From Spirochaetales bacterium (GTDB lineage: Bacteria; Spirochaetota; Spirochaetia; Sphaerochaetales; Sphaerochaetaceae): DNA of 43,207 nt. This document shows, in pieces, positions 1 through 43,207 of the stretch. Location of the stretch: the NCBI GenBank assembly GCA_028722305.1, contig JAQYHB010000043.1, positions 1-43,207 of the forward strand, given 5' to 3'. The position numbers were made by a program, and so were the translations under genes. The first letter of the stretch is position 1. Each line of letters opens with the position of its first letter. The notes beneath the pieces were generated by a model. That model did not search any database. It was not told the DNA's origin and saw only the letters and a list, made by a program, of their open reading frames with translations.

Positions 1-1
1 G

Positions 2-460
2 CCGAGGCGCTCCATCGTGGTGGTGATCACCCCGTCAGACCCTTTCCACAAGGGGCTTCCCGTCTACCACGTCTCCCGTACCGTGCAAGAGACCGGAAAG
101 GAGTACGGGGACGGGAGCGGGATCGTCTACCTCAACGGACAGTGGGACGGGGACGACGCGGTCGGCGACCTCGCCCATGACCTGCGTTGTACAAGACCGG
201 AAGAGATGCGGTATGATGTATTGAGGGAAGCAGTGAAACCATACAAGGACTTGGGAGGCGGACAGATGATGAAGACGGCACGGGAGATCTTTACCGAACA
301 AGGGATCGCACAGGGGAGAGTGGCCGGCATCGCCGAAGGAAAGACCGAAATGCTGCGGAAGATGAGCGAGGCGAAGCGGCTGCTTGCCGAGCGCATGAGC
401 GTCAGCGAGGTGATGCAGAAGACAGGCCTGTCCGAGAACGAAGTCGCATTGCTTCTCTAA
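2..460 (+). CDS. Rpn-type recombination-promoting nuclease / PD-(D/E)XK transposase-like protein, C-terminal part
   Basis: The reading frame is open to the left edge, so the gene is cut by the window and its N-terminal nuclease core is not visible. What remains reads RSIVVVITPSDPFHKGLPVY, the segment that in Rpn (PF12784-type) proteins follows the catalytic core, then GDGSGIVYLNG. The tail has the family's charged EG-rich linker (GIAQGRVAGIAEGKTEML) and a closing helix-turn-helix-like stretch (SVSEVMQKTGLSENEVALLL). Members are RecA-independent DNA nucleases related to transposases and occur in many copies in spirochaetes. Family assignment rests on these C-terminal signatures only. A weak hairpin (AGATGTCC at 463-470, GGACGTCT at 481-488, one mismatch) follows the stop. 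Confidence 0.8.
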   Translation, partial: PRRSIVVVITPSDPFHKGLPVYHVSRTVQETGKEYGDGSGIVYLNGQWDGDDAVGDLAHDLRCTRPEEMRYDVLREAVKPYKDLGGGQMMKTAREIFTEQGIAQGRVAGIAEGKTEMLRKMSEAKRLLAERMSVSEVMQKTGLSENEVALLL

Positions 461-931
461 TCAGATGTCCTCCCAGAGAGGGACGTCTAGAGCCTGCACG
501 CCGGAAGGGAACAGGCGGTTGATGGGGGATGTCCCGGTAACTGGGTGTGGTACGGATGGATGGCAAGTAACGCCATCCATGTTTCCGTTTTGTACAACCG
601 CATCTTTCCGATACCTATGGGTAGAGGCACCTTTCAATCAGGTTAGCATCTTTTTTATGCTCATTTTTCCGAAAACGAGATACCTTCTTCCCCCATTTTC
701 CTCCTCAACCACGACCAGTCCTTTCCCTGTTGAAGAACATCCATTCCGAATCAGGCTTTTCATGTGAACAAACGCATATATCTGGAGAGAGGCCAATTCC
801 TCAATCGCTTGTGCGAAGGTACCAATTTATGCATAGTTATGATGGATTTGTCGGTAAAGAATCAAAACCAATCATTATTTCCAACGATTCCGGCAGGAAC
901 AATTGATCCTCATGCAGACAGGAGACCGCAT
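461..931. other. gene-free interval before the Na/Pi transporter
   Basis: About 470 bases with no convincing gene. The short open frames here have no family resemblance or ribosome binding site. It holds the hairpin just after the Rpn gene, a second hairpin at 556-580, and then a more AT-rich stretch that presumably contains the promoter of the next gene. An in-frame extension of the transporter back to 764 is possible, but its translation does not resemble the family. Confidence 0.5.
556..590 (+). terminator. candidate rho-independent terminator
   Basis: A perfect 9-bp stem, ATGGATGGC (556-564) with GCCATCCAT (572-580), has a 7-base loop and is followed by GTTTCCGTTTTG. The T tract is imperfect, so this could also be a plain hairpin. 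Confidence 0.35.
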
Positions 932-2674
932 TTGACTTTCTTTGATGTATTGAATCTGGTTGGAGGGTTAAGCCTGTTTCTGTTCGGCATGACGCTGATG
1001 GGCCAGGCCTTGGAACGCCGCGCGGGAAACAGCCTGAAGCAGTTGCTGGGGCGTCTCACGACAAACAAGTTCGCTGGTCTCCTTACGGGCATTGGCGTGA
1101 CCGCGATTATACAGAGTTCCTCCGCGACAACCGTCATGGTCGTCGGTTTTGTCAATTCAGGACTGATGTCCCTGCGGCAAGCAGTCAACGTCATCATGGG
1201 TGCCAACATCGGCACAACCGTCACCGCTTGGATTCTGAGCTTGGCAGGCATCGACAGCCACAATTTCTTCGTCAGCCTTCTGAAACCCTCCGCCTTCACC
1301 CCTGTCCTGGCGCTGGTTGGCATCATCTTCTTCATGACAGGAAAGAGCAGCAAACGCAAAGATACCGGGATGGTCCTGCTTGGATTCGCGACACTGATGT
1401 TCGGCATGGAGACGATGTCATCGTCGGTCACGGGCCTACGGAATGTGCCTGCGTTCGGCAGGTTGTTCACCGCCTTCACCAACCCGGTCCTTGGAGTCCT
1501 GACCGGCGCCATCCTCACCGCCATCATCCAGTCGAGTTCCGCCTCTGTCGGGATCCTGCAGGTCCTCGCGTCGACTGGAGCCGTCACCTACGGCGCGGCA
1601 GTACCGATTATCATGGGCCAGAATATCGGCACCTGCGTCACGGCAATCCTCTCTTCCGTCGGAACGACGAAGAACGCGAAGCGGGCGGCTATGGTGCACC
1701 TTTGTTTCAACATCATCGGCACTGTCGTCTGGCTTTCCGTCTTCTGTGTCGTCAAGTCCCTCTTCTGTCCCGCCCTGCTGGCAGAACCGGCCAGCTTGAC
1801 CGGCATAGCCGTCGTCCACTCGGTTTTCAACGTGCTCTGCACCATCTTGTTGTTCCCCTTGGGAGATTCCCTGGAAAAGCTTGTCTGCAAGCTGATTCCC
1901 GACGCGAAGGTCCCCGAGCATACGGCACTTTTGGATGAACGGCTTCTCAAAAGCCCGGCGCTGGCCCTCAAGCAAAGCCGCAAGGTGCTGGACCACATGG
2001 CCGTCACCGCCATTTCCGCCTTGAAGGCCAGTATTGATTGCGTGCTCACGTACGATACGGGCACCGCAGAGACCATCAGGGGAAAAGAAGACGAAACAGA
2101 CCATCTGGAGGATATCCTCGGCACCTATCTGGTCAAGGTGACCTCCACCCAGCTAGGGAACGAAGAAAGCGCACAAGCGACCGAATACATGAAAATCATC
2201 GGCGATTATGAACGCATCGCCGACCATGCCGTGAACATCCTCGAATCCGCACAAGAGCTTGTCGACAAGAAAATCACCTTCTCTGAGCAGGCTGCTGGAG
2301 AATTCCGCACGCTCTGCGAGGCTGTAAAGGAAATCCTTGCCATTTCCTACCAAGCCTTCGTGGATACGGACTATCAGGTTGCACGCGAAACCGAGCCGCT
2401 TGAACAGGTCATCGACTCCCTGAAAGAAACGCTGCGTACCCGCCATATCCTGCGCCTGCAGAAAGGCGAATGTACGGTTGATGCGGGGTTTATCTGGTCA
2501 GACCTGCTGACCAACTTGGAACGTGTATCCGACCACTGCTCGAACATCTCCGGCTGTGTCATCGACGCCTTCCGCCACAACATGAACATCCATGAGAACC
2601 TCCGCGCATACCGCACGACCGACACGGATTTCATGCGGGAATACCAGGCATACCAATCGAAGTATCATGTCTGA
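932..2674 (+). CDS. Na/Pi cotransporter family protein with C-terminal PhoU-like domain
   Basis: Inner-membrane sodium-dependent phosphate transporter of the NptA/PF02690 type, 580 aa. Two repeats of the core carry the family's QSSSA motif (TAIIQSSSATTVMVVGFVNS and later AIIQSSSASVGILQVL), each followed by a glycine/asparagine hairpin with GANIGTT and GQNIGTC. The last ~200 residues form a helical PhoU-like bundle (MKIIGDYERIADHAVNI, LERVSDHCSNISG). The start is placed at TTG 932 because AGGAG at 920-924 sits 7 bases upstream and the next residues (TFFDVLNLVGGLSLFLFGM) are the usual family N-terminus. An ATG at 839 or 842 is the alternative. Likely function is phosphate uptake or export with PhoU-type control. 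Monocistronic; ends at a terminator shared with the converging gene. Confidence 0.9.
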   Translation: MTFFDVLNLVGGLSLFLFGMTLMGQALERRAGNSLKQLLGRLTTNKFAGLLTGIGVTAIIQSSSATTVMVVGFVNSGLMSLRQAVNVIMGANIGTTVTAWILSLAGIDSHNFFVSLLKPSAFTPVLALVGIIFFMTGKSSKRKDTGMVLLGFATLMFGMETMSSSVTGLRNVPAFGRLFTAFTNPVLGVLTGAILTAIIQSSSASVGILQVLASTGAVTYGAAVPIIMGQNIGTCVTAILSSVGTTKNAKRAAMVHLCFNIIGTVVWLSVFCVVKSLFCPALLAEPASLTGIAVVHSVFNVLCTILLFPLGDSLEKLVCKLIPDAKVPEHTALLDERLLKSPALALKQSRKVLDHMAVTAISALKASIDCVLTYDTGTAETIRGKEDETDHLEDILGTYLVKVTSTQLGNEESAQATEYMKIIGDYERIADHAVNILESAQELVDKKITFSEQAAGEFRTLCEAVKEILAISYQAFVDTDYQVARETEPLEQVIDSLKETLRTRHILRLQKGECTVDAGFIWSDLLTNLERVSDHCSNISGCVIDAFRHNMNIHENLRAYRTTDTDFMREYQAYQSKYHV

Positions 2675-2705
2675 GAGCCATGAAGAGGCCACCGATAGGT
2701 GCGAA

Positions 2706-2733
2706 GAAAGCCGCCTCTTGCGAAGCGGCTTTC
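2706..2733. terminator. bidirectional hairpin between converging genes
   Basis: Perfect 9-bp stem GAAAGCCGC (2706-2714) / GCGGCTTTC (2725-2733) with a 10-base loop. It lies between the stop of the rightward transporter and the stop of the leftward 155-aa gene, so it can serve both. The stem's outer A/T pairs partly replace a T tract. Confidence 0.6.
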
Positions 2734-2758
2734 CTCAGGTTCTTGTCTGTTCCGGCAG

Positions 2759-3226
2759 TTATTTCACCAAGTTCCGGGCATCCTCGAGGAGCCAGTCCGC
2801 GACGATCTCGTCATCCAGCACTGAGAAACCGTTGTAGGATACCTGGACCTTGTCCGCCCCATCCATCTTGTAGCTCAGACCATCGATTTCCTCGACCTCC
2901 CTGGAGAAGAACCAGTCCACGTCCAAGGTGTCGATTCCGGAATAGGTGACCGTGCCCTTGGCCTCGGAGAAGGCAAGCTGGACGCTCGCTCCTGCGACCT
3001 GCGCCTCACGAATGGTGACCACCGGCGCCGGTTGCTCGGCAGCGGCGGATGCCGCAGGGGAGGAACCCGCCGTGGCTTCCTGGACGGCCTGTGTCACGTT
3101 CCGCACTGCCGCCGGCTCGACAGCCTGATCCTTCTGGGAACGACCCCCGAAGAAGAAGGCGCCAACGACGACAACCGCCGATACGACGACCACGCCTATC
3201 AAATTACGAATTTGTTCTTTAGTCAT
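2759..3226 (-). CDS. hypothetical single-pass membrane-anchored or secreted protein
   Basis: 155 aa, not recognised. It begins MTKEQIRNLIG, followed by a strongly hydrophobic V/A stretch (residues ~9-26) that is either an uncleaved anchor or a signal peptide. Then comes an A/Q/E/P-rich linker and a compact C-terminal domain of about 80 residues starting at VVTIREAQVAG, with alternating polar/hydrophobic strands (TVTYSGIDTLDVDWFFSREV). The start at 3226 is supported by GGAGGT about 8 bases upstream. It is the last gene of a leftward operon behind iadA (58-base gap). A periplasm-facing globular domain is likely; function unknown. Confidence 0.7.
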   Translation of the reverse strand: MTKEQIRNLIGVVVVSAVVVVGAFFFGGRSQKDQAVEPAAVRNVTQAVQEATAGSSPAASAAAEQPAPVVTIREAQVAGASVQLAFSEAKGTVTYSGIDTLDVDWFFSREVEEIDGLSYKMDGADKVQVSYNGFSVLDDEIVADWLLEDARNLVK

Positions 3227-3284
3227 TGCGGACCTCCGCGTTTTTGTTTGCACTATACGGCATTCTTCCAAACCAAGACAACTC

Positions 3285-4409
3285 TTAATCACCAAACATT
3301 CCAGTCTTCACCAGGTTACCTTTTCGCATCAGCCACTGGCCTTTCGCCATGACAGAGGAGACCTCCCAACCATCCATGAAGGCCAGGTCTGCAACGCAAC
3401 CAGGCTGGATGCGTCCCTGGTCCTTGAATTTCAGGGCGTCAGCCACATGGCTGGTCGAAAGGCTGACTGCCGCCTCGAGGGGGACGCCCTTCTCCACCAC
3501 GTCACGGATCGTCTCAATCAGGCTGGTCATGCGGCCGCGGTCCATACCGATAATCTCGCGCTTGTCGTTCCACTTTGGGAAAGAGCCGTTGCTGTCGCTG
3601 CTCATGGTGACAAGGTTCCATTTGGATGAATCCAGTCGGGAGAGCAGGGTGACAATCGCGTCGGCGCTCTTCTTTCCACTGGTGATATCGGTGTAGCCGC
3701 CCATCTCGCACCACTTCTGCGCCTGCTCGAGGTGCCGGCCCATATGGGTCGGGCGGAACTGGGTCACCGGCAGAATCGTCCTCTGCTGGATCTCGAAGAG
3801 CTGCTCGATCCCGCGATCGTCGGCTCCAACATGGATATGCAGCTCCCCCACCTTGCCGCCGATGAGGCCACCAAGCCTGACCTGGCTGGCAAGCCGGATG
3901 ATCTCATCGGTCGTCGGGCAGGAACAGCGATGGTCGCTGATGGCAAGCTTGCAGCCGATGATCGGCTCGCAGAAGACCAGGTCGTCAGCGACATTTCCCG
4001 TCAGGGTCGGCGAGGGGTATTCGTAGGCGCCGGTCAGACAATGGGCGGTCACTCCATCGTGATTAAGGCTCATCGTCTTCGCCAGCAAGTCTCTGATCGT
4101 GCGGGTGTGGCTGTCCGTGCCAAGGGTTCCAACCAGGCTGGTGACGCCGGCCTTGGCGCAGTCACTGAACTCCAAGGGAGGAACACGGCTGGCGCAGCCA
4201 TCCTCGCCGCCACCACCGATGATATGGACATGCTGGTCGATCAGGCCGGGGATCACGAGCGCCCCCTGCATGTCGATGACCTCAAGCCCGGGCACGCGCA
4301 CATCGAGCTTCTTTTCCATGGCGACGATCCGGTCTCCCACTATCAGGATATCCTGGACTCCTTTGTCCTCGGGCGCGCACACATGCGCGTCTCTCAATAA
4401 GACTGTCAT
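3285..4409 (-). CDS. iadA: beta-aspartyl-peptidase (isoaspartyl dipeptidase)
   Basis: Cytoplasmic zinc amidohydrolase that cleaves isoaspartyl dipeptides left from damaged proteins. At 374 aa it is close to the family length (~390). The amidohydrolase landmarks are in order: PGLIDQHVHIIGGGGEDG (metal HxH near residue 65), GVTSLVGTLGTD, LTGAYEYPSPTLTG, AISDHRCS, GELHIHVGADDRG, and the SSDSNGSFP segment with the metal-binding/catalytic Asp. The ATG at 4409 has GAGGTGG just upstream, inside the end of mltG, whose stop is 8 bases before. Third gene of the operon after the coiled-coil protein and mltG, with tight spacing suggesting co-translation. Confidence 0.93.
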   Translation of the reverse strand: MTVLLRDAHVCAPEDKGVQDILIVGDRIVAMEKKLDVRVPGLEVIDMQGALVIPGLIDQHVHIIGGGGEDGCASRVPPLEFSDCAKAGVTSLVGTLGTDSHTRTIRDLLAKTMSLNHDGVTAHCLTGAYEYPSPTLTGNVADDLVFCEPIIGCKLAISDHRCSCPTTDEIIRLASQVRLGGLIGGKVGELHIHVGADDRGIEQLFEIQQRTILPVTQFRPTHMGRHLEQAQKWCEMGGYTDITSGKKSADAIVTLLSRLDSSKWNLVTMSSDSNGSFPKWNDKREIIGMDRGRMTSLIETIRDVVEKGVPLEAAVSLSTSHVADALKFKDQGRIQPGCVADLAFMDGWEVSSVMAKGQWLMRKGNLVKTGMFGD

Positions 4410-4417
4410 GTTCCACC

Positions 4418-5683
4418 TCACAAATATCGTTCGATATTTTTCTTATGTCCCTCGTAATCAGTAGCCGTATGGATGCGGCCATCCTTTCCGTGGAGATAAT
4501 ATAATGCCTCGGTCTTCAGAGGCACGCAGGCGGCGGTGACTGCTTCCAACGAGGGACAACTAATGCCACTCGGGGGAAGCCCCGGCTTCCTGCGGGTGTT
4601 GTAGGGGGTATCCCGCTCAAAAGTTTCCTGCGGGATCTGATGCGTCCAATCGCCCAGCTCGTAGCGTGTTGTCGCGTCGATACCTAGGGGCATGTTCTTC
4701 TCCAGACGGTTGTAGATGATGCCGGCGATCAGCGACATCTCCTCCTCGTTCTGGGTTTCGGCTTGCACCAGGCTGGCGACGATGAGCACGGACTCAACAC
4801 CCCAACGATGGACGGATGGCTCGTCGATGAACTGGTAGATGGCGTCGACCGCACCCTGATGCATCGCCTCGGCCAGGCTCTGGGCCCCTGTCACTCCATA
4901 ACTTCCCGAGAGGAACCATCCCTCGGTGAAGGAAAGGCCATACTCCGCGGCCACTGTTTTGGCGGCGTCAAGGAACTGCCCCTCCTTGGCATAGTCCCGC
5001 TGGGCAAGATACCCGTCCACCTCTCGCAGCGTCCAACCCGGCTGGATGATGGACTGGGCAAGAGGGACGCTACGGGTAATCGCCTGCGCTACCTGCTCGA
5101 TGGTCGGATTGCCCCGGAACTGGTACGTCCCCTTCTGCACCTTGGTGGCAAGGCCATGGTCCTGCAGGAAGGCCAACAGCCCGTCAGCGCTTTCCACCAC
5201 CCCCTGCTCTTGCAAAAGCCGCGCCACCTGACTGGCACTCATGCCGCTCTCCACCTTTACGGTGACGGGATTTCCGTCGCCTTGGACCAGCTGGGAAACC
5301 TTTTCCACAGCGTTCTTGGGCAGCAGGGTCAATGCCCGGTAGCCTTTCAGATAGACCAGCATGCCAAGGAACACAGCTACCACCCCGAGCACCAGGAAAG
5401 CCACATACCCCCCTGCCAACGAGCGGTAACCCCTCCGTTTTCCGACATCCTTGAGCTTCAACTCCCCTTTCTTGGTGATGTGGGCCACCGCGCCCCGTCG
5501 GGAAGCAGGCTTGCGTCTGGATGGCTTCTGTCCGGGCGTCCGGGTCTTGGAGAAATCGACATAGGTCGCGGCTCCCTCGCTGGTCGGCGCGAGCACCTCT
5601 TCCTTTCTGGAATTTTTCCTTGAAGGTTTTTTCTTGGGTTTCGGAAGGTCGTCAAAGGAGAATTCCAGCTGTTTGTCAGACAT
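4418..5683 (-). CDS. mltG: endolytic peptidoglycan transglycosylase MltG (YceG-like)
   Basis: Inner-membrane enzyme that cuts nascent glycan strands and so sets their length. 421 aa: a charged cytoplasmic N-terminus rich in K/R/P (~100 residues, longer than usual), one membrane helix (YVAFLVLGVVAVFLGMLVYL), a LysM-like segment (VTVKVESGMSASQVARLLQE), then the YceG domain. The catalytic Glu is in VASLVQAETQNEEEMSLIAG, and other signatures are IIYNRLEKNMPLGID, YNTRRKPGLPPSGIS and the closing YYLHGKDGRIHTATDYEGHK. Its ATG lies within the 3' end of the preceding coiled-coil gene (8-base overlap ATGTCTGA), with a G-rich ribosome site upstream. Confidence 0.95.
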   Translation of the reverse strand: MSDKQLEFSFDDLPKPKKKPSRKNSRKEEVLAPTSEGAATYVDFSKTRTPGQKPSRRKPASRRGAVAHITKKGELKLKDVGKRRGYRSLAGGYVAFLVLGVVAVFLGMLVYLKGYRALTLLPKNAVEKVSQLVQGDGNPVTVKVESGMSASQVARLLQEQGVVESADGLLAFLQDHGLATKVQKGTYQFRGNPTIEQVAQAITRSVPLAQSIIQPGWTLREVDGYLAQRDYAKEGQFLDAAKTVAAEYGLSFTEGWFLSGSYGVTGAQSLAEAMHQGAVDAIYQFIDEPSVHRWGVESVLIVASLVQAETQNEEEMSLIAGIIYNRLEKNMPLGIDATTRYELGDWTHQIPQETFERDTPYNTRRKPGLPPSGISCPSLEAVTAACVPLKTEALYYLHGKDGRIHTATDYEGHKKNIERYL

Positions 5684-6695
5684 GGGTTTCCCCCCGCAGC
5701 TTGAAGGCCTTGCGCCGGAGCTCGTTCATTTCCCCATACAGCTGGGAAATCTGCTTGTCCAGCTCCTTCTTCTGCTCTTCCAACAGCTGCACCCGCTGTT
5801 TCTGCAACGCGATCTCCGCCTCGAGCTCATCGGCCTTCCGGTTTCCCTCAATCCGGTTGATCCGCTGGGAAACCTGGCTGATCGCCTCCTGCAGGGCCAA
5901 GAGCTGCAGCCCCTGCTGATAGGCCTTTTCCCCTACCTTCTGCTGAATGACCGGAGGGGGGATCTGATCGAAAACCGCCTTGCCATAGGCACTGGCAAGC
6001 CGCTCCAGCTGGCTCTGCCGGTCCTTCAGGCTTCGCTCACCGGCGTCTAACCTGCCTTTGTCGGTCATTTCCTTCGCTCCGCTGACGCTCTCCCGGTCGC
6101 TGGAAAGGTTCTGCCGGACCTCGCTCTCGCGGGTCAACAGGACGTTGACCTCGCTGACCAGGGAGGCGTTGGGCACCAACTGGTACTTCTCGTCCTCGAA
6201 GAGCAGGTTGCCGGCCTTGATGAAGAGCTTGCGGGAACCTCGTTCCAGGTTATGGAGCTTCAGCCTCCCCAAGGCGGTGTCGTTGCAGCTCTTGCAGGCG
6301 GCGGCGTAATCATGGAAAACCGGGTCGACAAAGCGGACCAGTTCCTTTCCGTGTCCGGAAAGGTATGCCTCGTAGGCGGCGGCGCCAAGGCGTGGCGCGA
6401 GGCTTTCCTTGTCCAATGCCATCTGCTTGAGCTGGGCTTCCTGTTCCTTGATCCGGGCGTTCGCGTCGGTGACCGCCTCGAGATGGTGCTTCAACCGTTG
6501 GAAATCCCGCTGTCCCTTGCTGACATCGTTCAGGCAGGCGTCATAGGCCGCCCACTCCTCATGGCAAGCCCCCAGCGGGGTAAGGCGTTCGGCCGAGGCG
6601 CAACTAGCCCCAAAGGCGGCGAAACCCTCCTCCAGGCCCTTCTGCAATTTCTCAAGCTGGTTCTGCAGGGTGATAACATCGACCGGATCGTTCAT
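5676..6695 (-). CDS. hypothetical coiled-coil protein
   Basis: 339 aa, no recognised family. N- and C-terminal thirds are long heptad-like coiled coils (around residues 70-105, and from about 265 to the end, e.g. LEAEIALQKQRVQLLEEQKK). Between them is a central block with a CKSC pair (residues ~135-138) and a conserved-looking AYEAYLSGHGKELVRFVDPV. There is no signal peptide or membrane helix, so it is probably cytoplasmic. First gene of the operon with mltG and iadA. It has no Shine-Dalgarno sequence; a TACGAT hexamer ends 7 bases before the ATG, suggesting a leaderless transcript. Confidence 0.75.
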   Translation of the reverse strand: MNDPVDVITLQNQLEKLQKGLEEGFAAFGASCASAERLTPLGACHEEWAAYDACLNDVSKGQRDFQRLKHHLEAVTDANARIKEQEAQLKQMALDKESLAPRLGAAAYEAYLSGHGKELVRFVDPVFHDYAAACKSCNDTALGRLKLHNLERGSRKLFIKAGNLLFEDEKYQLVPNASLVSEVNVLLTRESEVRQNLSSDRESVSGAKEMTDKGRLDAGERSLKDRQSQLERLASAYGKAVFDQIPPPVIQQKVGEKAYQQGLQLLALQEAISQVSQRINRIEGNRKADELEAEIALQKQRVQLLEEQKKELDKQISQLYGEMNELRRKAFKLRGETHV

Positions 6696-6702
6696 GGGTC
6701 AA

Positions 6703-6732
6703 ATCGTAGCACGAAAAGCGAGCTGCTTCCAT
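6703..6732 (-). promoter_or_regulatory. predicted promoter of the coiled-coil/mltG/iadA operon, probably leaderless
   Basis: On the minus strand, ATGGAA (6732-6727), an 18-base spacer and TACGAT (6708-6703) are followed after 7 bases by the ATG at 6695. The expected start of transcription falls at the start codon. No ribosome site is visible. Confidence 0.5.
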
Positions 6733-6751
6733 ATGGGTCTTAATGGTTTCC

Positions 6752-6781
6752 TTGACAAGGAAACAGAGGGTTGAGTATGCT
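6752..6781 (+). promoter_or_regulatory. predicted sigma-70 type promoter for the DbpA-domain gene
   Basis: A perfect -35 TTGACA (6752-6757), an 18-base spacer and TATGCT (6776-6781). Transcription should start near 6788, leaving a leader of about 90 bases. The leader holds a small perfect hairpin, CATGAC (6838-6843) / GTCATG (6848-6853), just before the ribosome site. Confidence 0.6.
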
Positions 6782-6877
6782 GGTTTTTATCATTGTAGAA
6801 CCACATGATTCGTGCGTTTTACGTTACATAACCAGCCCATGACCTTCGTCATGAGGATGAGGAAGGAGCCAATCCCT

Positions 6878-7480
6878 ATGGACAATGAAGAGAACAAGCC
6901 GGATCAGGATCAGGCCGTCATCACCCGTATCCAGGCCTTCGCGAAGGAGACCAAAGCCGATTCCAATCCCGATGAGCTCGAGCACCTGAAGAAGCTCATC
7001 AAGCGCAATGTCCCGTTTACTCTCCGTGGTTATTTCATGGCATATCTGCTTCGCCAGCTGATGAACGGTGGCAGCCGCTTCGATCGCAGAGGACAGCGGC
7101 CGCAGAGAGGGGAAAAACCGCAGAGGGCCCCACGTCCGCAGACGCCCGAGAATCAGGAAGCAAGCGCGGGCACCGATGCCCCAACCGAGCAGGCACCCGC
7201 AGAGAGCAAGCCTGTCCACGAGCAGAAACCGCTTCCCGAGGGCGCCAAGACCTTGTACCTGAACATCGGCAAGATGAAGAGGCTCTACGTCAAGGAACTC
7301 TGCCAGATCATCCAGGACCAGATTGGAGTGACCCGGGACGACATCTATGCCGTGCGCATCCATGACAAGTACAGCTTCGTCTCGATGAGTCAGGAGAACT
7401 GCGACAAGGCAATCGAGAAGATGAACGGCATGGACATCAAGGGCCGCACCATCACGGTAACCTACTCGAACAAGGAATGA
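6878..7480 (+). CDS. stand-alone DbpA/CsdA-type RNA-binding domain protein
   Basis: 200 aa. The last ~75 residues (KTLYLNIGKMKRLYVKELCQ onward, ending IKGRTITVTYSN) match the C-terminal RNA-binding domain of DEAD-box helicases such as DbpA (PF03880), with the typical RIHDKYSFV segment. No helicase domain is present. The N-terminal half is an acidic/polar helical segment (NPDELEHLKKLIKRNVPFTL) followed by a low-complexity Q/R/P/E linker. The start at 6878 is chosen for GGAAGGAG 9 bases upstream; an in-frame ATG further 5' lacks one. It probably binds structured RNA, perhaps with a helicase supplied in trans. The MBL-fold gene follows 2 bases after the stop. Confidence 0.8.
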   Translation: MDNEENKPDQDQAVITRIQAFAKETKADSNPDELEHLKKLIKRNVPFTLRGYFMAYLLRQLMNGGSRFDRRGQRPQRGEKPQRAPRPQTPENQEASAGTDAPTEQAPAESKPVHEQKPLPEGAKTLYLNIGKMKRLYVKELCQIIQDQIGVTRDDIYAVRIHDKYSFVSMSQENCDKAIEKMNGMDIKGRTITVTYSNKE

Positions 7481-7482
7481 GC

Positions 7483-8133
7483 ATGCAAGTCAGACAGTTG
7501 GTGGTTGGTCCCTACCAGACCAACTGCTACCTGCTTGCGCAAGAGGAGAAGGGACGTTGCTGGATCATCGATCCAGGGAACAACGCCCCTTTTCTTATTG
7601 ACGCGGTAGGAGGCACCCACCTGAAATTGGAAGCCATCCTCCTCACCCACGCCCACTGGGACCATATCGCCGCGCTGGGGGGTGTGCACGAGGCATTTCC
7701 CTCCGCTCCTATCTACGTCGGCGGGAAGGACAAGGCGTTTCTCGGTCCGAAGGCCCTTGGGCGTTTCGAACAGACAGGAGCCGACCAGGCGTTTCTGGGG
7801 TGTTACCGCGACGAGCTCGCGAAGCTCCCCGAGCCGACCCATCTGCTACAGGGGGGAGAGCAGCTTTTTGATGGAGACATCCAGGCGATCGCCACCGGTG
7901 GCCACACCCCGGGCGGGATGAGTTATTCTGTGCCAAGCGACCATCTGCTCTTCTGTGGGGACACGCTTTTCGCCGGATCGGTCGGACGCACCGACATGTA
8001 TGGTGGAAACTATGAGGAACTGATGAGAAGCATCCAAAGACTGCGTGAGCTGCCGGGAACCACCATCGTCCTTCCGGGCCATGGTCCGACGACCACTTTG
8101 GCACGGGAAGCGGCGGAGAACCCCTATTTCTGA
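7483..8133 (+). CDS. MBL-fold metallohydrolase, glyoxalase II-like
   Basis: 216 aa metallo-beta-lactamase-fold hydrolase. Metal ligands are visible in THAHWDHIAALGG (HxHxDH), GGHTPGGMSY, FCGDTLFAGSVGRTD (bridging Asp) and VLPGHGPTT. The short single-domain form with SVGRTDMYGG is typical of the YcbL/glyoxalase II-like thiolesterase group, which often acts on hydroxyacyl-glutathione or similar thioesters. The true substrate cannot be read from sequence. The ATG at 7483 is preferred because AAGGA lies 6 bases before it; the ATG at 7477 would have no spacer. Co-transcribed with the RNA-binding protein gene. Confidence 0.9.
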   Translation: MQVRQLVVGPYQTNCYLLAQEEKGRCWIIDPGNNAPFLIDAVGGTHLKLEAILLTHAHWDHIAALGGVHEAFPSAPIYVGGKDKAFLGPKALGRFEQTGADQAFLGCYRDELAKLPEPTHLLQGGEQLFDGDIQAIATGGHTPGGMSYSVPSDHLLFCGDTLFAGSVGRTDMYGGNYEELMRSIQRLRELPGTTIVLPGHGPTTTLAREAAENPYF

Positions 8134-8141
8134 CAAACGCA

Positions 8142-8180
8142 AAGGGCCGCACGCATCCCGTACGGCCCTTGCTTGTGTTC
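8142..8180 (+). terminator. rho-independent terminator after the MBL-fold gene
   Basis: Stem AAGGGCCG (8142-8149) / CGGCCCTT (8163-8170), extended by further pairs inside, followed by a T-rich run. It lies between two converging genes and may also stop the leftward dksA-type transcript. Confidence 0.75.
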
Positions 8181-8200
8181 TTTTCTGATATTGGTACCGG

Positions 8201-8560
8201 TTATCGATGGAATCCTTCTTGGGCATGCTTGCAGTCAAGGCAGAGCACGGCAAAGGGGAGAGCCCTCAAACGCGCCTCAGGAATCGGTTTCCCGCAACGT
8301 AGGCACTTTCCATATTTGCCTGTACGGATTCGGTCGAGCGCATTATTGATCGCCTTCAACCTGTCGGCGTCCAGCTTGTTGACCGCTTCCAGCTTCTTCA
8401 GGGTGATTTCGTTCGAGGCATCGTCAATCGAGTCATTTATTTCCGCAGAATTGGCGATGTCCCGGGTCTCATTTGCCTGATCAGCCAAACGTGCAAGAAT
8501 TTCCTGTTTCATCGTAAGGAGCTCCCGCTCCATTTCTTTGATGAAATTTGCATCAGCCAT
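8201..8560 (-). CDS. dksA: TraR/DksA family zinc-finger transcription regulator
   Basis: 119 aa cytoplasmic protein that would bind the RNA polymerase secondary channel, in DksA with ppGpp. The N-terminal half is a helical hairpin rich in E/D/N (EINDSIDDASNEITLKKLEA). The C-terminal zinc finger is four-cysteine: CLRCGKPIPEARLRALPFAV followed by LCLDC. Length fits the short DksA/YocK-like group. A strong GAGGAGG lies before the ATG. It follows the cobamide operon by about 50 bases. A TTGACG (8616-8611) and TGTAAT (8590-8585) pair upstream could be its own promoter, although the 20-base spacer is long. Confidence 0.9.
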   Translation of the reverse strand: MADANFIKEMERELLTMKQEILARLADQANETRDIANSAEINDSIDDASNEITLKKLEAVNKLDADRLKAINNALDRIRTGKYGKCLRCGKPIPEARLRALPFAVLCLDCKHAQEGFHR

Positions 8561-8612
8561 TGCGCTATCCTCCTCGGAATTGTCATTACAATGGATGAAA
8601 AGAAATCACACG

Positions 8613-8852
8613 TCAAGTATTTTCTTGCAAATTCCTCGGTTTTTCATGTGGTTGTGCCATATCAACATCTTGCTTTAACAGACGAAGTGAATGTAGCAAC
8701 ATCGCAACAACGACACCGACGGAGGCCAAAACCAAGCAGAGAATCAAGGGTTTAGGGTGCCACACTAAAAGAAGTAATGCGAATCCGACGCACAACGCAG
8801 CGACCAGGATGACCGTCCAAACCAGAAGAGAGGTATATTGTTTCTTTGTCAT
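8613..8852 (-). CDS. small two-helix membrane protein
   Basis: 79 aa, unrecognised. Two hydrophobic helices (about residues 8-30 and 36-56) are separated by WHPKP, with a short polar C-terminus. Its ATG overlaps the thrH stop by four bases (ATGA), so it is translationally coupled to thrH. Context suggests it belongs to the cobamide/thrH operon; function unknown. Confidence 0.65.
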   Translation of the reverse strand: MTKKQYTSLLVWTVILVAALCVGFALLLLVWHPKPLILCLVLASVGVVVAMLLHSLRLLKQDVDMAQPHEKPRNLQENT

Positions 8853-9454
8853 TTTGCCAAGAAGGAACGGATAATCGTGGAGAATTCGTCATAGGTCTGG
8901 GCGATCCGCAGTCCGGGCTCCTCCTCGAGAATCTTTTGAGGAGCGCGGAACAGGCAACCACCATCCGCCTCATGGATCATCGTCAGGTCATTGTAGGAAT
9001 CGCCGGCGGCGAACGTGCGGTAGTTCAGGCGCTTGAAGGCTTGGATTTCCTTGCGCTTCCCGTCCTGCAGGCGCATGACGTAGTCGCTGATCATGCCCGC
9101 CTCGTCAACCCGCAGGCTGTTGCACATGATCATCGGCCACCCCAGCTTTTCCATCAAAGGGCCCGCGAACTCGCTGAACGTGTCGCTGAGAATCACCACT
9201 TGGGTGCGGCGACGCAAGTCGTCAAGGAATGCCTTCGCTCCATCGAGCGGAGCCATTGTCCCGATCACTGCCTGGATGTCCTTCAATCCGAGATGGTGAT
9301 GGCGCAGGATATCCATGCGGTAACGCATCAGCTTGTCGTAGTCTGGCTCGTCGCGGGTGGTGATCTTCAGTTGCTCGATGCCGGTCTTCTCGCTGAAGCT
9401 GATCCAGATTTCCGGAACCAACGTTCCTTCCAAATCAAGGCAAATGATATCCAT
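8849..9454 (-). CDS. thrH: ThrH-type phosphoserine phosphatase / homoserine phosphotransferase (HAD family)
   Basis: 201 aa HAD-superfamily enzyme. The N-terminus DIICLDLEGTLVPEIWI is the ThrH signature (DLEG replaces the usual DxDx motif), followed by KTGIEQLKITTRDEPDYDKL, the second motif VVILSDTFSEF and the fourth motif AAGDSYNDLTMI. ThrH in Pseudomonas dephosphorylates phosphoserine and can transfer phosphate to homoserine. GGAGG lies before the ATG. Being downstream of cobS in an operon that lacks a recognised alpha-ribazole-phosphate phosphatase, it is a candidate for that step here; that is inference only. Confidence 0.9.
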   Translation of the reverse strand: MDIICLDLEGTLVPEIWISFSEKTGIEQLKITTRDEPDYDKLMRYRMDILRHHHLGLKDIQAVIGTMAPLDGAKAFLDDLRRRTQVVILSDTFSEFAGPLMEKLGWPMIMCNSLRVDEAGMISDYVMRLQDGKRKEIQAFKRLNYRTFAAGDSYNDLTMIHEADGGCLFRAPQKILEEEPGLRIAQTYDEFSTIIRSFLAK

Positions 9455-9490
9455 GGAACATCCTCCATATAGGTAGAGAGGGTACGCTCT

Positions 9491-10219
9491 TCACGAGGCA
9501 AATGCAAGTGCGCAAAGCAAGGCGCAGGTGGCGGAAAGCACCTCGACAGCACCCAAAACGTCCCCGGTCACTCCCCTGATGCGACGCCAGGAGACCAGGC
9601 ACAACAGCGAAGAGAAGGCCAGAGTGGCGAAGAAAGCCCACGCGAGGAACCGATAGGAACGGAAAAGATACAAGAAAAGCGCATCCAAGGCGAAGACGAA
9701 GAGCAGGTGGCGGACTTTTGCCTCCCGTACCAGCCGTCCTGCGGTCCCCTCTTTCCGGGCGTAGGGGAGGAGTACGCAGGCAAGCACCTGCATCGTCCTG
9801 GAAATCGCAGGGACAGCGACCAGGATGGGGAACCAGAACCTTCCCCTCAGCACTTCAGCCAACGTGGAAAACTGGACAAGAAGGACCACGGCCAAGGCAA
9901 GCACCCCGAAGGAGCCCACATGGCTGTCCTTCATGATCTCGAGCCTGCGCCCGGGCGTCCATCCCCCGCCAAAACCATCCGCGGTGTCCATCAACCCATC
10001 ATAATGGAATCCTCGGGTCGCCCAAGCGGCGAAGGCCAGAACCAGGCTGGCCCGGACTGAGGGAGGCAGGGGAAGCAACGCGACCAAGGAATAGGAAAGC
10101 CCGTAGAGAAGGCCAACCACGGGAAACCAGTACAGGCTTCGTCCTTCGCTGCTCGTCCTACCCGGAACAGGAAAACGGGAAAGGGTCCGGATGGCGGTAG
10201 CCAGCCCGAGACCATTCAA
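9491..10219 (-). CDS. cobS: adenosylcobinamide-GDP ribazoletransferase CobS
   Basis: Polytopic inner-membrane enzyme that joins adenosylcobinamide-GDP to alpha-ribazole (or its phosphate), completing the cobamide. 242 aa, with the family signature FHYDGLMDTADGFGGG, the following RRLEIMKDSHVGSFGVLAL and several hydrophobic helices. The start is a TTG at 10219 overlapping the cobU stop (TTGA), with AAGGG upstream. There is no in-frame ATG that would keep the conserved N-terminal TAIRTLSRFPVP. Translationally coupled to cobU. Confidence 0.93.
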   Translation of the reverse strand: MNGLGLATAIRTLSRFPVPGRTSSEGRSLYWFPVVGLLYGLSYSLVALLPLPPSVRASLVLAFAAWATRGFHYDGLMDTADGFGGGWTPGRRLEIMKDSHVGSFGVLALAVVLLVQFSTLAEVLRGRFWFPILVAVPAISRTMQVLACVLLPYARKEGTAGRLVREAKVRHLLFVFALDALFLYLFRSYRFLAWAFFATLAFSSLLCLVSWRRIRGVTGDVLGAVEVLSATCALLCALAFAS

Positions 10220-10824
10220 AGCAATTGGCCCTTGATGGCAAGCGGGATGCCGGCAATCATCACGATGACATTATCCGCGAGACTCGCGATTTTCTGATGG
10301 AGACGTCCAGCCTCCTCGACAAACTTGCGGGACTCCGGGTCGGCGGGAACCACCCCCAGGCCAGTCTCGTTGGTTACGATGATCAGGTCGCAGTTGGAGG
10401 AAACCAGGGCATCGAGCAACTCGTCGACCTTCCCCTCGAGCTTCTTGTGGTAGAGCAGATTGCCCATCCACACCGTCAGGCAGTCGACGACACAGACCGA
10501 GCAGGTGTCGGGAAGGCTCTTGATTGCTTTCGCCAGCTCAATCGGCTCCTCGATGGTGACGAACCGTCCGGCCCTGGAGGCCTGGTGGCGAAGAATACGC
10601 TTGCTCATCTCGTCGTCCATGGCCTCGGCGGTAGCGATGAAGTAACGGCTGCTGTCCCCTGCCGCCTCCAGGGCGTAGTCCTCGGCATACGTGCTCTTTC
10701 CGCTACGCTCCCCTCCAATCACCATGGTGATTTTCCCCTTGTAGTCGGCGACCCCCTCGCCACCGCTGTGGAACGTGGCGGGATTTCCGCCGATATGCAG
10801 GTGCCGTACATCAATCGTAGCCAT
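10216..10824 (-). CDS. cobU: adenosylcobinamide kinase / guanylyltransferase CobU
   Basis: 202 aa cytoplasmic bifunctional enzyme that phosphorylates adenosylcobinamide and transfers GMP to it. It shows a P-loop GGERSGKSTYAE, the HQASRAGRFVTIEEP block carrying the guanylylated histidine, VDCLTVWMGNLL and VTNETGLGVVPADPESRKF. The N-terminus carries about 33 residues ahead of the P-loop (HLHIGGNPATFHSGG), longer than E. coli CobU. The ATG at 10824 is kept because GAGGAG lies 8 bases upstream, inside the end of cbiR. A shorter start at 10725 is possible. Confidence 0.93.
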   Translation of the reverse strand: MATIDVRHLHIGGNPATFHSGGEGVADYKGKITMVIGGERSGKSTYAEDYALEAAGDSSRYFIATAEAMDDEMSKRILRHQASRAGRFVTIEEPIELAKAIKSLPDTCSVCVVDCLTVWMGNLLYHKKLEGKVDELLDALVSSNCDLIIVTNETGLGVVPADPESRKFVEEAGRLHQKIASLADNVIVMIAGIPLAIKGQLL

Positions 10825-10828
10825 ATCA

Positions 10829-11629
10829 TCAACTCCTCAAATCCAGTATATATCGATACGCTTTTTCCAACAATGCGGTACTCGTCTCGAACTCGGAAAG
10901 TCCGAAAATCTCCATCGTCAGCACCCGTTCCTTCCCGTCCGCGGCATCCTGTGCCCGCAGAGCCTCCAGAAAGGCGCGCATCTTCTCCTTTGGCGTGGCA
11001 ACCAGGCTCTGGTGGTCACGGCCGCCGGATACCCCGTGCAGGTGGCAGACCCTGGCCCGGGAAAGCAGTTTCCGGCATGCCTCTTTGGCATCGTACTCCA
11101 TCAGCCAGATATGGCCGATATCCAGCGTCACGCTGGTGTCATAGCGCTCGACCAGCGGGAGAACCACATCGAACGGATAGCTCAACGTCTCGCAGGAGAG
11201 CATCGACGGCTCCACCTCTCCGCTTTCCAGCAACTCCCGCAAACTCCGGTCCAGCTGGTCGAGCCAGCGGGGAACATCCACCGAGGGAACCTTCCCGTAA
11301 CCTTCGGGAGTCAGGTGCAGCACATAGGAGAACACCGGAAGCCGCCGGGTCAGCTGGATGATGCGGCGATAGGTATCCACCGAGTGGCGGCGGACATCCT
11401 CGTCAAAACTGCCCGGCCAGATATCCAGCGGGAAGTGGACCGTATAGGAAAGATGGTGTGCCTCCGCCAACTCCCCGAGCCTCCGTACCACATCCCGGCC
11501 GGGGAGGTTGCTCGCCTCCCTGCTCTCGAAAAGGACCAGCTCGACATCATCCACCTTGCCGGCAAGGAACTCGACATTGGGAAGAATATCGGCGGGCAGG
11601 ATATAGCTTGTCGTTCCCAATCTGATCAT
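10829..11629 (-). CDS. cbiR: cobamide remodelling phosphodiesterase CbiR-like (TIM barrel, AP-endonuclease-2 fold)
   Basis: 266 aa. Starts MIRLGTTSYILPADILPNVE and continues VDDVELVLFES, the N-terminal pattern of CbiR, an enzyme described from Akkermansia muciniphila that removes the nucleotide loop from cobamides so the lower ligand can be replaced. Candidate metal ligands of the sugar-isomerase/AP-endonuclease barrel are visible: TVHFPLD, LHLTPEG, SCETLSYPFD, LDIGHIW, CHLHGV and TMEIF. The gene sits between cobT (ATGA overlap) and cobU (4-base gap), which is the context expected for remodelling. A generic TIM-barrel isomerase is the alternative if the context were ignored. Confidence 0.82.
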   Translation of the reverse strand: MIRLGTTSYILPADILPNVEFLAGKVDDVELVLFESREASNLPGRDVVRRLGELAEAHHLSYTVHFPLDIWPGSFDEDVRRHSVDTYRRIIQLTRRLPVFSYVLHLTPEGYGKVPSVDVPRWLDQLDRSLRELLESGEVEPSMLSCETLSYPFDVVLPLVERYDTSVTLDIGHIWLMEYDAKEACRKLLSRARVCHLHGVSGGRDHQSLVATPKEKMRAFLEALRAQDAADGKERVLTMEIFGLSEFETSTALLEKAYRYILDLRS

Positions 11630-12624
11630 ACGATGCCCAAATCCTGAAGCGTCTTGGTGCTGTCATCCACGCCGAGCGAGGAAAAACTTCCCAAATCCCA
11701 GAGTCGAGACGCCAGCCGGACCATCGGCCAGGCGCAAACCGCACCAGTGCCCTCCCCGAGACACATTTCCATTTCCATCACTGGCTCCAGCCCCAAGGCC
11801 GCCAAGGCCTGGTCGCACCCAAGAGCGGACGACCGGTGGCCCGCTATCCATAGGCTCGTGTCGCAACCGAGCCCCTTGGCGCAAAGCGCCGCGGCAAGTG
11901 TGATCATCCCGTCAAGCACCAGCGGTATATGGCGTTCCCCCGCCTCGAGCATCGCTCCCACCATGCCGGCAATCTCAAAGCCGCCGAAGGCGCATAGCAC
12001 CCCTTCGGGATCCTCTACCGGGTCCCTTCTCAGCGAAGAGGCCACCACCTCGCGTTTATGGACAAGGTCGCGCCCGCTCGCCCCGGAGCCCGCGGAAACC
12101 ACGCTCTCGGGAGGCAGGTGAAGCAATCTCGCCAGCATCGCCGCCGCGCTGGTGGAATTCCCTACCCCCATCTCCCCGACCAGCAGGCAATCGGCATCCA
12201 CCTCACGCGCCACACTCCTGCCCCTGGCTATGGCAAGACCGCACTGCCTGGGTGTCATCGCCCCCTCGTAAAGGAAATCCCGGGTCCCCCGTGCGACGGA
12301 AAGGTTACGGATGCCCGGTGGCGTTCGGGGAACATCCATGCCCATGTCGACCACCGACAATCGTACTCCCAACTCACGGCAGAACAGCCCGCAGGCCCCC
12401 TGGCCATGGCTGAAAGCTGTGGCCATCTGGACGGTAATCGCCTTGGTACTGTGGCTCACCCCCTCTTTGGTGATTCCATGGTCGCCGGCGAAAACCACAA
12501 GATGGGGTCGGGACAAATGCCGATAGCCCCTGCGGGCCAGTTGAAGGCAGAGCCTCTCCAGTTTTCCGAGGCTGTGGGGAATGACTGCTTTCTGGAAAAG
12601 TTGCTGCTCGAGCGCATCCTGCAT
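11626..12624 (-). CDS. cobT: nicotinate-nucleotide-dimethylbenzimidazole phosphoribosyltransferase CobT
   Basis: Cytoplasmic enzyme that activates the lower-ligand base to its alpha-ribotide using nicotinate mononucleotide. 332 aa with FAGDHGITKEGVSHSTKAIT, GEMGVGNSTSAAAM, GGFEIAGMVGAML, LDGMITLAAAL and the catalytic-glutamate region CLGEGTGA. The start at 12624 (MQDALEQQ) fits the family; a longer in-frame extension runs across the promoter. No Shine-Dalgarno is present, and TACGAT ends 7 bases before the ATG. First gene of the operon cobT-cbiR-cobU-cobS-thrH. I saw no cobalamin riboswitch upstream, since the space to the divergent gene is only 59 bases. Confidence 0.94.
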   Translation of the reverse strand: MQDALEQQLFQKAVIPHSLGKLERLCLQLARRGYRHLSRPHLVVFAGDHGITKEGVSHSTKAITVQMATAFSHGQGACGLFCRELGVRLSVVDMGMDVPRTPPGIRNLSVARGTRDFLYEGAMTPRQCGLAIARGRSVAREVDADCLLVGEMGVGNSTSAAAMLARLLHLPPESVVSAGSGASGRDLVHKREVVASSLRRDPVEDPEGVLCAFGGFEIAGMVGAMLEAGERHIPLVLDGMITLAAALCAKGLGCDTSLWIAGHRSSALGCDQALAALGLEPVMEMEMCLGEGTGAVCAWPMVRLASRLWDLGSFSSLGVDDSTKTLQDLGIV

Positions 12625-12631
12625 AGTCCGA

Positions 12632-12677
12632 ATCGTACCTTGTCCGCCTTGCCAAAGGCAAGGTCGCGCTCTAGGAT
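12632..12677. promoter_or_regulatory. back-to-back leaderless promoters sharing a palindromic -35 region (cobT / DMT transporter)
   Basis: The palindrome CCTTGCC-AAA-GGCAAGG (12647-12663) supplies both -35 elements. Rightward: TTGCCA (12649-12654), 17 bases, TAGGAT (12672-12677), 6 bases, ATG 12684. Leftward: TTGCCT (12661-12656), 18 bases, TACGAT (12637-12632), 7 bases, ATG 12624. The symmetry could also be a repressor site acting on both genes. Confidence 0.55.
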
Positions 12678-12683
12678 AAAGCC

Positions 12684-13610
12684 ATGGCCTTCGCATTCCT
12701 CATCGACATTCTCTCCGGCGCGGCGATTTCCCTGATGATTACCTGCAACGCCGCTTTGGCAAACCGGACAAGCCTTGGAGTATCCTCGATTGTCAACCAA
12801 TTGACCGGATTTCTCGCTTTATGGATCGTCATGGCACTCACCAAGAACAGCAAGAGACTCAACCCGCCGCATCTTCATGCTCCTTGGTACTATTGGTTCT
12901 CCGGCATCTTCGGAGTCGCCCTGATTGTCATCAACATCTATTCTGTCAGCAGACTGGGCACCTCGTTCGCCATGGCGGCCACCGTTTTTGGACAGAGCCT
13001 TTGCGGTTGCCTCTTCGACCTGACAGGCTTTCTCGGCCTGCCTAGATGGCATTACGGGGCGGCCAAATGGCTGACGTTGCTCTTGGCCGCCATCGGCATC
13101 CTGGTCATGGGAAGCGGTAGCGGGACATTTCATCCATTGGCGCTTTTGGCCGCGATTTCCGCAGGGGCGATCACTATGACCCAGATGGTGCTCAACAGCG
13201 CCTTCGCCGCCCGCAAAGGCACCCTGTTCAGCGCCCGGCACAACGCCCTTGGTGGATTGCTCTGCGCCATCCTGCTGTTCGGAACCCTGTTCCGTCAGGA
13301 GACAGCCGAAGGTTTCGCCAGGCTTGGGTCGGTATCCCCCATTCTCACGCTCGCCGGCGGTATCCTTGGCATCCTGATTGTCACCGGCACCAACCTGACC
13401 ATGTTCCGCATCAGCGCGGTGCTCTCCTCGCTTCTGATTTCCTCGAGCCAGATTCTCGCCTCGATTCCCATCGACCTCGCGCTGGGCAACACGGTCAACC
13501 CGCGTCTGGTCGTCGGAGCCTTGATTGTCGTCGCCAGCCTGGTCTTCGATGTCCGTTTCAACGGGAAATCCGATACAATCGCCCCAGACGCGAGACCAGC
13601 CCGTCCCTGA
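12684..13610 (+). CDS. DMT-superfamily permease, DUF606/YdcZ type (two fused halves)
   Basis: 308 aa, about ten hydrophobic helices in two similar halves, each with the DUF606 features: SGAAISLMITCNAAL/NRTSLGVSSIVNQLTG in the first, and GAITMTQMVLNSAFAARKGT in the second, ending SSQILASIPIDL. Such proteins are inner-membrane drug/metabolite exporters of unknown substrate. The fused form corresponds to two YdcZ units. Divergent from cobT with only 59 bases between start codons; a link to cobamide or precursor transport is conceivable but unproven. The 3' end overlaps the converging glycosylase gene by 53 bases. Confidence 0.8.
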   Translation: MAFAFLIDILSGAAISLMITCNAALANRTSLGVSSIVNQLTGFLALWIVMALTKNSKRLNPPHLHAPWYYWFSGIFGVALIVINIYSVSRLGTSFAMAATVFGQSLCGCLFDLTGFLGLPRWHYGAAKWLTLLLAAIGILVMGSGSGTFHPLALLAAISAGAITMTQMVLNSAFAARKGTLFSARHNALGGLLCAILLFGTLFRQETAEGFARLGSVSPILTLAGGILGILIVTGTNLTMFRISAVLSSLLISSSQILASIPIDLALGNTVNPRLVVGALIVVASLVFDVRFNGKSDTIAPDARPARP

Positions 13611-14421
13611 CCAAGTCCGAGAGCGCTTTATCGATCCGCTCAGGCTCGAAGGGCAGCATCCCGTACAGCGTCTCCACCTCCCGCGCTCCGCTCTCGCTGA
13701 GCGCGTGGACCAGCATGCCGCGCACCTGGCGGTTTGACCCCTCGAACCGGGACTGACGGTGATAGCCTTTGCTTCGGGCGTTGGGATTGGGAACCAGATG
13801 CTTGAGCAGCACTCCGTAGTCCATCAGCGCGTAATACCAGCGCTTTCCGTCTTCCGCGAAAGGAAGCAACTGTCTCAGGTCATCACGGAGAACCCGGTCT
13901 TCCACACCCTCCTCCTGGGGATGGAAGGCGAAAAGCAGGACACGACGGATGTTGGTTTCCAGATAGATGGCTGGCTTGTGGTAGGAGAAGGCGATGATCG
14001 CGGCGGCGGTACTTGGGCCGATGCCGGGAAGCGCAAGCAGCGCTTTCTCATCGCAGGGCAAGGTGTAGCCGTAGGCCCCAGAGGCTTGGGCGCACTTTTT
14101 CAGGTTCAATGCCCTGCGGTTGTAACCCAGTCCCCGCCAGTGGTCAAGAAGCTGGTCGAAGGGAGCCAAGGCGAGATCCTCCAACGTGGGCCAGAGTGAC
14201 AGAAACTCCTGGTATTTCTCCAGGACCCTCCCGGTCTGCGTCTGCTGCAGCATCATCTCGCTGAGCAACACCCGATAGACGTCGTCCGTCTTCCGCCAGG
14301 GAAACGTGCGACCGTAATGGTCATAGAAATCCAGGACAAACGACGCAAAGGCCTGATGGCTCGTAGGAGGCTCAAGATACGAAGCGGCCACGGCTTCGTC
14401 CAGCAAGGGAAAATCCTTCAT
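13558..14421 (-). CDS. MutY-like HhH-GPD DNA glycosylase lacking iron-sulfur cysteines
   Basis: 287 aa. The HhH-GPD core is clear: RTFPWRKTDDVYRVLLSEMM with MutY's catalytic-type Glu at residue ~55 (SEMMLQQTQ), and the hairpin LPGIGPSTAAAIIAFS (~131-146). Odd points: the usual catalytic Asp position reads LETNIRRV (Glu-155 instead of Asp), the four C-terminal [4Fe-4S] cysteines are absent (the region reads PNPNARSKGYHRQSRFEG), and there is no NUDIX-like 8-oxoG domain. It ends instead in a winged-helix-like segment (ERIDKALSDLVRDGLVSRLG). Probably excises a mispaired or damaged base, but specificity may differ from MutY. ATGA overlap with the upstream permease gene. Confidence 0.82.
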   Translation of the reverse strand: MKDFPLLDEAVAASYLEPPTSHQAFASFVLDFYDHYGRTFPWRKTDDVYRVLLSEMMLQQTQTGRVLEKYQEFLSLWPTLEDLALAPFDQLLDHWRGLGYNRRALNLKKCAQASGAYGYTLPCDEKALLALPGIGPSTAAAIIAFSYHKPAIYLETNIRRVLLFAFHPQEEGVEDRVLRDDLRQLLPFAEDGKRWYYALMDYGVLLKHLVPNPNARSKGYHRQSRFEGSNRQVRGMLVHALSESGAREVETLYGMLPFEPERIDKALSDLVRDGLVSRLGRLYRISR

Positions 14422-15614
14422 TGTCCGCCGCCCGAACCGGAAAAATCATCCGGCAGCACGACGTCGCTGGCGCGTTTTTCCCCATTCTTCTTGTTGTGCT
14501 GTTTCTGCCTGCGCTCTTGGCGCCGCTGGGCGCTTGCGCTCTGGCGCAGGAAGGAGCGGCCGCCGGAAAGCAGCAAGGCGATCGGGCGGAGCGCCTTGAC
14601 GTTGGCGCAGACAATCTCGATGCAGCTGATGACAGGAACGGCGAGGAACATGCCGACGACTCCCCAGATATACCCCCAGATGGAAAGCCCTACCAGGATG
14701 ACCACAGGGGAGAGGTTCAGCTGGCCGCCCTGCAGCTTCGGGTCGATGATGTTGCCCAACACCATCTGGGTGGAGACCGACATGATGGCGACGAAGGCAA
14801 TCGGGGACCAGTGGGGGGCGAACTGTACCACACTCATTCCGATGGTGATGATGGTGACGATGATCGAACCAATCGAAGGAATGAAGTTGAAGGCGAAGGC
14901 GAGTACCCCATAGAGCAACGGGACCTCCATGCCGCTGACTTGGGCAGTCAGGTAGAACATGACTCCGGTAAGGAAACTGATCAGGGCCTTGAGCAGGAGA
15001 TATTTGGACACCTGCTTGCTGATGCGCTCGCTCATCATGGCGATGATGGCGCCACTGTTCGAGAAGGCAGCCCGGATTTTCGGAATGAACACAGGCCTCT
15101 CCATCAAGAGGAACAGCTCGTAGAGCAGAATCATGACGCAGAGCTTGACAATGCCGATGATGCTTCCCGTCAGCGTGGTCAATGTGTCGACCGCCACGCT
15201 GCGCCAGTTCACCGGCAGCATGGTGACCAGAGAGGTGCCCTCGGGAATATCCAAGTGGGGATACCGGGCAAGGAAAGCGGACAGCTCGTGGTCCAGACTG
15301 ATCAACCGGTCGTTGTAGTGCGGAATGGCGCTGATCAACATGGTAATCGTCTTGTAGAACATGCCTGCGGCAGCTGCCATGACCAACATCGTCAGGACGA
15401 AACAGATGATGACGCTCAGCGCATGGGGGACGCGCCAGCGGTCCAGCCGCTCGGTCAGCGGGGAGAAAAGGAAGAAGAAAATCATTGCGAGCACCAGCGG
15501 AAGCAGAATGTCCTTCAGCGCCTTCAAGGTGGCCATGACCATGATTGTCGTGATGATCGCAAGGAATATGGTGGCGTAGTTTTTCTTGTTCTCGTCTTTT
15601 CCCGTATAGTCCAT
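14418..15614 (-). CDS. AI-2E family transporter (PF01594)
   Basis: 398 aa inner-membrane protein with the family layout: two N-terminal helices (ATIFLAIITTIMVMATLKAL and ILLPLVLAMIFFFLFSPL), a helix, a soluble central segment, and a C-terminal helical block with the hallmark FNFIPSIGSIIV and DPKLQGGQLNLSPVVILVGL. Despite the name, members include Na+/H+ antiporters and exporters of unknown cargo. The C-terminal tail is basic (SASAQRRQERRQKQHNKKNG). Start at 15614 because a TATACC hexamer with TTGGAA 18 bases upstream ends 7 bases before it and no ribosome site is seen; an ATG at 15671 is the alternative. First gene of a pair with the glycosylase. Confidence 0.88.
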   Translation of the reverse strand: MDYTGKDENKKNYATIFLAIITTIMVMATLKALKDILLPLVLAMIFFFLFSPLTERLDRWRVPHALSVIICFVLTMLVMAAAAGMFYKTITMLISAIPHYNDRLISLDHELSAFLARYPHLDIPEGTSLVTMLPVNWRSVAVDTLTTLTGSIIGIVKLCVMILLYELFLLMERPVFIPKIRAAFSNSGAIIAMMSERISKQVSKYLLLKALISFLTGVMFYLTAQVSGMEVPLLYGVLAFAFNFIPSIGSIIVTIITIGMSVVQFAPHWSPIAFVAIMSVSTQMVLGNIIDPKLQGGQLNLSPVVILVGLSIWGYIWGVVGMFLAVPVISCIEIVCANVKALRPIALLLSGGRSFLRQSASAQRRQERRQKQHNKKNGEKRASDVVLPDDFSGSGGGQ

Positions 15615-15621
15615 ATGCAAA

Positions 15622-15651
15622 GGTATACCATGTCCGGCGCCTTTCTTCCAA
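15622..15651 (-). promoter_or_regulatory. predicted leaderless promoter of the AI-2E family gene
   Basis: Minus strand: TTGGAA (15651-15646), 18 bases, TATACC (15627-15622) preceded by TGG as in an extended -10, then 7 bases to the ATG. The -10 lies in the palindrome GGTATACC. Confidence 0.5.
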
Positions 15652-15687
15652 TGCTTTTCCAACCTGTTCATGCAAAGCGGATTTTGG

Positions 15688-15693
15688 TACACT
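15688..15693 (+). promoter_or_regulatory. predicted -10 of trmJ, probably leaderless
   Basis: TACACT ends 6 bases before the ATG at 15700. No Shine-Dalgarno sequence is visible, and no good -35 is seen at 17-18 bases upstream. Confidence 0.4.
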
Positions 15694-15699
15694 TTGTGC

Positions 15700-16431
15700 A
15701 TGAACAAACAGGACAATCTTGATCGCATCCGCATCGTCCTTGTCGGCACCCAGGACGGGGCGAACATCGGCAGCGTCTGCCGTGCGATGAAAACGATGGG
15801 GCTGACCAGACTGGTGCTGGTCACCGAGCGCGAATACGCGGAAAACCGGGTCAAGTCCCTGGCCATCCACGCCGCGGACCTCTATGAGAACCGCGAGCAA
15901 TACACCAGCCTTGCCGAAGCACTGAAGAAAAGTGTGCTCAGTATCGCCGCCACCCGTCGCCGCGGCAAGTTCCGCAAGGCGACCTGCGTCAACCCGGAAC
16001 AGCTGGCCGAGCAGCTCAGCGGCATCGGGGAAGGCGACATCAGCATCGTCTTCGGCCGTGAAAGCGACGGCCTGACCGACGAAGAGGTCGCCTGCTGCGG
16101 AGAGGTGGTCACCATTCCCTCCAGCGAGAAGTTCCCATCCTTGAACCTTTCCCAGGCCGTCCAGGTCATCACCTACTCCCTTTTCAGCCATCTGCACGAC
16201 TCGGACGTCAAGCTGATACCGGTCACCAAGGCGAAGCTTGACGGTGGCGTCGAACAGGTGGTCGCCGTCATGGACAAAGCGGGGTTCTTCAAAATGCCGG
16301 ACGAGAAACTCTGGACACAGCGCTTCATCCACGACATTTTCGAGCGGGCGCAGATGAGCGAAGAGGAGCTGAAGCGGATGACCAAGCTCTTCGTGAAGAT
16401 GACCACCATCGCCAAATACAAGAGCAATTGA
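15700..16431 (+). CDS. trmJ: tRNA (cytidine/uridine-2'-O-)-methyltransferase TrmJ-like (SPOUT)
   Basis: 243 aa SPOUT methyltransferase. The three knot motifs are present: NIGSVCRAMKTMGL (motif 1, with the Asn/Arg used in catalysis), VFGRESDGLTDEEV (motif 2) and SLNLSQAVQVITYSLF (motif 3). The C-terminal helical extension (LWTQRFIHDIFERAQMSEEE) matches TrmJ, which 2'-O-methylates position 32 of tRNAs with S-adenosylmethionine. The start at 15700 places RIRIVLVGTQDGANIG at the usual distance. Followed after 20 bases by the DUF362 gene. Confidence 0.88.
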   Translation: MNKQDNLDRIRIVLVGTQDGANIGSVCRAMKTMGLTRLVLVTEREYAENRVKSLAIHAADLYENREQYTSLAEALKKSVLSIAATRRRGKFRKATCVNPEQLAEQLSGIGEGDISIVFGRESDGLTDEEVACCGEVVTIPSSEKFPSLNLSQAVQVITYSLFSHLHDSDVKLIPVTKAKLDGGVEQVVAVMDKAGFFKMPDEKLWTQRFIHDIFERAQMSEEELKRMTKLFVKMTTIAKYKSN

Positions 16432-16451
16432 CCCGGATCAAGGAGAAGAAC

Positions 16452-17555
16452 ATGGCAAGCGACGTCTATTATTGCAATCTGGAATCGCACGGGAGCGTCT
16501 CCCGTCTCACCAAGCTGGAAAAACTGCTTCGCGCGGCAGGTATCGCGAAGATTGATTTCACCGACAAGTTCGTCGCCATCAAGCTTCACTTCGGCGAGGC
16601 AGGCAACCTTTCCTTCCTCAGACCCAACTACGCCAAGGTGGTTGCCGACCTAGTCAAGAGCTTCGGCGGCAGACCCTTTTTGACCGACTGCAATACCTTG
16701 TACGTCGGTACCCGTAAAAACGCGCTCGAGCACATGGACACCGCCAACCTCAACGGATTCAACCCCATCTCCACCGGATGCCAGATCATCATCGCCGATG
16801 GCTTGAAAGGCTTGGACGAGGCACTGGTTCCCCTTGAGGGGACCGAATACGTCAAGGAGGCAAAAATCGGCCGGGCCCTGGCCGACGCCGACGTGGTCAT
16901 CAGCCTTGCCCATTTCAAGGGCCACGAGTCCACCGGTTTCGGCGGAGCCTTGAAGAACCTTGGCATGGGTGGCGGCTCAAGGGCGGGAAAGATGGAGCAG
17001 CACAGCTGGGGAAAGGTGGAGGTCGACCAGGACCTCTGTATCGGCTGCGGAGCCTGCAAGCGCATCTGCGCCAATGACGGACCCCAGATTGAGAACCACA
17101 AGTGCCACATCAACCAGGACAACTGTGTCGGCTGCGGCCGCTGCATCGCCGTCTGTCCGAAAGATGCAATCAGCAATCCCCATTCGAACACCAACGATGT
17201 CCTGCAGTGCAAGATTGCCGAGTACACCAAGGCGGTCGTGCAGGGGAAGGACGCTTTTTACATCAACCTTGTCATCGATGTGTCCCCCAACTGCGACTGC
17301 CACGCTGAGAACGACCTGGCCTTCGTGCCCGATATCGGGTTCTTCGCCTCGTTCGACCCGGTAGCCATTGACCGGGCCTGCTGCGACGCTGTCAACAAGG
17401 CCCCGCTGGTACCGACCAGCCCGGTGGGAAAAGGCAAACGCGTCGGGGACAACCTGACCACCAACCACCCAGACCTCAACTGGCACGTCGGCTTGGACCA
17501 CGCCGAAAAAATCGGGTTGGGCACCCAGGACTACCACCTCATCGAGGTCAGGTAG
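16452..17555 (+). CDS. DUF362 protein with two [4Fe-4S] ferredoxin clusters
   Basis: 367 aa. The DUF362 domain occupies the first ~190 residues (KLHFGEAGNLSFLRPNY, TDCNTLYVGTRKNALEH, SLAHFKGHESTGFGGALKNLG) and the last ~100 (DIGFFASFDPVAIDRACCDA). Two ferredoxin motifs are inserted between them: CIGCGACKRIC and CVGCGRCIAVCPKDA. Such proteins are common in anaerobes as soluble electron carriers; the partner is unknown. AAGGAG lies 6 bases before the ATG at 16452. Likely co-transcribed with trmJ. The 3' end overlaps the converging secreted-peptidase gene by 25 bases. Confidence 0.88.
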   Translation: MASDVYYCNLESHGSVSRLTKLEKLLRAAGIAKIDFTDKFVAIKLHFGEAGNLSFLRPNYAKVVADLVKSFGGRPFLTDCNTLYVGTRKNALEHMDTANLNGFNPISTGCQIIIADGLKGLDEALVPLEGTEYVKEAKIGRALADADVVISLAHFKGHESTGFGGALKNLGMGGGSRAGKMEQHSWGKVEVDQDLCIGCGACKRICANDGPQIENHKCHINQDNCVGCGRCIAVCPKDAISNPHSNTNDVLQCKIAEYTKAVVQGKDAFYINLVIDVSPNCDCHAENDLAFVPDIGFFASFDPVAIDRACCDAVNKAPLVPTSPVGKGKRVGDNLTTNHPDLNWHVGLDHAEKIGLGTQDYHLIEVR

Positions 17556-20068
17556 GAAACCGCGAAGAGCATCTCCAGCCTGAAGGGTTGTTCCTTCCAG
17601 GCATCGTATCTCGCCCGTAGCGTGAGGGTGATGGGGGCGGCCAGCATCTGGTTGTTGGCCGTCAACGACACACTGAGCGACAGATACCCGCTCAAACGGT
17701 GCTCCAGGTCCTCAGGGAGGGTGAACACCGGCCAAGAAGCATCCAAATCTCCCCGGTATTTATCGATAAGCCCTCCGTACACTCCCATCCGGTAACAATA
17801 CAGACGCACCCATGGAAGCGCCCTTTGGATTTCCCGCCCGTAAAGCAGGATGGAAAGTTCCTGCGAAAGATAGGTATCCGAGGCCGGGAGCAGGTCGAAT
17901 CGATAGGAAAGCGGCCAGTTCCAGGTCGAGTTCCCGTAGGTCTCGAAAGGAAGCAGCCGCGGGATGCGGACGAACAAGGAAAGCCCCAGATTCCGCCAAG
18001 GCGAGGTCGATGGCCATTGCCGGTCCACGCTAACCGAAGGGGTCAGGACGACTCCTCCAATAGCGAGGGGATGGAACCCCGTTCGGACGATATACCCCAC
18101 GGAAAGGGAGAAGGTTCCCGTCAGGCCGTTGATACCATCCACATGGTAATAGGCCCCCGATGCATTCGCCCCAAGGAAGCCTTCCCCCCATGCGAGGGAT
18201 CCGTTCACCTCCCCTGCTCCCGCTGTGTCGATTTGCCCCGAGACCCTCCAGGACAACGCGAGCGGAGCCACCTGCCCGGAAAGGGTCGCCAAGGACACAG
18301 GTTTCCGCTGTTCCTGCCCCCACCCACCGCCCACTTGGCATCGCCATGTCTCCGCCAAGTCGCCGGTCGTCCAGAAGAGCCCGAAGGCGGCGGTATCCTC
18401 CACGCGGTCGTCGGGGGACAGGCTGGTCACTGCCGCATAGGGCAGGAAAGTTCCCTTCGCATACAGGGCACAGGGAACGTCCATGCTTTGGATAGCGATG
18501 GACGCCGGGGGTTCTACCTGCCTCAGCATAACCGGTCTGGGAGCCACGACGACGCGCTCCCACTCCAACGCCCCGGGCTCCCAGGTTCCGAGGGAGCCGC
18601 GCTCGAACCACCGCTGCTGGACAAGACGGGAACAGGCCCGCTGGATGCCACCGGCTTCATCAGCGACGAGCAACCAGAGCGCATTCCCTTCAAGGAACCC
18701 GGCCCGTAGCAACGTGCCCTCCCGCGCCCAGGTGAACCAGAGCCGATTCCCGTCATACAGCAACGAAGCGGGGACGACACCATCGCCAAGCGGATAGCAA
18801 ATAGCGGACTTGTCAGGGGCGATGACGACCAGGGACCACTGGCCGCCAATCCGGGCCAAGGCGGCAAGCCTTCCATCGGAAAGGCCCGTCAGATTCCGAA
18901 GTTTCAGCGAAAGCCCGATGTCGCCATCAGGCAGGTGCAACACCTGATGGTCGTCATTCCAGGTGATGGTGACCACCTGGTCGTCCAACCACGCGGCATC
19001 GATCACCCGGCTTCCCTGCAGTTTTCTGGTCCGCTTGCCATCGACCAGGTAGAGCGCCCGATGGGTGCCACCTTCTCCATGCTTCTCCACGACCGCCAGG
19101 ATTTCCGTCCCCTGCCGGTCCAGTTCCGCCGACACAAGACCCGGTAGCTCCGCTACCTGTTCTCCATCCAAAAACAATGCCCCTGAAGAGCTTATCCCGT
19201 ACAGAATATGGCCAGCTTTCTGGTCATAGAGGACATCATACTCCCAGATAGGAGTACAATGATTGTCAGCCTCAACCAAGGGAATCCGCGCTTTGAAGGC
19301 CTCAAACGCGACGTTCAGGGGACAGCCGAAGAAGCGGGGAAAGAGCGAGGCGAAGTCGACGGGAACCACCAGGTTGTTGGTCGCTCGCAGGAATGCCCCA
19401 TATGCTTTTGACCCATAGCGCTCCCGGACCCAGTCCCAGAAGGCGCCGGAAAAGAGATAGGTGAGGTCTCCGTTCGGATTGGTGTCCCGCACTCCGCTCA
19501 TGTCCAGATATCGTTTGGGAAACTTTCCTTCCCATTTGGCCTGGAGCAGCAACGCCTGGTAGCGCGGATCGAGCAGGCGTCCCCGTTCGAAGGCGACCGC
19601 GGAACCCTCCGTAAGGGAAACCGCCTGCTGGAAATAGACAGGAGTGTAGGAATCCCCCAAGATATCGGAAACCGCGTTCCAGAAGGAATGTTTCTCCGAA
19701 AGGGACAGATAGTGGAACAGCTCATGCCGGAAGACTCCACGAAGCTGGTCCTCCCACACATCCAAATCCAACCCGTAGTCGGTGTTGGAGATGAGGATAT
19801 GGCTCTGGGGAAAGGATGAATAGCTGGCGTTGGCCAAGTCATCCTTGGAGGTGACCGCCACTCTGAGTGTTCCCAGCCCAGCCCCGTCCCAGTCCAGGTA
19901 GTCCAGAATGGACTGGTATTCTTCCTCGGCAATCGAAGCGAGACGACCCGCGCTACGGACCGAGTCCCGATCGTAGACGATCTGGAAATGTTCGGTAACA
20001 AACATCTGTCCAGCGGACAGGCGGGAAACCAGAAGCAGCGCCAAGGCGAGGGACGGGATACATCGCAT
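17531..20068 (-). CDS. exported gluzincin-like peptidase fused to a propeller-like region and an outer-membrane beta-barrel
   Basis: 845 aa. Residues 1-20 are a signal peptide (SLALALLLVSRLSAG). Residues ~21-260 resemble the peptidase MA-type zinc peptidases: RHELFHYLS gives HExxH at 115-119, and SLTEGSAVAFERG gives the downstream Glu ligand (~154). The middle (~270-480) is a series of short beta repeats with LYLVDGK, VLHLPDGD and RLAALARIGG patterns, like a propeller. From ~540 to the end, alternating-residue strands (e.g. GYIVRTGFHPLAIGGVVLTP) and the final aromatic W suggest an outer-membrane barrel. The start lacks a ribosome site; TGATAG ends 6 bases upstream of the ATG. No close named family is recognised; the domain order is my reading. 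Confidence 0.75.
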   Translation of the reverse strand: MRCIPSLALALLLVSRLSAGQMFVTEHFQIVYDRDSVRSAGRLASIAEEEYQSILDYLDWDGAGLGTLRVAVTSKDDLANASYSSFPQSHILISNTDYGLDLDVWEDQLRGVFRHELFHYLSLSEKHSFWNAVSDILGDSYTPVYFQQAVSLTEGSAVAFERGRLLDPRYQALLLQAKWEGKFPKRYLDMSGVRDTNPNGDLTYLFSGAFWDWVRERYGSKAYGAFLRATNNLVVPVDFASLFPRFFGCPLNVAFEAFKARIPLVEADNHCTPIWEYDVLYDQKAGHILYGISSSGALFLDGEQVAELPGLVSAELDRQGTEILAVVEKHGEGGTHRALYLVDGKRTRKLQGSRVIDAAWLDDQVVTITWNDDHQVLHLPDGDIGLSLKLRNLTGLSDGRLAALARIGGQWSLVVIAPDKSAICYPLGDGVVPASLLYDGNRLWFTWAREGTLLRAGFLEGNALWLLVADEAGGIQRACSRLVQQRWFERGSLGTWEPGALEWERVVVAPRPVMLRQVEPPASIAIQSMDVPCALYAKGTFLPYAAVTSLSPDDRVEDTAAFGLFWTTGDLAETWRCQVGGGWGQEQRKPVSLATLSGQVAPLALSWRVSGQIDTAGAGEVNGSLAWGEGFLGANASGAYYHVDGINGLTGTFSLSVGYIVRTGFHPLAIGGVVLTPSVSVDRQWPSTSPWRNLGLSLFVRIPRLLPFETYGNSTWNWPLSYRFDLLPASDTYLSQELSILLYGREIQRALPWVRLYCYRMGVYGGLIDKYRGDLDASWPVFTLPEDLEHRLSGYLSLSVSLTANNQMLAAPITLTLRARYDAWKEQPFRLEMLFAVSYLTSMRW

Positions 20069-20106
20069 GATGACAGGCTATCATGGCTCATCGATGCAGA
20101 CAACAA

Positions 20107-20128
20107 GGCGGCCCCTCGCGGAGCCGCC
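20107..20128 (-). terminator. rho-independent terminator after nagB
   Basis: Stem GGCGGC (20107-20112) / GCCGCC (20123-20128) with extra inner GC pairs. On the minus strand it is followed by TTGTTGTCTG. It lies between the nagB stop and the start of the next leftward gene. Confidence 0.65.
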
Positions 20129-20155
20129 AGCATCACGTTCGAAAGGATTCCTTCC

Positions 20156-20971
20156 TTATTTCTCGAGCATCGCCTCGACGTCCAGGTTGGCGCCTTCGAT
20201 GTCCTTGAAGTACCGGTAAGTGCCGACCTTAAGCTCGTCGCATGCGCTCTCGTCACAGACGATGATGCCCTTCTTGTGCAGCTGCAGGGCACTGCAGGTG
20301 CAACTCTGGCTTACCGGCCCCTCGATGGTCTTCTGCAAGGCCTGCGCCTTGGTATGTCCGTTGACCAGGATCAGCACCTCTTCGGAATCCATGACGGTCT
20401 GCACGCCAACGGTCATGGCCCGGGATGGCACCTTGCGGATATCGCCATCGAAAAAGCGGCTGTTCATGATCTTGGTATCCAGGGTCAGGGTCTTGACGCG
20501 GGTGCGGGAAGCCAGCGAGCTGAAGGGCTCGTTGAAGGCGACGTGGCCATCGGCGCCGATGCCACCCATGAACAGGCGGATGCCACCGAAACTCTTGATC
20601 TGCTCCTCGTAGCGGGCACATTCGGCCTCAAGGTCCTTGGCGTTGCCGTCCAGGATGTGGATGTTCTCCTTTTGCACATCGACCTTGCTGAAGAAGTTCT
20701 CGCGCATGAAGGTATGGTAGCTCTGCGGATGGTCCTCGGGAATTCCGACATACTCATCCATGTTGAAGGTGACGACATTCCGGAACGAAACATACCCCTG
20801 CTCGTAGAGCCTGACCAGTTCGGCGTAGGTGCCGAGGGGGGACGACCCGGTCGGAAGACCCAGGACGAAGGGTTTCTCCGAAGTCGGATGGAAAGCCCTA
20901 ATCGTATTGGCGATGTGGCGCGCGGCCCACTTGCTCATATGATCGTAATCATGCTCAATAATGACACGCAT
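20156..20971 (-). CDS. nagB: glucosamine-6-phosphate deaminase
   Basis: 271 aa cytoplasmic enzyme converting glucosamine-6-phosphate to fructose-6-phosphate and ammonia, the last step of amino-sugar catabolism. Landmarks: [16 protein letters not shown] (phosphate loop), [20 protein letters not shown] (catalytic Asp), [18 protein letters not shown] (Asp, His, Glu of the active site) and the [10 protein letters not shown] segment. Length matches E. coli NagB (266). AAGGAG lies 8 bases before the ATG. It follows mnmA by 53 bases in the same direction and ends in a terminator. No nagA or nagE neighbour is present, so it may serve peptidoglycan or host-sugar recycling from elsewhere. Confidence 0.95.
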
Positions 20972-21024
20972 TGCGTATTACTCCTTTTCTTCGTCATACC
21001 ACGGAACAGTACGTGGCTTCAATC

Positions 21025-22098
21025 TCATTCAGCCTTGGTGATGATGCCGCCGGCGACCACCATGTCGCCTTGGTAGAGCACCAGCGACTGGCCCGCCGTC
21101 GCGGCTTTGACTGGAGCCTTGAAGTGGCAGGTAACCGATCCGTCCTCGTTTTCTCTTGCCGTCGCGGCCATCGCCCTGCTGGTGGAACGGATCTTCGCCT
21201 CCACCTCCATCGCTCCATCGATATGGTCGACAAGCTGCCAGTTGACCTGGCTCGCGGTGACCGTCTGCTCCAAGGTGTCCTCCTCGTAGCCTACCACCAC
21301 CTGGTTGCGCTTCGGATCCAGGGAAAGGACGTACAGGGGCTTTCCCGCCGCCACGCCCAGCCCCCTGCGTTGTCCGATTGTATAGTGCCAGATGCCTTCG
21401 TGACGGCCCACCACCTCTCCCGTCTTCAGGACGATGTCGCCACTCTTGTTCTCCACGTCCAACAGGTCGGTGTAGTCCCCGCTGTAGAAGTCCTGGCTCT
21501 CGTCCTGGTCCTCCTTGTGGAATCCCTGCGCGACATCAATCTTGCGCACCTCGCTCTTCAGCATGTCCCCGAGCGGAAACAGGGTGCGGGAAAGCTGCTC
21601 CTGGCTCAACCGATAGAGGAAATAGGATTGATCCTTGCGCGGGTCACAGGCACGTTCAAGGGCATACCGTCCCCCCTTCTCGACAATCCGCGCGTAATGT
21701 CCGGTGGCGAACTTGTCGAACACCAGGCCTTTCTCGCGGGCGTAGTCCACCATGGCCCCGAATTTCATCTTCGCGTTGCACCAGATGCAGGGGTTGGGAG
21801 TATGTCCGCATAGATACTCTTTTTGGAAATTGGAGATGATGGTCCGCTCATACAGGTCGGAAAGGTCGACTGTCACATGGGGGATGCCGATCTTATCGGC
21901 GATTTCCTTGATGATCGGCAGATCCTCGACCTCGTTCGGGCTGTAACAGCTGTTCATGTGTTTGGTCGGCTTCGGCAGATTCCTCCTCCCGCTCCAAATC
22001 AGCATGGTCACCCCGGTGACCTCATAGCCCTGCTGCTTCAACAGATAGGCAGCGACGCTGCTATCGATTCCGCCACTCATTCCGACTAGTACGCGCAT
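21025..22098 (-). CDS. mnmA: tRNA 2-thiouridylase MnmA, variant cysteine set
   Basis: 357 aa. PP-loop VLVGMSGGIDSSVAAYLL at the N-terminus, then CGHTPNPCIWCNAKMKFG, ATGHYARI, RKDQSYFLYRLSQ and the C-terminal TIGQRRGLGVAAGKPLYV. Unusual features: the canonical NPDxxCN reads NPCIWCN (Cys-104 and Cys-107), there is an extra cysteine in NSCYSPNEVEDL (Cys-51), and the position of the second canonical catalytic cysteine (SxxxCF) reads ESQDFYSG with Tyr-205. The ATG at 22098 has GAGGT upstream. It makes 2-thiouridine-34 in tRNAs for Lys, Glu and Gln; the sulfur chemistry may differ from E. coli. Upstream of nagB. Confidence 0.85.
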   Translation of the reverse strand: MRVLVGMSGGIDSSVAAYLLKQQGYEVTGVTMLIWSGRRNLPKPTKHMNSCYSPNEVEDLPIIKEIADKIGIPHVTVDLSDLYERTIISNFQKEYLCGHTPNPCIWCNAKMKFGAMVDYAREKGLVFDKFATGHYARIVEKGGRYALERACDPRKDQSYFLYRLSQEQLSRTLFPLGDMLKSEVRKIDVAQGFHKEDQDESQDFYSGDYTDLLDVENKSGDIVLKTGEVVGRHEGIWHYTIGQRRGLGVAAGKPLYVLSLDPKRNQVVVGYEEDTLEQTVTASQVNWQLVDHIDGAMEVEAKIRSTSRAMAATARENEDGSVTCHFKAPVKAATAGQSLVLYQGDMVVAGGIITKAE

Positions 22099-22252
22099 AG
22101 ATACCTCGTCTGCATTGTAGAAAAAGCATGACGGAAAGGCAATGCGGAGGAAAAGCCGGCATTGTATCCCAAGAACCGATACCAAACCTATAACATAAAC
22201 CTTTTTCGTGTTATATTCGTTACAACGGTATTTTGACAGAAGGGAGCATCAC

Positions 22253-22603
22253 ATGGCATCCGCAAAGAAAGAAGCCCCGAAGAAGGAAGAGCCGGCAAAG
22301 AAAGCCGCTCCGGAGAAAAAGGAACCTGCGCCCAAAGAAGCGCCAGCGGAAGAAAAGAAAGAGGTGCGCGACGTCCATGAGGTCTCGTTCGTCGCTGGCA
22401 AGGGCTGGTCGGTAAAACGGCAGAACAGCGCCAAAGTCATCAAGTACTTCAAGACCAAGCTGGAGGCGACCGAGTACGTCGTAAAGGTGGCCGGCAACGT
22501 CGGCACCCACGTGGTGATCAAGCTGAAGAACGGCAAATACCAGAAATTCGAGAACGCCGTCCGCGCCTTGAAGTACGCGCAGACCTCCAAGGAACCGGAC
22601 TGA
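22253..22603 (+). CDS. DUF2188-like protein with lysine/alanine-rich N-terminal tail
   Basis: 116 aa. Residues 1-45 are almost only K, E, A and P in a repeating KKEAPKKEEPAKKAAPEKKE pattern. The rest is a DUF2188-like fold: HEVSFVAGKGWSVKRQNSAK, a helix with TKLEATEYVVKVAGN, and the GTHVVIKLKNGKYQKF hairpin. The tail resembles eukaryotic H1-like tails of bacterial nucleoid proteins, so nucleic-acid binding is a reasonable guess. AGGGAG lies 6 bases before the ATG at 22253. Possible -10 TATATT at 22212-22217. Converges on the TSUP gene with a one-base gap. Confidence 0.7.
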   Translation: MASAKKEAPKKEEPAKKAAPEKKEPAPKEAPAEEKKEVRDVHEVSFVAGKGWSVKRQNSAKVIKYFKTKLEATEYVVKVAGNVGTHVVIKLKNGKYQKFENAVRALKYAQTSKEPD

Positions 22604-22604
22604 G

Positions 22605-23327
22605 CTACCAGTTCGTTCCCAGGATCACGACTCCGTTGATCGCAATCAGCAGATAGACCAGCCGTTTGAAACTTTCCACGTGCAAACGGCTGAATAGGCG
22701 TATCCCAAGGAACGTCCCTACCGCCACGCCGACCAGACCGATTCCAAGTGAGGGGACCACATCGGAAGGAACCATTCCCTTGGCGATGCGCATCATTGCC
22801 GCGGCGAAGGCTGTCACCACGAAGCTGAACTGGGTCGAGGCCAGATAGGACTCCTTGTTTCCCAACGAGGGGAGCAGGTACATCGCCGTCGTCGGCCCGC
22901 CGATGCCGAAGAATCCATTGCTCACTCCGGTCACTGCGCCCAAGGCGACACCCTTTGCCGGAGTCGGATGAATCGTGATATTTCCTACAAAGAAGAAATA
23001 GGCGGCCAAGACAATCAGCATGCAACCGAGAGCGAGCATCATTGCCCTGTTGTCGATGGACGCGCTGAGCGCGGTGATAGTCGTGCCTACCAGCACGTTG
23101 GCGATGGCGAAAGGCAGGACCACCTTCCAATTGATAGACCGGTGGTAGCGGATTGCCAGCACGGTCGAGTTGCACATGCTCATCAACAGCGAGAAGGCTA
23201 CCGCCGTCCCGTACGGGAAAAGGTACGGCAGGAACGCCATGCAGAAGACACCGAAGCCAAAGCCGATCGCGCTCTGCAGGAAAGCCCCTATCGCGATAAT
23301 CAGAAATACCAGGAACAAATGCATCAT
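22605..23327 (-). CDS. TSUP family permease (sulfite exporter TauE/SafE type)
   Basis: 240 aa, about eight hydrophobic helices. Two repeats carry the family's glycine-rich helix starts: IIAIGAFLQSAIGFGFGVF near the N-terminus and LGAVTGVSNGFFGIGGP in the second half. These inner-membrane proteins move sulfur-containing or organic anions; the substrate cannot be told from sequence. Its start overlaps the end of the Rsm22-type gene by four bases (ATGA), so it is translationally coupled to it. Confidence 0.88.
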   Translation of the reverse strand: MMHLFLVFLIIAIGAFLQSAIGFGFGVFCMAFLPYLFPYGTAVAFSLLMSMCNSTVLAIRYHRSINWKVVLPFAIANVLVGTTITALSASIDNRAMMLALGCMLIVLAAYFFFVGNITIHPTPAKGVALGAVTGVSNGFFGIGGPTTAMYLLPSLGNKESYLASTQFSFVVTAFAAAMMRIAKGMVPSDVVPSLGIGLVGVAVGTFLGIRLFSRLHVESFKRLVYLLIAINGVVILGTNW

Positions 23328-24499
23328 CCATCCACCTTGGAAAGGATTTCCAAACGGGAGTCAGAGCCGAAACCCAGCCCCTCGCCACGCACCTGCACAT
23401 TGCGGACCAACACCTCGTCATACCGCTTCAAACCGAAAAACCCCTCCTCTTTGGCATGCGGATCTCCCTTTGGGGCAGAGAGGGAAAAACGCTTTTCGCC
23501 ATCGCAGAACAGAAACCGTACCCTCCCCGACTTGTTCATCATCGCCTCGCTGACGACCAAGGCGTGGACATCCCCGCCCACAAAGGCAGGAGCAGGTTCC
23601 CGCCCTTCTTTCTGGAAAAAGAAATAGGTCATCTTCACGGACTCGCGGTCCAGATTGGCCGCCTTCGCAAGACTCGCCATCGGCTCTCCCGGCTTCCAGG
23701 CAACCTCGCAGTGGCAGGTATGCCCTTCCCCTGCCAGCAATGCCGGACAAGGGCAGTCGGCCATGCAAGGCCCGAGCAGGTGCCATCCGCTTTCCACCAG
23801 CTTGTCACGCAACTTCATCAGGTTCCTGCTTGTCAGAAGCAACGCCGGCTCGCAGAGGAAACAGACTCCACCTTCTGTCAATTTGGTTCCGACCCGCTCC
23901 AAAAGCTGGTAGCGCTTCTCGATTTGATCTCCGTCGTCCTTCCACAGTTCGTTCAACGTGTGGCTCATCAACACCACGTCCCAAGGACCGGAAAGGTCGT
24001 CCAGCCTCTCCTGCATCAGATCCTTCCGGATTTTTGTCACGCGGACATGGCTAGTGGGCAACATCGCCTCAGCCAGCTTCATCGCCTTGTTGCTGTAATC
24101 GACCAGTGTCACTTCGATAGTGCACTGATGGGGCAGCAAATCGACGAGTGCGGCCGAAGCAGGCGCCGGTCCACAACCCAAATCCAATACCCTAACCACA
24201 TCTTTCATTCCGAGTTGGGAAAGCAATATTGGGTTTGAAGAAAACGCAAGCGATACCTGCAGGTAACTGACCGGCCAGTAGTAGAGCAGGTAGGAGTTGA
24301 GCAAGGGCTGCTCGTTCATGTATCCGGCGCCCGCAAGACTTCGTCCGCCTGTCAGCCCTCGCTGCAGTTTGAGCAGGCAATCCCCCGCCCGCTGCAATTC
24401 TTTCGGAGTCAAAAGCGTGCTTGACCCGCCACCCCGGTACAGGGAAACCAATTTGGAGATATGGCCCCGCAGGAGCCGCTCGCTTCGTTCGATACTCAT
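23324..24499 (-). CDS. Rsm22/METTL17-like methyltransferase with cysteine cluster
   Basis: 391 aa. SAM-binding motif RVLDLGCGPAPASAALVDL near residue 105, then VTLVDYSNKAMKLAEAML and VVLMSHTLNELW, in the order seen in Rsm22 (PF09243). The cysteine-rich block GPCMADCPCPALLAGEGHTC followed by HCEVAW is characteristic of the family and, in mitochondrial METTL17, belongs to an iron-sulfur site. Family members act in assembly or modification of the small ribosomal subunit. No ribosome site is visible; TATACT (24511-24506) ends 6 bases before the ATG at 24499, suggesting a leaderless transcript. Leads a two-gene operon with the TSUP permease. Confidence 0.85.
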   Translation of the reverse strand: MSIERSERLLRGHISKLVSLYRGGGSSTLLTPKELQRAGDCLLKLQRGLTGGRSLAGAGYMNEQPLLNSYLLYYWPVSYLQVSLAFSSNPILLSQLGMKDVVRVLDLGCGPAPASAALVDLLPHQCTIEVTLVDYSNKAMKLAEAMLPTSHVRVTKIRKDLMQERLDDLSGPWDVVLMSHTLNELWKDDGDQIEKRYQLLERVGTKLTEGGVCFLCEPALLLTSRNLMKLRDKLVESGWHLLGPCMADCPCPALLAGEGHTCHCEVAWKPGEPMASLAKAANLDRESVKMTYFFFQKEGREPAPAFVGGDVHALVVSEAMMNKSGRVRFLFCDGEKRFSLSAPKGDPHAKEEGFFGLKRYDEVLVRNVQVRGEGLGFGSDSRLEILSKVDG

Positions 24500-24505
24500 A
24501 CAGAA

Positions 24506-24511
24506 AGTATA
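24506..24511 (-). promoter_or_regulatory. predicted -10 of the Rsm22-type gene, probably leaderless
   Basis: TATACT on the minus strand, one base from consensus, ends 6 bases before the ATG. The -35 region is weak. Confidence 0.45.
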
Positions 24512-24535
24512 CGACTCTCCTCGTTCTTCTTCTAC

Positions 24536-24564
24536 TTGACGGGAGAGCCGATTCAGATTTGAAT
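24536..24564 (+). promoter_or_regulatory. predicted promoter of the ThyX-like gene
   Basis: TTGACG (24536-24541), 17 bases and TTGAAT (24559-24564). Transcription would start close to the ATG at 24572, 7 bases after the -10. This argues against the ATG at 24563, which lies inside the -10. Confidence 0.45.
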
Positions 24565-24571
24565 GTGGGAC

Positions 24572-25219
24572 ATGCTTACACTCGCAAGAACCTCAGTCAT
24601 GAACTTCGAGAACGCCATGCGTGGCGCTCGCAATCCTTTGAACAGCTGGGACCGGATGGACAGCCATGTCGAAAGCGACGGGACCTTCGTTTTCGGTCCC
24701 AATGACCTGAACCTGGCCCGGCGTCTGACCCATGCGGGCAGCGACCACCGCAAGTTCATCCGGCAGATCTTTGTCTCAGTCGACATCACCGCCCCCATCT
24801 ACTGGTGGAAGGAATACGACACCTACAAGGTCGGCACGGTCGCCAACTCGACCAGCACGATGCACAAGATCCAGTCCAAACGATTCTCCCGCTCGGACTT
24901 CTCGCTGGACCATATGCGTCCGGAGATGCTGGAGCTCTTCGACCAGGTGATCGCTGGTCTCGAGACGGCACGAAAGAACTTTCTTGCCACCAAGGACAAG
25001 GGCTGGTGGTACACGATGATCCAGATGCTGCCGGAGAGCTACAACCAGACCCGCACCTGCACGATGAACTACGAGAACCTGGTCAACCAGTACCACTCCC
25101 GCTGCAACCACAAGCTGGAGGAATGGCATACCTATTGCGACTGGGCCAGCAAGCTCCCCTACTTCAAGGAGCTCTTCCTCGACCCATTCCCGGAACCGGA
25201 ATCCAAACAACCATCCTGA
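24572..25219 (+). CDS. ThyX-like protein lacking the RHR signature (unknown function)
   Basis: 215 aa from ATG 24572; ATG 24599 (MNFENAMRG) is an equally plausible start. The segment HRKFIRQIFVSVDITAPIYW followed by WKEYDTYKVGTVANSTST has the shape of the FAD-dependent thymidylate synthase core (ThyX: strand, then AP[IF]-x5-7-RHR-x-S-x-N-E-x-S). But the RHR position reads TYK, and the Ser/Asn/Glu signature that follows RHR in ThyX is not kept in recognisable form. The rest (GWWYTMIQMLPESYNQTRTC, NYENLVNQYHSR) also fits ThyX's later helices. It might be an inactive or repurposed relative. I could not confirm the homology. Ends at a terminator. Confidence 0.5.
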   Translation: MLTLARTSVMNFENAMRGARNPLNSWDRMDSHVESDGTFVFGPNDLNLARRLTHAGSDHRKFIRQIFVSVDITAPIYWWKEYDTYKVGTVANSTSTMHKIQSKRFSRSDFSLDHMRPEMLELFDQVIAGLETARKNFLATKDKGWWYTMIQMLPESYNQTRTCTMNYENLVNQYHSRCNHKLEEWHTYCDWASKLPYFKELFLDPFPEPESKQPS

Positions 25220-25228
25220 CCATCTCAG

Positions 25229-25255
25229 AGCCACCTACGGGCGGCTTTGTTTTTC
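25229..25255 (+). terminator. rho-independent terminator after the ThyX-like gene
   Basis: Stem AGCC-A-CC (25229-25235) with GG-C-GGCT (25240-25246), one internal mismatch and a tight loop, followed by TTTGTTTTT. Confidence 0.75.
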
Positions 25256-25302
25256 CCTCACTCATCTAGCCTTTCCATCCCTTCCTCGGCTAGACTTGGG
25301 AC

Positions 25303-27060
25303 ATGCCAAACAAGTCTCAGTATCTCAGAAGGTTCCTTCCCTACTACCGGAAGTACCTCGGTATGTTCCTGCTCGACACGCTTTGCGCGGCGTTGACCAC
25401 AAGCGGCGACCTTGTCCTGCCCATGCTGGTCCGGTTTTTGACCCAGGCCGGCATGCAGAACCGCTCTGCCTTGACCGTCCAGCTGGTGCTCCGCATCGGG
25501 CTGCTCTACATAGGGCTCCGCATCATAGACGCTCTTGCCCGCTACTACATGGCAAGCGTCGGCCATATCATGGGCGCCTCTATGGAGCGGGACATGCGCA
25601 GCGAGCTTTTCGACCACCTTGAGACCTTATCCTTCAACTTCTTCGACAACACCAAAATCGGGCAGATCATGGCGCGCATGACCCACGACCTGTTCGACGT
25701 GACCGAGTTCGCCCACCACGGACCGGAGAACGTCTTCATCGCCCTCTTCGAGTTCGTCGTCGCCTTCATCGTCCTGGGCCACATCAACCTGTCGCTGACC
25801 ATCATCATCTTCGCCCTGCTTCCGGTCATGACCGCCATCCTACTGGTCTTCAACTTCCGGCTGAGGATCATGTTCCGCAAGCAGCGGGTGCAGACAGGGG
25901 AAATCAACGCCACGGTCGAGGACAGCCTGCTAGGCATCCGGGTGGTCAAGTCCTTCGCCAACGAGGATCTGGAGAAGCAGAAGTTCGAATCGGGCAACAA
26001 GGCTTACCTCGACCTGCAGAAACAGGGCTATTACCTGATGGGGCAGTACCAGGCGTTGCTGAAGCTGCTTGACGGGGTCATGTACATCGCCATCGTCGTC
26101 ATCGGTTCCCTGTATATGATCCACGGACGAATCCAAGCCTCGGATCTGGTCGCCTACGTGCTCTACCTGAACACCCTGCTGGCGGCCATCCACCTGCTGG
26201 TGCAGTTCACCGAACAGTTTTTACGCGGTATCACAGGTATCGAGCGTTTCTTCCAGATCATCGACACCCCGAGCGACATCACCGACAGCCCGGAGGCGAG
26301 AAAGCTGGGAGACGACGTCAAAGGCGACATCCGCTTCAATCACGTGAGCTTCTCCTACACCGACGACGGAACCAAGGTGCTGGAGGGCATCGATCTCCAT
26401 ATCCGTCCGGGAGAGAACGTCGCCTTGGTCGGTCCCTCGGGGGGCGGCAAGACGACCCTCTGCAACCTGATTCCCCGTTTCTACGACGTGACCAAAGGCT
26501 CGATCGCCATCGACGGAAAGGATATCAAGACCCTCACGCTGAAGAGTCTGAGGAGACACATCGGCTTCGTCCAGCAGGACGTCTATCTGTTCAGCGGTAC
26601 CGTCTTCGAGAATATCGCCTACGGCAAGAAGGGAGCGACCCGCCAAGAGGTCATCCTCGCCGCCAAGGAGGCGGGAGCCCACGACTTCATCATGGGCCTG
26701 AAGGACGGCTACGACACCTACGTCGGAGAACGCGGCGTCAAGCTTTCCGGCGGACAGAAGCAGCGCATCTCCATCGCCCGGGTCTTTCTGAAGAACCCCC
26801 CGATCCTGATTCTGGACGAGGCGACCAGCGCACTGGACAACGAGAGCGAACGCCTGGTGCAGGCATCCCTGGAACGCCTTGCCAAAGGACGCACCACGCT
26901 GACCATCGCCCACCGTCTGACCACGATCCGCAACGTCGACAGGATCATGGTGCTGACCGACAAAGGCATCGAGGAGGAAGGCACCCACCAGGAGCTGGTC
27001 CAGAAAAACGGCATCTACGCCCACCTCTACCAGACCTACTGCGACTTCGTCGGACAATAA
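25303..27060 (+). CDS. ABC exporter half-transporter (MsbA/multidrug type)
   Basis: 585 aa fused permease-ATPase that would act as a dimer in the inner membrane. The first ~320 residues are a six-helix type-I exporter domain (FFDNTKIGQIMARMTHDLFD, the usual coupling-helix region). The ATPase has Walker A VGPSGGGKTTLCNLI, the Q-loop FVQQDVYLFSG, signature LSGGQKQRISIARVFL, Walker B ILILDEATSALD and the H-loop IAHRLTT. Cargo may be lipid or drug; not decidable. TAGACT (25291-25296) ends 6 bases before the ATG and there is no ribosome site, so a leaderless transcript is likely. Confidence 0.92.
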   Translation: MPNKSQYLRRFLPYYRKYLGMFLLDTLCAALTTSGDLVLPMLVRFLTQAGMQNRSALTVQLVLRIGLLYIGLRIIDALARYYMASVGHIMGASMERDMRSELFDHLETLSFNFFDNTKIGQIMARMTHDLFDVTEFAHHGPENVFIALFEFVVAFIVLGHINLSLTIIIFALLPVMTAILLVFNFRLRIMFRKQRVQTGEINATVEDSLLGIRVVKSFANEDLEKQKFESGNKAYLDLQKQGYYLMGQYQALLKLLDGVMYIAIVVIGSLYMIHGRIQASDLVAYVLYLNTLLAAIHLLVQFTEQFLRGITGIERFFQIIDTPSDITDSPEARKLGDDVKGDIRFNHVSFSYTDDGTKVLEGIDLHIRPGENVALVGPSGGGKTTLCNLIPRFYDVTKGSIAIDGKDIKTLTLKSLRRHIGFVQQDVYLFSGTVFENIAYGKKGATRQEVILAAKEAGAHDFIMGLKDGYDTYVGERGVKLSGGQKQRISIARVFLKNPPILILDEATSALDNESERLVQASLERLAKGRTTLTIAHRLTTIRNVDRIMVLTDKGIEEEGTHQELVQKNGIYAHLYQTYCDFVGQ

Positions 27061-27131
27061 GGGGTGCAACAGCCGGGAAATGCTCGCGTCATCGTCTGGT
27101 TTTTCCATTATAATACGAGAAGAGGAATACC

Positions 27132-27857
27132 ATGAAAGAAAATACGAGAAGTATGCTTGAAAGGAACAAGACGTTCCGGCATATGATGGAGACCGACCCC
27201 TCCTATATCGACAGGGTGACCTCGTTCACCGTCGAGGAGGTGCCCACGGCCGACCCTGCCATCAACGAAAGAAGCCGGGCACTGGCGGTCATCGCCACGG
27301 TCATGGGATGTCAAGGCATCAACTTCTACCGGCAGATCCTGGATGAGGCGCTCACCGTCCTCCACCCGATCGAGGTCAAGGAGGTGCTCTACCAGGCGAC
27401 CGCCTATCTCGGACTCGCACGGATCCATCCCTTCATCGAAGCTACCAACGAGGTACTGAGGAAGCGTGGAGTCAAGCTTCCGCTTCCCGAGCAGGGAACC
27501 ACGACCAGCGCGAACCGGCGCGAGAAGGGCACCGAAGCGCAGGTCGCCATCTTCGGGGAAGGAATGCGGGATTTCTGGAGCCAGAGCACGGTCAACCAGT
27601 GGCTGGCCGCCAATTGTTTCGGGGACTACTACACCAGGAAGGGCCTCTCGTTGCAAGACCGCGAGCTGGCCACCTTCTGCTACCTGGCCGCCCAAGGCGG
27701 ATGCGAGCCACAGCTGGTCGGCCACGCGAAGGGGAACTTCCGCATGGGCAACAGCGCAGATTTTCTGCGCGCCATCGTCCGCCAGTGCATCCCCTATATC
27801 GGCTACCCGCGAAGCCTGAACGCCCTCTCGGCCATCGACAAGGCCGAACAGGCCTAG
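27132..27857 (+). CDS. carboxymuconolactone decarboxylase-like protein (two CMD domains)
   Basis: 241 aa. Two tandem CMD-type alpha-helical repeats: INERSRALAVIATVMGCQGI through LYQATAYLGLARIHPFIEA, and LSLQDRELATFCYLAAQGGC through DFLRAIVRQCIPYIGYPRSL. Neither has the CxxC of AhpD-type peroxidases, so a thiol-disulfide role is unlikely. Such two-domain proteins include gamma-carboxymuconolactone decarboxylase-like enzymes of unknown substrate. AGAGGA lies 6 bases before the ATG, and TATAAT (27109-27114) is a consensus -10 giving a short leader. Confidence 0.85.
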   Translation: MKENTRSMLERNKTFRHMMETDPSYIDRVTSFTVEEVPTADPAINERSRALAVIATVMGCQGINFYRQILDEALTVLHPIEVKEVLYQATAYLGLARIHPFIEATNEVLRKRGVKLPLPEQGTTTSANRREKGTEAQVAIFGEGMRDFWSQSTVNQWLAANCFGDYYTRKGLSLQDRELATFCYLAAQGGCEPQLVGHAKGNFRMGNSADFLRAIVRQCIPYIGYPRSLNALSAIDKAEQA

Positions 27858-27862
27858 AACGC

Positions 27863-28546
27863 TTACTCCTTCCGGTCGATGGTACGGATGCCGGCCGTCC
27901 CGGAGACCGGGAGCGAGATGCAGATGGCTTTGGCCTCGGTCTCCATGCCAGCCTTCTCCATGATTGAGGAGATGATCGCGTTCTTCTGCTCGTGCTTCGT
28001 GACGATCAGGATCACGTCCTTCTCCGAGGCAAGGGAGACGCCGAAGAACATCTCCGCGCGTTCGGTACCGGTACCACGCGCGTGGATGACTGTTCCACCG
28101 GCAGCTCCGGCGGCGCGCGCCGCGTCCATGACCAGGTTGTTGTAGCCCTGGTTGGCAATGACGACCAAAAGCTCGGTTTGCGTTTCCTTCATGACCGATT
28201 CCTCCCCTCTCGTATAGGTCTGGTTGTACAGCAGGTAGGCCAGCTCCCGCTTGCCCCCGACACTGCTCATCGGCACCGTCACCGCGATGCCGGTGTTGGG
28301 CACGTTGATGTACAGCCTGTTGACCAAGTCCTCCTTCAACTGTTTCCAGGAATCATCGGTGATGAAGGAGAAAATCACCGCCTTTTCCGAGTTGTCCAGA
28401 CCCAGGACCCGCAGCATGTCGCTGCGCGCCGTCCCGTGGCCCAAGGTGATGTAGCTCGTCAGGATATTCCGCTCCTGATAGAGCTCCAGGAACTGCGGCA
28501 GCTTCTTGCGGGCCGCAATCGTGATCAGAAACGAGATAGTGCTCAT
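27863..28546 (-). CDS. PII-like regulatory protein with two tandem domains
   Basis: 227 aa. Two alpha/beta PII-like units are visible. The first covers STISFLITIAARKKLPQFLE to about residue 100. The second starts TELLVVIANQGYNNLVMDAA, continues with GTVIHARGTG (T-loop position) and ends near AKAICISLPVSG. The PII uridylylation tyrosine loop is not recognisable. The ATG at 28546 has AAGGGG 6 bases upstream; a GTG at 28552 is the alternative. It lies 11 bases after the DUF1538 gene, so it is likely its cytoplasmic regulator, as GlnK is for AmtB and SbtB for SbtA. The ligand is unknown. Confidence 0.8.
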   Translation of the reverse strand: MSTISFLITIAARKKLPQFLELYQERNILTSYITLGHGTARSDMLRVLGLDNSEKAVIFSFITDDSWKQLKEDLVNRLYINVPNTGIAVTVPMSSVGGKRELAYLLYNQTYTRGEESVMKETQTELLVVIANQGYNNLVMDAARAAGAAGGTVIHARGTGTERAEMFFGVSLASEKDVILIVTKHEQKNAIISSIMEKAGMETEAKAICISLPVSGTAGIRTIDRKE

Positions 28547-28557
28547 GCCCACCCCCT

Positions 28558-30084
28558 TTACAGCTCGATGATCGCCTTATCATCCAGATAAGCGAACGGA
28601 TCGGTAGAGCGAGCGCCGACAGTCTTGCGCTTCGACTTGTATTGATACATCAGGCCAAGGCACTGGATGGAAATCAGCGGAGTCATGGCGACCATGGCGA
28701 CCACGCCGAAGGCATCGGTGACCACATTCCCTCCAAGGGCGATGCATGCGCCTTCGGCAAAGGGAAGCAGGAAGGTCGCCGTCATCGGACCCGAGGCGAC
28801 ACCGCCTGAGTCAAAAGCGATGGCGGTGAAGATGTTGGGAACGAAGAACGAGAGGATGATGGCAAGCAGGTATCCGGGAACCACCAGGTACAGGATCGAG
28901 ATTCCGGTCAGGACCCGGATCAGCGCCAGACCGACAGACGCGGCGACACCATAGGACAGGCTTCGTTGCAACGCCTTGCCCCCTATGGCTCCCTGGGTCA
29001 GTTCCTCGACCTGCTTCTCCAACACGTAGACGGCAGGCTCTGCCTTGACGATGAAGTAACCGATCAGCATGCCGATGGGAATGATGACCTGTTTGTAGCG
29101 AAGCGAAGCCAAAACACCGCCCAAATAGGTACCGCAGGGCATAAAGCCGACGTTGACACCGGTAAGGAAAAGCACCAGCCCGACGTAGGTGTAAGCAATA
29201 CCGACCAGAATACGGCTCAGGGTCTTCTTCTCCAAATGGAGGGCGACCAGCTGGAACAGGGCGAAGAATCCGACAATCGGAAGGATGGCTATACCGATTT
29301 CCGAAAGATAGTCCGGAAGAGCCTCGGTGAACAAGGCCCCCATCTGGACCGACTCGGTCACCGTCGGAGTGACCGGCATGGAGAACGCGGCGCTCTCCGG
29401 GTGGTAGATCAGGCTGAGCAGCAGGACGGCGAGAATCGGGCCGACCGAACAGAGCGAAATCAGGCCGAAGCTGTCCTCCGAGGCGTTCTCGTCGCTACGG
29501 AACGAGGAGATACCGACGCCGAAGGCCATGATGAAGGGCACCGTCATAGGCCCCGTGGTCACGCCACCGGAATCATAGGCGACGGCAAGAAAGTTCCGGG
29601 GGACGACAAAAGACAGCACCAAGACCCCGAGATACAGGAAAACCAACAGCTTCTTCAGCGAGACTTGGAAGAGCATGCGTAGCAGCGCGACCACCAGGAA
29701 CAGGCCCACACCTACGGCGACACTGACGATCAGGACCATGCGGGGGATCGTCTCCTCCACCTGGGTCGCCAGCACCTGCAAGTCCGGCTCGCTCACCGTG
29801 ATCATCAGACCCAGCAGGAAAGCCACCACCAGCATCAGGGCGACATTCCGGCTCTTGGTCAGCCGCGCGCCGATACGCTCGCCAATCGGCCCCATCGCCA
29901 TCTCGGCACCACTGGAAAACAGCATCATGCCGACGATGACGAACACCCCTCCCAGCAAGAACGCCAACAGCACGTTGGTGGGCACTGGGGCCACAGTCAG
30001 GGAAAGCACCAGGACAATCGCCATGATCGGCAAGACAGCCTGGAGGCCTTCCCGTAATTTTTCCTGCAATGTCGTCTTATCCAT
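28558..30084 (-). CDS. DUF1538 polytopic membrane protein (two repeats)
   Basis: 508 aa, about a dozen helices arranged as two homologous halves. The duplicated signature reads AVAYDSGGVTTGPMT (residues ~168-181) and AIAFDSGGVASGPMT (~422-435). A second repeated motif is EPDLQVLATQVEE (~99-111) and EPAVYVLEKQVEE (~349-361). The DSGGV and SEPD/AEPA motifs sit at helix breaks like the substrate sites of pseudo-symmetric transporters. The start at 30084 is chosen for AGGAAG about 8 bases upstream. DUF1538 proteins have no established substrate. Operon with the PII-like gene. Confidence 0.85.
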   Translation of the reverse strand: MDKTTLQEKLREGLQAVLPIMAIVLVLSLTVAPVPTNVLLAFLLGGVFVIVGMMLFSSGAEMAMGPIGERIGARLTKSRNVALMLVVAFLLGLMITVSEPDLQVLATQVEETIPRMVLIVSVAVGVGLFLVVALLRMLFQVSLKKLLVFLYLGVLVLSFVVPRNFLAVAYDSGGVTTGPMTVPFIMAFGVGISSFRSDENASEDSFGLISLCSVGPILAVLLLSLIYHPESAAFSMPVTPTVTESVQMGALFTEALPDYLSEIGIAILPIVGFFALFQLVALHLEKKTLSRILVGIAYTYVGLVLFLTGVNVGFMPCGTYLGGVLASLRYKQVIIPIGMLIGYFIVKAEPAVYVLEKQVEELTQGAIGGKALQRSLSYGVAASVGLALIRVLTGISILYLVVPGYLLAIILSFFVPNIFTAIAFDSGGVASGPMTATFLLPFAEGACIALGGNVVTDAFGVVAMVAMTPLISIQCLGLMYQYKSKRKTVGARSTDPFAYLDDKAIIEL

Positions 30085-30251
30085 CGAGAAACTTCCTGTC
30101 ACATACAACCGAAACAATCAATCTCCATCACTGTAACAGGAAACAAAGAAAAAGACAGTACCTTTATTGATGGCAGGCCGACTTGCCTCGGATTTTAAGG
30201 ATTGGACATCATGGCCGCCTTGGTTTGTCCCGGTACAGGGGATGCTTTTTG

Positions 30252-30287
30252 TTTTCGCAAAGATACAGATTATGCAAGTTCGCGAAA
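30252..30287 (-). repeat. degenerate copy of the palindrome found upstream of the DUF4143 ATPase
   Basis: Read on the minus strand, GTTTCGCGAACTTGCATAAT followed by a run ending TTTGCGAAAA resembles the element at 31546-31510, in the same orientation and with mostly transition differences. It lies just after the ATPase stop and upstream of the DUF1538 gene. TTTCGC/GCGAAA arms could form a hairpin. It may be a remnant of another ATPase gene's control region. Confidence 0.35.
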
Positions 30288-30307
30288 CAGCGCATCAGCA
30301 GGTTGCT

Positions 30308-31498
30308 CTATCCCTTTGCAAGCCAACGAGCGATGTCCACCACTCGGATACCTTTCAAATCCATAGCTTCCTGATGCGTACGAGCAACCAGGATTTTCGG
30401 ATACGCGTCCCGGATAGACAGAAGCGCACTGAGTTCCCGCTCCAATGTCTTTTCATTGGTGATGTCATCGGAAACCTGTATATAGGTTGGCATGCCGTTT
30501 TTCACGGCGACAAAATCGATTTCCTTCGTATAGAGCTTTCCCACATACACTTCGTATCCTCTACGCAACAGCTCGACTGCGACCAGGTTTTCAAAGAGGT
30601 GCCCCCGGTCAATGAATCGTCTTCCTAGTTCTGCGTAGCGGAACGATAGGTCGGCCAGATAATACTTCTGATTGGTTTCAAGATAGGCTTTGCCCCTGAT
30701 ATCATATCTCTGCATGGGATAGAACAGGTAGGAACGGGCAAGATAGGTCAAATAATTGCCAACTGTCTTGTCGTTCGCCTGATACGAGCTGGATGACACC
30801 TTGGCGGCAATATTCCTTATCGATGTCTCCGACCCGACAGTATCCATCAGATAATCGGCAATCATCAAAAGAAGATTCGCATTCTCGACATGGTATTTCT
30901 GCCCAATATCCCTCAGGACTGTAGCCCGGAGAACTTCCTGGATATATGTATGGGCATCTTCTTCTTTTCGATACACATAGGAACCGGGCATACCGCCCTG
31001 CAAGAAATACCGGTCAAAAGAAGCATCGATATCCTCAGACGGGTAATAAGAAAGATATTCGAGGAAAGAAAACGGGAAAACGCTGACCTCAAAGACCCTT
31101 CCACCAAACAGCGTTGCCAAATCGCTGGATAGGAGAAACGCATTGGAACCGGTAATGTACATGTCGTAGAGTTCTTCATCGTGAATACTGTTGACGACAT
31201 CTTCAAAACCGTCACTCATTTGAATTTCATCTATCAAAAGGTAATTTGTCCTGTCTTTCCGCCATTTTCCCTTGATTGCCTGATAAAGAGCATCCCCTGT
31301 GCGCAGTGCCTTGTTCTCATTCAGACGCAGATTGATATGCACCACGTTGGAGTTTCCCTCTTGTTTCAGTATGGTCTCGTACTGCTCCATCAGCTTGGAT
31401 TTCCCACTGCGGCGGATGCCTGTGATGACTTTGATGTCCGGAGTGTTTTTGACATCCAGCAATCTGCCCAGATACATTGGCCGCTCAATGATTTTCAC
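30308..31498 (-). CDS. AAA_14 / DUF4143 ATPase
   Basis: 396 aa, full length for the family. Walker A KVITGIRRSGKSKLMEQY (residues ~23-40), Walker B YLLIDEIQMSDGFEDVV (~86-102), MYITGSNAFLLSSDLATLFG (sensor-like region) and RVFEVSVFPFSFLEYLSYY. The C-terminal DUF4143 domain carries the nuclease-like RGYEVYVGKLYTKEIDFVAV block, with the D and following residues (EIDFVAVKNG) as in PD-(D/E)XK folds. Role in the cell is unproven; these ATPases are very abundant in gut and spirochaete genomes. The start is GTG at 31498 with GGAGGT just upstream. AT-richer than the flanking operons, consistent with transfer. Confidence 0.9.
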   Translation of the reverse strand: MKIIERPMYLGRLLDVKNTPDIKVITGIRRSGKSKLMEQYETILKQEGNSNVVHINLRLNENKALRTGDALYQAIKGKWRKDRTNYLLIDEIQMSDGFEDVVNSIHDEELYDMYITGSNAFLLSSDLATLFGGRVFEVSVFPFSFLEYLSYYPSEDIDASFDRYFLQGGMPGSYVYRKEEDAHTYIQEVLRATVLRDIGQKYHVENANLLLMIADYLMDTVGSETSIRNIAAKVSSSSYQANDKTVGNYLTYLARSYLFYPMQRYDIRGKAYLETNQKYYLADLSFRYAELGRRFIDRGHLFENLVAVELLRRGYEVYVGKLYTKEIDFVAVKNGMPTYIQVSDDITNEKTLERELSALLSIRDAYPKILVARTHQEAMDLKGIRVVDIARWLAKG

Positions 31499-31509
31499 AT
31501 TACCTCCGT

Positions 31510-31546
31510 ATTTCGCAAAACAAAAACTAATACAAATTTGCGAAAT
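31510..31546 (-). promoter_or_regulatory. inverted repeat overlapping the DUF4143 ATPase promoter (putative operator)
   Basis: Perfect 10-bp arms ATTTCGCAAA (31510-31519) and TTTGCGAAAT (31537-31546), 17 bases apart, ending 12 bases before the GTG. The spacer on the minus strand contains TTGTATTAG, a possible -10. An autorepressor site or an mRNA hairpin would both fit. Confidence 0.45.
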
Positions 31547-31727
31547 CGCAGGACCATTATATCGTGCAGAGAATCAGTCCACAAGAGCATTGTTTTTCCG
31601 AACCGCCACTGACGCAAAGGTATGGCTGAGAGATAATCGAAATTCGTCATATGGCACCGTCCTCCTTTCAAAGGTTCATGGCATCCGGCAACCACCTATG
31701 CAACCAAGGCACTTCTGCATCAGGCTG

Positions 31728-32121
31728 TCATACAATAGTTGCGTCTGGACTAACGCTTTCTGTACGGCAACTTTTTATTTCAAAAAATGGAAATTGTTTT
31801 TTCAATCGCTTGTCCTTTTCAGTCAGGTTCATCACCGTATCTTTATCGTGACGCAAGAGCAACCGATGATACCACATGCTGTTCATCTGGGCGTTTCACC
31901 TCCCGGACGCCCCAGTTTTCAGATTCGCACTTTTTCTGATAGAACGCCCTTTCCTGCAAATCGTCAATCTTACGCAGTTCAACATAATGGCTTCAGCTTA
32001 ATTTTCCAGACAGCGTCTGCAAAATTGGATAGTCAGAGTAAAGCCGCCTCATTTTATTGACGTTACTCATGCTGAAGCCTCTGTCCGTCAGATCTCTGGC
32101 AGACGGCATCCCCAGATGCTC
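31728..32121 (-). pseudogene. DUF1016 (YhcG-type PD-(D/E)XK nuclease) N-terminal domain remnant
   Basis: Minus-strand translation gives HLGMPSARDLTDRGFSMSNV, NKMRRLYSDYPILQTLSGKL and then a TGA where the family has the invariant Trp of GKLSWSHY. It continues SHYVELRKIDDLQERAFYQK and SENWGVREVKR, then shifts frame to MNSMWYHRLLLRHDKDTV. These match the DUF1016 N-terminal domain in order. There is one nonsense change, at least one frameshift, a truncated 5' end (stop before EHLGM) and no C-terminal nuclease domain. The remaining stretches, 31547-31727 and 32122-32437, hold no gene I can support; 32122-32437 probably contains the next gene's promoter (TATACT near 32411). Confidence 0.75.
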
Positions 32122-32437
32122 TCATTTGATCCATTTCAGGAAAGTGATAGACATCAGATTCCCATGCATTGGACTATAATCAGGCTTTGGCTAGTAGAAT
32201 CAGTCCCCAAAGCCGGAGATGGTGACAGCGAGTCAAATCGGCCTGAGTTCCGATAGGAATCAACACGATGGAACCAAACGCTTGCATATGCTCCTCACCG
32301 ACTTTGTCATCGAGCCCGAAACCCAATGCGGAAAAGAGGATGTCGCCTACTTTCCATATTCCGTAGAATGGATGATTCACCTAGGAAGCGTCTCGATAAT
32401 GGGATATACTGTCGTCCATAGAGGAAACTTCATACCC

Positions 32438-34487
32438 ATGGTCGTCAATCGCATTTTATATCAGGCTTCGCAGTCGGATTTCAGGCAAGATGTCCTAGTG
32501 CATCAGTTCGTTCCCAAAATGCTGGATGCGGCGAACAAGCTAGGTGTCCACCCAGGAGAACCAGAAATCCGTTCTTGGCAAGCGAACAGCTTGCAAATCA
32601 AGGACTTGCTGGAACTGGCCGGAGTACAAGGCACGTACGTGACCATGGAATACAAAGTTCCGTACAGCCAAAAGCGTATCGACTGCATGCTCTATGGACG
32701 CGGATGCGACAATCACAACCATGTGGTCCATATCGAAATGAAGCAATGGGAGAACAAAGGAGTCCGCCCTGCGGAAAGCAACGGGAAACTTCGATGTCGA
32801 ACAGGATATTGATGATGACTATCTGGTAGATGCGTTTACCGGTGGCCGAAACCAAAGTGTCGCCCACCCATCCCAGCAAGTACGGGGATACAACCAATAT
32901 CTCGAGAACTTTGTAGAAATCTACACGAACCCTGCAGAAGACACCCATTTGCAGGGAATCGCCTACTGCTACAACTACCGTAAAGGCGGCAAACCCGATG
33001 TCTTGTTCGACCCGAAATATGCCAGTCTGCTGAAAGAGTTCCGAACCTACGCAGGCAACGAAGTCGTGGAATTGGCCGCTACGCTCAGACAGTGGCTTGG
33101 TTCCGGCGAAGGACTTTCGATTTTCAACAAGGTCCAGCGTTCCCCCATCCATCCGTCATCCAAATTGCTGGAATCGGCGGCAAAGATGCTGGATGAAGGG
33201 AAAGCGGACGCCTTTTCCCTCATTGCAGACCAGATTGTCGCTCGCAACTGCATCCTTGACCGCATACGCAAGCTGAAAGGCGCCGATGGTCAAAAGGCGG
33301 TCATCATCATCAAAGGTGGCCCGGGCACAGGCAAAACAGTCATCGCGCTCCACATCATGGCCCTGCTCTCTGGGCAAAAATACTATGTCTGCTATGCCAC
33401 AAAGTCCAAGTCGCTCATGGAAGGCATCAAACATCAATTGCGCCGTGGATCGCGGGCAAAGAATCTTTTCCACAACATCACTTCGTTCCTGCCCGCAGAT
33501 TATGACGAGAACGAGGTGGATGTATTGCTGGTCGACGAGGCACATCGCCTTATCAAAAAAGCGACAGACAGGTACACCCCTGCGCAGAAACTGACGAATC
33601 TGTCATTGATCGAGACATTGGTTCGCTCGGCAAAGATTTCCGTCTTCTTCATCGACGACAAGCAGGTCATCCGCGGATCGGAAATCGGATCAACCCAGCT
33701 GATCCGGGAAACAGCCAAAAAATTCAATGCAACGATTGAAGAAGTGACCCTGAAATCCCAATTCAGATGCAATGGTTCCGACAATTACCTTGATTGGCTG
33801 GACCAAGTACTGTACAAGGACAGCAACAAGAAGAAAGTCACCAAAACATTTCGACCGGAGGATTATGAATTCCGGGTATTTGATTCTCCGCAGCAGCTGT
33901 ATCAAGCTATTGTTGCTCGAAACAACGAACCGGGAACCACCGCCCGTCTCTGCGCCGGGTTCTGCTGGCCGTGGTCCAAGACACTGGGACCTGATGGCAA
34001 TCTCGTGAAGGATGTGCATATCGGCAGCTTCGCCATGCCATGGGAAACCCAAGAAGATCTCACATCCGTTGCCCGCAAACTAGGGTATGTCCCTTGGTAT
34101 GAATGGGCCTATCAGCCTTCAGGCATCAAACAGGTCGGTTGTATCTACACCGCCCAAGGTTTCGAGTTCGACTATGTGGGTGTCATCATCGGTGGAGACC
34201 TCACCTATGACCCGGAACACGATTGCCTTGTGACACACATAGAGGCGAACAAGGATTCTACGCTTACCAAAAACAATCTAGGGCAGTTCGACACATACGT
34301 CCGCAACATTTACCGCGTACTGCTCTCCCGTGGCATGCGCGGGGCCTATGTCTACTGCTGTGACCCTGCGCTTGCGGGATATCTCCGTACCTGGGACACA
34401 TCGAAACATCTTTTGTACGAAGGCAGGATTGACAGGTCTCGGGGAAACCTGAGCGTTGCGGATGCATCAAGAATCGACGGCAATTGA
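32438..34487 (+). pseudogene. PD-(D/E)XK nuclease-DUF2075/Schlafen-3-type helicase, split by a one-base insertion
   Basis: Nuclease part (from MVVNRILYQASQSDF): the PD-(D/E)XK signature is KRIDCMLYGRG followed by VVHIEMKQWE. The frame breaks at 32786-32788, where GGGAAAC should read GGGAAC. Removing one A restores SNGNFDVEQDIDDDYLVDAF and joins the second frame. That frame (open through 34487) has Walker A IIIKGGPGTGKTVIALHIMA, Walker B VDVLLVDEAHRL, FFIDDKQVI and QFRCNGSDNYLDWLD (motif III/IV-like), then YTAQGFEFDYVGVIIGGDL and RVLLSRGMRG. This is a single-chain nuclease-helicase. It is otherwise intact (about 680 aa), so the lesion is recent or a sequencing error. Likely anti-phage or restriction-like role by family analogy. 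Confidence 0.82.
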
Positions 34488-34715
34488 TGTCACAGTGGCA
34501 CACCCGACAGCTTTTACTCTCCCCTCTAGGTACCAAGAATGGGTCGCTTGCCGATACACCGGACCATTCCGTATCCTTCTGGAAGGACGCTTCCATGTCG
34601 GTTCCTCTTTCTGATGCGGACAAAGGAGCTTGTCATGTATATGAAAGAAAAGAAGAAGGCTGTTGATCCAAGCGACAGGGGACGATACAGTGGTGTCATG
34701 AACGTTGGATGATTA

Positions 34716-35735
34716 TCATGTATCATTCCTTTGCACTTCCCAGAAGCCATTCTTATTGGCACCATGCCGGATCAGGATGCCTTCTTCCTTCAGCTTCGCA
34801 ATCATTCGCTCTACCTGTCGCTGGGTAATGTCCAGCGTTCCTGCTAAAACCTTCGCCGTTAGCGTCCCGTCTTGTTTCAACAGCAACAGCAGTTTCTCTT
34901 CATTTGTACCGACATTTGTACCGACATTTGTACCGACATTTTTCACTCTTGGTTGCTGTCTGTGACTCTGCATCTTGGAAAGATCCTGCAATGCATCCCG
35001 AATCATCCGCAGCATGAATTCCACGAAAAGAGTAGATTCCCCCGCATTATCTGCAAGCCGGAGCACGCGGTAATACGCTTTCTGATGCTCATGAACCAGC
35101 GTTTCAATCGGCAACCAAGCAAAGATTGGATGCCATTTCTGCAAAACAAGAGACTGCCAGAGTCTTCCCATTCTGCCATTACCATCTGCAAACGGATGGA
35201 TAAACTCGAATTCATAATGGAACACACAGCTTTTAATCAATGGATGATACTGCGACTTCTTCATCCAAGAAAGAAGCTGTTCCATCAACCCTGGTACAAA
35301 GCTTGCTGGCGTGCCGGCATGAATCAGTTGGGAACCAGCATACACTCCGTCATTTCCGGACCGGAACACACCCGCTTCCTTGACCAGCCCGTCCATCATC
35401 ATGGTATGTGCGCGCAGAAGATCCTTCACGCTGTAGGGATCGAACGAAGCAGCCGCTTCATACACTTCATAAGCATTCTTTACTTCCCGGATATCCTGCG
35501 GCGGGCCAAGGACTCGTTTCCCGTCGATGATATCGGTCACCTGATCCAGAGTCAGCGTGTTCTGTTCAATCGCAAGGGAAGAGTGAATGGAACGGATCCG
35601 ATTCTCTCTTTTCAGCACCGGATTTGGATGCAACGACGCAAAAGCAGCGACAGTACCCACATACTGGCCGATTTCAACCGTTAGATTGGTAATCTCTTCG
35701 GTCACTTGGAAGGGAGGGACATAGGCATCAGGCAT
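34716..35735 (-). CDS. Fic family protein with C-terminal winged helix
   Basis: 339 aa. Fic core motif FIHPFADGNGRMGRLWQSL (catalytic His, ATP-binding GNGR). The N-terminal region has the inhibitory-helix pattern RSIHSSLAIEQNTLTLDQV, whose Ser...Glu matches the (S/T)xxxE(G/N) self-inhibitory motif. After the Fic domain comes a linker with three NVGT repeats and then a winged helix (DITQRQVERMIAKLKEEGIL). Fic enzymes AMPylate target proteins; the winged helix suggests DNA binding and autoregulation. The ATG at 35735 is preferred (GGAG about 9 bases upstream); 35744 is also possible. Lies in the accessory island. Confidence 0.9.
   Translation of the reverse strand: MPDAYVPPFQVTEEITNLTVEIGQYVGTVAAFASLHPNPVLKRENRIRSIHSSLAIEQNTLTLDQVTDIIDGKRVLGPPQDIREVKNAYEVYEAAASFDPYSVKDLLRAHTMMMDGLVKEAGVFRSGNDGVYAGSQLIHAGTPASFVPGLMEQLLSWMKKSQYHPLIKSCVFHYEFEFIHPFADGNGRMGRLWQSLVLQKWHPIFAWLPIETLVHEHQKAYYRVLRLADNAGESTLFVEFMLRMIRDALQDLSKMQSHRQQPRVKNVGTNVGTNVGTNEEKLLLLLKQDGTLTAKVLAGTLDITQRQVERMIAKLKEEGILIRHGANKNGFWEVQRNDT
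34901..34936 (-). repeat. three tandem 12-bp in-frame repeats in the fic gene
   Basis: CATTTGTACCGA occurs three times without mismatch at 34901-34912, 34913-34924 and 34925-34936. It encodes NVGT units in the linker between the Fic and winged-helix domains. Because the unit is 12 bp, slippage changes linker length but not frame. Confidence 0.9.
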
Positions 35736-35900
35736 GGGTACCATCTCCATCCAGCGCACTGGCTATAGCTTGCATATCATGATGATCCGGCCAATCAGCA
35801 AAGAGAGGCTTTGCGGACTGGTCAGGTAAAGAAGCGACTTTTCCATCTTGACCCTGTGTATTTCGGAGAAACGTGCTGCAATCACTTTTGGATCCATTTT

Positions 35901-36147
35901 TCACATCAGCCACAATCTCCTCCCAAGAGGAACACCGCCATCCAGAAGGTCGTGAATCCTCTGGTACATCAGCGCGGACTTCCCGGAACGCCGGATTCCC
36001 ACGAAGCAATAATTCAACTTCCATCAGATACTTGCGGTGTACAAATGGTACATCCAGATACATCTCTCACTGGTCAACCACCACTTGTTTTAGAATATCC
36101 TGGTTCACGTACGTTCTTCCGTCTTCCCCATAAGACAGCAATACCAT
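35901..36147 (-). pseudogene. DUF4143/AAA_14 ATPase N-terminal remnant
   Basis: Minus strand. It starts MVLLSYGEDGRTYVNQDILK and QVVVDQ, then TGA, then EMYLDVPFVHRKYLMEVEL. After a frameshift it continues YCFVGIRRSGKSALMYQRIH and DLLDGGVPLGRRLWLM, before a second stop. The GIRRSGKS Walker A followed by MYQRIHDLLDGGVP is diagnostic for this ATPase family. Nothing of the Walker B or DUF4143 domain remains, because the fic gene begins about 170 bases on. Two nonsense changes and one frameshift show that it is dead. Confidence 0.75.
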
Positions 36148-36150
36148 GAA

Positions 36151-36172
36151 TTTGTCTTATAGAGAAGACAAA
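36151..36172 (-). promoter_or_regulatory. perfect inverted repeat upstream of the broken DUF4143 ATPase (putative operator)
   Basis: TTTGTCTT (36151-36158), ATAGAG, AAGACAAA (36165-36172): 8-bp perfect arms. Another ATAAGACA (36130-36137) pairs with TGTCTTAT (36153-36160). On the minus strand TATAAG lies 8 bases before the pseudogene's ATG. Confidence 0.4.
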
Positions 36173-36249
36173 CCCATGGCCTCTACACTTTATCTGACTG
36201 TCTCGGTGGTGCATGTTGGTACACCACGGAACAAAAATTTTGCCCTACC

Positions 36250-36981
36250 TCATCGATTCTGGAATTCTTCGGGATGGTCATGCTCGAACATGTCGGTCGG
36301 GATACTGACCGCATAGTCGATCAAATTCTTGTCTCGAAGGATCGCCCCCGAGACATAGTAGCCCGCCTTCTGCAGGTCATGTACCATATCCGGGGTAAGC
36401 TCGTTGACGTAGGTCAGGTAGACAAGAGCGTCCATTTCCTTCATCAGCCCTACCGGGTCGGTCGGGACAAAGGGAACAATCAGGCCGATGTCGAACTGCT
36501 TGTCAATCGCATGGAGCTTCTGCAGGACCTGGAAGTCGAGACCGAACGCCTCGACCTGTTCCAGCATGCCCTCCTCGCGGACGATGCCGTCAAGATAGGA
36601 GACAAGACGCATGTTCTGCTCGTGGGTCTTATAGGGCAGGCTCTTCAGCTCCAAGGCGAAGTATGCGTGGTGTTTCCTGCCCCACTGCATCGCTTCCCGC
36701 AGGGTCGGCACCTGGAAGGCCTTTCGCATCTCCTGCAAGGTGTGGTCCTGCACAAGGCCCTGCATGCCGGTCTTCTCCCTGACGTCGATGTCATGAAAGA
36801 CGATAGGCACGTCGTCCTTGGTCAGCTGGATGTCGATTTCCAGGTAGCTCGCTCCACGCCTCAGCCCTTCGGCCATCGCCTCCAGACTGTTCTCCTGGTA
36901 CTGGCAGGAACAACCACGATGTCCTCCAATCAAAGGGAAGGCATCTCCACTTCTCCGATGCGCTTCAAGCAGGTTTCTCAT
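36250..36981 (-). CDS. ugpQ: glycerophosphodiester phosphodiesterase
   Basis: 243 aa, TIM-barrel GDPD. GGHRGCSCQYQENSLEAM contains the HRG motif and the following Glu/Asn; YLEIDIQLTKDDVPIVFHD carries the metal-binding ExD and catalytic His. Further GDPD features are TLREAMQWGRKHHAYFALELK and a C-terminal strand VSGAILRDKNLIDYAVS. It hydrolyses glycerophosphodiesters to glycerol-3-phosphate and alcohol. No signal peptide, so cytoplasmic, like E. coli UgpQ. The ATG at 36981 overlaps the ugpC stop (ATGA). The intergenic 36148-36249 holds a weak GTGGTG/CACCAC hairpin (around 36207-36230) that could end the operon. Confidence 0.9.
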   Translation of the reverse strand: MRNLLEAHRRSGDAFPLIGGHRGCSCQYQENSLEAMAEGLRRGASYLEIDIQLTKDDVPIVFHDIDVREKTGMQGLVQDHTLQEMRKAFQVPTLREAMQWGRKHHAYFALELKSLPYKTHEQNMRLVSYLDGIVREEGMLEQVEAFGLDFQVLQKLHAIDKQFDIGLIVPFVPTDPVGLMKEMDALVYLTYVNELTPDMVHDLQKAGYYVSGAILRDKNLIDYAVSIPTDMFEHDHPEEFQNR

Positions 36982-38087
36982 TTGTCCAACGCCTCGAAAT
37001 CGACGATGTTGCGCCCCTCGGGCAACAGGAACACATTGTACTTGCACCCGAGCGACAGGTAGACATCCTCTTTTTTCTGAGCCTTTTGCTTCAAAGCCGC
37101 GTACAGGCCCTTGTCAGGATAGGAGACCCGAACCTCGGCATCACCCACCTCGCCATAGACGAGCAGTTCCTTGCCAAGGTTTTCGACGATATGCATCTTC
37201 ATCGGTACCACATGGCTCTCGTCCTTTTCCATGGCAAGGGAAAGCATATGGGGTCGGATGCCGATCTTGACCTGTTTGCCCGAAGCGTCCTCCTTCAGCG
37301 GCATCGTACACGTGAGCGTGACGCCGCCAAGGGTGAAATGGTTCCGGTCGACCATCCGTCCTTCAAGGAAGTTCATCGGGGGGTTGCCCATGAAGTTGGC
37401 GACGAACAGGTTGGCCGGCTGCTCGTACAGCGTGTCAGGGGTGGCGAACTGCTGGATGCGGCCCTCGTCCAGGATGGCGATCTCATCCGCCAGCGCCATC
37501 GCCTCCTCCTGGTCATGGGTGACCAGGATGGCCGTCACCTGCAGGTCCTGCTGGATGGACTTGATGACCTCGCGGATCTCGATCTTCAGGCGCGCGTCGA
37601 GGTTCGACATCGGTTCGTCGAGCAACAGGATGTGCGGTTCCTTGACGATGGCGCGGCAAATGGCGACTCTCTGCTGCTGTCCTCCCGACAGCTGGGCGGG
37701 CTTACGGTCAAGCAAATGCTCGATCTGCAGCTTCTTGGCCACCTCGCGCGCCCTTTCGTGGCGTACCTTCTTCTCTATACCCTTCTGCTTCAAGGGAAAC
37801 GCGATGTTGTCAAGCACGCTCAAATGGGGATACAGGGCATAGGACTGGAACACCATGCCGATGTTGCGGTCCTTCGGGGCCATGTGGGTCACATCCTTTC
37901 CGTCGAAGAGGATTTTTCCCTCTGTCGGGTCCAGCAGGCCGGCGATGCAGTTCAGCGTGGTGGACTTGCCACAACCCGAAGGACCGAGCAGTGCGATGAA
38001 CTTCCCGTCAGGGATGGTCAGATCGAAGCGGTCCAGCGCTACCGTATGCTTGTCATATTCCTTACGCAGTCCTTTGATCTCAATCAT
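36978..38087 (-). CDS. ugpC: ABC importer ATPase, UgpC/MsmK/MalK type
   Basis: 369 aa. Walker A LLGPSGCGKSTTLNCIAG, Q-loop MVFQSYALYPHLSV, signature LSGGQQQRVAICRAI, Walker B LLLDEPMSNLDA and the H-loop ILVTHDQEEAMALADEI, then the C-terminal TOBE/OB regulatory domain (IGIRPHMLSLAMEKD). It energises the two permeases encoded just upstream. UgpC and sugar-importer ATPases are near-identical in family, so the glycerol-phosphate assignment comes from the operon. Overlaps ugpE by ATGA. Confidence 0.92.
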   Translation of the reverse strand: MIEIKGLRKEYDKHTVALDRFDLTIPDGKFIALLGPSGCGKSTTLNCIAGLLDPTEGKILFDGKDVTHMAPKDRNIGMVFQSYALYPHLSVLDNIAFPLKQKGIEKKVRHERAREVAKKLQIEHLLDRKPAQLSGGQQQRVAICRAIVKEPHILLLDEPMSNLDARLKIEIREVIKSIQQDLQVTAILVTHDQEEAMALADEIAILDEGRIQQFATPDTLYEQPANLFVANFMGNPPMNFLEGRMVDRNHFTLGGVTLTCTMPLKEDASGKQVKIGIRPHMLSLAMEKDESHVVPMKMHIVENLGKELLVYGEVGDAEVRVSYPDKGLYAALKQKAQKKEDVYLSLGCKYNVFLLPEGRNIVDFEALDK

Positions 38088-38929
38088 GATAGTCCTTTGC
38101 CTCCTCCCATATTGCCTTCCATAAGCTGCTTCTGCGTGAGGAGGAAAAAGATAATCACGGGAAGCATGTAGACGATACCCATCGCCGCGACGACGTTATA
38201 GGTCGGAATCAGTTGGTCGTTGCGGGTCAGGGCCCTGATATAGGTCGACATGACCGGCGTCTTGCTGCCGAAGAGCAACGTGTCGAACAGGATGAAGTTC
38301 GACCAGGCGCTCATGAAGCTGAAAACCGCGATGCTGACGATGCCGGGCTTGACCAGGTGGATGATCACCTGGAAGAACCCGGACAGCGGCGTGCAACCGT
38401 CGACCAGCGTCGAGTTCTCGATATCGCGCGAGACCCCGTCGAAGAAATTCTTGATGATGAAGGTCGAGCCAGGAATGCGGAACGCCAGGGCCACCAGGAC
38501 CACGCCGCGTAGCGTGTTGACCACATGCAGCACCATCAGCACGTAGAGCACGGCAATCAACAGCAGCAGGTTCGGGAACATGCGCAACACAAGCAGCCCG
38601 GTCTGGATGTTCCTTCTCCCGGGGAAACGCAGCCGGCTCAGCGCGTAGCCGGCCAGCATGCTGACCAGCACCTCGAAGAACGTCACCAGGCAGGTGAAAA
38701 TCAGCGAGTTGCGCAGTGCGGGACCAATCGGCTTGATCGTAGTCTGGTCACGCAGCTTCATCGGCCCGACGACGAACTGGAAATTGGAAAGGGTCACATG
38801 TCCGTCGCCATCAAAAAAGGCCATGCCGAAAAACATGATGAACATGAATACCAGCGGAAGCACGAAAAGGATCATCACGGCAATCGCGATGTTCTGCTTG
38901 CGCCGCTCGCTCCGGGTCATATCAATCAT
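38084..38929 (-). CDS. ugpE: ABC importer permease, UgpE type
   Basis: 281 aa, six predicted helices (first QNIAIAVMILFVLPLVFMFI). Binding-protein-dependent permease with the EAA-like cytoplasmic loop STLVDGCTPLSGFFQVIIHL near residue 185, which contacts the ATPase. The ATG at 38929 is preferred because AAGGAG is 9 bases upstream. It overlaps ugpA by 8 bases (ATGATTGA). Confidence 0.88.
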   Translation of the reverse strand: MIDMTRSERRKQNIAIAVMILFVLPLVFMFIMFFGMAFFDGDGHVTLSNFQFVVGPMKLRDQTTIKPIGPALRNSLIFTCLVTFFEVLVSMLAGYALSRLRFPGRRNIQTGLLVLRMFPNLLLLIAVLYVLMVLHVVNTLRGVVLVALAFRIPGSTFIIKNFFDGVSRDIENSTLVDGCTPLSGFFQVIIHLVKPGIVSIAVFSFMSAWSNFILFDTLLFGSKTPVMSTYIRALTRNDQLIPTYNVVAAMGIVYMLPVIIFFLLTQKQLMEGNMGGGKGLS

Positions 38930-39815
38930 TTTCCTTTTCTCCTTTCGCGCGCACATGCTTGGAAGCGAACCCGAAAAGCAACATGAGCATGAAGACGACG
39001 AGAATCAGCATGACGCTGATGGCGGCTCCATACCCGTACTGCTGGTCGACGAAGGCCTTATGGTAGGCCGAGAGCGCCCAGACCTCGGTGCGGTTCAACG
39101 GCCCGCCGTTGGTAATCAGCATGATATTGATGTAATTCGTCAGCAGGCCCAGTGTCTCCCACATGACCACGAACTTGATGTGGCTGGAGATGTTGGGGAT
39201 GATGATCTGCCAGACAATCTCCCACTCGCTCGCGCCATCGACCCTCGCCGCCCGGAACTGGTTCTCGGGAATCGAACGGATAGCGCTGGAAAGGATGATC
39301 GCCCCATAGGCCAATGCGACCACCACCTCGACCAGGATGATGACGGCCATCGGGTAATCGGCGATCCAGTTGGTCGGACTGCCCGATGGCCGGAAGAAAT
39401 GGACTACCTTGTTGATGAATCCGTTCTCCGTAGCGTCAAGGTACCACAGCCAAAGGATGGAATAGATGACCGATGGAGTGACCATCGGCAACATGATGAT
39501 GGACTTGAACAGGCTTGCCCACGCGTTGCTACGGATGAAATAGGCAGTCATGATCGCGATGAACAGGTCAAGCAGGATGATCAGGACCATAGCGCTGAAG
39601 ATATAGACCAGCGTGTTTGCCAGGATCAGCCCGTTGTTCGGATCCAGGAAAATCTTCCTGTAGTTGGAGAGCCCGACGAAATTCCACTGGAAGGTAGCAT
39701 CCAATCCGGTGAAGGACATGATGATTGTCAGGATGGCAGGAAGCAGATAAAACAATGAAACAAGCACCAGAAAGGGAGACAGGAAGGTATATGCCTGTAC
39801 GGTTTTCCTTTTCAT
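38922..39815 (-). CDS. ugpA: ABC importer permease, UgpA type
   Basis: 297 aa, six helices (LSPFLVLVSLFYLLPAILTI at the N-terminus). EAA loop FRAARVDGASEWEIVWQIII (residues ~192-211) is the ATPase contact. It forms the permease heterodimer with UgpE. GGAGG lies 4 bases before the ATG, directly after a stable hairpin. Confidence 0.9.
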   Translation of the reverse strand: MKRKTVQAYTFLSPFLVLVSLFYLLPAILTIIMSFTGLDATFQWNFVGLSNYRKIFLDPNNGLILANTLVYIFSAMVLIILLDLFIAIMTAYFIRSNAWASLFKSIIMLPMVTPSVIYSILWLWYLDATENGFINKVVHFFRPSGSPTNWIADYPMAVIILVEVVVALAYGAIILSSAIRSIPENQFRAARVDGASEWEIVWQIIIPNISSHIKFVVMWETLGLLTNYINIMLITNGGPLNRTEVWALSAYHKAFVDQQYGYGAAISVMLILVVFMLMLLFGFASKHVRAKGEKEND

Positions 39816-39830
39816 GTCGCCTCCAAAACA

Positions 39831-39857
39831 CCAGGGAATGGCGCGGCCATTCCCTGG
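39831..39857 (-). terminator. intercistronic hairpin between ugpB and ugpA
   Basis: Perfect 12-bp stem CCAGGGAATGGC (39831-39842) / GCCATTCCCTGG (39846-39857) with a 3-base loop. On the minus strand it follows the binding-protein stop by 14 bases, and TGTTTTGG follows it, a weak T tract. Probably attenuates read-through and protects ugpB mRNA, giving excess binding protein. Confidence 0.7.
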
Positions 39858-39870
39858 AACGAACGAAACG

Positions 39871-41223
39871 TTATTTCACGATGACATTCTTCACGTTCAG
39901 CGTGATCTGCGTCTCCATGTCGCTGACCGCCTTCTCCGGCGTGGTCTGACCAAGCTCAAGGGCGACAATCTGCTTGAACAGCTCGCTCCGGTAGGTGGAC
40001 AGACCATCGATGCTCGGGGCGACCAAGGCGTACTGGGCCATATACCCGGTAGCGGCGACAATCGGGTTCTCCGCCATCTGCGGGTCCTCGTTGGCTGCCT
40101 TGACGGAGCTCAGCGTATTGATCGTGGCGGCATGGCGCGCCATCAGGTCGGTGTCCTCGGTGACCAGCATCCTGTACAGCTCCTTGCAAAGGTCAGGGTA
40201 CTTGGTCTTGCTGGAGATGCCGACATACTGCGGGGCGCCGTAGACGAACGGATGGTCGACGTACTGGCTCTTCGGGAACATGATGAATCCCACCTTCTCG
40301 GCGAACTCAGAAATCGTGACACCGGCGGCGGAAGCCATGTAGGGGCTCGCGTAGACCGGTCCGTAGTAGGAGAAGGCGTCTCCCGTGTAGATTCTCTTCT
40401 CGACCTCGGTCCAGACCTGCTGGTTCAGGTTGTGCGGAGTGATTTCCCGCACGTTGGAGTCGTCGTACGTCAACTGGAAGAACCGCTTCAGCCCCTCACG
40501 GTCAAAGACCAGCGTTCCCTTCTCGTCATAATACTGTCCGCCAAGCACGACGATCATGTCGAGGAAGTCGTTGCCGGCGCCGGTGCGATGGATCAGTCCT
40601 TCCTTGGCTCCACCTTTGTCCACGACCTCCTTGCAGAGGGCGATGTAGTCCTCGAAGGTGAAGGAACCCTCCTGGACCTTGCCGGGAAGCGCATTGACCT
40701 CTTCGTCGGTCCAGCCGATGGCCTTCAGGCAGTCTCGGTTGTAGTAGATGGCCCTGACCGGAAGATCCGGCGGGAACGCGTAGACCCTGCCGTTGGTATC
40801 GGTGGCCGTCGTGAAAACTCCCGGAACCCAGAGATCCTTGGTCTCTTCAACCAGATCGGTAAGATCAAGCAGGAGGCCGTTCTTGACCAGTGAGGCGACA
40901 TCGCTGATGGCGTAGAAATCCGGCTGGTCACCGGTCTTATGGGCGAAGACGATGTTGTTCTGGTATTGGGTCCAGTCGATCGTCTGATAATCCTTCTCGA
41001 ACTCGATGCGGATGTTTTTGCCCTCGGCCTTGTATTTCTCGTTCAGGCGGGCCCCCGCATCAACGACCGCTTCGGGAATGGTCGTAAAGTCCATGTTATG
41101 GGAAATTTTCAGCGTGATGACCTGTTCCTTGCCCTCTGCAGTCCGGGCTTCCGAAGAACCTCCGGCAACGAGCGGGGAGATGGCAGCAGCAAGCACCATC
41201 AATCCAAGCACGATTCTTTTCAT
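39871..41223 (-). CDS. ugpB: extracellular solute-binding protein, UgpB type
   Basis: 450 aa periplasmic receptor. Signal peptide MKRIVLGLMVLAAAISPLVA, mature start near GGSSEARTAEGKEQ, a pattern common in spirochaete binding proteins; no lipobox Cys. The body has the family 1 solute-binding pattern (YAFPPDLPVRAIYYNRDCLK, LGGQYYDEKGTLVFDREGLK). The ATG at 41223 has AAGGAG 6 bases upstream. First gene of the operon ugpB-A-E-C-Q. The ligand is taken as glycerol-3-phosphate or glycerophosphodiesters because of the GDPD; a sugar is possible. Confidence 0.85.
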   Translation of the reverse strand: MKRIVLGLMVLAAAISPLVAGGSSEARTAEGKEQVITLKISHNMDFTTIPEAVVDAGARLNEKYKAEGKNIRIEFEKDYQTIDWTQYQNNIVFAHKTGDQPDFYAISDVASLVKNGLLLDLTDLVEETKDLWVPGVFTTATDTNGRVYAFPPDLPVRAIYYNRDCLKAIGWTDEEVNALPGKVQEGSFTFEDYIALCKEVVDKGGAKEGLIHRTGAGNDFLDMIVVLGGQYYDEKGTLVFDREGLKRFFQLTYDDSNVREITPHNLNQQVWTEVEKRIYTGDAFSYYGPVYASPYMASAAGVTISEFAEKVGFIMFPKSQYVDHPFVYGAPQYVGISSKTKYPDLCKELYRMLVTEDTDLMARHAATINTLSSVKAANEDPQMAENPIVAATGYMAQYALVAPSIDGLSTYRSELFKQIVALELGQTTPEKAVSDMETQITLNVKNVIVK

Positions 41224-41256
41224 GTACATCTCCTTGAACGCCAAACGTCCATTTGC

Positions 41257-41286
41257 ACATTACCAGCAAGGGTTCTCTTATGACAA
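41257..41286 (-). promoter_or_regulatory. predicted promoter of the ugp operon
   Basis: Minus strand: TTGTCA (41286-41281), 18 bases, TAATGT (41262-41257), leaving a leader of about 30 bases to the ATG at 41223. No PhoB box was recognised. Confidence 0.45.
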
Positions 41287-41355
41287 GTTGCCATAGGGAC
41301 CATCACTAAAATTTCACAAAAAGAGGAAACAAAACGCAACACACGCGGTCCGTCG

Positions 41356-41439
41356 TCAGGACTCGTTCACCAGCTTGCCGGTCATGTGGTCGAGGGAGAG
41401 CTCCAGGACCTGGATTAGGTGTTCTTGGTAGCAGAGAGC
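41356..41439 (-). pseudogene. C-terminal remnant of an unidentified gene
   Basis: Minus-strand frame ending in TGA at 41358-41356 reads DALCYQEHLIQVLELSLDHM then TGKLVNES. It has the GC-rich codon use of the core genome but no upstream reading frame: the sequence turns AT-rich at about 41440. It looks like the last part of a gene cut by insertion of the AT-rich block. 41440-41657 has no gene I can support. Confidence 0.4.
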
Positions 41440-41657
41440 ATCGATTCAGATTAAACTAATCCACTACCAACATCGGAACAAGAGCCAATCGATATTCTCG
41501 GTTTTTTTCTCACCCAATTTCCAAGGAATACTTTGTTACGTATTCATAACCAGTATTGTCTAATACCTTCGAGGATGCATATGTTGTCAAATTTCCTCAA
41601 CAGCAGGGTTCCCCCATTAAAATGTTTTCTAACTATATTTTTATGTAAACCAATATG

Positions 41658-42662
41658 TTAGTGCCCAAAAATATTTGGATTCTTTTTTTCTTCCGTACGA
41701 TCAGTTGCGGAAGGGGGCTCCACAGAAAGAGCAGTAATTTCTGACCTCATTTCTGTAGTCATCTGGATATCTACAGCCGCCAATGCAAGCTCTAATTGCT
41801 CCAAATTCTTAGCACCAATTAACGGGCAAGTTACAGCAGGATTGCTCATTACCCAAGCAATTGCTAAGGGAGTTGGCTTTAAGCCATGAGCCTCCGCATA
41901 ATCAACAAAGGCATCCGCGACTTTGAAGTTTTGTTCATCAATATATCTTCCGGAATACCTTGCGCTTTTCGTAATACGACCTTCTACATTCAGATTACCG
42001 CCTTTATATTTTCCAGTGAGAAGTCCTGCTCCCAATGGAGAATATGTGACTACGCCCAAATTCTGATTCATAGCTAAGGGTAAAATTTCAACCTCAGATT
42101 GTCTTTTCACTAGGTTGTACATCGGCTCAACTGCTTCGAATCTTCCAAGACATTCCCGTTCAGATATTCCGAGAGACAGAGCTATTTCCCATGCGGATGC
42201 ATTACTTATTCCTGCATAAATGATTTTTCCTTGCCTCTGCAAATCATCTAAGGCGCGCAAAGTTTCTTCAATAGGAGTACAAGGATCCATGTGGTGAATC
42301 ATATAGATATCTATTCTGTCGGTTTTTAATCTTTTCAGAGATTTTTCAACCTCCAACATGATATAACGTCTAGACAGGCCTCCGTCGTTGTCGGGCCTGT
42401 TCCATCGTGAATTACCTACCTTGCTGATTATTATGCATTCATCCCGTTGGCCTTCTAGACATTTACCAAGGATTTCCTCAGATTCACCGCACCGATTTAG
42501 CCCATAAATATTAGCTGTATCAAAGAGGTTCACCCCTTTATCACGGCAACGGTCAATAATCTTTTTCGCCATTGTTTCGTCAACACCATTGGCGAAATTC
42601 ATACAGCCCAACCCCAACTGAGATACCTTAACTCCTGTTCTTCCAAGAACTTTATATTTCAT
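41658..42662 (-). CDS. aldo/keto reductase
   Basis: 334 aa NADPH-dependent oxidoreductase, TIM barrel, cytoplasmic. YKVLGRTGVKVSQLGLGCMN is the usual opening. The tetrad is visible: Asp and Tyr in NLFDTANIYGLN, Lys in CIIISKVGNSR, His in DIYMIHHMDPC. Cofactor-site segments are ITKSARYSGRYIDEQ and VTCPLIGAKNLEQLELAL. Substrate unknown. It is clearly more AT-rich than its neighbours on both sides and sits after a truncated gene, consistent with horizontal acquisition. AGG is present 8 bases before the ATG (weak ribosome site). Confidence 0.9.
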   Translation of the reverse strand: MKYKVLGRTGVKVSQLGLGCMNFANGVDETMAKKIIDRCRDKGVNLFDTANIYGLNRCGESEEILGKCLEGQRDECIIISKVGNSRWNRPDNDGGLSRRYIMLEVEKSLKRLKTDRIDIYMIHHMDPCTPIEETLRALDDLQRQGKIIYAGISNASAWEIALSLGISERECLGRFEAVEPMYNLVKRQSEVEILPLAMNQNLGVVTYSPLGAGLLTGKYKGGNLNVEGRITKSARYSGRYIDEQNFKVADAFVDYAEAHGLKPTPLAIAWVMSNPAVTCPLIGAKNLEQLELALAAVDIQMTTEMRSEITALSVEPPSATDRTEEKKNPNIFGH

Positions 42663-42771
42663 GTCAACCTACTCTTATCTATAACGTTCTCTTTTTCAGT
42701 GCTCACAATTTGTAGCACAAGTTACATCTCTCAATGAACGTTATTTTGCAATTTGTTTCTCAACAACCAGT

Positions 42772-43207
42772 TTAGCTATTGACAACATTAATCGGTTTTC
42801 CGGCCTGATAAGCCTTCACATTCTCGACAGTGATGTCCATGATTCTCTGCCTTGCCTCTTTGGCTCCCCAGCTCATGTGCGGGGTGATGATGCAGTTCTT
42901 TGCCTTCAGCAACGGGTTGTCGCCTTTGATTGGCTCGGTGGAGACGACATCGACCGCGGCGCCGCCCAGCTTTCCGCTGTCCAGCGCGTCGGCGAGATCC
43001 TGCTCCACCACCAGCTGCCCGCGGCTGTTGTTGACCAGCAGCGCTCCGTCCTTCATCTTGGCGATCGAGTCCTTGTTGATCATGCCCACCGTGTCCGGGA
43101 AGGCCGGGCAATGCAGTACCACCACGTCGCTCTCCTTGTAGAGCGTGTCGCGGTCCACATAGGCGAAGCCTTCCGCCTTGAAGGCGGGATTCTCGTGCGA
43201 GTCGTTG
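42772..43207 (-). CDS. D-isomer-specific 2-hydroxyacid dehydrogenase, C-terminal part (hydroxypyruvate reductase-like)
   Basis: The frame is open to the right edge, so the N-terminus lies outside the window. The visible part carries the catalytic Arg ([20 protein letters not shown]), Glu ([14 protein letters not shown]) and His ([17 protein letters not shown]). The last block, with PHxSW, is characteristic of glycerate/hydroxypyruvate dehydrogenases. It would reduce a 2-keto acid with NADH. GC-rich again, unlike the reductase next to it; 42663-42771 holds nothing beyond AT-rich spacer. Confidence 0.9.

Follow-up and report, generated by a model that had tools for sequence, protein, structure and literature searches.

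The window, the whole stretch of 43,207 nucleotides that we analysed, is one entire contig of a 2.7-Mb Spirochaetales genome (95% complete, 56 contigs). On its forward strand, at 24572..25219, lies an open frame of 215 codons for a 215-amino-acid protein of PHROG 6721, a divergent ThyX-fold protein that we predict to be a thymidylate synthase; a second in-frame ATG is found at 24563. The divergent neighbour (23324..24499, reverse strand) encodes an Rsm22-like methyltransferase (PF09243, E 5.1e-13), and an ABC transporter with membrane and ATPase parts (PF00664, PF00005) follows downstream at 25303..27060 on the forward strand. Neither a DHFR nor a dTMP kinase gene adjoins the window copy, and no Rfam or tRNA match was found anywhere in the window.

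We label the window's genome G000, and the two other genomes of its genus in our comparison G083 and G082. Compared by eye, near-identical versions of both neighbours are present in G083 (locus L003 for the methyltransferase). The idea that the window copy is pure phage cargo was rejected, both for these shared flanking chromosomal genes and for its placement inside the chromosomal Clostridia part of a quick tree. Of the changes that separate the family gene of G000 from that of G083, 26 are synonymous and 9 are not (dN/dS about 0.08), and the gene is under purifying selection between these two species.

The window protein has no Pfam match at E ≤ 10, PF02511 (ThyX) and PF00303 (ThyA) included, and its single NCBIfam match (E 0.16) is below the cut-off. 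It is matched by PHROG 6721 ('unknown function') at E 1.8e-64, over profile positions 8-215 of 218. Relatives in annotated phage and plasmid records are, among the matches listed, all named hypothetical protein; the same name is given to a 64% identical relative on a 368-kb replicon of Monoglobus pectinilyticus. The family is also common in phages. Scanning genomes gave at least 592 relatives; judged by record title, the best 80 are mostly from Lachnospiraceae and other Clostridia, many of them from gut samples. Our literature search, made at title and abstract level with preprints and most subscription papers outside its scope, found no description of the PHROG 6721 family. The COG counts quoted in a 2018 review give ThyX in 43/49 Clostridia (PMC5954106), and may already take in some members of the family.

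The quick tree holds 104 members, is rooted at the midpoint and leaves 38 of its 101 inner branches open. All 37 chromosomal rows group with the window's genus and four viral rows (support 91), with viral lineages around them. The window's genus branches with L022, a row labelled Lachnospira (support 88, without star), apart from a Treponemataceae/Spirochaetales pair. The chromosomal clade may derive from phage copies, and the gene may have passed between Clostridia and spirochaetes.

Fold and active-site positions

An AlphaFold model of the window protein, made with 98 relatives, has a mean pLDDT of 94.7 and a pTM of 0.88. When we searched the PDB with this model in Foldseek, all 50 matches listed were ThyX (best E 6.8e-8). 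A second structure aligner returned 47 ThyX or ThyX-like entries at Z 12.1-14.4, while the first unrelated fold reached Z 4.0, and the likeness to ThyX is therefore beyond chance. In the model, the ThyX fold spans the whole chain. The initial annotation had compared the protein with ThyX by eye, a comparison it would have given up had the fold not matched; both structure searches match it.

A PDB sequence search with the window protein gave no matches, and one with the family profile gave a single chance match (E 1.1). The PF02511 HMM search, suggested in the initial annotation as a check, has a divided outcome: it misses the window protein itself at E ≤ 10, but PF02511 is the commonest weak Pfam match among the relatives (16/98, best E 6.7e-5) and also weakly matches 4/18 members of a more diverse set (best E 1e-4). 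With hhalign, a first and narrower pair of family and ThyX profiles was not significant (E 0.18, probability 0.34%). A second try, with profiles broadened by divergent phage members and atypical ThyX, aligned 154 collinear columns at E 1.8e-4 (probability 48%). The segment DITAPIYWWKEYDTYKVGTVANSTSTMHK, which had been lined up by eye with the ThyX core, is present in the ORF and does align with ThyX. Judged from these profiles, the sequence link of the family to ThyX is weak but real.

The ThyX motif is RHR followed by a conserved serine. We paired active-site positions through the broadened hhalign alignment, using the ThyX of G082 as the reference, and counted conservation in 98 family members and 20 ThyX proteins. 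In G082 numbering, the ThyX residues H67, R92-H93-R94, S102, R104, Y105 and R200 are invariant in all 20; we take the equivalents in T. maritima to be H53, R78-H79-R80, S88, R90, Y91 and R174. H67 pairs with H59 of the window protein (codon 24746..24748, forward strand), which is H in 97/98 members. As the initial annotation had noted, RHR is missing: the codons at 24821..24829 (+), which pair with R92-H93-R94, encode T84-Y85-K86 (T and Y in 98/98 members, K in 97/98), and 97/98 members have TYK at these columns. Further on, S93-T-S95-T-M97-H98 (24848..24865, +; S93, S95, M97 and H98 in 98/98) replaces the ThyX loop that ends in S-x-R-Y. Here S95 pairs with S102 and so keeps the conserved serine after RHR, M97 pairs with R104 and H98 with Y105, and S-x-R-Y reads S-T-M-H in the window protein. 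The late arginine R200 pairs, in the collinear alignment, with R177 (25100..25102, +; R in 98/98).

Arg-78, Arg-80 and Arg-90 of T. maritima ThyX are described as contacting dUMP (PMC3498832), and their equivalents are not kept in the family. In another account of ThyX, dUMP is contacted by, among others, a conserved arginine late in the chain, and a tyrosine forms a lid above the atoms that react (PMC6514825). Set against the ThyX columns, conservation in the 98 members indicates that the family retains the serine and the late arginine and has its own fixed residues elsewhere. Five distant members (L006, L017, L018, L019 and L021) have RYH where the window protein has TYK, a possible intermediate.

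Losing the known ThyX-motif residues is what a dead or regulatory relative of ThyX might do, with thymidylate coming from salvage or an unrelated synthase, and a PDB title describes the ThyX of C. glutamicum as 'not required for thymidylate synthesis'. However, the residues that stand in for the ThyX motif vary hardly or not at all among the 98 members, purifying selection on the gene is strong, and the family is complementary with ThyA and ThyX in its distribution (next section). We regard this explanation as very improbable.

Altered motifs are also found among PF02511 proteins. In the Lachnospiraceae proteins L203-L207, L209 and L225, the RHR region reads YTH and is followed by a GG-P-RLQASTRY-like stretch, which by its sequence makes them a second altered-motif branch of ThyX. 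L185 and L208 form another atypical ThyX group (ITRHQNEVK...SLQYSNY), with R and H kept and the third position changed. L202 (213-1562, -, genome G337) encodes a 450-amino-acid protein of apparently two tandem ThyX units, as seen by eye, with RHR in the second and none in the first. Within our own family, L011 (1480-2817, -, genome G044) has an in-frame insertion between the active-site loop and the C-terminal half, giving a 446-amino-acid frame. Since one member of the alignment of L011 matches HNH_3 (E 3.6e-4), a homing-type element may sit inside this gene.

Thymidylate synthases in carrier genomes

The initial annotation raised the possibility that, should its genome have no thyA or thyX, this protein is the functional enzyme. 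In the window's genome we found no match to either PF02511 or PF00303 at E ≤ 10. G083, the other carrier of the family gene in the genus, likewise lacks ThyA and ThyX, and the non-carrier G082 has ThyX. With a 95% complete assembly, a thyX gene could have been missed in the window's genome, although G083 has the same pattern. The family gene may have displaced thyX in this genus.

Among 139 genomes of the window's GTDB family, ThyX occurs in 101 and ThyA in 27, with both present in G078. Eight of the 139 carry the family gene, and six of these eight, all from genus g11, also have ThyX; at the one g11 locus that we looked at (L005), the gene appears by eye to lie among phage-like replication genes. 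Both synthases are missing in 10/131 non-carriers, and in 4/72 when only high-quality genomes are counted (completeness of 90% or more, contamination of 5% or less; a figure obtained by subtraction from our tallies). Methanosarcina acetivorans, the sole PHROG 6721 match among 14 control genomes, also has ThyA.

The window's genome encodes, on contig C45 (L012 1129-2325, -), a 398-amino-acid protein with a thymidine kinase domain in its middle only (PF00265, E 5.9e-10). Its gene adjoins one that resembles, by eye, deoxyribose-phosphate aldolase. Thymidine salvage is therefore possible in this genome. Salvage does not, however, account for why the carriers in particular should miss ThyA and ThyX.

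Beyond the window's GTDB family, most of the carriers that we examined likewise have neither synthase. In a set of 200 Lachnospiraceae genomes (at least 90% completeness requested), the family gene occurs in 33, ThyX in 32 and ThyA in 147. Both synthases are missing from 29/33 carriers but only 5/167 non-carriers (Fisher p 1.4e-25, relatedness ignored), and the other four carriers do have ThyA or ThyX. These counts take in two doubtful carriers, G286 (E 2.7e-10, inside a 1790-amino-acid frame) and G215 (two split matches); leaving out G286 gives 28/32. Since only five non-carriers lack both, all but 5 of the 200 genomes have at least one of ThyA, ThyX and the family gene. These five (G298, G318, G341, G361 and G369) may be auxotrophs, may contain gaps, or may have yet another synthase.

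Our second set consists of 40 carrier genomes from the best 80 chromosomal loci, chosen by hand with a preference for long contigs and named species; it shares G159, G166 and G172 with the Lachnospiraceae set. Thirty-six of the 40 lack both synthases, three have ThyX and one has ThyA. The 36 include Lachnospiraceae, Oscillospiraceae, Erysipelotrichaceae and Spirochaetota, as labelled, and in Oscillospiraceae, Erysipelotrichaceae and two spirochaete lineages the pattern is seen in single or few genomes each.

Action on another pyrimidine, which the initial annotation had also raised, looks less likely in this light, since it would leave those carriers without a known dTMP synthase. The protein might methylate UMP in the manner of PolB, or hydroxymethylate dUMP or dCMP, chiefly to supply phage DNA, with the cells living on thymidine salvage. 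PolB is a UMP/dUMP methylase that matches the fold (Z 13.2), and both the frequency of the family in phages and the thymidine-kinase-domain protein of the window's genome fit such an account. Yet it leaves three things unexplained: the far more frequent absence of ThyA and ThyX in carriers than in non-carriers, the swap with ThyX inside one genus, and the chromosomal copies that adjoin DHFR and dTMP kinase genes. We consider it distinctly unlikely.

Neighbouring genes and folate reduction

At 15 of the best 80 chromosomal loci, the family gene has a DHFR gene beside it, always on the same strand; the spacing is within about 150 bases in 14 and 891 bases in one. This search was seeded with two Hungatella DHFR only and several loci are short, so the count may be low. 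No DHFR gene was found beside the family gene in 80 viral loci. We also assigned Pfam domains to the called neighbours at the 80 chromosomal loci, two of which have no called upstream gene and two no called downstream gene. The next downstream gene is DHFR in 9/78 and thymidylate kinase in 2/78 (L092 and L096); the DHFR figure is perhaps lower than 15/80 because genes that overlap the family gene could be skipped in this count.

The commonest neighbours in the Clostridia loci are a MobA-like NTP transferase upstream (19/78) and an Rce1-like protease downstream (15/78), with no obvious link to thymidylate. A link to dCMP deaminase was rejected: Pfam counted two, but by eye both (L059 and L064) resemble tRNA adenosine deaminase. 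In Hungatella effluvii (L183 4344-4976, -, and 9132-9962, +), the family gene lies between two DHFR genes and ThyA is about 4 kb away, perhaps a replacement in progress.

Among phage copies, L015 is near a deoxynucleotide kinase gene, and L016 is near genes for anaerobic ribonucleotide reductase and an NTP pyrophosphohydrolase. A scan of 150 neighbour proteins from 40 of the 80 viral loci found NrdD (3), the NrdG-type 4Fe-4S domain (4), pyrimidine 5'-nucleotidase (3), guanylate kinase (3) and MazG (3), the commonest being the primase-helicase domain D5_N (8).

Across whole genomes, FolA-type DHFR is matched in 21 of the 40 carriers (in G156 by a 40-residue fragment) and in none of the other 19; G000, G083 and G082 also gave no match. 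The DHFR signals are thus mixed, as an adjoining DHFR fits the release of dihydrofolate and the DHFR-less carriers fit the release of tetrahydrofolate.

The first of these signals would suit a thymidylate synthase that uses no flavin, in which methylene-tetrahydrofolate gives both carbon and hydride, dihydrofolate leaves and DHFR recycles it; this would be the chemistry of ThyA on the fold of ThyX. The replacement of RHR and of the loop R-Y throughout the 98 members agrees with such an enzyme, as do the 15 adjoining DHFR genes and the two that flank the gene in Hungatella effluvii. However, FolA-type DHFR is unmatched in 19/40 carriers and in both carriers of the window's genus, and the search found no DHFR at any of the 80 viral loci. 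DHFR has a further use in folate synthesis, and it is not the only kind of dihydrofolate reductase. We think the flavin-free synthase unlikely.

Predicted reaction and comparison with known systems

The window gene most probably encodes a divergent thymidylate synthase of the ThyX superfamily that would be the sole de novo source of dTMP in its genome. We put this reading, in which the activity is inferred, at a probability of about 0.8; the complementary distribution with ThyA and ThyX and the neighbouring genes at some loci lend dTMP synthase activity indirect support. The enzyme would convert dUMP and methylene-tetrahydrofolate to dTMP by reductive methylation on the ThyX scaffold, with the dUMP contacts presumably rebuilt around K86 and H98. 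Reduced flavin may act as the relay, and tetrahydrofolate would be released as in ThyX chemistry; the latter is suggested by the 19/40 carriers, and the window's genome, in which FolA-type DHFR is not matched. On the distribution of DHFR in carriers, we prefer this ThyX-like chemistry with reduced flavin, the flavin-free version being the alternative. The flavin-dependent version, taken by itself, is probable, though less secure than the assignment as a synthase. A further reading would make the family a third mechanistic class, with the ThyX fold but no flavin-relay site, free of FAD or using another cofactor, in which the TYK and STMH residues make dTMP and the enzyme is the sole dTMP source in many gut Clostridia and some spirochaetes. 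Taken as a whole, we find this doubtful.

Thymidylate synthesis is essential. According to a 2018 review, very few genomes have neither ThyA nor ThyX, and salvage accounts for these (PMC5954106). If our main reading is right, the name 'hypothetical protein' hides the synthase of many gut Clostridia, which would then be wrongly taken for thymidine auxotrophs. RHR, treated as the hallmark of ThyX, would be replaceable, and the enzyme would be a drug target unlike the human one.

PHROG 6721 shares nearly its whole length with the window protein. It is a group of phage proteins with no function assigned, whereas the window copy is chromosomal, at a locus common to G083. PolB (4p5b), the UMP/dUMP methylase of polyoxin synthesis, has the ThyX fold like the family, with 14% identity to the window protein, but is described as an enzyme of an antibiotic pathway (PMC5954106). 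ThyA (PF00303) has the same predicted reaction and role, and some family copies adjoin DHFR; it differs in that neither the window protein nor its genome is matched by PF00303, and in that the family has the ThyX fold.

The closest known system is ThyX/Thy1 itself (PF02511; T. maritima TM0449, H. pylori 3ah5 and M. tuberculosis 2af6), whose fold agrees with that of the window protein along the entire chain (rmsd 2.5-4.1 over 162-189 residues) at 11-19% identity. The histidine, the serine and the late arginine are common to both in collinear sequence, and the family takes the place of ThyX/ThyA in most carriers that we examined beyond the window's GTDB family. ThyX has RHR and the loop R-Y where the family has TYK and M-H, and its Pfam model misses the window protein. 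Unlike ThyX, the family is accompanied by DHFR in about half of the carrier genomes (21/40), and by an adjoining DHFR gene in 15/80 loci. By its fold the window protein belongs with ThyX, by motif and profile it does not, and in genomes the family takes over the role of ThyX.
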